From a virus: a stretch of 28,091 nt of DNA. The notes under the pieces were generated by a model. It saw only the letters and a list, made by a program, of their open reading frames with translations, was not told where the DNA came from and did not search any database. The stretch spans positions 1 to 28,091 of the IMG/VR virus record IMGVR_UViG_3300029266_000300; one strand, written 5' to 3'. Positions 1 to 28,091 of the stretch are shown one piece after another. Position numbers and translations under genes: made by a program. Each line of letters starts with the position of its first letter. Within the stretch, counting starts at the first letter, position 1.

Positions 1-86
1 AAAAAGAATATTAAAAATCAAAAATGATCTAAGTAATTGTAAGTAATAGATTAATTTATACAGTACAGCAGCCGTTTAGCATGGCG

Positions 87-103
87 GTTAACTAACAGTT
101 AAC
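87..103. repeat. Inverted repeat GTTAACT-AAC-AGTTAAC
   Basis: Two perfect 7-bp half-sites surround a 3-bp centre, the shape of a dimeric repressor operator. The 11-mer GGTTAACTAAC that includes the left half recurs at 7274-7284, just downstream of a good sigma70 promoter. The first ten bases recur at 11487-11496 inside another promoter. The site overlaps the last codons and stop of a doubtful leftward ORF. A binding role is inference. Confidence 0.35.
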
Positions 104-333
104 AGTCTAAAAATAATAATACCTATATAAACAAGGTAAAAACAGGCTGCATAAAAGCACAGTAATTTAATAATAACTATTCTAGCCAGCCCTTTAGCCC
201 TGATATTTCCAGCCGTTACGATATAATAAAACAAGTGCGGGTGGTGCTGTTGTGCATGCTCACAGCCTTGGACCTCGAACAGACAACTAGCCAGCCTGCA
301 GGCCCTAAGCTCCTGCGCTTTCATATGCGACAT
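88..333 (-). CDS. Doubtful small membrane protein (81 aa)
   Basis: I do not recognise this protein. The ORF could also begin at a TTG at 342, but the ATG at 333 is more natural; neither has a visible Shine-Dalgarno sequence. The N-terminal half is rich in Cys, His and Ala. The last 30 residues are strongly hydrophobic (IVIIKLLCFYAACFYLVYIG and following) and could form one membrane helix. It lies downstream of a leftward terminator (497-518) and of a possible leftward promoter (367-394), which makes it possible as a gene. The lack of an RBS, the AT-rich 3' half and no family resemblance keep confidence low; it could be chance coding potential. Confidence 0.28.
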   Translation of the reverse strand: MSHMKAQELRACRLASCLFEVQGCEHAQQHHPHLFYYIVTAGNIRAKGLARIVIIKLLCFYAACFYLVYIGIIIFRLLTVS

Positions 334-366
334 TGGCGGCAATTGGTGAAATTGTAAGTTGTTCTA

Positions 367-394
367 ATTGTTAACTTTCCCGGTACCTGGTCAA
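367..394 (-). promoter_or_regulatory. Possible leftward sigma70 promoter
   Basis: Read leftward: TTGACC (394-389), a 16-bp spacer, then AACAAT (372-367). This is 5/6 and 4/6 to the sigma70 consensus. It sits between the terminator at 497-518 and the ORF starting at 333. A second TTGACC lies upstream (around 445) with a poorer -10. Confidence 0.35.
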
Positions 395-496
395 GACTGT
401 TTTGACATAGGCATATACGACAATAGCGTTCTTTCTGGTCAAAGTGCTGGGCAGATATGCAACCAGCTAGAACTTGCTCAACCGTAGGACATGAAA

Positions 497-518
497 AAAC
501 CCGCTCTAAAGCGGGTTT
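497..518 (-). terminator. Rho-independent terminator of the left accessory unit
   Basis: A 9-bp stem AAACCCGCT/AGCGGGTTT closes a 4-nt loop. On the minus strand it is followed by T6, so it ends leftward transcription of the unit made of the genes at 1452 to 546. The stem arms are identical to those of the terminator at 1538-1559. Confidence 0.85.
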
Positions 519-545
519 CTTTAGTTTTGGGGCTGTTGGTGCTTA

Positions 546-656
546 TTACTGCAATGCATATCCAAACAGCAGGAACAGCCAGCCAGCGGCGAATATAGAA
601 GCGCAGGCAATAAAGTCTAACAGCCAGACAAGAACAGTTTTAAAAGTATTGTTCAT
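546..656 (-). CDS. Tiny membrane protein, 36 aa
   Basis: The ATG (656-654) overlaps the TGA of the preceding 28-aa ORF as ATGA, and the frame runs to TAA at 546-548 with a second in-frame TAA next to it. The product begins MNNTFKTVLVWLLDF and continues as one hydrophobic helix of about 25 residues ending LFGYALQ. No separate Shine-Dalgarno sequence is visible, so translation probably depends on coupling. It is the last gene before the terminator at 497-518. Single-helix phage microproteins can act as lysis modulators, superinfection-exclusion factors or toxins; nothing here decides. Existence is supported by overlap geometry and position, function is unknown. Confidence 0.6.
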   Translation of the reverse strand: MNNTFKTVLVWLLDFIACASIFAAGWLFLLFGYALQ

Positions 657-739
657 TTGCCAGCCCACAAGAACAGCATAAACACAGCAACAAAACCAAT
701 CAACGGAACTATCATAAATGTGAATATGTCAAAAGTCAT
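653..739 (-). CDS. Tiny membrane protein, 28 aa
   Basis: This ORF starts at ATG 739-737, overlapping the TGA of the YodL-like gene as ATGA, and stops at TGA 655-653, which overlaps the next start in the same way. GGAG lies 7 bases before the ATG, a proper ribosome binding site. The product begins MTFDIFTFMIVPLIGFVAVF and ends FLWAGK: almost entirely one transmembrane helix with a short acidic N-terminus and a C-terminal Lys. Two successive 4-base overlaps plus an RBS make this a convincing gene despite its size. Function is unknown; a two-component small membrane complex with its 36-aa neighbour is a guess. Confidence 0.65.
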   Translation of the reverse strand: MTFDIFTFMIVPLIGFVAVFMLFLWAGK

Positions 740-1161
740 TGGGCTGCTCCGATTTGATTGCACTGCAGGTTTAAATCTATATCGCTCAATTCATGCCAGC
801 CATTTGCCATGCATACTGTCACAGTCTTATCAACCAGCCCAACAACTAAATCACCTACGGACATGCTAGGATGCCTGCATATGTCTAGACGTTCTAAGGC
901 TCCTGTGCCGTGTCCGTTGCCTTCGTCAAATATATCCTCAAGGGTTTGCCTGTTACGAGATCCGGTTGCACTCATAAACATTGTTGGAACATACAGCCCA
1001 GCCTCAACAGCAGCCGTAACACAGGGTTCGGCTTCTTTACCCATGCCCAGCCGTATTAGATCAAAGTAGGCTTTAGCTTCTGGGCTGTTGGGTCTTAGCT
1101 CTAAAGTTTCCTGCAACTCTGGGCTGTTGATAGGACGTTGAAATATTAAATAACTGTGCAT
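736..1161 (-). CDS. YodL-like domain protein (141 aa)
   Basis: A GGAGG sequence lies 9 bases before the ATG, inside the end of the upstream 95-aa gene, so the start is secure. The C-terminal half (residues about 60-128) has the order TLEDIFDEGN, then HPSMSVGDLVV, then CMANGWHEL. This resembles the YodL-like family, where LEDIY, SxSVxDVV and a C-terminal GF/GW-x-E/L recur. Such domains are common on plasmids, integrative elements and phages, often next to DUF932-like or antirestriction-like genes; their biochemical role is not established. The N-terminal 60 residues are unassigned. It is translationally coupled to the 28-aa membrane ORF downstream. The family call is from memory and moderate. 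Confidence 0.6.
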   Translation of the reverse strand: MHSYLIFQRPINSPELQETLELRPNSPEAKAYFDLIRLGMGKEAEPCVTAAVEAGLYVPTMFMSATGSRNRQTLEDIFDEGNGHGTGALERLDICRHPSMSVGDLVVGLVDKTVTVCMANGWHELSDIDLNLQCNQIGAAQ

Positions 1162-1164
1162 TGT

Positions 1165-1452
1165 TTATACCTCCACAAAAACGGTTGTTGTTGGCTTCAA
1201 GAATATTTCATGACCTCCCCACGGGTAATTTTCATCACTACAGGAATAATTGGCGGGACCAAAAAAGTCTTTACGGTTATAGTGGTTACGCTCCAAAGTC
1301 ATTTTAGCATCAAACTTGCGTTTAAAGGTTTGCCCCTTCTTTAGGCTTTTAAGCTCAACGGCTTTATACTCAATGTCGTCATGTCCGGTGAATGTCATAG
1401 GCTCGCCATGTGCTGCTTCATAGGCTTTCATTTTTTTCATAAGTTCGTTCAT
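1165..1452 (-). CDS. Hypothetical protein (95 aa)
   Basis: First gene of the promoter-proximal unit downstream of a good leftward promoter (1498-1527). The leader carries the recurring GAAAGTGACC element 7 bases before the ATG. The product begins MNELMKKMKAYEAAHGEP, and its middle is basic (KSLKKGQTFKRKFDAK). The C-terminal part is aromatic-rich and ends in a beta-prone TTTVFVEV. No signal peptide or membrane segment is seen. I do not recognise a family. Its last codons contain the GGAGG used by the YodL-like gene, so the two are expressed together. Confidence 0.65.
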   Translation of the reverse strand: MNELMKKMKAYEAAHGEPMTFTGHDDIEYKAVELKSLKKGQTFKRKFDAKMTLERNHYNRKDFFGPANYSCSDENYPWGGHEIFLKPTTTVFVEV

Positions 1453-1497
1453 TGTGTGTGGTCACTTTCATGGTTGGGCGCTTGGTTGCGCTGCGCG

Positions 1498-1527
1498 ATT
1501 GTACGCTTTTAAATGTTCCAAAGTAAA
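1498..1527 (-). promoter_or_regulatory. Leftward sigma70-type promoter
   Basis: Read leftward: TTTACT (1527-1522), 18-bp spacer, TACAAT (1503-1498). The -10 is 5/6. It lies between the terminator at 1538-1559 and the ATG at 1452, exactly where a promoter for the second leftward unit is needed. Confidence 0.6.
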
Positions 1528-1537
1528 GCCCAATAAA

Positions 1538-1559
1538 AAACCCGCTAAAAAGCGGGTTT
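1538..1559 (-). terminator. Rho-independent terminator after the DUF932 unit
   Basis: A 9-bp stem AAACCCGCT/AGCGGGTTT encloses an A4 loop (T4 on the transcript strand), followed leftward by T6. It starts 8 bases after the stop of the 48-aa gene. The arms are identical to those of the terminator at 497-518, which points to duplication or shared origin. Confidence 0.85.
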
Positions 1560-1566
1560 CTATAGT

Positions 1567-1713
1567 CTATTTTAGCTTAGATATTTTCTTGTCTATCTCC
1601 CGCTTTTTTCGTTCTAAGGCTGCAGCCCTGCGCCGTATTGTTCTGTTGCTGGGTCCGTCATGAACTTTCCCGTGAACCTGACCGCCGTGGCGCTTTATTG
1701 TATAACCTACCAT
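1567..1713 (-). CDS. Small basic protein (48 aa), coupled to DUF932
   Basis: The ATG (1713-1711) shares its A with the TAA of the DUF932 gene (TAATG), and the frame ends at TAG 1569-1567, 8 bases before a strong terminator. The product begins MVGYTIKRHGGQVHGKVHDG. Its C-terminal half is highly charged and helix-prone (IRRRAAALERKKREIDKKIS), with about 17 Lys/Arg in 48 residues. That suggests a nucleic-acid-binding or coiled-coil peptide. No independent Shine-Dalgarno sequence is visible, so translation is probably by reinitiation. The tight position between stop and terminator is the main support. No family is recognised. Confidence 0.6.
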   Translation of the reverse strand: MVGYTIKRHGGQVHGKVHDGPSNRTIRRRAAALERKKREIDKKISKLK

Positions 1714-2591
1714 TACGCAGCCGCCATGAAATTATTTGCAAGCTCGAACAAGTCAGCGTTGATTTTAGTATTACCAGTGACTGCAGTTATGGCTCTAGCC
1801 TTACGCAAGCGACCTTCTGGAAACTTGGTCGAAGTGCTTACAATCTCAATAGGAGCGCAGCCAGTACCGTTGCAAAATGTTTCCTGCACTTTGTTAAATA
1901 GGTTCCAGAGATTATTAGGTGCATCACTATCACGCCTGACCTTTAACATTTGGTCAATTGTTTCATTGGTCCAATAACTGGCGTTCTTGACTGGTGCATC
2001 ATAGGCCCTGTTTGAGTGAACATAAAGCGGTTGCCAGCCCCGCAGCCTGCAGGCCTCACGTGCAAATTGACGCTGTGAACTTTCGTCTAGGCTGGTGGTT
2101 TCAACCATACGCTGGATAGTGTCCATAACATTAGGCAGGCTTTTCACTTTATCGCGCACAATGTCCTCATATGCTGTGACTGTAGCAGCATTGTGGCGCA
2201 GCCGTGAGAAAACCCCAGCAGAAGCATAAACAAGATTATTGCTGCATGCATATCTAAACATACCTTGGCCTAAGCCTAAGCTTGTCCGCTTGTTATGACT
2301 GTTCAAGATTATCAATTGCGGGTTTGTGTTTCCGTTATCTAATCCAGAAAACATTTGATTAAGGTTTTCATTTTCAAACCGTATCAAGTGCGCAGCGTAT
2401 GCGCTGTTTTCTGGTTTTCTGCTGTGCTGCTGGCTGGCATGCACTGGCTGGAAGCCGTGGTCCGCCAATATCTCAACCGCTGTTCCGGTATTAATAAAAC
2501 CATAACGGCTGGTTACATTTGGGCTGGCTACATCAGATAGCGCAGCGGGAGCCATTTTTGAAACTAAATCTTGTGTTTGGAAGTCTAACAT
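1713..2591 (-). CDS. DUF932 family protein (292 aa)
   Basis: The ATG at 2591 is preferred over an in-frame GTG at 2603, because that GTG belongs to a GTGACC element repeated in front of other genes, including out of frame. Near the N-terminus the sequence SRYGFINTGTAVEILADHGF followed by PVHASQQ matches the DUF932 pattern (Y-x-F/I-x-T...L...GF-P...A-Q). Further on, IRFEN, PQLIILNSHN and MFRYACSNNLV fit the beta-rich core of this family, in which a host-specific hairpin region is followed by R..CxN. DUF932 proteins are frequent on plasmids and phages; their function is not settled. No membrane segment is seen. The family call is firm, the function unknown. Confidence 0.8.
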   Translation of the reverse strand: MLDFQTQDLVSKMAPAALSDVASPNVTSRYGFINTGTAVEILADHGFQPVHASQQHSRKPENSAYAAHLIRFENENLNQMFSGLDNGNTNPQLIILNSHNKRTSLGLGQGMFRYACSNNLVYASAGVFSRLRHNAATVTAYEDIVRDKVKSLPNVMDTIQRMVETTSLDESSQRQFAREACRLRGWQPLYVHSNRAYDAPVKNASYWTNETIDQMLKVRRDSDAPNNLWNLFNKVQETFCNGTGCAPIEIVSTSTKFPEGRLRKARAITAVTGNTKINADLFELANNFMAAA

Positions 2592-2616
2592 ATTTTTGGT
2601 CACTTTCTTTTAGTTG
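2592..2616 (-). promoter_or_regulatory. Conserved leader/RBS element before DUF932
   Basis: Read leftward: CAACTAAAAGAAAGTGACC, then AAAAAT and the ATG. AAGAAAGTGACCAAAAA recurs exactly before the 71-aa gene (2871-2890). GAAAGTGACC recurs before the 95-aa gene, and a close relative lies at 16558-16595. It resembles a degenerate extended Shine-Dalgarno sequence (AAGGAGGTGA), but the conservation extends beyond that. Confidence 0.5.
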
Positions 2617-2619
2617 GTT

Positions 2620-2647
2620 GGCTGGGCAATGGTATTACTGCCCAGCC
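2620..2647. repeat. Inverted repeat GGCTGGGCA / TGCCCAGCC
   Basis: A perfect 9-bp stem with a 10-nt loop lies between the stop of the 71-aa gene and the DUF932 leader. No T-tract follows in either direction, so it is more likely an mRNA-stabilising or processing hairpin, or an operator, than a terminator. Confidence 0.5.
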
Positions 2648-2654
2648 TAATAAA

Positions 2655-2870
2655 TCACATAACTTGAAAACCGTGTTCGGTTGGATTAGCGCGATAGGTA
2701 ACAGAAGCAGCTTCAAACACTGCATGCCAGCGGCCTGTTTTAGCATCACATATATTAATGTGATTAATCCACTGTAAATTGCAGCCGCGTATTGCAAAGT
2801 CTAAAGCCTTACGGCTTCCGAAATTTCTAGCACTGCGATTTACTTTTAAAACCGATTTAACTTGTAGCAT
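2655..2870 (-). CDS. Hypothetical protein (71 aa)
   Basis: The ATG at 2870 follows the shared AAGAAAGTGACCAAAAA leader. An in-frame upstream extension exists but lacks an RBS and reads through that leader. The product begins MLQVKSVLKVNRSARNFGSR and contains LDFAIRGCNLQWINHINICD near the middle, ending HGFQVM. It is small, mildly basic and soluble, with two Cys. I do not recognise a family. It lies between the DUF7178-like gene and the DUF932 gene; a possible own promoter with an extended -10 lies about 120 bases upstream. Confidence 0.55.
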   Translation of the reverse strand: MLQVKSVLKVNRSARNFGSRKALDFAIRGCNLQWINHINICDAKTGRWHAVFEAASVTYRANPTEHGFQVM

Positions 2871-2890
2871 GTTTTTGGTCACTTTCTTGG
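2871..2890 (-). promoter_or_regulatory. Conserved leader/RBS element before the 71-aa gene
   Basis: Reads leftward CCAAGAAAGTGACCAAAAAC directly before ATG. It shares 17 consecutive bases (AAGAAAGTGACCAAAAA) with the DUF932 leader; the proteins that follow share no similarity beyond the first Met-Leu. Confidence 0.5.
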
Positions 2891-2987
2891 TTGGTGCAAC
2901 AAAACTATTCTGCTGCTGTTTGTTAAAGATCACACTTTTAAATGTTATACAAGTTTTATTTTAAAAACTGCCCAACCATTGCAGGAC

Positions 2988-2996
2988 AGTATACCA
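2988..2996 (-). promoter_or_regulatory. Possible extended -10 promoter
   Basis: TGGTATACT read leftward has the TGn extension and a 5/6 -10 (TATACT). It lies in the roughly 160-base gap between the DUF7178-like gene and the 71-aa gene. No good -35 is present, as is usual for extended -10 promoters. Confidence 0.35.
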
Positions 2997-3031
2997 GAAA
3001 AATAAAAACCCCACGACCATATATATATATT

Positions 3032-3715
3032 TCATTTGATATTATGCATGTCTCGCCAGTGGTTCCAAGTGACAGCCTGCACTTGGCAGCCTGTTATGGC
3101 ACGGCTGGGTGGACCTTGTTCAATTTCATTTATCACTTCTGCAGCGCAGCAATAAGCATCAGCTATCTTGTAATATTCTTTTTTAGTTATGCTGCTTTTG
3201 GTGCTGCTTAGACTGTGGCGTTCTCCATAGTATATATTTTTGGCGTGACCATCGACACAAACTGAATTAATGCCCCTTAAATAATCTGGTTGTCCTGCAT
3301 ATCTTATACAGTCATAAAAGGCTTTTGTTTTTAATCCGTTTAGTATTGTTCTGGTTGCTTCTGTTTCCTGTTCTAAGTTTTCACAGTCTAGCTGTAGTAT
3401 ATCAATAGTTTTGTGTTTGTTGTTGTTATAGGTTGATACTTTTATATCTAACAGATTAGCTCCTGCGCTGTAGCCCTGCGCCATATGTTCGGCATCAATA
3501 ACATTTTTGGGCCATTTGTTATTGGGCGATAGTCCACTAGCTGCGCCAATAACCCTCTCAACATTTAAACCAGATTTGACTGCAATGGCATCAAATGTTT
3601 TGTAGGCTATGTTATACCATTGCTTGCCATATTGTTTGGTTGCTTCTGGTGCCGAATAATACACACCTAAAATATTAAGTGCCGACAGCCTGCGCTGTAG
3701 TTCGCCATGTTCCAT
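3032..3715 (-). CDS. DUF7178-like phage protein (227 aa)
   Basis: AAGGA lies 8 bases before the ATG. Motifs in order are GAASGLSPNNKWPKNVIDAE (about 57-76), VSTYNNNKHKTIDIL, LNGLKTKAFYDCI, SVCVDGHAKNIYYG, EYYKIADAYCCAA, and QAVTWNHWRD near the C-terminus. This order (LSPNNxW.N..DA, TYxxNKxKA, L.G.KT..FY, VDxHA, YR.IA.AY, QA.TW..WR) is one I know from a family of uncharacterised phage and plasmid proteins now called DUF7178. The spacing of helices and the invariant Asp-x-His-Ala invite comparison with helix-hairpin-helix nucleases or glycosylases, but I cannot support a reaction. It is the first gene of the leftward unit, 5' to the 71-aa, DUF932 and 48-aa genes. Confidence 0.65.
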   Translation of the reverse strand: MEHGELQRRLSALNILGVYYSAPEATKQYGKQWYNIAYKTFDAIAVKSGLNVERVIGAASGLSPNNKWPKNVIDAEHMAQGYSAGANLLDIKVSTYNNNKHKTIDILQLDCENLEQETEATRTILNGLKTKAFYDCIRYAGQPDYLRGINSVCVDGHAKNIYYGERHSLSSTKSSITKKEYYKIADAYCCAAEVINEIEQGPPSRAITGCQVQAVTWNHWRDMHNIK

Positions 3716-4054
3716 TTTGTATTCCTTAGTTGGTTTCGTTTACTGGTGGTCAAACCAGAGTGCTAGAATAACAGGTTAACAGGCGGGCGCAAGTTTAATA
3801 ATTATGAGGAGGGAACATTTGCACCTAGATGAACGGGTTTTTCTGGTTTTTTGTTGAAAATGATTTTATTTTTTATTTTTTTTTTTCATCCCCCCCCCAC
3901 CAAGGGCGCTGTGTATATACATATGTAACATCTTATTTATATAGCTACTAATGCCATTACACGCCCAAGTCTTTTTTCTTCTTGACTTACCTTGCCACCG
4001 TCTTTAGTTATCACCCCACCAGCTAACTATAACCAACTAGGATTGGAATGACTA
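3716..4054. other. Divergent control region with homopolymer tracts
   Basis: The 339 bases separate leftward and rightward units and hold no convincing gene. They contain a leftward promoter (3765-3792), GAGGAGGG at about 3805 with no suitably spaced start, a run of T11 (3876-3886) followed by CAT and C9 (3890-3898), and a 10-bp palindrome TACATATGTA (3918-3927). A possible rightward -35 TTGACT (3982-3987) has no good -10, and the leader CCAACTAGGATTGGAATG precedes the start at 4055. The tracts could mark an origin, a regulatory bend or an assembly weak point. Confidence 0.6.
3765..3792 (-). promoter_or_regulatory. Leftward promoter for the DUF7178-like unit
   Basis: Read leftward: TTGCGC (3792-3787), 16-bp spacer, TATTCT (3770-3765) preceded by TGT, giving an extended -10 (TGTTATTCT). 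It lies 50 bases before the ATG at 3715. Confidence 0.5.
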
Positions 4055-4447
4055 ATGAAAACTGAAGAAAACAATGGCCCTACAAGGGTAGTACTTAAAG
4101 GCATGGGCGGTAGGATAACACTTACCAAACGTATGCTTAGTAAGAGTATCATAGATGCTAACAAGAGCATCACTGTATTCCTCAAGGAGCATGTAACCCT
4201 TAGTGGGTATGACGATATCGGCAATGGTGAGAAAGTAGTCCACAATGCCGTATTATCTACGTTTGACGCGCAGGAAGTTTTAGAAACTACTATTACTTTG
4301 TATCGTAGACCAAGAGGAGACAAGCTATTGTCGATACAAAACCTCTCTAAACTCGCTAAAGAGGGTGATACAGTCATGTTTGACATGATGGATGGTGACA
4401 TATGGATGGTTGTACATACTCCATCTGAATTAGAGGAAGCCGCATGA
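4055..4447 (+). CDS. Hypothetical protein (130 aa), first early gene
   Basis: First gene of the rightward arm. GGA lies 7 bases upstream of the ATG within the CCAACTAGGATTGGAATG leader. The product begins MKTEENNGPTRVVLKGMGGR and is basic in the first half, with ITLTKRMLSKSIIDANKSI, then alternates short beta- and helix-prone stretches; the C-terminus is acidic (TPSELEEAA). No membrane segment or known motif is seen. Its place at the head of the early transcript suggests host takeover or regulation, which is inference only. It overlaps the next gene as ATGA. Confidence 0.75.
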   Translation: MKTEENNGPTRVVLKGMGGRITLTKRMLSKSIIDANKSITVFLKEHVTLSGYDDIGNGEKVVHNAVLSTFDAQEVLETTITLYRRPRGDKLLSIQNLSKLAKEGDTVMFDMMDGDIWMVVHTPSELEEAA

Positions 4448-4773
4448 ACATATCATTAGATATTAGTGACTTTGGTACACTCTGGCACACAGCCTGCAAG
4501 GGTTTGGACCTAGAGGGGGGCCGTTTTGAACACATAAAGGGTAAACCACTACATATTATGCCCTTTAGTACCAGTTATTTCTATTGGCTGGGCAATAATG
4601 ACCTGCAGGCATTGGCTGCACTGCAACTACTAACCCAATCTGGATACAAAGCAGGTCTATTTTGGGATACAGCGCCTATAAACGATGACCCTGATGACTA
4701 TACACCTTGGGGTTACGTTATTATTACTGAACTTTCGTATGAAAACAATGAAAAACCTGACCAATTTAAATAA
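4444..4773 (+). CDS. Hypothetical protein (109 aa)
   Basis: The start overlaps the previous stop (ATGA). The sequence contains SYFYWLGNNDLQALAALQLL in the middle, a likely amphipathic helix, followed by SGYKAGLFWDTAP and a Pro/Asp-rich turn before WGYVIIT. It is soluble and acidic. I do not recognise a family. Cotranscription with the integrase-ThyX genes and the absence of any gap suggest an early accessory role. Confidence 0.72.
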   Translation: MNISLDISDFGTLWHTACKGLDLEGGRFEHIKGKPLHIMPFSTSYFYWLGNNDLQALAALQLLTQSGYKAGLFWDTAPINDDPDDYTPWGYVIITELSYENNEKPDQFK

Positions 4774-4784
4774 AGGAATAAACT

Positions 4785-5075
4785 ATGCCTAAAGTTAAAA
4801 CAACTAAAAGTCCTTACAGTGATACTGTAACTCTTATAAACTCTGACATGAGGGCCATACTTGATTTGTTCAACACAGTAGACAGCGTGTTGGATGATAT
4901 CATGGAGACCTGTGATCTAAATCTGTCTGACATACGGCGCATGCGGGAAGTACTCTACCCTGTAGCCCACAAGCTTAACTTTCGTCCTCAGGAAGTGGAC
5001 GGTGAGATAAAGCCGTGGCTACCTAAAGTGTTGGCTACAGATGACAACGCTTGGTTTAATGATGCCTGTGAATGA
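4785..5075 (+). CDS. Hypothetical protein (96 aa)
   Basis: AAAGGA lies 9 bases before the ATG. The product begins MPKVKTTKSPYSDTVTLINS and continues with a helical acidic stretch (DLFNTVDSVLDDIMETCDLN) and RRMREVLYPVAHKL. It is soluble, about 11 kDa, and has no recognised motif. Its 3' end overlaps the integrase start, so the integrase may depend on it for translation. Its position directly before a tyrosine integrase would suit an excisionase-like directionality factor, but it lacks an obvious winged-helix signature and this is only a possibility. Confidence 0.7.
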   Translation: MPKVKTTKSPYSDTVTLINSDMRAILDLFNTVDSVLDDIMETCDLNLSDIRRMREVLYPVAHKLNFRPQEVDGEIKPWLPKVLATDDNAWFNDACE

Positions 5076-5988
5076 TATAAATGATGATGATCCTACTATT
5101 GGTGGGATCATCGCCAAGTATAAACAGTCTAACATGTTTAGAGCATTGGCTCACAACAGCAAACGTAGCTACCTTAGTCACCTAGACCATGCTCTTGTCA
5201 TGCAGGTAGGTAACAGCAAACGTCTGCTTAAGGATACTAGGTACGAAGACTTTAAGCGCAAGGACGCAAAGCAATTGCACATGGATATCTCTGACTTAGT
5301 TAGCAGTCACAAGGCACGTCATACCATGACAATCTTTAGGGTTGCATGGGAGAATGCAGTGGACAGTGAACTGGTTGAGTTTAATCCATTCTCTAAGATG
5401 AAGCTCAAAGAAGCACCCTACCGCCACGTACTCTGGACACAGGATCAGATTGACGGGGTAATAAATTACTGTGACGCAAACAACAGGACTTCTATTGGTA
5501 CTCTTACCATGATGTGCTTTGTACTGTGTCAGAGGATAGGGGACATGAGGCAACTCAAGTGGTCTAACATTGTTGATGGACGTGCTAACTTCAAGCAACA
5601 GAAGACAGGCACTAGGATGTCGCTACCACTAAACGATGACATCATGGAACGTCTTCAGCTTCACCCTGCCCGTAACTCTAGCACAGTGATAGTTGCTAAT
5701 GAGACTACGGGCCATCCTTATACTTCAGACAGGATTGATAAGACCTTTGAGAAGATCAGGGCTGGGTATGGGTTGCCTAAAGTTATGTGTACCAACACAG
5801 ATACAGAGACTAACCTCTGGATTAACGATCTCAGGACCACAGGCATAACACATGCTATGAGGTCTGGTTGCACTGATAGACAACTGATGGCTCTCTCCGG
5901 TCACAAGAACCCTAAGATGCTAGAGAGGTATGCCATACACGGTGACCTAGAAGCTGACGTGGCTATGAAAAAAAGAGGAATGCAATAA
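5059..5988 (+). CDS. int: Tyrosine recombinase / phage integrase
   Basis: The catalytic domain is recognisable in the C-terminal half: Arg in CQRIGDMRQL (about residue 159), Lys in FKQQKTGTR (about 182), NDLR (256-259), His in LSGHKNP (about 282) and the nucleophile Tyr in LERYAIHG (about 291). The N-terminal 110 residues fit a core-binding SAM-like domain (NSKRSYLSHLDHAL). In the HxxR box the usual His is Asn, a substitution tolerated in some recombinases. About 310 residues is normal length. The start is uncertain: ATG at 5041, 5059 or 5062 are all in frame, without a clear RBS and overlapping the previous gene. It would integrate phage DNA into a host site; no attP was identified. Confidence 0.92.
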   Translation: MMPVNDINDDDPTIGGIIAKYKQSNMFRALAHNSKRSYLSHLDHALVMQVGNSKRLLKDTRYEDFKRKDAKQLHMDISDLVSSHKARHTMTIFRVAWENAVDSELVEFNPFSKMKLKEAPYRHVLWTQDQIDGVINYCDANNRTSIGTLTMMCFVLCQRIGDMRQLKWSNIVDGRANFKQQKTGTRMSLPLNDDIMERLQLHPARNSSTVIVANETTGHPYTSDRIDKTFEKIRAGYGLPKVMCTNTDTETNLWINDLRTTGITHAMRSGCTDRQLMALSGHKNPKMLERYAIHGDLEADVAMKKRGMQ

Positions 5989-6521
5989 TGCTTATGATTG
6001 TAGACAACTTTGTAAAACTAGAAAGTTTTCTAGCTAAGTTAAAAGAACACGAAGAGTTTGCTGGTGCAGACGGTTGGTGGGAAGGATGGTGGAAGGTTAA
6101 GCCCCGCAATGTATGGGAAGAACTTATCCAAGGTATCTGGAGTAACTACCCTGACATCGAAAACATTAAAGGGTTCGAGTGGTGGACTAATGCCCACACG
6201 GGTAAGGGTCTTGGATGGCACATGGACAAGGATGAGGTGCTGGCAGAAGAAGCTAAGTACGTGTTCCCTGAACATGGCTCTATCTACTATCCTTACCCTC
6301 ACCAGATACAGGGTGGCATGCTTCAGATAGAATACGATGAAGATCAACAAGAGAGCATTGCTCCCGTACATAACCGACTTGTTATGTTCAATCCTTCTCG
6401 CTTGCACAGGGTAACTAAAGTGTACAGTGGCACACGCCACGCCTTTGTCTGCAATATCTGGAGAAATCATAAGCCTTTGCAGTATGAATTAAAGAAGAAC
6501 AGTAAGGGTGAACAGCCATGA
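5988..6521 (+). CDS. 2OG-Fe(II) oxygenase superfamily protein (177 aa)
   Basis: The sequence shows the iron-binding His-x-Asp in LGWHMDKDE (His78, Asp80), a distal His in SRLHRVTKVY (His140) and an Arg ten residues later (Arg150) suited to bind 2-oxoglutarate. VMFNPSRLHRVTKV is typical of the distal half of the double-stranded beta-helix in prolyl-4-hydroxylase-like enzymes. It starts in TAATG overlap with the integrase (with GAGG upstream) and overlaps ThyX as ATGA. The substrate is unknown: protein, nucleobase or small molecule are all possible. Its place between integrase and ThyX suggests a nucleotide or DNA target, but that is inference. A second in-frame ATG two codons in is an alternative start. 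Confidence 0.75.
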   Translation: MLMIVDNFVKLESFLAKLKEHEEFAGADGWWEGWWKVKPRNVWEELIQGIWSNYPDIENIKGFEWWTNAHTGKGLGWHMDKDEVLAEEAKYVFPEHGSIYYPYPHQIQGGMLQIEYDEDQQESIAPVHNRLVMFNPSRLHRVTKVYSGTRHAFVCNIWRNHKPLQYELKKNSKGEQP

Positions 6522-7171
6522 TAGTAGTTAGCCCCATTGATAGGATGGGAACTGATCTCACAGTGGTTAACAGCGCCCGTGTGTCCTTCAACAGCCAGAG
6601 CAACTGGACGTACACTGAAGGATATGATCGCAGGCCTGAGTTGAGCCAAGCAGATGCTAAACTAATACGTTATTTAGCCTCTCACTCCCATTTCTCGCCC
6701 TTTGGTCATTGTTTTGCCTCTTTTCACATATCTGCACCTATTTTTGTGGCCCGTCAGCTTGTGAAACATAAATTTCTGCGTTGGAATGAAGTATCAAGGC
6801 GGTACATCTCTGAAAAACCTAAATTCTATGAGCCAAAGGTATGGCGGTCTGCATCTAAGTCTAAGAAGCAAGGTAGTGGCCCTGCTTTAGAGAACCAAGA
6901 CGTTCATATTGGTACTACCCAGACAATAGTCTCTATGCTGTACACTAATATGCTAGAGAAGGGGGTTTGTGAGGAGCAAGCTAGGATGGTTTTGCCTCAG
7001 AATACCATGACTGAGTGGTACTGGAGCGGAAGTCTTGATGCTTTGGCTGATATGTGTAGATTACGTTGTGCTACTGATACACAGGCAGAGACCCGTGAGG
7101 TTGCTGATGCTATCAGTGAGGAGATGAATGCTCACTGGCCTGTATCTTGGCCTGCATTGATGGCAATATAA
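6518..7171 (+). CDS. thyX: FAD-dependent thymidylate synthase ThyX
   Basis: ThyX makes dTMP from dUMP with methylenetetrahydrofolate, NADPH and FAD. The flavin/substrate-binding signature is present as KHKFLRWNEVSRRYI (residues 83-97), preceded by HSHFSPFGH (56-64) and PIFVARQLV. The C-terminal RCATDTQAETREVADAI region also fits. The canonical RHRx7S motif is KHKx7S here; a basic residue is kept at both Arg positions and the Ser is at the expected place. 217 residues is normal for the family. It lies directly after the oxygenase gene and before the primase unit, separated from the latter by a hairpin and promoter. It supplies thymidine nucleotides independently of host ThyA. Confidence 0.93.
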   Translation: MIVVSPIDRMGTDLTVVNSARVSFNSQSNWTYTEGYDRRPELSQADAKLIRYLASHSHFSPFGHCFASFHISAPIFVARQLVKHKFLRWNEVSRRYISEKPKFYEPKVWRSASKSKKQGSGPALENQDVHIGTTQTIVSMLYTNMLEKGVCEEQARMVLPQNTMTEWYWSGSLDALADMCRLRCATDTQAETREVADAISEEMNAHWPVSWPALMAI

Positions 7172-7177
7172 CATTTT

Positions 7178-7203
7178 ACGGGCGGATTTAATCGTCTGCC
7201 CGT
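7178..7203 (+). terminator. Hairpin after thyX, weak terminator
   Basis: ACGGGCGGA and TCTGCCCGT form a 9-bp stem (one G-T pair) with an 8-nt loop, 7 bases after the thyX stop. The following GATTTAG is a poor T-tract, so termination is probably partial; the hairpin may also protect the 3' end. Confidence 0.55.
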
Positions 7204-7213
7204 GATTTAGACG

Positions 7214-7241
7214 TTGACAAAGCTGCAAAAGTATATATCCT
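7214..7241 (+). promoter_or_regulatory. Rightward sigma70 promoter for the primase-helicase-polymerase unit
   Basis: A consensus TTGACA (7214-7219), 16-bp spacer and TATCCT (7236-7241). It sits in the only real gap of the first half of the early arm, upstream of the primase. The motif GGTTAACTAAC (7274-7284) follows about 33 bases downstream and may be an operator or leader element. Confidence 0.6.
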
Positions 7242-7298
7242 ACGGATCAACCCGTGGGGGTTGTAGTACCAGAGGTTAACTAACGGAAGACTTATGCA

Positions 7299-8063
7299 AT
7301 GACCTATGCTGAACAATTAGATATCATAAAGGCTATCCCTGTAAGAGAAGGTGAGAGCAAAGTAATCCAATGCCCATTCTGTTATGGGCTGAAGAAACTA
7401 GCATTGTCTAAGTTTGACGGTAAGATCATGTGGAACTGCTACAGAGCTAGTTGTAACGGTAAGGGTATATATTCTGGTAAGCGTAGTGCTGAAGCAGTTA
7501 AAAACTATTTAGAGGACAGTGTAGGGGTTAGACGGCCTAAGTATAGGTCTATGCCTACAGTTACTGCATCAGTATACAATCACATAGAGTGTCTGAACTT
7601 TCTAGAGTTATGTAACAGCCTACACGCATACGAAAGAGGATACATACAGGTTAAGTACGCTCCTGCTGAAGACAGGGTGCTGTTCTATACAGGTACGGGT
7701 GCTGTGGGTAGATTACTCTCAGGCTCTGGGCCTAAGTGGATCAGCTATGGTGAGTTGCCTACTGGTGTACATGTCGGCGTAGGTTCGACAGCCGTGCTGG
7801 TTGAAGATGTACCAAGTGCATGTAGTGTTAGTAGGATAGATGGTATGGTCGGTGTTGCCTTACTAGGCACAACTATCACTGCAGGCATCAAGAGTACTCT
7901 CTCAGAGTATGACAACTGTTATTTGATACTGGACAAGGACGCATCAGTTAAATCTTTAAAGCAAAGTAAAAGTATAAGTCGTAGCATTAAAGTTCGTTTT
8001 ACCTCAGAAGATTTAAAATACTTGACTACGGACAAAATACAGGACTTAATGCACATCAGCTAA
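7299..8063 (+). CDS. DNA primase: zinc ribbon plus TOPRIM-like domain
   Basis: Cys25-x2-Cys28 (QCPFCYG) and Cys47-x4-Cys52 (NCYRASCNG) form a zinc-binding motif that in primases recognises the template. The TOPRIM-like core follows: Glu169 in AVLVEDVPSA and Asp212-x-Asp214 in CYLILDKDAS, the metal-binding acidic residues. At 254 residues it is a stand-alone primase, unlike T7 gp4 where primase and helicase are fused; the helicase is the next gene. An upstream ATG at 7293 is out of frame. It should synthesise RNA primers at the fork. The role is well supported by motifs and position. Confidence 0.82.
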   Translation: MTYAEQLDIIKAIPVREGESKVIQCPFCYGLKKLALSKFDGKIMWNCYRASCNGKGIYSGKRSAEAVKNYLEDSVGVRRPKYRSMPTVTASVYNHIECLNFLELCNSLHAYERGYIQVKYAPAEDRVLFYTGTGAVGRLLSGSGPKWISYGELPTGVHVGVGSTAVLVEDVPSACSVSRIDGMVGVALLGTTITAGIKSTLSEYDNCYLILDKDASVKSLKQSKSISRSIKVRFTSEDLKYLTTDKIQDLMHIS

Positions 8064-8099
8064 GTATAAATTAATAAGATACCAACTAAGGATATATGA

Positions 8100-9317
8100 A
8101 TGGACCATTCACTACTCAAGAATTTACTAGAACATGAGTTCTACTTAAAGAACAAAGCCAAGCTACGTGCATCTCTCTTTGATGATACCGTGCTGGAAGT
8201 CTACGAAGCCATAACATCATCCCACGATAAGTTTGGTATAGATATATCTCCTGTAGAATTGTTTGCACACTGGAAGTCTACTCATCCTACTGCTACCACC
8301 TCATGGGCTGCAGAGGTTGAAGACCTTGTTGGGTGTATATCTAGTGCAGAAAACATATCAGACGCTATCGCAACAGATGTCATAGAGAATTTGTGGCGTC
8401 AGAGCGTAGGACTAGACATAGCTAACTTAGGTTTGTTGATGTCTGAGGGTGAAGTAGCTGCAATGGACCGTCTTAACACACTCCTTGATAGGGTGTCTGA
8501 TGGATATCTTCCTGATGACTTTGACTCCGCGATAGAGAGTGATGATATCTATGCTCTGCTTGCAGTCACTAGTAATGACAATCGCTATAAGTTTAACATA
8601 GAAACCTTGAGCCGCCACGTCTACGGCATTGGTGCTGGAGAGTTTGGATGCATCGCAGCATACTCTAACGTGGGTAAGACTGCACTGGCTGTTAGCCTGT
8701 GTGCTGGTCCTGCAGGCTTCTGCCAACAGGGTGCGAAGGTTGCATACATATGTAACGAAGAGATAGCCAAGAGAACCAAACTACGTGCTATAGGTTCTTA
8801 CACAGGTATGACCCGTGAAGAGATAGACCTAGACCCCGCTGCAGCCGCAGCCAGATACTCTGGTATTAAAGACAGACTTATCTTTGTTGATGCACAGGGC
8901 TGGGATATGCAGATGTTAGAGGGTTTCCTTAATAAAGAGAAGCCTGACATATGTATGATTGATATGGCTGACAAGATAGAACTGAATGGTACTTTCAACT
9001 CAGGTCACGAAAGACTGCGAGAGTTATACTATAGAATAAGAGAGTGTGCTAAAAAATATAATTGCGCTATCCTAGGAAATTCTCAGTGCAGTGCAGAGGC
9101 TGAAGGCAAGACCCGTATCACTATGTCCATGATGGAAGGCTCTAAGGTTGGTAAGGCTGCAGAGAGTGATATCATGCTGGGCATCGGACGTATAAATTCT
9201 GGAGAGGATGATAACGATCCTAGCCGTTGGATCACAGTAATGAAGAATAAAATTAGTGGGTGGCATGGTACTGTGCAGTGCAACCTTGAGGCAGAGGTAA
9301 ACCGTTATGTTGTTTAG
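8100..9317 (+). CDS. Replicative DNA helicase, SF4 (DnaB/gp4-like)
   Basis: The RecA-type ATPase core lies in residues about 170-405. It has Walker A AAYSNVGKT (186-194), a glutamate-bearing ICNEE after the next strand, Walker B ICMIDMAD (284-291), a GNSQ sensor (326-329) and the conserved SMMEGSKVGKAAESDIMLGI (343-362). The N-terminal 165 residues are helical and could hold the primase-interacting domain. AAGGA lies 8 bases before the ATG, in a copy of the CCAACTAAGGA leader; another ATG at 8096 is out of frame. It should unwind the fork as a hexamer. Its end overlaps the polymerase start. Confidence 0.88.
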   Translation: MDHSLLKNLLEHEFYLKNKAKLRASLFDDTVLEVYEAITSSHDKFGIDISPVELFAHWKSTHPTATTSWAAEVEDLVGCISSAENISDAIATDVIENLWRQSVGLDIANLGLLMSEGEVAAMDRLNTLLDRVSDGYLPDDFDSAIESDDIYALLAVTSNDNRYKFNIETLSRHVYGIGAGEFGCIAAYSNVGKTALAVSLCAGPAGFCQQGAKVAYICNEEIAKRTKLRAIGSYTGMTREEIDLDPAAAAARYSGIKDRLIFVDAQGWDMQMLEGFLNKEKPDICMIDMADKIELNGTFNSGHERLRELYYRIRECAKKYNCAILGNSQCSAEAEGKTRITMSMMEGSKVGKAAESDIMLGIGRINSGEDDNDPSRWITVMKNKISGWHGTVQCNLEAEVNRYVV

Positions 9318-11475
9318 TCCTGACCAAGAGGTATTGATTGCTGACTTGGAGACCACTGTGGAGTTCTTCACTGATGGCAGGCGTCCTGATAATAGTCCAT
9401 TTAATCCGGTTAACCGTTGTGTATCCGCACACTGGGGTTGGCTGGGTTGGGATACCTTAGATGATTACACCTACAGTATCTTTCATCACAACGAACATCC
9501 TAAGTCTGACAGCCCAGAGGCATTCCAAGCTGCGCTGTACAAGGCTAAGATTGTAGTGTTCCATAATGCTAAGTTTGACGTGCAGTGGTTACTAGAGATG
9601 GGCTTTGTAATCCCAGACACTCTGAAGATTTACTGCAGCATGATAGCAGAGTTTATACTGCAGAAGAGCCAGAGAAATCCTGTGTCATTAAAGATGTCTG
9701 CAGAACGTAGAAATCTGTCTAACCAGAAAAAGACTGATCTTGTAGATGATCTGTTTAAGTCTGGCGTAGGTTTTGAGGCTATGGACCTTACTACTATGCT
9801 AGAGTACGCAGAGGCTGATATCCGCACTACTGCAGAGCTTTACCTAAAACAGCAGAATGATTTAGCATCTGAAGAGAATAAGTCTCTCTTGCCTGTAGTA
9901 GATCATATGGCTGACATGCTACTGTTCCTAGTAGAGATTGAGCGCAACGGTGCATACATAGACTTAGACGTGCTTAAACAGGTGGAGACAGACTTCCTTA
10001 ATGAGAAGATTGAGTTGACCCATCGTCTGAATGAGATAGTCGAACAGATCATGGGAGACACGCCTATAAATCTAAATTCTGGGGATGATATGACAAAAGT
10101 TATATACTCCAGACGGGTTAGAGATAAGCCTATGCATAAGTTGACGTTTAACATTGGTACTAATGAGGCAGGTAAGGCTCTACGTCCACCGCGCATGACA
10201 CCCTCACAGTTTAACTCTGCAGTACGCACCACCACTGACGTTGTATACAGGACAGATGCTGTGTGCTGCCCCGACTGTTCGGGCGAAGGCTCTATCCAGA
10301 AGTTTAAGACTGTAACCAAGATAAAGTTAGGTAAGAAGTATCGTGTCACAGGAGAACCCTATAAGAACCGCACTAAGTGTAAGGTTTGTAAGGGCATAGG
10401 TGCTATCTATCAGTCCAACGGACTAGTGGCAGGACTAAAGATGATACCAGAGTCAGCCTTCGATGCATCTATGGGTGGGTTTAAGACTGACAAGGAAACT
10501 ATTAAGAGGATGATTGCTACAGCAGAGGCTAAAAACAAGACTACGGCTGTTGAGTTCCTAACTAAGATAAGTCGCTTGAATGCAATAACTACCTACCTTG
10601 ATAGTTTTGTAGCAGGCATACAGAAAGGTACGAGATCAGATGGAATACTTCATGCAAACTTCAATCAGTGCGTTGCTGCAACTGGGCGTCTGTCTTCTAG
10701 CGGTCCTAATCTACAAAACCAACCTAAGCGTGGCTTCCCTGTACGGTCTGCTTTTGTCAGCCGCTTTGATGGCGGTTTTCTGGTCGAAGCAGATTATAGT
10801 GGCCTAGAATTTAGAACGTGTGTTGAGCTATCTAGGGACGCACAGGGATTGTCTGACATATTAGGCGGTAAAGACATCCATCGTCAGACTGCTAGTATAA
10901 TAGAACAGAAGCCACCAGAAGATGTGAGTAAGTCTGAACGTCAGAGGGCCAAGGCATTCAGTTTTTTGCCTCTTTTTGGCGGCACGTCTTTCGGTCACCC
11001 GCCTCACATTGCTGCGTATCTGGATGGTTTCTACGACATCTATCAGGGTATAAACGGATGGCATGACCAGCTAATGACCTCTGCATTAAAGACAGGGATC
11101 GTACAGACGCCCTCTGGCAGACAGTACTTCTGGCCTAATGTTGTGCGTACTAAGAAAGGTAGGGTATCCAATGCCACACAAATATTAAATTACCCTGTCC
11201 AAGGCTTTGCTGCAGACACTGTACAGTTAGCCTGCATACGGGCGCACCGTCTGTTTAAGCAGCATAAACTAAAGAGTAAGCTTATTTTGACTGTACACGA
11301 TTCAATCGTGGTTGACTGTACTAAAGAGGAATTTGAACAGGTTAAGACTATTCTTCATACAGCTATGGTAGATGTACATGAGGAAATAGAAGCTAGGTTT
11401 AACTACAAGTGTGTAGTCCCTTTCGACATAGAGATAAGTGTAGGAAGTAATTGGCTAGACCAGACGGAAATATAG
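9307..11475 (+). CDS. polA: Family A DNA polymerase with DnaJ-type zinc insertion
   Basis: The N-terminal 3'-5' exonuclease has LIADLETT (Asp13, Glu15), FHNAKFD (to Asp91) and YAEAD (to Asp171). The polymerase domain has motif A VEADYSGLEFR (Asp496), motif B RQRAKAFSFLPLFG (Arg545, Lys549, Phe553) and motif C LTVHDSIVVD (His664, Asp665). Between them, CPDCSGEG (321-328) and CKVCKGIG (358-365) are two exact CxxCxGxG repeats, the DnaJ central zinc-binding motif. This arrangement is what I recall of HMO-2011-like phages. Phe553 aligns with E. coli Pol I Phe762; the Tyr766 equivalent is Phe557. It is the replicative polymerase. It overlaps the helicase gene by 11 bases. Confidence 0.95.
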   Translation: MLFSPDQEVLIADLETTVEFFTDGRRPDNSPFNPVNRCVSAHWGWLGWDTLDDYTYSIFHHNEHPKSDSPEAFQAALYKAKIVVFHNAKFDVQWLLEMGFVIPDTLKIYCSMIAEFILQKSQRNPVSLKMSAERRNLSNQKKTDLVDDLFKSGVGFEAMDLTTMLEYAEADIRTTAELYLKQQNDLASEENKSLLPVVDHMADMLLFLVEIERNGAYIDLDVLKQVETDFLNEKIELTHRLNEIVEQIMGDTPINLNSGDDMTKVIYSRRVRDKPMHKLTFNIGTNEAGKALRPPRMTPSQFNSAVRTTTDVVYRTDAVCCPDCSGEGSIQKFKTVTKIKLGKKYRVTGEPYKNRTKCKVCKGIGAIYQSNGLVAGLKMIPESAFDASMGGFKTDKETIKRMIATAEAKNKTTAVEFLTKISRLNAITTYLDSFVAGIQKGTRSDGILHANFNQCVAATGRLSSSGPNLQNQPKRGFPVRSAFVSRFDGGFLVEADYSGLEFRTCVELSRDAQGLSDILGGKDIHRQTASIIEQKPPEDVSKSERQRAKAFSFLPLFGGTSFGHPPHIAAYLDGFYDIYQGINGWHDQLMTSALKTGIVQTPSGRQYFWPNVVRTKKGRVSNATQILNYPVQGFAADTVQLACIRAHRLFKQHKLKSKLILTVHDSIVVDCTKEEFEQVKTILHTAMVDVHEEIEARFNYKCVVPFDIEISVGSNWLDQTEI

Positions 11476-11504
11476 TTGACCCAGAAGGTTAACTAAGGTA
11501 CAAT
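11476..11504 (+). promoter_or_regulatory. Strong rightward sigma70 promoter after polA
   Basis: TTGACC (11476-11481), 17-bp spacer, TACAAT (11499-11504), 5/6 in both boxes. It begins immediately after the polA stop and lies 27 bases before the next ATG. The spacer contains GGTTAACTAAGG, so any protein bound to the GGTTAACTAA motif would control this promoter. It likely drives the recombination and nucleotide genes. Confidence 0.7.
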
Positions 11505-11531
11505 GTATATTCACACAAACTGGAGACTATA

Positions 11532-12362
11532 ATGTCTGATATCATACCCGTAGAAGGCGGTCTGAGCCTACAAGAAATGGCTGCAGAACTGGGCGCATCT
11601 TCCGCTCCCAAGGGACCAAAAATCCCCGCTTTGAAGATTAATTCTCAGGGCGAAGACAGAGATGGAAATCAAATTCCATTGGGCGCTTTTTTCTTAAATG
11701 TAGATGGCGTGAGAGCCTATGCTAAAGAGGGCGTTAAGATTCGTCCTTTATCAAATCATATCCAGTACATGCACTGGGGTGATGGAGTACTAATAAATAA
11801 GTCACGTCTTATTAAGAATGCGCGTGAAGAGGCCAGAGATCAGTTAGGCGGTCTACAATGTAGTATGCCTTCTTATGAAACCTCTATCAGCATGACACCT
11901 CAACAGCGCGAAGAGTATATAGGTCGCGACAGGTATCGTATTGTACGCGCACTGTGTAGCTACGAAGGCACTACAGCCAGCGGTGAAGCCGTTACGGTTG
12001 AGAACCAGCCTTGTATATTGTCTCTGAAGCGTAAGAATTACGGACCTTTCTATCACGATGTCCTTAATCGTTTACCTGCTGATACTAACATGTTTGACTT
12101 TGAGAGCGTGTTAACTGCTGAGAAGCATAAGACTGACAAGGGTGCTGTGTATTATGTTATGCGCTTTGCCCCCCAGTTTACCAACAAGCTTCCTCTGGAC
12201 CAGATGACTTACGACAGCCTGTCTGCTGTAGTTGCTATGGTTAAGTCAGAGAACCAGAAGATTGATGATAAACACTTTGAAGCTTTAGATCGTAAGAACG
12301 ATGAAGTTGAACAAGATAGGATCATGGATGAAGTAAATACTCTTGAGGGTGACTTCAGCTAA
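11532..12362 (+). CDS. Hypothetical protein (276 aa), possible ssDNA-binding protein
   Basis: GGAG lies 8 bases before the ATG, downstream of the best promoter in the window, so high expression is expected. The N-terminus is Ala/Pro-rich (ASSAPKGPKIPALK). The middle mixes short beta-prone segments with many aromatic and basic residues (RIVRALCSYEG, CILSLKRKNYGPFYHD), and the C-terminus is acidic (DEVNTLEGDFS). An acidic tail, high expression and a place between the polymerase and a RecE-like exonuclease are the features of a phage ssDNA-binding or strand-annealing protein. No OB-fold signature can be proven by eye, so the role is a hypothesis; the gene itself is certain. Confidence 0.85.
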   Translation: MSDIIPVEGGLSLQEMAAELGASSAPKGPKIPALKINSQGEDRDGNQIPLGAFFLNVDGVRAYAKEGVKIRPLSNHIQYMHWGDGVLINKSRLIKNAREEARDQLGGLQCSMPSYETSISMTPQQREEYIGRDRYRIVRALCSYEGTTASGEAVTVENQPCILSLKRKNYGPFYHDVLNRLPADTNMFDFESVLTAEKHKTDKGAVYYVMRFAPQFTNKLPLDQMTYDSLSAVVAMVKSENQKIDDKHFEALDRKNDEVEQDRIMDEVNTLEGDFS

Positions 12363-13132
12363 TGGGTATTATCCATGATATGACAAATGAGGTATACCAT
12401 GCTACGGCTGGTATATCCTCGTCACCCGTAAAGACAGTGTACAAAAAATCATTGTCTCATTGGAAAGGGGAGAAGCGTAAACAAACGGCTGCTTTTACTA
12501 TGGGGTCAGCTGTACACGCTCTTCTATTAGAGGAAGATAAAAACATTGTTGTTAAAGGTCCAAAGACTAAGGCTTCTAAAGCTTTTAAGGACTTAGAGGC
12601 TACCCTTGATGAGGAACAGATACTACTCACTGAAGTCGAGTGGTATACTGCTAAGGCAATATCTAAAGGTGCTTTAGCTAATCCTACTATAAAGTCTCTA
12701 CTGCGTCACAAGGATCGTCAGAATGAGGTATCCATCTTCGTAGAGTGTAAGGATACGGGACTCATGCTTAAAACTAGACCTGATTTAATGATCCTGTCTG
12801 AGCATGGTTTGTACGATGTAAAGACTACACAGGATGCAAGCCCTAGAGGGTTTTCAAAAGAGTGTACTTTGTATGCATACGACATTCAGGCAGCATTTTA
12901 TTTGTATGTCTGTCAGCTTGCAGGATTGGACGTTAAGGAGTTTTCTTTCTTGGCGGTTGAAAAGTCTGCACCGTATGTCAGCCACATGCATGTTGTAGGC
13001 CCAGAGCTTCTGGAATCTGCTACTATCCGTATGAAACAGGTTTTACGTACTATTGCTGAAGCTAATAGCAAGGAAGAATATGGCACTGGTTGGGGTGACT
13101 ATACTATCCTTGGTAAACCTTCGTGGCTATAA
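12362..13132 (+). CDS. RecE-like PD-(D/E)XK exonuclease
   Basis: The N-terminal signature YHATAGISSS (12-21) and FTMGSAVHALLLEE (45-58) are typical of RecE C-terminal/YqaJ-like nucleases. Catalytic residues line up with RecE His-Asp-Asp-Lys: His52 (SAVH), Asp141 (TRPD), Asp152 and Lys154 (YDVKTT), followed by YDIQAAFY with the conserved Gln176. It should degrade dsDNA 5'-3' to give 3' overhangs for recombination or genome processing, probably with the preceding putative ssDNA-binding protein. It starts in TAATG overlap with the previous gene and overlaps the following nuclease by 10 bases. 256 residues is usual for phage versions. Confidence 0.88.
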   Translation: MGIIHDMTNEVYHATAGISSSPVKTVYKKSLSHWKGEKRKQTAAFTMGSAVHALLLEEDKNIVVKGPKTKASKAFKDLEATLDEEQILLTEVEWYTAKAISKGALANPTIKSLLRHKDRQNEVSIFVECKDTGLMLKTRPDLMILSEHGLYDVKTTQDASPRGFSKECTLYAYDIQAAFYLYVCQLAGLDVKEFSFLAVEKSAPYVSHMHVVGPELLESATIRMKQVLRTIAEANSKEEYGTGWGDYTILGKPSWL

Positions 13133-13473
13133 AGGTTCAGTCAGCTAAGGCTAAGGGCCGTAGACATCAACAATGGGTGCGGGATCAAATTCTCGCACTC
13201 TTCCCTAAACTAGAAAAAGATGACTGCAGAAGTACATCTATGGGCTGTGGTGGCGAGGATGTCCAGTTAAGCCCTGCCGCTAGAAAATTGTTTCCTTACT
13301 CCGTGGAGTGTAAATCATTTAAAAGTTTTGCTATCTATAAAGTAATGGATCAGGCTTCAGAGAACTGCCCTAAAGGTGCAGAACCTCTTGTTATTATCAA
13401 GGGAGATCGACAGAAGCCCTTGGCTATTGTAGACGCAGAACACTTTTTTCAACTAACAAAGAAAAGTAGGTAA
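13123..13473 (+). CDS. PD-(D/E)XK endonuclease, resolvase-like (116 aa)
   Basis: The only plausible start is GTG at 13123, overlapping the exonuclease stop; the next in-frame Met is inside the conserved core. GRRHQQWVRDQILALFP (12-28) is the N-terminal helix typical of small phage nucleases. GGEDVQLS supplies Asp46, and SVECKS supplies Glu62 and Lys64, the PD...ExK catalytic set; Ala/Gly-rich PLVIIKGD follows. Proteins of this size and order near T7-like recombination genes act as Holliday-junction or debranching endonucleases. A structure-specific activity is likely but not shown. No Shine-Dalgarno sequence is evident, so expression probably depends on coupling. Confidence 0.72.
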   Translation: MAIKVQSAKAKGRRHQQWVRDQILALFPKLEKDDCRSTSMGCGGEDVQLSPAARKLFPYSVECKSFKSFAIYKVMDQASENCPKGAEPLVIIKGDRQKPLAIVDAEHFFQLTKKSR

Positions 13474-13476
13474 CCT

Positions 13477-13824
13477 ATGAACCCAGATGATCTAGACGAT
13501 GATGTATTAGCTATACATCTTAGAGTAGATGACGAAGGAGACTTCCAAGTATCTATTGGGCATAACCTAGAAGAAGAAGACTACGAAGCTTCTGAGCTAG
13601 AATACTTTAATGATCTTCTTAATGGCATATCTTTTAGCATTAACTTTGGTCTTGAAGCTATGGCGGCACAGGGAGCTATCATGCGTAAGCTTCAAGAACT
13701 TTCCAGTGGGGAAGAGGACGAAAACTATGAGTTGGATAACGAAATACTATTTGAACCGGATGAAGACTTGTTAAAAGCTATGAAAGATAGTAAAGTTGTG
13801 TCTATAAAAAGGAAGTTAAACTAA
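13477..13824 (+). CDS. Acidic hypothetical protein (115 aa)
   Basis: It begins MNPDDLDDDVLAIHLRVDDE and is extremely acidic, with further runs EEEDY and SSGEEDENYEL, but ends in a basic patch (VVSIKRKLN). The central NDLLNGISFSINFGLEAMAA could be helical. The charge pattern resembles DNA-mimic or chaperone-like phage proteins, but no family is recognised and the similarity may be only compositional. It follows the endonuclease after 3 bases and shares TAATG with the DUF3310 gene. Confidence 0.72.
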   Translation: MNPDDLDDDVLAIHLRVDDEGDFQVSIGHNLEEEDYEASELEYFNDLLNGISFSINFGLEAMAAQGAIMRKLQELSSGEEDENYELDNEILFEPDEDLLKAMKDSKVVSIKRKLN

Positions 13825-14099
13825 TGGCTAAATGGGATATGTCTAAGCTTCCAAGCAATTCAGACACTACTATGGTAGACAAACCACCACACTACAATCA
13901 GTCTACTATTGAATGTCTAGATGCTATGGAAGCAATGGTAAAAAGTTCTAAAGTACCCTCACACCAAGCGTACTGTTGGCAGAACAGTTTTAAATACTTA
14001 TGGCGTTGGCACTATAAAAATGGTGTGGAAGACCTTAAGAAGTGTCGTTGGTATTTAGATCGTTTAATAAAACAGTTAGAGGATAAAAAAAATGATTAA
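13824..14099 (+). CDS. DUF3310 family protein (91 aa)
   Basis: KPPHYNQSTIECLDAMEAM (20-38) followed by SFKYLWRWHYKNGVEDLKKC (55-74) and WYLDRLIKQL is the complete DUF3310 signature (P.HY...IEcid..., KY.wR...K.g..DLkKa.wYL). The family is common in phage nucleotide and replication clusters. I recall it being compared with nucleotide kinases or binding proteins, but the activity is not settled. It is coupled to the acidic gene upstream (TAATG) and overlaps the MazG-like gene by 8 bases, consistent with a role around nucleotide pools. Confidence 0.85.
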   Translation: MAKWDMSKLPSNSDTTMVDKPPHYNQSTIECLDAMEAMVKSSKVPSHQAYCWQNSFKYLWRWHYKNGVEDLKKCRWYLDRLIKQLEDKKND

Positions 14100-14520
14100 T
14101 CATCCAGACCCTGTAACTCATAGCCAAGAAGAAGAAGATGTGTTGACTCCTCAAGAAATGGTTGTGGAGTTTGCTACGTGCATGGACCAGCCTCTGGATA
14201 AAGTGTGGCCTACTAGCCTACGGCTAGAAGACCTTCGTTGGAATATGATTAAGGAAGAGTATGGCGAAGCGTTGCATGAAAGCTGTGAGCAAACCAACGA
14301 AGAGGCAATGCTCAAAGAACTAGCTGACTTAGCGTATGTTGTCTTTGGGTATGCAGCTACATATGGCTGGGATTTAGATGAGGCTCTACGCCGTGTTCAT
14401 AAATCTAATATGTCCAAGTTAGGGATAGACGGGAAACCCTTTAAAAATCCTCTAGGAAAAGTCCTTAAAGGACCAAATTATAAGTCATGCGATTTAAGTG
14501 ACCTTGTGGAAAGCAAATAG
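14092..14520 (+). CDS. MazG-like nucleotide pyrophosphohydrolase (142 aa)
   Basis: The all-alpha NTP pyrophosphatase metal site is visible: Glu55, Glu56 and Glu59 in MIKEEYGEAL, then Glu76 and Asp79 in LKELADLAYVVFG, followed by the helix ATYGWDLDEALRRVHKSNMS and Lys109. This matches phage MazG-like proteins of similar length. They hydrolyse dNTPs or NTPs to monophosphates, or in some views act on (p)ppGpp. With ThyX and NrdJ nearby it likely recycles host nucleotides for phage synthesis. The start overlaps DUF3310, with GAGG upstream. The C-terminal 30 residues are an extension without a recognised motif. Confidence 0.85.
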   Translation: MINHPDPVTHSQEEEDVLTPQEMVVEFATCMDQPLDKVWPTSLRLEDLRWNMIKEEYGEALHESCEQTNEEAMLKELADLAYVVFGYAATYGWDLDEALRRVHKSNMSKLGIDGKPFKNPLGKVLKGPNYKSCDLSDLVESK

Positions 14521-14524
14521 TGAA

Positions 14525-16495
14525 ATGAATAATTATTTACCAACTGACTATCAGACATTTATTGCAACGTCCCGTTATGCACGGTGGCTACCTGAAGAGG
14601 GTAGGCGAGAGAACTGGGGCGAAACTGTAGAACGCTACATAGAAAACATTGTAGAACCTCTACTTAAAAATGATTCTGCTGAGATTGACCTGATCCGTCA
14701 ACACATCCTTAGCTTACAAGTCATGCCTAGTATGCGGTCTCTTATGACTGCTGGTGCTGCATCCTCGCGTGATAATACTTGTATGTATAATTGCTCCTAC
14801 TTAGCCGTAGATACCCCTGAATGTTTCGATGAGGCTATGTTTATCTTGCTCTGTGGTACAGGTGTTGGGTTCTCTGTCGAGCGGCAATACATCAGGAACC
14901 TTCCTGAAGTCCCTAATCTGTCCGATAGTGAAACCACAGTCGTCATAGAGGACAGTAAGGAAGGTTGGGCTAAAGGTCTTCGTCAAGTTTTATCTCTCCT
15001 CTGGGATGGTAATATCCCTACATGGGATGTATCAAAGGTACGTCCTGCTGGCGCACGATTAAAAACATTTGGTGGTAGAGCTAGTGGTCCTGCACCTCTG
15101 ATTGATCTCTTCAACTTTGCTATTGCTACCTTTAAGTCAGCACAAGGCCGTAAGCTCTCTTCTATTGAGTGCCATGACCTCATGTGCAAGATAGGGGAAG
15201 TAGTAGTAGTCGGGGGAGTTAGACGTAGTGCTATGATCTCACTAAGCAATCTGTCGGATGATCGTATGCGTCATGCAAAGTCGGGTGCATGGTGGGAGAA
15301 CGACAAGCAACGTGCCTTAGCTAATAACTCTGTGGCGTACTCAGAGAAACCTGACATGCAGGGATTTATGCGTGAATGGTTGGCTTTAATGGAAAGCGGC
15401 TCTGGTGAGCGTGGTATCTTTAACAGACAGGCTGCTACAGCACAGGCTTCCAAGAATGGTAGGCGTAAGCCATACTACGAATGGGGTACAAATCCTTGCA
15501 GCGAAATAATTTTACGGGGGCCAAGGATAGATGTTTCGTATGATGAAAACGGCGTTGCTAAGAATGCACCTATTACAGGTACTGGTGGGCAATTTTGCAA
15601 TTTATCGGAAGTGGTTGTACGCGCGGCTGACGGTATTGAAGACATTACTAGAAAAGTTAGAACAGCTACTATACTTGGTACAATCCAATCAACGTACACC
15701 AACTTTCCATACCTGCGTAAAGTGTGGACTGACAATACGGCAGAAGAACGCTTGTTGGGTGTGTCGCTCACAGGGGTAATGGATAACAAGCTAACAAGTT
15801 TGTCTAATAAAGGTCTAGCTGAAACCCTGCAACACCTAAAGCAGGTTGCTATAGACACTAATAAAGAGTGGGCTGCTAAATTTGGTATTCCCGTAAGTGC
15901 TGCTATTTCATGCAATAAACCTTCCGGTACGGTATCACAACTAGTTTCGTGTTCTAGCGGGATTCATGCGCGACATTCTCCCTACTATATTCGTACAGTT
16001 CGCGGTGATAACAAAGACCCTCTGACTACCTTTCTTAAGGATCAAGGTATTCCTAATGAGCCTGACGTAATGAAGCCTGATGGTACTACAGTGTTTAGCT
16101 TCCCTATGCAGTCCCCTGAGGGCGCTGTGTGTACTGCTGACATGACTGCCATAGATCAACTAGAGATGTGGTTAGTCTACCAGAGATTTTGGTGTGAGCA
16201 TAAGCCATCTGTCACTATAAATGTTAAGGCTGATGAATGGATGGATGTCGGGGCATTTGTTTACAAGAACTTCGATGAAATGTCAGGTGTCTCATTCCTT
16301 CCGTATTCTGAACACACATATCAACAGGCTCCTTATACAGAATGCACTGCAGATGAGTTTATGGATATGATTGATGCATCCCCTGTCAGCATTGATTGGG
16401 CTAAGTTATCAGAGTATGAGCTAGAGGATAATACTAGCGGATCACAAACACTAGCATGCAGCGGAGACGTATGTGAAATGGTAGACATAACCTGA
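14525..16495 (+). CDS. nrdJ: Class II (B12-dependent) ribonucleotide reductase
   Basis: The ATG at 14525 is chosen; a GTG 27 bases upstream lies within the MazG-like gene. The N-terminal TSRYARWLPEEGRRENWGET is typical of monomeric, adenosylcobalamin-dependent RTPR-type reductases, as is CGTGVGFSVERQYI. Active-site residues are Cys90 (YNCSY), Asn323, Cys325 and Glu327 (NPCSEI) and Cys358 (FCNLSE); the C-terminal ACSGDVC carries the redox-relay cysteine pair. It reduces ribonucleotides to deoxyribonucleotides using a cobalamin radical, so it depends on host or environmental B12 and on a thiol reductant. No thioredoxin gene is seen in the window. 656 residues is a usual size for phage NrdJ. Last gene of the rightward arm. 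Confidence 0.93.
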   Translation: MNNYLPTDYQTFIATSRYARWLPEEGRRENWGETVERYIENIVEPLLKNDSAEIDLIRQHILSLQVMPSMRSLMTAGAASSRDNTCMYNCSYLAVDTPECFDEAMFILLCGTGVGFSVERQYIRNLPEVPNLSDSETTVVIEDSKEGWAKGLRQVLSLLWDGNIPTWDVSKVRPAGARLKTFGGRASGPAPLIDLFNFAIATFKSAQGRKLSSIECHDLMCKIGEVVVVGGVRRSAMISLSNLSDDRMRHAKSGAWWENDKQRALANNSVAYSEKPDMQGFMREWLALMESGSGERGIFNRQAATAQASKNGRRKPYYEWGTNPCSEIILRGPRIDVSYDENGVAKNAPITGTGGQFCNLSEVVVRAADGIEDITRKVRTATILGTIQSTYTNFPYLRKVWTDNTAEERLLGVSLTGVMDNKLTSLSNKGLAETLQHLKQVAIDTNKEWAAKFGIPVSAAISCNKPSGTVSQLVSCSSGIHARHSPYYIRTVRGDNKDPLTTFLKDQGIPNEPDVMKPDGTTVFSFPMQSPEGAVCTADMTAIDQLEMWLVYQRFWCEHKPSVTINVKADEWMDVGAFVYKNFDEMSGVSFLPYSEHTYQQAPYTECTADEFMDMIDASPVSIDWAKLSEYELEDNTSGSQTLACSGDVCEMVDIT

Positions 16496-16506
16496 TTATA
16501 TACAAA

Positions 16507-16540
16507 AATAGCCTATAGATCGCTTGACCTATAGGCTATT
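16507..16540. terminator. Bidirectional terminator between convergent arms
   Basis: AATAGCCTATAG and CTATAGGCTATT form a perfect 12-bp stem with a 10-nt loop. A-rich sequence lies to the left and T-rich to the right, so it can work in both directions. It starts 12 bases after the nrdJ stop and would also stop leftward read-through from the late arm. Confidence 0.8.
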
Positions 16541-16557
16541 ACTTGATAAGAATACTT

Positions 16558-16595
16558 CGAAAGGTTTGGTCACCTTTCGTTAGTTGGTAGGAACC
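16558..16595. repeat. Stem-loop carrying a copy of the left-arm leader motif
   Basis: CGAAAGGT (16558-16565) and ACCTTTCG (16572-16579) pair around TTGGTC. On the minus strand the segment reads CCAACTAACGAAAGGTGACC, close to the DUF932 leader (CCAACTAAAAGAAAGTGACC). No gene follows it leftward except nrdJ in antisense, so it is either a regulatory element in its own right or a relic. Confidence 0.45.
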
Positions 16596-16625
16596 CTGCA
16601 CTGATTTAAACATTAGTGTGGGGTT
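16592..16625 (+). terminator. Second rightward terminator
   Basis: AACCCTGCACT (16592-16602) pairs with AGTGTGGGGTT (16615-16625), 11 pairs with two wobbles, followed by TCTTTTATTT. This is a rightward rho-independent terminator overlapping the 3' end region of the late arm. Confidence 0.65.
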
Positions 16626-16629
16626 TCTT

Positions 16630-19600
16630 TTATTTAAACCTTTTACCTTTGATTGCATTTACTACTGCATTACCTGCACCTAAAATACTACCCATCTGAT
16701 CGTCTACTGCTCCTACAAGATCGTCCTCAACTTCTGATGAACCTTCTTCTGCAGCCCCACCTTTTATTACACTCGACATTAGATACTTTTCTAGAAGTTC
16801 CTGTAACAGAGGGTCTGCAGGAGTTTTGTTAAACTTAGCAGCAAGCTCTAAGAAGTACTCTGGGTCAGCTAGTAGGTTTATAAGTATTTGATTAGCTGCA
16901 CGATCAGGGTTTACTGCAGTCAGTATCGCACCAACACCAGTTCTAATCCTAGTACCACCCCTAGTTAGAGGCCCTAAGATTAAATTAATCCCTGTCTGGG
17001 TAGCACTCATAGCCGCTTGGGTGTATGCTGTTGATGAATCACCCGGTATAGGTTTAGCCCTTTGGCCCTTAGCGGAGACTACACCTAAGTCCAGTATCTG
17101 TTCAAAGGTAGAGACAAACTCTTTATCTGCAGGGGATGAATATATCTCACGGGCTAATTGAAGTAGATTAGAAGTATCTTGCTGTGCCGCTTCAATATTA
17201 GCTATAGATAGGTCTTTAACTCCCTGCAGGTTAGAACTAGCATTTATGAATTTCTTTGTGGCATGTTTATTGTATGCAAGCTTAAGCCCGTCTATTATAA
17301 TCTTTTTCTCAGACCCACTAGCCGCAGAATTAGCTAGGGCAAGCAAGTCTCTAATGTCATTGACGCTGTTAGAGCTAGAGAATATAGAATTAAATGCATC
17401 CATAGGGTTGCTAGATGCTTTAAGAACATCATCTCCCCTGTTAAAACTAATATTAGTAGCATTCCTATCTAAAAAATTACTTATGACGGTTTGCTGAACT
17501 TCTTCTTTCTTCTGTTTAGACGCCAGCCTAGCAGCTTCTAGTAAATCAGCCAGTTTTGTTTGCGAACCCTTAGCAGCATCCAGATTTTTTACTAGTTGCT
17601 GTATTACTTCTGCTTTTTCAGGGAATGCCTTGTTTATTTGGCGTGAATACTGTTGAAGTTGAGAGGAGAATGCAGAGAAGTCTGCCGCCTGCATGCCAAC
17701 GGTACGAACATTGTCTGCAAAGGTATTAACTACATCAAATATCATATAGTCTAAGGCTGCTTCTGCTCTTCCTAGTTGCTCACCTGTACCTGCAGCCAAA
17801 TCCTCTGTATTTAACAGTCGTACTAGTTCTACTACATCATCAGGATTACCTCCTCCCGATAAAAGATTGTTAACCAGCATATCATCTAAATCTTTGTTAT
17901 ATCCCGCAGCCTTAAATTGTGTACCATCTAGGCCTGCTGTTAAATTATTAGATTTAGTTCTTCCTATTGTTCTAGTATATAAGTTAGCGTAGTCTTCTAA
18001 AACACCTCCGCCCCTAAAGAATGGTGCAAAAACTTGTGTATAGTATTCTTTTGCAGAGGTTACCGCAGGAACCAGAGACTCATCCCCCTCTGCAGCGAAG
18101 TCTAAAGCCCCTTTCCCTAGATAGTCCCCACTACCATCTATATACTCTATAAATTTCCTAAGAACTCTTCCCCCTGCTACGTCCAGAACACCGCCTGCGT
18201 TGTACAAATCTTCTGCAAGACCTGATACTGCAGGCCTAATCTCTGTGTATAGTTTCTCAAATGACATTCCATTCTTAGAAAGCAACTCAGACATACCTGA
18301 AGTAACTTCTTGATCTAGTATGGCGGCTGCGTCAGCTTCATCTATTACTCCATCTGCTATTTGTTGTTTTACCCTCTGGGCTGCAGATTTACGGACAGAA
18401 TTAAGACCGTCCATTAATACCCCTAAAGGTGACTTTGAAGGAAGACCTAAGAAAGCATTATCTAATTGTTGAGGAGTAAGCAAATCTAGTACCTCTATGA
18501 TACCATCAGGGTCTACATTACCACCCTTGATAGCAAGATATCTAGTATTTTTCTCATAACTTATAGCCTCAAAAGCGTTCTTCAACCCAGCTTTAATTTG
18601 GTCTAATGAGGCTTCTTTAGTGTTTCCTATTGTTAAGCCTGTAGCTTCCTCTAGCCTACTTACGGCATCTATAAACTCTAAATCATTAGGGTCGGTAGGA
18701 ATTATTTTTTCAGCGTCTTTAGCTAGTTGTTCTTCTGCCTCAGCTAAAGTTTTATTAGCACCTGTTACTATGTTCTGGCCTTCATCTACAATAGCATCAG
18801 TACTTGTCTGTAGTACAGAAGTCTCTGAGGCTCCATCCCCTGCAGCGTCTACAATTGCCGATCTCTGACCTGCTAAAGCTGTGTCTACGGCTCTTTGAGG
18901 CCCACTTACAGCTGTATCTAAAGTACCTGTACCCCCCTGAGTAATGTCATAATTAGAAGCTCCTCTACGGTAGGCTAATAGCCCTGCCCCGTCAAAGTCT
19001 TCAGGAGAACCTTTTATTAAAGCTGATATAGTATCTAATCCAACTTCCATTGATCCATCTGTACCGTCAAGCAACTTTAATATAACTTCTTTATTCTCTT
19101 TTACTATTATAGCAATCTCGTTAGCCTTAGCAGATATCTCCGCAGGGCTTGCATTTAAAGGAAGATCACTTAGTTTAGTTATTAGACGATCATATACCTG
19201 TTTATCTAAGCCATCAATAAGTCTGCCACTTTTAGTGGGTCGCAATGCGTCAAAAAGGCCTTTTAAAACTAGGTTGTAGGCCCCTACTCCTAGAGCCTGT
19301 GCTGACTTTGCTCCTGTGTAGAACACGGTAGATAGGCCTAGACCTTCTGCTAAAGCATTTACCCGTGTCTCTAGACCTTTAGTTGCCCTAGATTCATCCT
19401 CTAAATCTAATCCTTTAAAGATGGGGAATGCAGCATTCTCTCCCATCAACAAAGTCTCCTCATCTGTACCCATAGTAGCCGCGCCAGCAAAAGCAGCCGC
19501 CACTTCTGTACCTATAGTACGTAATAGCCACCCGCCATTTTTTAATACGTCAAAAGCTTTTTTTCCTGCAGTCAAAGATGCAATTGCCATAGGTCCGCCG

Positions 19601-20238
19601 TCAGCAATAAGACTGTCGGCAATACTTTCAGAGGTATCATAGCCAATTACTTTACCCTCTGCATACCCTGTTAGATCAGAATAATCATTAGGTTTGTTTG
19701 GCTCCATCTTGGAGTCGTTGCCTGAGTAGTTTATAAGACTATCGGCTACGTTTGCAACACCTACAAGTGCATCCCCACCAGATTCCAATAACCCACGCCT
19801 AAAGTTCTGAGAGGGGCTAACACTTGATGGACCCTGATTCATTTTTTCAGGCTGTCCGGTAAGACTGTAGAATAAATTTTGAGTTTGAGGGAACCATGTA
19901 GTGACGTCTGATAAATCCCAGTCTACCTCTGGGGTAGGGACACCTTCCTTTAGTCCTGTATCAGGATTAGTATAGGTTAAACCCCCTAAAAAAGAATTAG
20001 CAAAGCCTTCAGTGTCTCCCGCTTCCGCCTTTGCCTTTAGTTCGTTATATAGCTCAATGGCTTTTTCTTGGGTCATGCCATCATACATTTGGCTGTTAAT
20101 AAAGTTTAGTTTTTCGTCATCCTGTTTAACTTCTTCTGGCTCTTCTTTTTTTTCAGGCTCAAGAAATATATTACCTGTATAATCTGGATTTACTGTAGTA
20201 TTCCATCCCGATCCTAAAAAGACATTATCCTCAGCCAT
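16630..20238 (-). CDS. Large probable internal virion protein (1202 aa)
   Basis: Last gene of the late arm, in TAATG overlap with the lysozyme-domain protein. The first 60 residues are charged and disordered-looking (LEPEKKEEPEEVKQDDE). Most of the rest is long helical, Ala/Leu/Lys/Glu-rich sequence. Two hydrophobic Gly/Ala-rich stretches could contact or cross membranes: one around residues 220-260 (GPMAIASLTAGKK; VAAAFAGAATMG) and one around 1080-1120 (TGINLILGPLTRGG). Size, helical content and place beside another giant protein with a muralytic domain fit the T7 gp15/gp16-type ejection proteins that form a trans-envelope conduit. No enzymatic motif is seen. The role is inferred from size and context. 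Confidence 0.75.
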   Translation of the reverse strand: MAEDNVFLGSGWNTTVNPDYTGNIFLEPEKKEEPEEVKQDDEKLNFINSQMYDGMTQEKAIELYNELKAKAEAGDTEGFANSFLGGLTYTNPDTGLKEGVPTPEVDWDLSDVTTWFPQTQNLFYSLTGQPEKMNQGPSSVSPSQNFRRGLLESGGDALVGVANVADSLINYSGNDSKMEPNKPNDYSDLTGYAEGKVIGYDTSESIADSLIADGGPMAIASLTAGKKAFDVLKNGGWLLRTIGTEVAAAFAGAATMGTDEETLLMGENAAFPIFKGLDLEDESRATKGLETRVNALAEGLGLSTVFYTGAKSAQALGVGAYNLVLKGLFDALRPTKSGRLIDGLDKQVYDRLITKLSDLPLNASPAEISAKANEIAIIVKENKEVILKLLDGTDGSMEVGLDTISALIKGSPEDFDGAGLLAYRRGASNYDITQGGTGTLDTAVSGPQRAVDTALAGQRSAIVDAAGDGASETSVLQTSTDAIVDEGQNIVTGANKTLAEAEEQLAKDAEKIIPTDPNDLEFIDAVSRLEEATGLTIGNTKEASLDQIKAGLKNAFEAISYEKNTRYLAIKGGNVDPDGIIEVLDLLTPQQLDNAFLGLPSKSPLGVLMDGLNSVRKSAAQRVKQQIADGVIDEADAAAILDQEVTSGMSELLSKNGMSFEKLYTEIRPAVSGLAEDLYNAGGVLDVAGGRVLRKFIEYIDGSGDYLGKGALDFAAEGDESLVPAVTSAKEYYTQVFAPFFRGGGVLEDYANLYTRTIGRTKSNNLTAGLDGTQFKAAGYNKDLDDMLVNNLLSGGGNPDDVVELVRLLNTEDLAAGTGEQLGRAEAALDYMIFDVVNTFADNVRTVGMQAADFSAFSSQLQQYSRQINKAFPEKAEVIQQLVKNLDAAKGSQTKLADLLEAARLASKQKKEEVQQTVISNFLDRNATNISFNRGDDVLKASSNPMDAFNSIFSSSNSVNDIRDLLALANSAASGSEKKIIIDGLKLAYNKHATKKFINASSNLQGVKDLSIANIEAAQQDTSNLLQLAREIYSSPADKEFVSTFEQILDLGVVSAKGQRAKPIPGDSSTAYTQAAMSATQTGINLILGPLTRGGTRIRTGVGAILTAVNPDRAANQILINLLADPEYFLELAAKFNKTPADPLLQELLEKYLMSSVIKGGAAEEGSSEVEDDLVGAVDDQMGSILGAGNAVVNAIKGKRFK

Positions 20239-23048
20239 TAGTTTAGCCCCTTAAAGTAATTATAAGCTTCTATTCCAAAAGCTGCCTTAAACTGTGAAAT
20301 TTTAGACTCGTCTCCCTGTATAGAATCATACATCAACTTAGTAGGCTGTCTACCTAACTGATTTGGAACATCAAAAGTAGGCTGTTCTGCAGGCATTCCA
20401 TTCTTAAAAGCCATATACTGTGCTTGTTGGGCTGAATTAGTCATCGACATATAACTTTCCTCTATAGTTCTACCTAGAGGAGTTCCTTCTAAAATATCTA
20501 AGACTTTTCTATTCCCTGCCCGTGGTGCTAACATACTTTCCTGATTAGTTTTGTGTGTCCTTTCAGCAAAACCAAGCTCTGAGGCTAAAGTTTTATCCAT
20601 TAACCTTGAAAAATCTGGTTCCTGTGTAAGCCCTTGACCAAGGCTCTTCAAGATACCGTCAAGTTCTGCATTAGATAGTCCTTGGCCTGTAGAGCCTCTT
20701 ATCTTGGCTATCTGGTAGGCAACCCGTAAGAATTGGGATGCTAATAGTTGTTGGTTTTTGTTTAATGTACCTAAATTACCTAGTACCGACTTTTCCCAAG
20801 TCGTATAAAAATTTTCAGACTTACCATCAGTATCTACAAGATTTCCGCCGTCTGTAGGTCCAGTACCAAGTTTTGCCATAGTAGAGGCCCATGCGTCTGC
20901 TAGGCTCATAGTTTGATCTGCTAAACCCCCTATTGATTGTATGTATCTATTTAGAAGCTCTGGCCTATCTTTAACAGTCTGCTTTAGCTCTAAGATGGAA
21001 ACTGTCATGTTAACAGCGTCTGAAGAGTATCTAGAATATTTTGTTATTTCATCGTTATATATTTTTACTACTTGATCTACATCTTCTGGTAGGTATATCT
21101 CACCAGCATCAATTACCTTTTGATCTACTTTTTTGAAGGCTTCGTCATACCACTCTGTTCCATCCCAGAATACGCTTCCCTGACCAATTCTTTTTCCTGT
21201 TAGTGTGTCATAACTGAATATTATACGGCGTGTAGTTTGATTTAGTGCTGCACCTTCATCCACTTTCATAGCCTGTGCTTTTGCTATATCAGCTTTTCTT
21301 TGTTCTGCCGCTAACTCCTCTAGACGAATTTTTTGCTTAAGCAATAATTCCCTACGTCTGTCGATTATAACTTTCTTTTCAGAATTTTCAGGAGCGTTAA
21401 TATCTCCCATGCGTAGGTTAGCTTCCATAGTATCTAAATCTAAAGATTTGCCAGCTACAAGTGCTAAGGTTGTAAGGCCCGACATGAACTTTTTATCGCT
21501 ATTTTTAAATTCTTCTGCTACTTTTGCAGCCAACTCTGCATCAGAAATTCTAATATTATCTGGGCCAAGGGCTGAATTAATATTGGCTATAGCAGCTTTA
21601 TCATTGTCGGTAGGACTTGCCTTAGCTGTAAGTACAGCAAGTCTCTGCCTTAGAATATCTGGCTGCATACCTGCATAATCTACAGGTTCGTTACCAAGGG
21701 AATTTATTCTTGCGTCAATCCTAGCTAATAAGACTGTATCCTCTGAATATTTAGTATCGACTTTCATCTGATTTAAAGCAGCTAAGGGTGGATTATCTTT
21801 CAGAGGGTCATTACCGGGTATGGCTGCAAGCATCGCTCTGATTCGAGCTTTGTCTTCTTCAGGGGTTTCTGTGTCTCCTAACCTAAGCTGCAATTCTGTT
21901 GCACTCATGGCTAGGTATGGATCGTTCTTTTTGAACTGTACACCACCTACCTCTGCAACAACAACATCTTCTAATAGGTTGTCAGTTTCAGCCGTAACTT
22001 CTGGCCCTACTTCAGCGCCGTCTAAATAAGTACCTTCCATAACAGATTTAATTATAGCATCTAACTCTTGGTCAGATACTTTAGGGGTAATTTCATCTGC
22101 CTCTGTCTGACGAAGTACTTCCCAACGTCCTCTAAACTTTTCACGTATTTCATTTATAGACGCGCCGTCTCCTGCAAGTTTAACAGTGTCGTTAGCATAC
22201 CAATTAAACAGTTTGTCTTGGACTTCTGCAGTAAAGATTGTATCCTCAGTAATGCCCATAGCTTCTAAATCTGCACGGTCTACTATATCTTTTAGAGTAG
22301 TACCTAAGAATTGATACTTACCAACAGGGGTGTGTACTAAGCCTGCATCTGTTTGTGTTTTGGACCACTCTGCATAATCACCGTTCACGTCTGTAAACTC
22401 TAAAACTTCTGCCAAAGTACTAGTACTTGCTTTGAAGTCTATATTTTGTGATTTACCATAGTCATTCCATAAGGCGTCTAATCTATTGCTAGACTCCATC
22501 ATAGTTATGGCATTTGTCTTGCCTATATTCGTATCAACTTTTGTGACTGGCTTTTCTAAGGTTACTTCTTTTTTAGTTTCAGTACTCTGTAGATCGTCCG
22601 CTTCAGGCACTACTGCAGGGTTTAAATCTGTGTCTACAGGTTCTACACTTACGGGAGTAGTAGTAGTAACAGGTTTAGTAGTAGTAACAGTTTGCTTTTG
22701 CGGTTTTAATGCCAATTTCTCGACAAACGAAATTACGTTATCTTGGTCTGGGTTATTGATGGCATACTGTAGGGTCTGAGCAAAAGCAGGGCTGTTTTTA
22801 TCATGTCCAAATCCCTGTAATGCAAGAGTAGCCATAGACATAGCTTTTTTATTGGCTTTCTCCGAAAGAAGGTCCGCTGCAGCTTTATCGGCCTTGGCTT
22901 TAGCTTTAGCAGCAATTTTGCCTTTGTTAATCTCTAAGTAATTTCCTAGCGCCCTATTAATCCCTTGCGTCAGGCTTTCTTCTTCAGGCTTCTGAACAAA
23001 ACTAACGGAGCCATCGTTTACGCCTGCTTGTATATCACGCCAACCCAT
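20238..23048 (-). CDS. Large internal virion protein with lysozyme-like domain (936 aa)
   Basis: The ATG at 23048 has GAGGAG about 8 bases upstream; in-frame extension to 23066 is unlikely. Residues about 175-315 form a lysozyme-like peptidoglycan hydrolase domain: candidate catalytic Glu185 in AITMMESSNRLDAL, then TPVGKYQFLGTTL (240-252) and FTAEVQDKLFNWYAND (272-287), matching the GxYQf...T..D...Q d...l pattern of phage muramidases. A Thr/Pro-rich linker (TTTKPVTTTTPVS) precedes it. The remaining 600 residues are helical and unassigned. It probably opens the cell wall during DNA ejection, like T7 gp16. It overlaps the 200-aa gene by 14 bases and is coupled to the 1202-aa gene. Confidence 0.8.
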   Translation of the reverse strand: MGWRDIQAGVNDGSVSFVQKPEEESLTQGINRALGNYLEINKGKIAAKAKAKADKAAADLLSEKANKKAMSMATLALQGFGHDKNSPAFAQTLQYAINNPDQDNVISFVEKLALKPQKQTVTTTKPVTTTTPVSVEPVDTDLNPAVVPEADDLQSTETKKEVTLEKPVTKVDTNIGKTNAITMMESSNRLDALWNDYGKSQNIDFKASTSTLAEVLEFTDVNGDYAEWSKTQTDAGLVHTPVGKYQFLGTTLKDIVDRADLEAMGITEDTIFTAEVQDKLFNWYANDTVKLAGDGASINEIREKFRGRWEVLRQTEADEITPKVSDQELDAIIKSVMEGTYLDGAEVGPEVTAETDNLLEDVVVAEVGGVQFKKNDPYLAMSATELQLRLGDTETPEEDKARIRAMLAAIPGNDPLKDNPPLAALNQMKVDTKYSEDTVLLARIDARINSLGNEPVDYAGMQPDILRQRLAVLTAKASPTDNDKAAIANINSALGPDNIRISDAELAAKVAEEFKNSDKKFMSGLTTLALVAGKSLDLDTMEANLRMGDINAPENSEKKVIIDRRRELLLKQKIRLEELAAEQRKADIAKAQAMKVDEGAALNQTTRRIIFSYDTLTGKRIGQGSVFWDGTEWYDEAFKKVDQKVIDAGEIYLPEDVDQVVKIYNDEITKYSRYSSDAVNMTVSILELKQTVKDRPELLNRYIQSIGGLADQTMSLADAWASTMAKLGTGPTDGGNLVDTDGKSENFYTTWEKSVLGNLGTLNKNQQLLASQFLRVAYQIAKIRGSTGQGLSNAELDGILKSLGQGLTQEPDFSRLMDKTLASELGFAERTHKTNQESMLAPRAGNRKVLDILEGTPLGRTIEESYMSMTNSAQQAQYMAFKNGMPAEQPTFDVPNQLGRQPTKLMYDSIQGDESKISQFKAAFGIEAYNYFKGLN

Positions 23049-23637
23049 TTTCAAGCTCCTCAGCAACTACTTCAGTTTCTTCTTCTACAACAGGCATTTC
23101 TGCTTCATCTTCTCCACCAAGCATATCTGACTGTTCTTCTGTGGATGCTATCGTACCGTCCGGTTCAGGGGCGGACATTAGACCGCCAGAAGTATCTTCA
23201 GCGGTAACATCCGTTCCTAAATCTTCTAATAGCTCTTCTTCCTCATCTTCGCCTAGCATACCTAAAGAGGCCCGTAGAATAGTAGGGGTTATTTTTATTC
23301 GGTCTGCATCGTCTACGCCCATCTCATATTTTATATCCATAGACTTGGCGATAATTTCTATGTAACGTGCCATAGGACCAGCAATAAGTATTGCCAAATC
23401 AATGGGTATCTTACCCTTAGATATGCCCTGCATAAGTAGGCCTGCTACCACGGTACTAATATGTATATCAATCTGCAGCATAGAAGAGATCATCTCTGTC
23501 TCTTTATCTTCATCCATGCGCTGTATGTAGTAATCAATCGCTTCATCGTAATTTATTATATCAGGCGGACGATGCCATGAATAGTTTTTAGTATCAGCGG
23601 TAAAATTAGCACCGGGAAGTGGGGCATCAAACTTCAT
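23035..23637 (-). CDS. Virion-associated protein of marine phages (200 aa)
   Basis: GGGGAAG lies about 8 bases before the ATG. The opening MKFDAPLPGANFTADTKNYS followed by WHRPPDIINYDEAIDYYI is a pattern (MKFD.PiPG...T....N..W..PP) I remember from uncharacterised proteins in marine phage structural modules. A hydrophobic central region (ISTVVAGLLMQGISKGKIPI; LAILIAGPMARYIEII) is helical. The C-terminal 70 residues are highly acidic and likely disordered (GEDEEEELLEDL; EEETEVVAEELENG). It may be a scaffold, core or head-tail junction protein; there is no decisive motif. Confidence 0.7.
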   Translation of the reverse strand: MKFDAPLPGANFTADTKNYSWHRPPDIINYDEAIDYYIQRMDEDKETEMISSMLQIDIHISTVVAGLLMQGISKGKIPIDLAILIAGPMARYIEIIAKSMDIKYEMGVDDADRIKITPTILRASLGMLGEDEEEELLEDLGTDVTAEDTSGGLMSAPEPDGTIASTEEQSDMLGGEDEAEMPVVEEETEVVAEELENGLA

Positions 23638-23842
23638 TTTCGTCTTCCCCTTTTTTAGACTTAGACTTGGATTTTTTAGTTCCCTTTAGTTCTTTAGAGG
23701 CTTCTAAAAACTTTTCTTCAAACTCATCAAAAAACTCTGGGGTATAGTATAAACCGCCTTCTGCATTCTCAGCAGTCTTGCTTGCAGAATTTCCTTTGAT
23801 AAAGTCTTTGATTGACTTTTTTATAGCGTCTTCAAATTTCAT
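23627..23842 (-). CDS. Small virion-module protein (71 aa)
   Basis: It begins MKFEDAIKKSIKDFIKGN, continues through GGLYYTPEFFDEFEEKF, and ends in a Lys/Ser-rich tail (KGTKKSKSKSKKGEDENE). The N-terminal part recalls short proteins that sit beside the 'MKFD.P.PG' gene in other marine phage structural modules. It overlaps both neighbours (11 bases each side). The basic tail could bind DNA or an acidic partner, such as the acidic C-terminus of the next gene's product. Function unknown. Confidence 0.68.
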   Translation of the reverse strand: MKFEDAIKKSIKDFIKGNSASKTAENAEGGLYYTPEFFDEFEEKFLEASKELKGTKKSKSKSKKGEDENEV

Positions 23843-26219
23843 TTGAAATCATCCCGTAGTTAACCATAAGATACCCGTGTTCGCCTGTAACAACAGCTTC
23901 TGGATGTGTTTTCTGTACTTCTTGAGCAATTACTCCAAAGGTAGGATGCTTGTCTGCACCTATTCGTAGACCTTCTTTGTTCCAATCCCATTGATAGAAG
24001 TTAATTCCTTTAAGCGTATCTACCTTGCGAATGTTAGTCTTAAGACGTTTATCAGACATTTGAAACAGAGTAACAATTTTTGTTGCCGTATCTATGGCAT
24101 CGCCAAATTTGTTAGACTTTGCAGGAGGAGTTACTCCGTACTGGCCTGTGATCTGCGCCCTAAGTATTTCCATATCCCTATCAGCTTCACTGTTATAGTT
24201 CTTAAAGATATGGTCTAGCATACTGTCTGTACGATCCCATAACCTATTCTGTGCTTCTGTTGAGATATCTAGTTTGTTCTTAACATCCATAGAGTGTGCT
24301 TCCCACTCCATTTTAGTATTATCCTTTAAGACACTCTGACGCCACTTAGCGTTACTAACATCAATGTTGTATTGCATTTCTGCATAGAACCTGTCTCTGC
24401 TATCTTCCATTTCGGCATTAAATTCTGAAGCATCATTTATCTCTCCAGCATTAAACTTTTCCATAGCATTAAATTCTTTAGCGTTCTGCATCTGTATTTG
24501 GGCATTGAGGTTGTCGTAGTACTTGTTCATCTCATTCTGAGTTTCAGCCGTAAACAAACGCTGGGCATTTACAATTTTGCTGTCTTCAAAGAGTGCCTGT
24601 ACCATAGCCTCTTTATTAATTACTTCAGCCTGCTGTTCATTGGTAAGGTTCTTTAAATCCATCTCTAGGAATGCTTTAGCATTCTGTACAGCCGCTGCCT
24701 GTCGAGCATCTAGGTTACCAAGCTCAAACTGAGCTAGTATTTTAGCTTTGTTTATAATGCCTTCCTGACGGTTGTCAAGATTTTTTATTGTGATGGACTG
24801 AAAGAATGCAGCTTCTTTATCTGCAATTCCTAGAGTTGATTCCATGATAGCATTTGCATATGCTGCAGTAGCCGCACTACCGGACATACCGCCAAAAGCT
24901 ATACTCTTCTGTACTTCTCTGAGAGTACCCTGCGCCCATGTTGGGATGCGAGGCTCTCCATTAGCATCTACAAATTCTGCAGAGATGATTTTCATCTGAC
25001 CAAGGATAGTAGACTTGGCGTCTGTGTAGTTACCTTCTCCTAGTTTCTGGGCTAGAAGCTTACCCTCTGGGGTACTAGTGTCGATTATAGATGAAATATT
25101 CTGTGTAGCAAAATCGTTGAGGGCGTCACCTAAAACTCCTGTGCCGTCAGCCTCTGCGCCAACATCAATGGCAATGTCGTCAATGTCTACTAGATTATCA
25201 CTGTCAATTTTACCAGTAACCGCATCAACTTTAGTTTTATCTGTTAGCTTATCTGCATTAGTTTCAGCATTGTAAGTAACTGTTGTAGGCTGACCTACTT
25301 CTGCAACGTCTGTAGTGACCCCTTCAACTACGTCTACCTGAGGGTTATCTCCTAAGTCATACTTAGCGTCTGTACCATCAATAAGAGTTCCCTCAGCATT
25401 TACATCCATACTAGGGACTACATCAGAGTAAGAAATACCTTTGCTGTCTAGCCATGCCTGAGGGTCTGCTACAATAGCTTCCATGTCGGCTGTAGTAGCT
25501 TCAACTCCAGAAGTTTTGACCCATTCCTTAATAAGGTCTGCGTCAAGTGCGGTAGTTGCCCCTGTAGAAGTTGCTTCTCCTGTTATACCTGTTTCGGCAT
25601 TGGATGCAGCCTCAGCTTCAACTTTATCAGCACCTTCATTGTCTCCAGATGCCCGTAGATTAGCGGCTTGTATTTGATATCCGGTACGACCATCAGGGTC
25701 TGTTGCATCTACCATTGATAAAGTATCCGTCCATTTTCCATCGACTTCAGTTACAGAATAGGGTAAACCTATCATATTCATAGCGTAGTGTGAGCCATCG
25801 TTTTTTATGTATATAGCTCTTTTTTGGCCGTTTACATCTCTAGCATCACCTTGTACCATGTCATCTGTACTTTTAGCGCCCCCTAGCCAAGTCAGTACTC
25901 CCGGTATAATACCCTCTATACCTGTGCCATCCGTAACACTACCTTGTTTTTTTAGTCCTTTAGTTGTATTTTTAATAGCAGTAGTGTTTGCTGTATTAGT
26001 GTATCCAGTATTCATAATACCTGAGTATTCGGCGTTTCCATCATCGTCTGAACCATATCCACCGCTGGTATTTACCGCTACAGCCTGACCTGCATTATCC
26101 CCAGAGTCATACTGAAGTTCACCTCCGACATAAGACGCTCCATCACCTCCTGTAAAAGTATTAGCTATGCTCTCACCAAGACTGTTACCACCGCCTACAT
26201 TATCTGACCACCAACTCAT
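23832..26219 (-). CDS. Peptidase S74 (intramolecular chaperone) protein, fibre-like (795 aa)
   Basis: The last 75 residues (721-795) are a short S74 domain: SDKRLKTNIRKV contains the Ser722/Lys727 dyad at the usual spacing, then FYQWDWNKEG, FGVIAQEVQKTHPEAV and GYLMVNYGMI. S74 domains fold trimeric fibres and then cleave themselves off just before the Ser-Asp. Residues about 480-700 form an Asn-rich coiled coil with repeated FNA units (AKEFNAMEKFNAGEIND; ASEFNAEMEDS). The first 470 residues are Gly/Thr/Asp-rich and beta-prone. It could be a tail or head fibre, or a trimeric internal protein. AGGA precedes the ATG, which shares TAATG with the o-spanin gene. Confidence 0.82.
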   Translation of the reverse strand: MSWWSDNVGGGNSLGESIANTFTGGDGASYVGGELQYDSGDNAGQAVAVNTSGGYGSDDDGNAEYSGIMNTGYTNTANTTAIKNTTKGLKKQGSVTDGTGIEGIIPGVLTWLGGAKSTDDMVQGDARDVNGQKRAIYIKNDGSHYAMNMIGLPYSVTEVDGKWTDTLSMVDATDPDGRTGYQIQAANLRASGDNEGADKVEAEAASNAETGITGEATSTGATTALDADLIKEWVKTSGVEATTADMEAIVADPQAWLDSKGISYSDVVPSMDVNAEGTLIDGTDAKYDLGDNPQVDVVEGVTTDVAEVGQPTTVTYNAETNADKLTDKTKVDAVTGKIDSDNLVDIDDIAIDVGAEADGTGVLGDALNDFATQNISSIIDTSTPEGKLLAQKLGEGNYTDAKSTILGQMKIISAEFVDANGEPRIPTWAQGTLREVQKSIAFGGMSGSAATAAYANAIMESTLGIADKEAAFFQSITIKNLDNRQEGIINKAKILAQFELGNLDARQAAAVQNAKAFLEMDLKNLTNEQQAEVINKEAMVQALFEDSKIVNAQRLFTAETQNEMNKYYDNLNAQIQMQNAKEFNAMEKFNAGEINDASEFNAEMEDSRDRFYAEMQYNIDVSNAKWRQSVLKDNTKMEWEAHSMDVKNKLDISTEAQNRLWDRTDSMLDHIFKNYNSEADRDMEILRAQITGQYGVTPPAKSNKFGDAIDTATKIVTLFQMSDKRLKTNIRKVDTLKGINFYQWDWNKEGLRIGADKHPTFGVIAQEVQKTHPEAVVTGEHGYLMVNYGMISNEI

Positions 26220-26464
26220 TACAGTTTATCCTTTTCTGTTCTACAAACTCTAATAGCATCTCTCAGAGCGGCATAGTCTTGTATTGCGGTTTCAATGGCA
26301 GAATTTTTGCTAGGAAGTTCTTCAACTTCAGTAGCTAACTGTTGGTTGTAGTCAGGGGAGTAGTCTTTTATACTAGGACAGTATACCTCTAGGCTAGTCC
26401 TATAGACCGTTCCCCCGCAGGCGGTCAGTAAGACCATCCCTATCGGTAATAGTAGTTTTTTCAT
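26219..26464 (-). CDS. o-spanin, Rz1-like outer-membrane lipoprotein (81 aa)
   Basis: The ATG at 26464 starts a lipoprotein signal: MKKLLLPIGMVLLTACGG with lipobox LTAC and lipidated Cys16. The mature 66 residues contain two further Cys and a charged C-terminus (RVCRTEKDKL) able to contact the inner-membrane partner. An upstream in-frame extension to 26566 would destroy the signal peptide and is rejected; AAGG lies about 12 bases before the chosen ATG. The first 65 bases of the gene lie inside the i-spanin gene in another frame, the classic Rz/Rz1 nesting. It works with i-spanin to fuse inner and outer membranes at the end of lysis. Confidence 0.85.
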   Translation of the reverse strand: MKKLLLPIGMVLLTACGGTVYRTSLEVYCPSIKDYSPDYNQQLATEVEELPSKNSAIETAIQDYAALRDAIRVCRTEKDKL

Positions 26465-26639
26465 GCTCTGACATTGCCTTGTAGAAGTCTTTTGCTTTTT
26501 CCTGTGCTTGAAGATCATCCTTAAGCACTTTGTTTTGTTCATTAGCTGAACCTTTGACACGACCAATTATGTATAATATAGGTAACGCTATAGCTAACGC
26601 AGCAATTATATATGTCTTGATCTTACCAAAGATAAACAT
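26400..26639 (-). CDS. i-spanin, Rz-like (79 aa)
   Basis: N-terminal membrane anchor (YIIAALAIALPILYIIGRVK, residues about 10-29) followed by a periplasmic helical charged region (LKDDLQAQEKAKDFYKAMSE) suited to a coiled coil. It is a type II inner-membrane topology as expected of i-spanins. It starts in TAATG overlap with the endolysin gene, with AAGAAGG upstream, and its 3' end overlaps the start of the lipoprotein gene in a different frame. At 79 residues it is shorter than lambda Rz, as is common in small marine phages. Gene order endolysin, i-spanin, o-spanin supports the call. Confidence 0.83.
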   Translation of the reverse strand: MFIFGKIKTYIIAALAIALPILYIIGRVKGSANEQNKVLKDDLQAQEKAKDFYKAMSEHEKTTITDRDGLTDRLRGNGL

Positions 26640-27370
26640 TAATGTATGCCTTCTTTATGATCTTTCATACGGGCATATGCCGCCAAGGCAATTCCACCCA
26701 CTGCTACAATTAAGAAGATAGTTTTCATGCTGGCTGCATAAGGAACAAGAGCCTGTAGCTGAGGAGCTAATTCACCCAGCATAGTTGCTGTTCCTGCTAC
26801 GCCTACTCCTGCCATAGTTTTAGATTTTATAAGTTTCTTAGGAGCCGCTGAAGTAACCTTCTGGGGCATAGCGGAGCCATTATCATCACTAGGGATAGAT
26901 GCATCCATAGAAAATACTGATGCCTCAGCCGCACGGCGTCTAGTAAGACCTGCAAGAGGCTGCAGTACACCAGACACACGGGCTTTATTCCATTTCATCA
27001 TTTCTGATGGGATATCTTCATACAAACCTTTATTTAATTTTTTTAATAGTGTTGAGGATGCAAGGTTTCCTTCACCCAAATTATAAGTCCATGAGACTAG
27101 ACTGTCAAATTGCGATTGACTTAGGGGTACATTTACTTTACGTTTTACGGCATGTTCAAACTTCTGCACATCATTACGTAAACGGTCCTCACACTCTTGC
27201 GCGGTCCACTTAGTACCACTCTTGACGCCGTATGTGGTTCCCCAACCGCACGTCCAAACCCCTGCAGGGCAACGGTAGCTGGATACAGTTCCGTCAGGTT
27301 GTACACGATGTAGACCTTCAAACTTTTTAATTAGGTTAAAACCGGACTCTGATGTTTGTACTGGATGCAT
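26639..27370 (-). CDS. GH24 endolysin with C-terminal membrane segment (243 aa)
   Basis: A phage-type lysozyme (muramidase) that cleaves peptidoglycan. KKFEGLHRV supplies the catalytic Glu18, and YRCPAGVWTCGWGTT gives Cys34 and Thr40 at the spacing of the GH24 Glu-Asp/Cys-Thr triad; PLSQSQFDSLVSWTYNLGEG (82-101) and PLAGLTRRRAAE (138-149) are conserved further on. A 7-residue insertion lies between Glu18 and Cys34. After the domain ends near 155 there is a linker, a Gly/Ala-rich helix and a clear transmembrane segment (IFLIVAVGGIALAAYARM, about 218-235) with a basic end. There is no N-terminal signal. AAGG precedes the ATG. The C-terminal anchor is unusual for GH24 enzymes. Confidence 0.88.
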   Translation of the reverse strand: MHPVQTSESGFNLIKKFEGLHRVQPDGTVSSYRCPAGVWTCGWGTTYGVKSGTKWTAQECEDRLRNDVQKFEHAVKRKVNVPLSQSQFDSLVSWTYNLGEGNLASSTLLKKLNKGLYEDIPSEMMKWNKARVSGVLQPLAGLTRRRAAEASVFSMDASIPSDDNGSAMPQKVTSAAPKKLIKSKTMAGVGVAGTATMLGELAPQLQALVPYAASMKTIFLIVAVGGIALAAYARMKDHKEGIH

Positions 27371-27379
27371 GATATGCCC

Positions 27380-28091
27380 TTAAGATGAGGTAGATGCGTA
27401 GAGATTATCTGAAACAATATCTTGCCTAGCGAAACCGCCTTCAGCAGCCGAACCTGCAGGGCTTAGTTCACCCATAGACGTATTCGTTCCAGTAGAAGGT
27501 ATTGCCTTCATTGCGGTTATTGATTTATCTATGTTAATCATTTTTCGTCCCATGCTCTGACCACTAGCATCAAAACGATCTATGAGTAAGTTACCTTGGT
27601 CATCTATCTGACGTTCAAGGGTAGTTCCGTTAGCTTCAATTTGATTTGTAATTAACTCACCGCTATCATCAAAGGCGTTGCCTAGCTGGTGGAAATCTTG
27701 CCTCAATCCAATATCTAAGGTTTCTATATCAGAAGCCATAGAAGCCATATTCCTAGTTTGAATATTTGCTGCAGCGGCTGCAGTAGTAGCTTCCTCACTT
27801 GCCGCCTGCCTAGCGTCTTGGAAACCCCCGTCTAGGGTTTGGGCAGTGGCTGCTTGACTTTCTGATATCTGATTACTTATCTGATCTTGCCCTGTAGCAG
27901 CCGCTTGTGCGAACCCGCCTATGTCTTCTCGTAAGAGTGCATCTCTATTGGTTGCAATCTGTGCGGCATCTACACGGGCCTGTTGTGTTAATGAAGTGTC
28001 TTCACCATAACGGTCTATGTAAGTGTCAAAGCTAGATTTAAAGGTGTCTTGTCCAGCTTGATTAGCACGTTGGTTTTCTAAGCTTGTGGCT
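27380..28091 (-). CDS. Coiled-coil virion or fibre protein, partial (at least 236 aa)
   Basis: The reading frame is open from the right edge of the window to TAA at 27380, so the true start lies outside; an ATG at 27748 is internal. The visible part is rich in Gln, Ala, Asp and Asn and built of short helical repeats, for example GQDQISNQISESQAATAQTL, GFQDARQAASEEATTAAAAA, then D-x-G-x-L units in DDSGELITNQIEANGTTLER and DDQGNLLIDRFDASG. The C-terminus is Gly/Ser-rich (TGTNTSMGELSPAG). No enzyme motif is present. Its place just before the endolysin and its repeat composition suggest a tail-fibre or other elongated virion protein. Confidence 0.7.
   Translation of the reverse strand, partial: ATSLENQRANQAGQDTFKSSFDTYIDRYGEDTSLTQQARVDAAQIATNRDALLREDIGGFAQAAATGQDQISNQISESQAATAQTLDGGFQDARQAASEEATTAAAAANIQTRNMASMASDIETLDIGLRQDFHQLGNAFDDSGELITNQIEANGTTLERQIDDQGNLLIDRFDASGQSMGRKMINIDKSITAMKAIPSTGTNTSMGELSPAGSAAEGGFARQDIVSDNLYASTSS

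Follow-up and report, generated by a model that had tools for sequence, protein, structure and literature searches.

The family A DNA polymerase encoded in the window, by which we mean the whole 28,091-nucleotide stretch of IMG/VR record IMGVR_UViG_3300029266_000300 analyzed here, carries two exact CxxCxGxG motifs in a basic insert that alignment places in the thumb, and on balance we lean toward a reading in which a single structural zinc would pin a basic thumb ribbon that holds duplex DNA, raising both affinity and dwell time. The module itself has already been published; the present analysis adds the invariance of its four cysteines in 221 of 221 distinct polymerases (among the matches listed), a predicted ribbon fold, the thumb location, and the charge.

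In the available parts of the HMO-2011-type literature (PMC9038755, PMC6918029, PMC8528129), the polymerases of this group are described as having a partial DnaJ central domain with two CXXCXGXG motifs between the exonuclease and polymerase domains, a trait that serves as the group criterion, and a functional test of the domain was not found in those parts. The GenBank record of HMO-2011 likewise assigns Pfam PF00684 to its polymerase. The window polymerase has the exonuclease and the two motifs between the domains, as the criterion in PMC9038755 is worded, and its motif pair is flanked by DNA_pol_A_exo1 (aa 71-186) and DNA_pol_A (aa 391-717). It is 62.7% identical to the polymerase of Roseobacter phage CRP-738 and 37% identical to that of HMO-2011, and an AlphaFold2 model of the whole polymerase superposed on Bst Pol I with a Z of 35.8 over 549 residues. 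The window phage is a marine, HMO-2011-type phage whose polymerase fits that known group; it shares with the group the same gene, the two motifs between the domains, and apparently the same replication neighborhood, and differs in sequence divergence and in a hairpin 12 aa longer, which CRP-738 also has.

TABLE 1 Features of the polymerase region and their coordinates in the window
Feature	Coordinates	Strand	Basis
Helicase	8100-9317		Pfam, PHROG
Family A DNA polymerase, 3'-5' exonuclease + polymerase, 722 aa	9307..11475	+	Pfam PF01612, PF00476; phrog_17
Thumb insert, aa 296-378: helix, outer strands, two putative zinc knuckles, inner hairpin	10192..10440	+	AlphaFold2
First knuckle CPDCSGEG, aa 321-328	10267..10290	+	exact CxxCxGxG motif
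Basic beta-hairpin, aa 329-357, with 12-aa extension	10291..10377	+	charge, knuckle spacing
Second knuckle CKVCKGIG, aa 358-365	10378..10401	+	exact CxxCxGxG motif
276-aa protein directly downstream, acidic C-terminal tail; candidate partner	11532..12362	+	

Gene neighbors matched those in CRP-738 and comprised a helicase, an exonuclease, DUF3310, a pyrophosphohydrolase, and ribonucleotide reductase. An ORF at 7299-8063 occupies the position of the CRP-738 primase; it had no Pfam or PHROG match and starts with a CPFC...C stretch resembling a zinc ribbon. Elsewhere in the window, a 2OG-Fe(II) oxygenase-like protein (PF13640, 5988-6521) lies between a tyrosine integrase and ThyX, and a DUF7178 protein (E = 2.9e-31, 3032-3715, minus strand) is encoded upstream of the early genes. 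The protein encoded next to the polymerase on its downstream side is generally about 280 aa long, with an acidic tail reminiscent of phage single-stranded-DNA-binding proteins.

A sequence-only reading of this DNA had reported an exact CPDCSGEG/CKVCKGIG pair in a family A polymerase at 10255-10420, and both motifs were confirmed within that interval. Chance can be rejected as the origin of the pair because none of 200,000 shuffled versions of the polymerase contained at least two CxxCxGxG motifs, while 131 contained at least one. The Pfam model PF00684 (DnaJ_CXXCXGXG) scored below threshold on the whole 722-aa protein (E = 0.13) and matched all 22 of 22 inserts when these were searched in isolation, with E values up to 1 and a best value of 1.4e-8.

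Conservation was assessed across the window polymerase and 220 others, all distinct, that came from IMG/VR, phage records, and GTDB contigs; the survey drew on the 80 top-scoring matches per scan, and the most remote members may be absent from it. Among these matches, C321, C324, C358, and C361 were invariant (221/221), as were G349 and G365 and, in the polymerase proper, the catalytic Asp and Lys, D496 and K549. G326 was present in 220 and G328 in 213 of the 221 listed sequences, and G363 was variable (124/221). Poor conservation of the cysteines in relatives, which had been named beforehand as one of two findings that would refute the interpretation, is thus ruled out among the matches listed. 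Some phage contigs in the collection were probably binned wrongly: identical HMO-2011-type contigs (L136/L137 and L140/L141) occurred under the unrelated Flavobacteriales TMED123 and Neomarinimicrobiota MED589 MAGs, and L139 lay in a Euryarchaeota bin.

AlphaFold2 modeled the whole polymerase from 73 sequences with a pLDDT of 91.5 and a pTM of 0.84, and the isolated 83-aa insert with a pLDDT of 87.2 and the same strands. The predicted strands (full numbering 314-320, 333-340, 343-351, and 366-374) are laid out almost symmetrically about residue 342, a layout that points to a single long ribbon of two strands with the knuckles as interruptions. The knuckles would therefore oppose each other if the ribbon register, which we infer from the strand layout, holds: symmetric pairing (i+j of about 684) should place C321 and C324 opposite residues 363 and 360, so that all four cysteines converge. 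A fold that kept the cysteines apart had been proposed as a ground for abandoning the zinc site, and the predicted ribbon points the other way.

A Foldseek search with the 83-aa fragment returned nothing significant, the best hit (E = 1.0) being a DnaJ. VIA-align comparison against 270 chains gave 13 at a Z of at least 2, represented by 11 entries that were all CxxCxGxG proteins: DnaJA2 (4.1), BSD2 (3.5), anti-TRAP (3.3 and 3.0), DnaJ (3.0), DnaJA3 (2.6), and UvrA chains (3.2 to 2.2). This list appears specific although the Z values are low, with a maximum of 4.1. A profile of the insert found repeats 2 and 3 of DnaJ 1exk as its best PDB match (E = 4e-6; 0.0023 for the best single stretch), and the earlier description of the repeats as DnaJ type is upheld. 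Like the central zinc domain of DnaJ/Hsp40 (PF00684; 1exk), the insert has neighboring CxxCxGxG knuckles with a hairpin between them, at a VIA-align Z of no more than 4.1. Unlike that domain, which has four repeats and two zinc sites, the window polymerase has exactly two repeats, inside its thumb, and one zinc site is therefore expected, as the sequence-only reading anticipated. The C-terminal zinc finger of UvrA (9gxk 718-779; Z = 3.2 over 46 residues) is, like the predicted module, a zinc ribbon of a DNA-handling enzyme, but the similarity is weak and that finger sits in an ABC ATPase and regulates damage-specific binding (PMC5053424).

Sequence alignment placed the insert after the NLNS helix and before a helix beginning FKTDK, the counterpart of the STS helix of bacterial enzymes. 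The corresponding stretch of Taq is a loop that spans residues 499 to 513 approximately and includes Glu507; the module thus appears, in an alignment that spans a large insertion, to lie in the thumb and to replace the Taq Glu507 loop. A position between exonuclease and palm had been proposed for it, which stands as far as the two flanking Pfam domains are concerned and is here refined to the interior of the thumb. T7 gp5 also has a thumb insertion in a phage family A polymerase, its thioredoxin-binding domain, but gp5 lacks a CxxC motif. The FNPSS motif of gp5 is at aa 334 and we take the thioredoxin-binding insertion to precede it; for T7, which MAFFT misaligns around its insert, the arrangement was established by inspecting the sequence. 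An insertion before the NxSS thumb helix was not what we found in the window polymerase, whose insert follows NLNS, and the view that its location differs from that of the T7 insertion was borne out. The Taq loop is, by alignment, at the same thumb place and gains DNA affinity from added positive charge (PMC4132270), but it is short (about 15 residues) and zinc-free. In Taq, the distance between E507 and a primer phosphate is 3.8 A, and the E507K substitution lowered the Kd from 102 to 1.1 nM, a rise in DNA affinity of about 90-fold, with no gain in processivity (PMC4132270).

The hairpin between the knuckles (aa 329-357) was strongly basic: its net charge averaged +5.2 and varied from +2 to +11, where the composition of the whole protein would predict 0.08, and positions 332, 334, 353, and 357 were K or R in 88-94%. 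Knuckle spacing among the matches listed was 17 aa in 204 of 221 polymerases and 29 aa in the other 17. All 17 with the longer spacing fell inside a clade of 19 (support, 0.959), two members of which lacked the long hairpin, and the 12-aa extension is for this reason a subclade trait of the window polymerase.

In a FastTree phylogeny computed without the insert, all 22 sampled polymerases with the putative zinc module, HMO-2011 and its relatives included, formed one clade (support, 0.948), and the earlier assignment of the window to that group agrees with both this clade and the motif arrangement. The clade was nested among other phage polymerases, several of which (Quill_5.2, ICP2, QDWS535, PPWS2, RHph_N37, and relatives) carried at the same point an insert that lacks a CxxC pair and often contains a GKNxGExKTK-like stretch; almost no insert was present there in VpV262 and StenR_269. 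Inserts of the no-CxxC kind at this thumb position were also seen in L106, L108-L135, L099, L101, L102, and L104, many with a conserved SGKNxGExKTK stretch. Profile alignment with 16 Autographiviridae-type polymerases (650 columns) paired the two kinds of hairpin only weakly, and common descent of the putative zinc inserts and the Cys-less ones therefore stays a suggestion from sequence comparison.

One DnaJ-repeat-type zinc site would, as we picture it, pin a long basic beta-ribbon of the thumb at its midpoint and make it rigid. The ribbon would stand in for the Glu507 loop, which in Taq lies against the primer strand some six or seven nucleotides back from the 3' end, and the lysines of the ribbon may grip the duplex leaving the active site, giving the enzyme more affinity for, and a longer dwell time on, primed DNA. 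Because the ribbon is basic and occupies a thumb loop that in Taq adjoins DNA, template holding is the most likely role, rather than that of a chaperone, and the strong charge together with the DNA-adjacent place favors direct DNA contact first and a partner second. Among the points that temper this reading, acidic protein tails are another possible ligand of a basic surface, and in Taq the E507K change raised affinity and not processivity (PMC4132270).

The main rival, which we regard as unlikely but worth keeping in mind, is that the ribbon serves to dock a partner in phage replication, such as the acidic tail of the downstream protein. The acidic tails of gp2.5 and of gp4 bind to basic patches on T7 polymerase, and docking here would be analogous. 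The last 20 aa of the downstream 276-aa protein carry a charge of -7, and across about 70 loci the downstream ORFs of at least 180 aa mostly ended in negative tails (usually -3 to -11) beside polymerases whose ribbon averages +6.4. However, acidic tails are common and were absent in a few loci (L056, L065, L068, and L084), and the 276-aa protein matched no family or PDB entry, including the single-stranded-DNA-binding families.

Alternatively, the module might only stabilize the fold, with zinc taking the place of hydrophobic packing in a thumb insert otherwise devoid of function. The other kinds of insert at the same point in phage cousins, and the near absence of any in VpV262 and StenR_269, would fit such a role, but the hairpin lysines are 88-94% conserved although needless for zinc binding and cysteine loss occurred in 0 of 221 sequences among the matches listed, and we judge it improbable. 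The part that DnaJ plays in lambda replication, mentioned in PMC9038755, raises the further possibility that the module mimics DnaJ and recruits the host DnaK/Hsp70 machine or binds unfolded clients; in its favor, the DnaJ zinc repeats are nearest among solved structures in sequence and fold. A Pfam scan of the 722-aa protein found no J domain (HPD motif); with this domain and two of the four repeats missing, DnaK recruitment is very improbable. The same module also occurs in UvrA, anti-TRAP, and BSD2, which to our knowledge are not DnaK co-chaperones.

If the zinc-pinned ribbon does act as a built-in duplex holder, it might, and we offer this tentatively, spare these phages a thioredoxin-type processivity factor. 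HMO-2011-type phages are reported to be widespread in the ocean and dominant there (PMC9038755). With their module located in what would be a DNA-contacting loop of the thumb, a trait that serves to recognize the family leads to a testable hypothesis on how the polymerase holds DNA.

Follow-up and report, generated by a model that had tools for sequence, protein, structure and literature searches.

N-terminal SAR endolysins, which work with pinholins, are held at the membrane and need a trigger for release. Two-TM pinholins have a weakly hydrophobic first transmembrane (TM) helix and a stronger second helix. A known but uncommon kind of endolysin has its TM domain (TMD) at the C-terminus. LysAP, the endolysin of Acidovorax phage AP1, lyses E. 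coli when expressed alone; without its TMD lysis is abolished and the protein accumulates in the cytosol. LysAP lysis is accelerated by a separate holin, HolAP, and delayed by azide (PMC8879335). M4Lys of phage BSPM4 also lyses E. coli when made alone, and its TMD alone is bacteriostatic, not lytic. According to the accessible part of that report, the authors saw no Sec dependence, found that azide delayed lysis and did not block it, and predicted an N-out, C-in orientation with the catalytic side facing the periplasm (PMC7143992). The Siskin endolysin is predicted to be N-in, C-in with two C-terminal TM helices and is encoded alongside a holin whose TM is N-terminal (PMC6498227), while the work on Enc34 calls such an arrangement uncommon (PMC8943055), in both cases judging from the available portions of the papers. 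Few phages with tested C-terminally anchored endolysins are described in the literature available in part, and how these enzymes cross the membrane is unsettled there. In excerpts of two further reports, Cobavirus endolysins are free of anchors and have one- or two-TM candidates nearby (PMC6775973), and Campylobacter phages include examples whose lysis genes are not grouped in a cassette (PMC7692668).

The window that we analysed is a virus record of 28,091 bases with no further contig, a fragment of a marine HMO-2011-type phage. On its minus strand, like all lysis features below, it encodes an endolysin of 243 residues (26639..27370) that combines a GH24 lysozyme with a C-terminal membrane module and is supported by Pfam, PHROG and full-length relatives. 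This protein is an added member of the C-terminal-TMD kind, with an N-terminal hydrolase domain, a C-terminal TM segment and no N-terminal signal or SAR sequence. Our favored reading, to which we assign a probability of roughly two in three, is that it is a membrane-tethered GH24 endolysin timed by separate proteins encoded beside TerS, in a split lysis cassette.

The layout described in the initial annotation, a GH24 domain followed by a linker, a Gly/Ala-rich helix and a TM segment, is borne out. The catalytic domain spans residues 6-153 (26912..27355), as supported by Pfam, PDB lysozymes, conservation and AlphaFold: Pfam Phage_lysozyme (PF00959) matches residues 29-149 at E = 4e-40, and residues 6-153 can be aligned with solved PDB lysozymes. 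E18, C34 and T40, which we take to be the catalytic residues of the GH24 motif, are conserved in 60/60, 60/60 and 59/60 distinct sequences, respectively. A linker (residues 156-183; 26822..26905) that is disordered in the AlphaFold model (pLDDT about 30-35) leads to helix 1, which is Gly/Ala-rich and weakly hydrophobic (residues 186-207; 26750..26815; GES 1.03 over residues 186-205), and then to the C-terminal TM helix (residues 211-234; 26669..26740), with a Kyte-Doolittle mean of 1.95 over residues 212-230. The protein ends in a short charged tail (residues 235-243; 26642..26668), delimited by sequence and charges. The annotated TM segment stands; the tail RMKDHKEGIH is of mixed charge and not simply basic. 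The AlphaFold model, built from 48 rows (38 window-type, 7 GH24 proteins with the second module discussed below and 3 without a module), has a mean pLDDT of 75. Its lysozyme domain is confident (mostly 84-93); confidence is low over residues 158-206, and the model places helices at 191-206 (pLDDT below 50) and 213-239.

It could be argued that the hydrophobic stretch does not work as an anchor and that the endolysin is of the usual soluble type, leaving the cytoplasm by way of a canonical holin. The C-terminal helices are modeled with only moderate confidence, and shuffled versions of the endolysin reach a Kyte-Doolittle mean of 1.95 in 597 of 20,000 trials, so the single-sequence TM signal is only modestly above chance. 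What makes the TM segment secure is its conservation across relatives. A scan returned 169 window-type relatives, of which the best 80 were retained for counts; these are related sequences, not independent samples, and all 80 have a segment of at least 1.6 within the last 60 residues. Within the protein, conservation is highest in the C-terminal module, with a mean pairwise identity of 0.75 compared with 0.69 for the GH24 domain (60 distinct sequences). Together with the cytosolic, non-lytic behavior of LysAP lacking its TMD (PMC8879335), these observations leave a soluble enzyme very improbable. A tether, as the initial annotation suggested, is likely, given the conserved TM and the LysAP precedent.

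No holin family appears among the Pfam and PHROG matches of the endolysin at E values up to 1. A match of its C-terminus to phrog_17373 ('peptidase'; E = 1.9e-5) was set aside. Of 14 records, 4 match, and three of these are the same lysozyme C-termini; thus, no peptidase that carries a window-type module was found.

The charge pattern of the module bears on which way the enzyme faces. Our TM and topology calls rest on hydropathy and charge counts. Among the best 80 of 169 window-type relatives, mean net charge is +3.46 before helix 1, -1.95 between the helices and +0.46 after the second; the first stretch is positive in 80/80 and the middle is not positive in 80/80. This pattern favors a hairpin with both ends inside. 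The initial annotation had proposed a topology prediction, and the charges do yield a preferred N-in/C-in hairpin, with the reservation that the window-type tail is net positive in only 40/80. The second module (49 rows; +2.35, -0.96 and +2.71 for the same three stretches) has a positive tail in 49/49 and is the better hairpin fit.

Alternatively, the module could act as a C-terminal SAR sequence, with the enzyme exported by Sec, held in the periplasm N-out, C-in, and released when a pinholin collapses the proton motive force. This mechanism was proposed for LysAP, for which the azide delay and the effect of HolAP are in its favor (PMC8879335), and the accessible part of the M4Lys report predicts the same N-out, C-in orientation (PMC7143992). 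That report also describes an azide effect limited to delay, which speaks against export of this type. In our endolysin, the positive charge before helix 1 favors a catalytic side that faces inward, and an N-terminal export signal is lacking. The absence of a signal peptide, noted in the initial annotation, was confirmed: the best 19-residue Kyte-Doolittle mean in residues 1-155 is 0.41, hence no hydrophobic segment, and a segment of at least 1.6 within the first 45 residues was found in 0 of 79 window-type relatives (from the best 80 of 169). The weakly hydrophobic N-terminal signal-anchor of SAR endolysins is likewise missing. We consider a C-terminal SAR mechanism unlikely.

Spanin genes directly follow the endolysin. 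The i-spanin gene (26400..26639; Rz-like, 79 residues) starts on the last base of the endolysin gene, at 26639; its product has an N-terminal TM (Kyte-Doolittle 2.17 at residues 7-25) and matches the Rz-like spanin family phrog_1026 (E = 1.2e-5). The o-spanin-like lipoprotein (26219..26464; 81 residues), with a lipobox, LLTAC, identified by eye, starts within the i-spanin gene. It matches Pfam LysC (Rz1-like) at E = 0.002, under the curated cut-off, and the Rz-like spanin family phrog_456 at E = 0.036. An i-spanin with an N-terminal TM and an overlapping o-spanin gene are the marks of a two-component spanin, here with an o-spanin family match below cut-off. The three lysis genes are thus contiguous, as the initial annotation stated. 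Beyond them, a gene for a long virion-type protein (23832-26219, minus strand) ends in a C-terminus, SDKRLKTNI..., whose last ~75-90 residues match tail-fibre, virion-structural and DNA-ejection PHROGs. This C-terminus may be a self-cleaving chaperone domain.

On the other, upstream side of the endolysin lies a long ORF (27380..28090) that runs off the window, has no PHROG match and is not a small membrane protein. Relatives also carry a long ORF here (300-590 residues among 12 of 66 rows listed). The initial annotation saw no neighboring holin gene, and this holds across the group: a small TM gene abuts the endolysin in 0 of 66 assessable loci, defined as those in which the sequence ahead of the endolysin exceeds 700 bases; many of these loci are near-duplicates. 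This absence is one argument for the proposal, also made in the initial annotation, that the enzyme carries its own holin or pinholin in its C-terminal module. On this view, the two helices would oligomerise and depolarise or breach the membrane, so that the enzyme could pass without a separate holin. LysAP (PMC8879335) and, in the accessible part of its report, M4Lys (PMC7143992) lyse E. coli alone, and the weak first and stronger second helix resemble the pinholin layout. Against it, the M4Lys TMD alone does not lyse (PMC7143992, accessible part), and the complete relatives and the second module point the other way, as set out below.

The closest named relatives of the window are the HMO-2011-type Roseobacter phages CRP-235, CRP-738, CRP-212 and CRP-3. 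Their gene order matches, and over the full length the endolysin shares 61-64% identity with their lysozymes. Compared with the CRP maps, the window comprises the left portion and, in addition, a few kb of leftward genes typical of the right end of the isolates; the region that runs from the tail genes to beyond TerL and TerS is absent. Because the window is a fragment that does not include the TerS region, a holin missing from it carries little weight. Leftward genes of the CRP right-end kind (1-3715) directly precede the rightward early genes. The contig thus probably spans the genome ends of the isolates, and circular permutation or end repeats are likely. Two overlapping, strongly hydrophobic minus-strand ORFs beside an early gene (546-668 and 653-763; 40 and 36 residues) were considered as holins and are weak candidates; they match no family significantly, and the four CRP genomes contain no homologue.

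We searched for a contig that bridges the clade of the window to the TerS side and found none; the candidates either run in the wrong direction or come from a different subgroup. In the phage collection, tblastn recovered the window-type module only from the four CRP phages, the AP1-type C-terminal module only from AP1 and a spring-metagenome type only from two records. A scan of genome contigs gave a single window-type relative among 461 pattern matches, on a 3 kb contig (L173; DLZA01000392.1) that is binned in a Rhodobacteraceae MAG and may be phage sequence that strayed into it.

All four complete relatives (CRP-3, CRP-212, CRP-235 and CRP-738) encode small membrane proteins next to TerS, ~20 kb from the endolysin. 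In a hydropathy scan of every ORF of at least 30 residues in these isolates, one strongly hydrophobic annotated protein of unknown function, apart from the endolysin and spanins, was kept in 4/4. This protein, the gp50 type (gp48 in CRP-738), has about 150 residues and one C-terminal TM, is encoded near TerS and, where scanned, belongs to phrog_32327 together with HMO-2011 gp60. Two further proteins recur, a small one that resembles a signal peptide (gp51 type) and one of 184 residues with weak hydrophobicity; they seem less likely as holin candidates. Further candidates are CRP-235 gp46 (97 residues, N-terminal TM, coiled coil) and gp47 (158 residues, three hydrophobic segments), both with counterparts in CRP-3, and CRP-738 gp45 and CRP-212 gp43 (88 residues, C-terminal TM), encoded at or near TerS. 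The search for a holin elsewhere in the genome, envisaged in the initial annotation, yields TerS-side membrane proteins in the relatives, but none of the gp45, gp46, gp47 and gp50 types reaches a holin family cut-off; the best match, to XhlA (E = 0.004), is below it. Family searches for the gp50 type returned only a PHROG of unknown function and do not identify it as a holin. Six long contigs of the group of the window carry the gp50 type in four cases, the gp45 type in three and the gp46 type in none; two (L069 and L015), which may be incomplete, have none of the three.

Gene neighborhoods in other phages suggest a holin function for these proteins. In the CRP genomes they do not adjoin the endolysin, but their homologues precede C-terminally anchored endolysins in unrelated cassettes of other phages. 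In contigs L119, L122 and L147, the two genes that immediately precede the anchored endolysin show 41-48% identity to CRP-235 gp46 and gp47 (E 1e-23 to 1e-42); in L151 the gp46-type gene is divided between two ORFs, and the gp47 match reaches 49% (E 3e-48). Homologues of CRP-738 gp45 (46-53% identity) lie upstream of the anchored endolysin in L130, L132, L133, L140 and L149, and gp50-type homologues adjoin the endolysin in L132 and L133. The gp50 type directly precedes the CHAP endolysin of CRP-403 and lies slightly upstream of the amidase of CRP-406. Its distribution covers 12 records: the four isolates, six Autographiviridae roseophages, CRP-406 and one pelagiphage. Proteins of this type (L023, L024, L025, L026, L035, L036, L037, L038 and L040) recur near TerS or lysis genes in several unrelated phage groups.

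Both the CRP-403 CHAP and the CRP-406 amidase endolysin end in a C-terminal TM. A scan with their C-termini gave 50 relatives of a second module, with the pattern QSKTVQA...LDGTAQ...[TM]...ERL..W..G.R (viral contigs L119-L168). We compared 45 proteins with Pfam: those of CRP-403 and CRP-406 and 43 of the 50 relatives, the other seven being truncated at an end. With an E value of 0.001 or less, 17 carry Amidase_2, 10 Phage_lysozyme, 6 Peptidase_M15_4 and 4 CHAP. Given these different domains, the second module travels among enzymes of four catalytic families. Profile comparison of the window-type and second modules (hhalign) gave a probability below 6%, and we do not claim a common origin. In the second-module group, 33 of 40 assessable loci have a small TM gene immediately upstream of the endolysin, versus 0 of 66 in the group of the window. 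An anchor alone thus does not make a small TM gene dispensable. This co-occurrence, and the membrane-protein candidates in 4/4 complete relatives, leave unsupported the idea of an anchor that substitutes for a holin, and a built-in holin is in our view improbable.

The tethered, separately timed enzyme can be pictured as follows. The lysozyme domain would be made in the cytoplasm, and the C-terminal two-helix module would hold it at the inner membrane, most likely with both module ends inside, instead of leaving it as a free cytoplasmic enzyme. Separate TerS-side small membrane proteins may then open or depolarise the membrane and so time release or access to peptidoglycan. These could be a one-TM coiled-coil protein (the gp45 type, or gp46 and gp47 as a pair) together with the C-terminal-TM protein of the gp50 type. 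The neighboring i- and o-spanins would then complete the process at the outer membrane. The cassette would be split, with endolysin and spanins in the tail region and the holin candidates at TerS, a locus that in sister phages also houses the endolysin. We infer the topology, the order of events and the presence of the TerS-side proteins in the phage of the window itself. One could also envision the module as a pinholin fused to its enzyme: the weak helix 1 would leave the membrane, the second helices would assemble and release would be self-triggered, with the TerS-side proteins tuning the timing as antiholin or accelerator. This scenario is speculative and we think it doubtful. If true, marine phages would use such modules as interchangeable parts for GH24, amidase, M15 and CHAP enzymes.

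HMO-2011-type phages offer a natural contrast between a TM-less endolysin at TerS and an anchored endolysin far from it. HMO-2011, CRP-1 and CRP-345 encode the endolysin right at TerS; the two of these endolysins that were checked, from HMO-2011 and CRP-1, lack a TM segment and have small TM proteins beside them. In CRP-235 and its kin, the TerS slot holds membrane proteins and no endolysin, and the endolysin and spanins lie ~20 kb away. The endolysin and spanins appear to have been relocated or replaced in this subgroup. The accessible main text of the two main papers on these phages (PMC9038755, PMC6918029) does not contain the words 'holin', 'endolysin' or 'spanin', and our analysis supplies named holin candidates for them. 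It also adds to the anchored endolysins a large marine clade and a second anchor module common to four catalytic families; in the literature as far as accessible, we found no account of a C-terminal TM module common to GH24, amidase, M15 and CHAP endolysins.

Among known systems, the lysozymes of CRP-235, CRP-738, CRP-212 and CRP-3 belong to the same protein family and have the same neighbors as the endolysin of the window. They are annotated only as lysozyme, and the available text of the papers describing these phages (PMC9038755, PMC6918029) does not name the lysis proteins. The CRP-403 CHAP and CRP-406 amidase endolysins share a C-terminal SKT-helix-TM-tail module, a downstream i-spanin-like gene and an upstream gp50-type gene, but have other catalytic domains, and homology of their module to that of the window is unsupported by profile comparison. 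The initial annotation expected an unusual lysis arrangement. It is indeed uncommon, but less unusual than supposed, since the LysAP, M4Lys, Enc34 and Siskin endolysins share the C-terminal TMD design. As described in the accessible reports, M4Lys and the Enc34 ORF39 and Siskin endolysins likewise have their catalytic domain at the N-terminus and one or two TM helices at the C-terminus; M4Lys and Enc34 differ in their catalytic domain, PHA02564, and Enc34 has a holin-like gene within its cassette. LysAP is the closest characterised protein (37% identity over residues 4-241) and shares the GH24 domain, the lack of an N-terminal signal and the C-terminal TM. AP1 differs in having HolAP directly upstream and no spanin found by its authors (PMC8879335), whereas the endolysin of the window has adjacent spanins and no abutting small TM gene. 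Like N-terminal SAR endolysins, the enzyme is probably membrane-held, but its anchor is at the opposite end of the protein.
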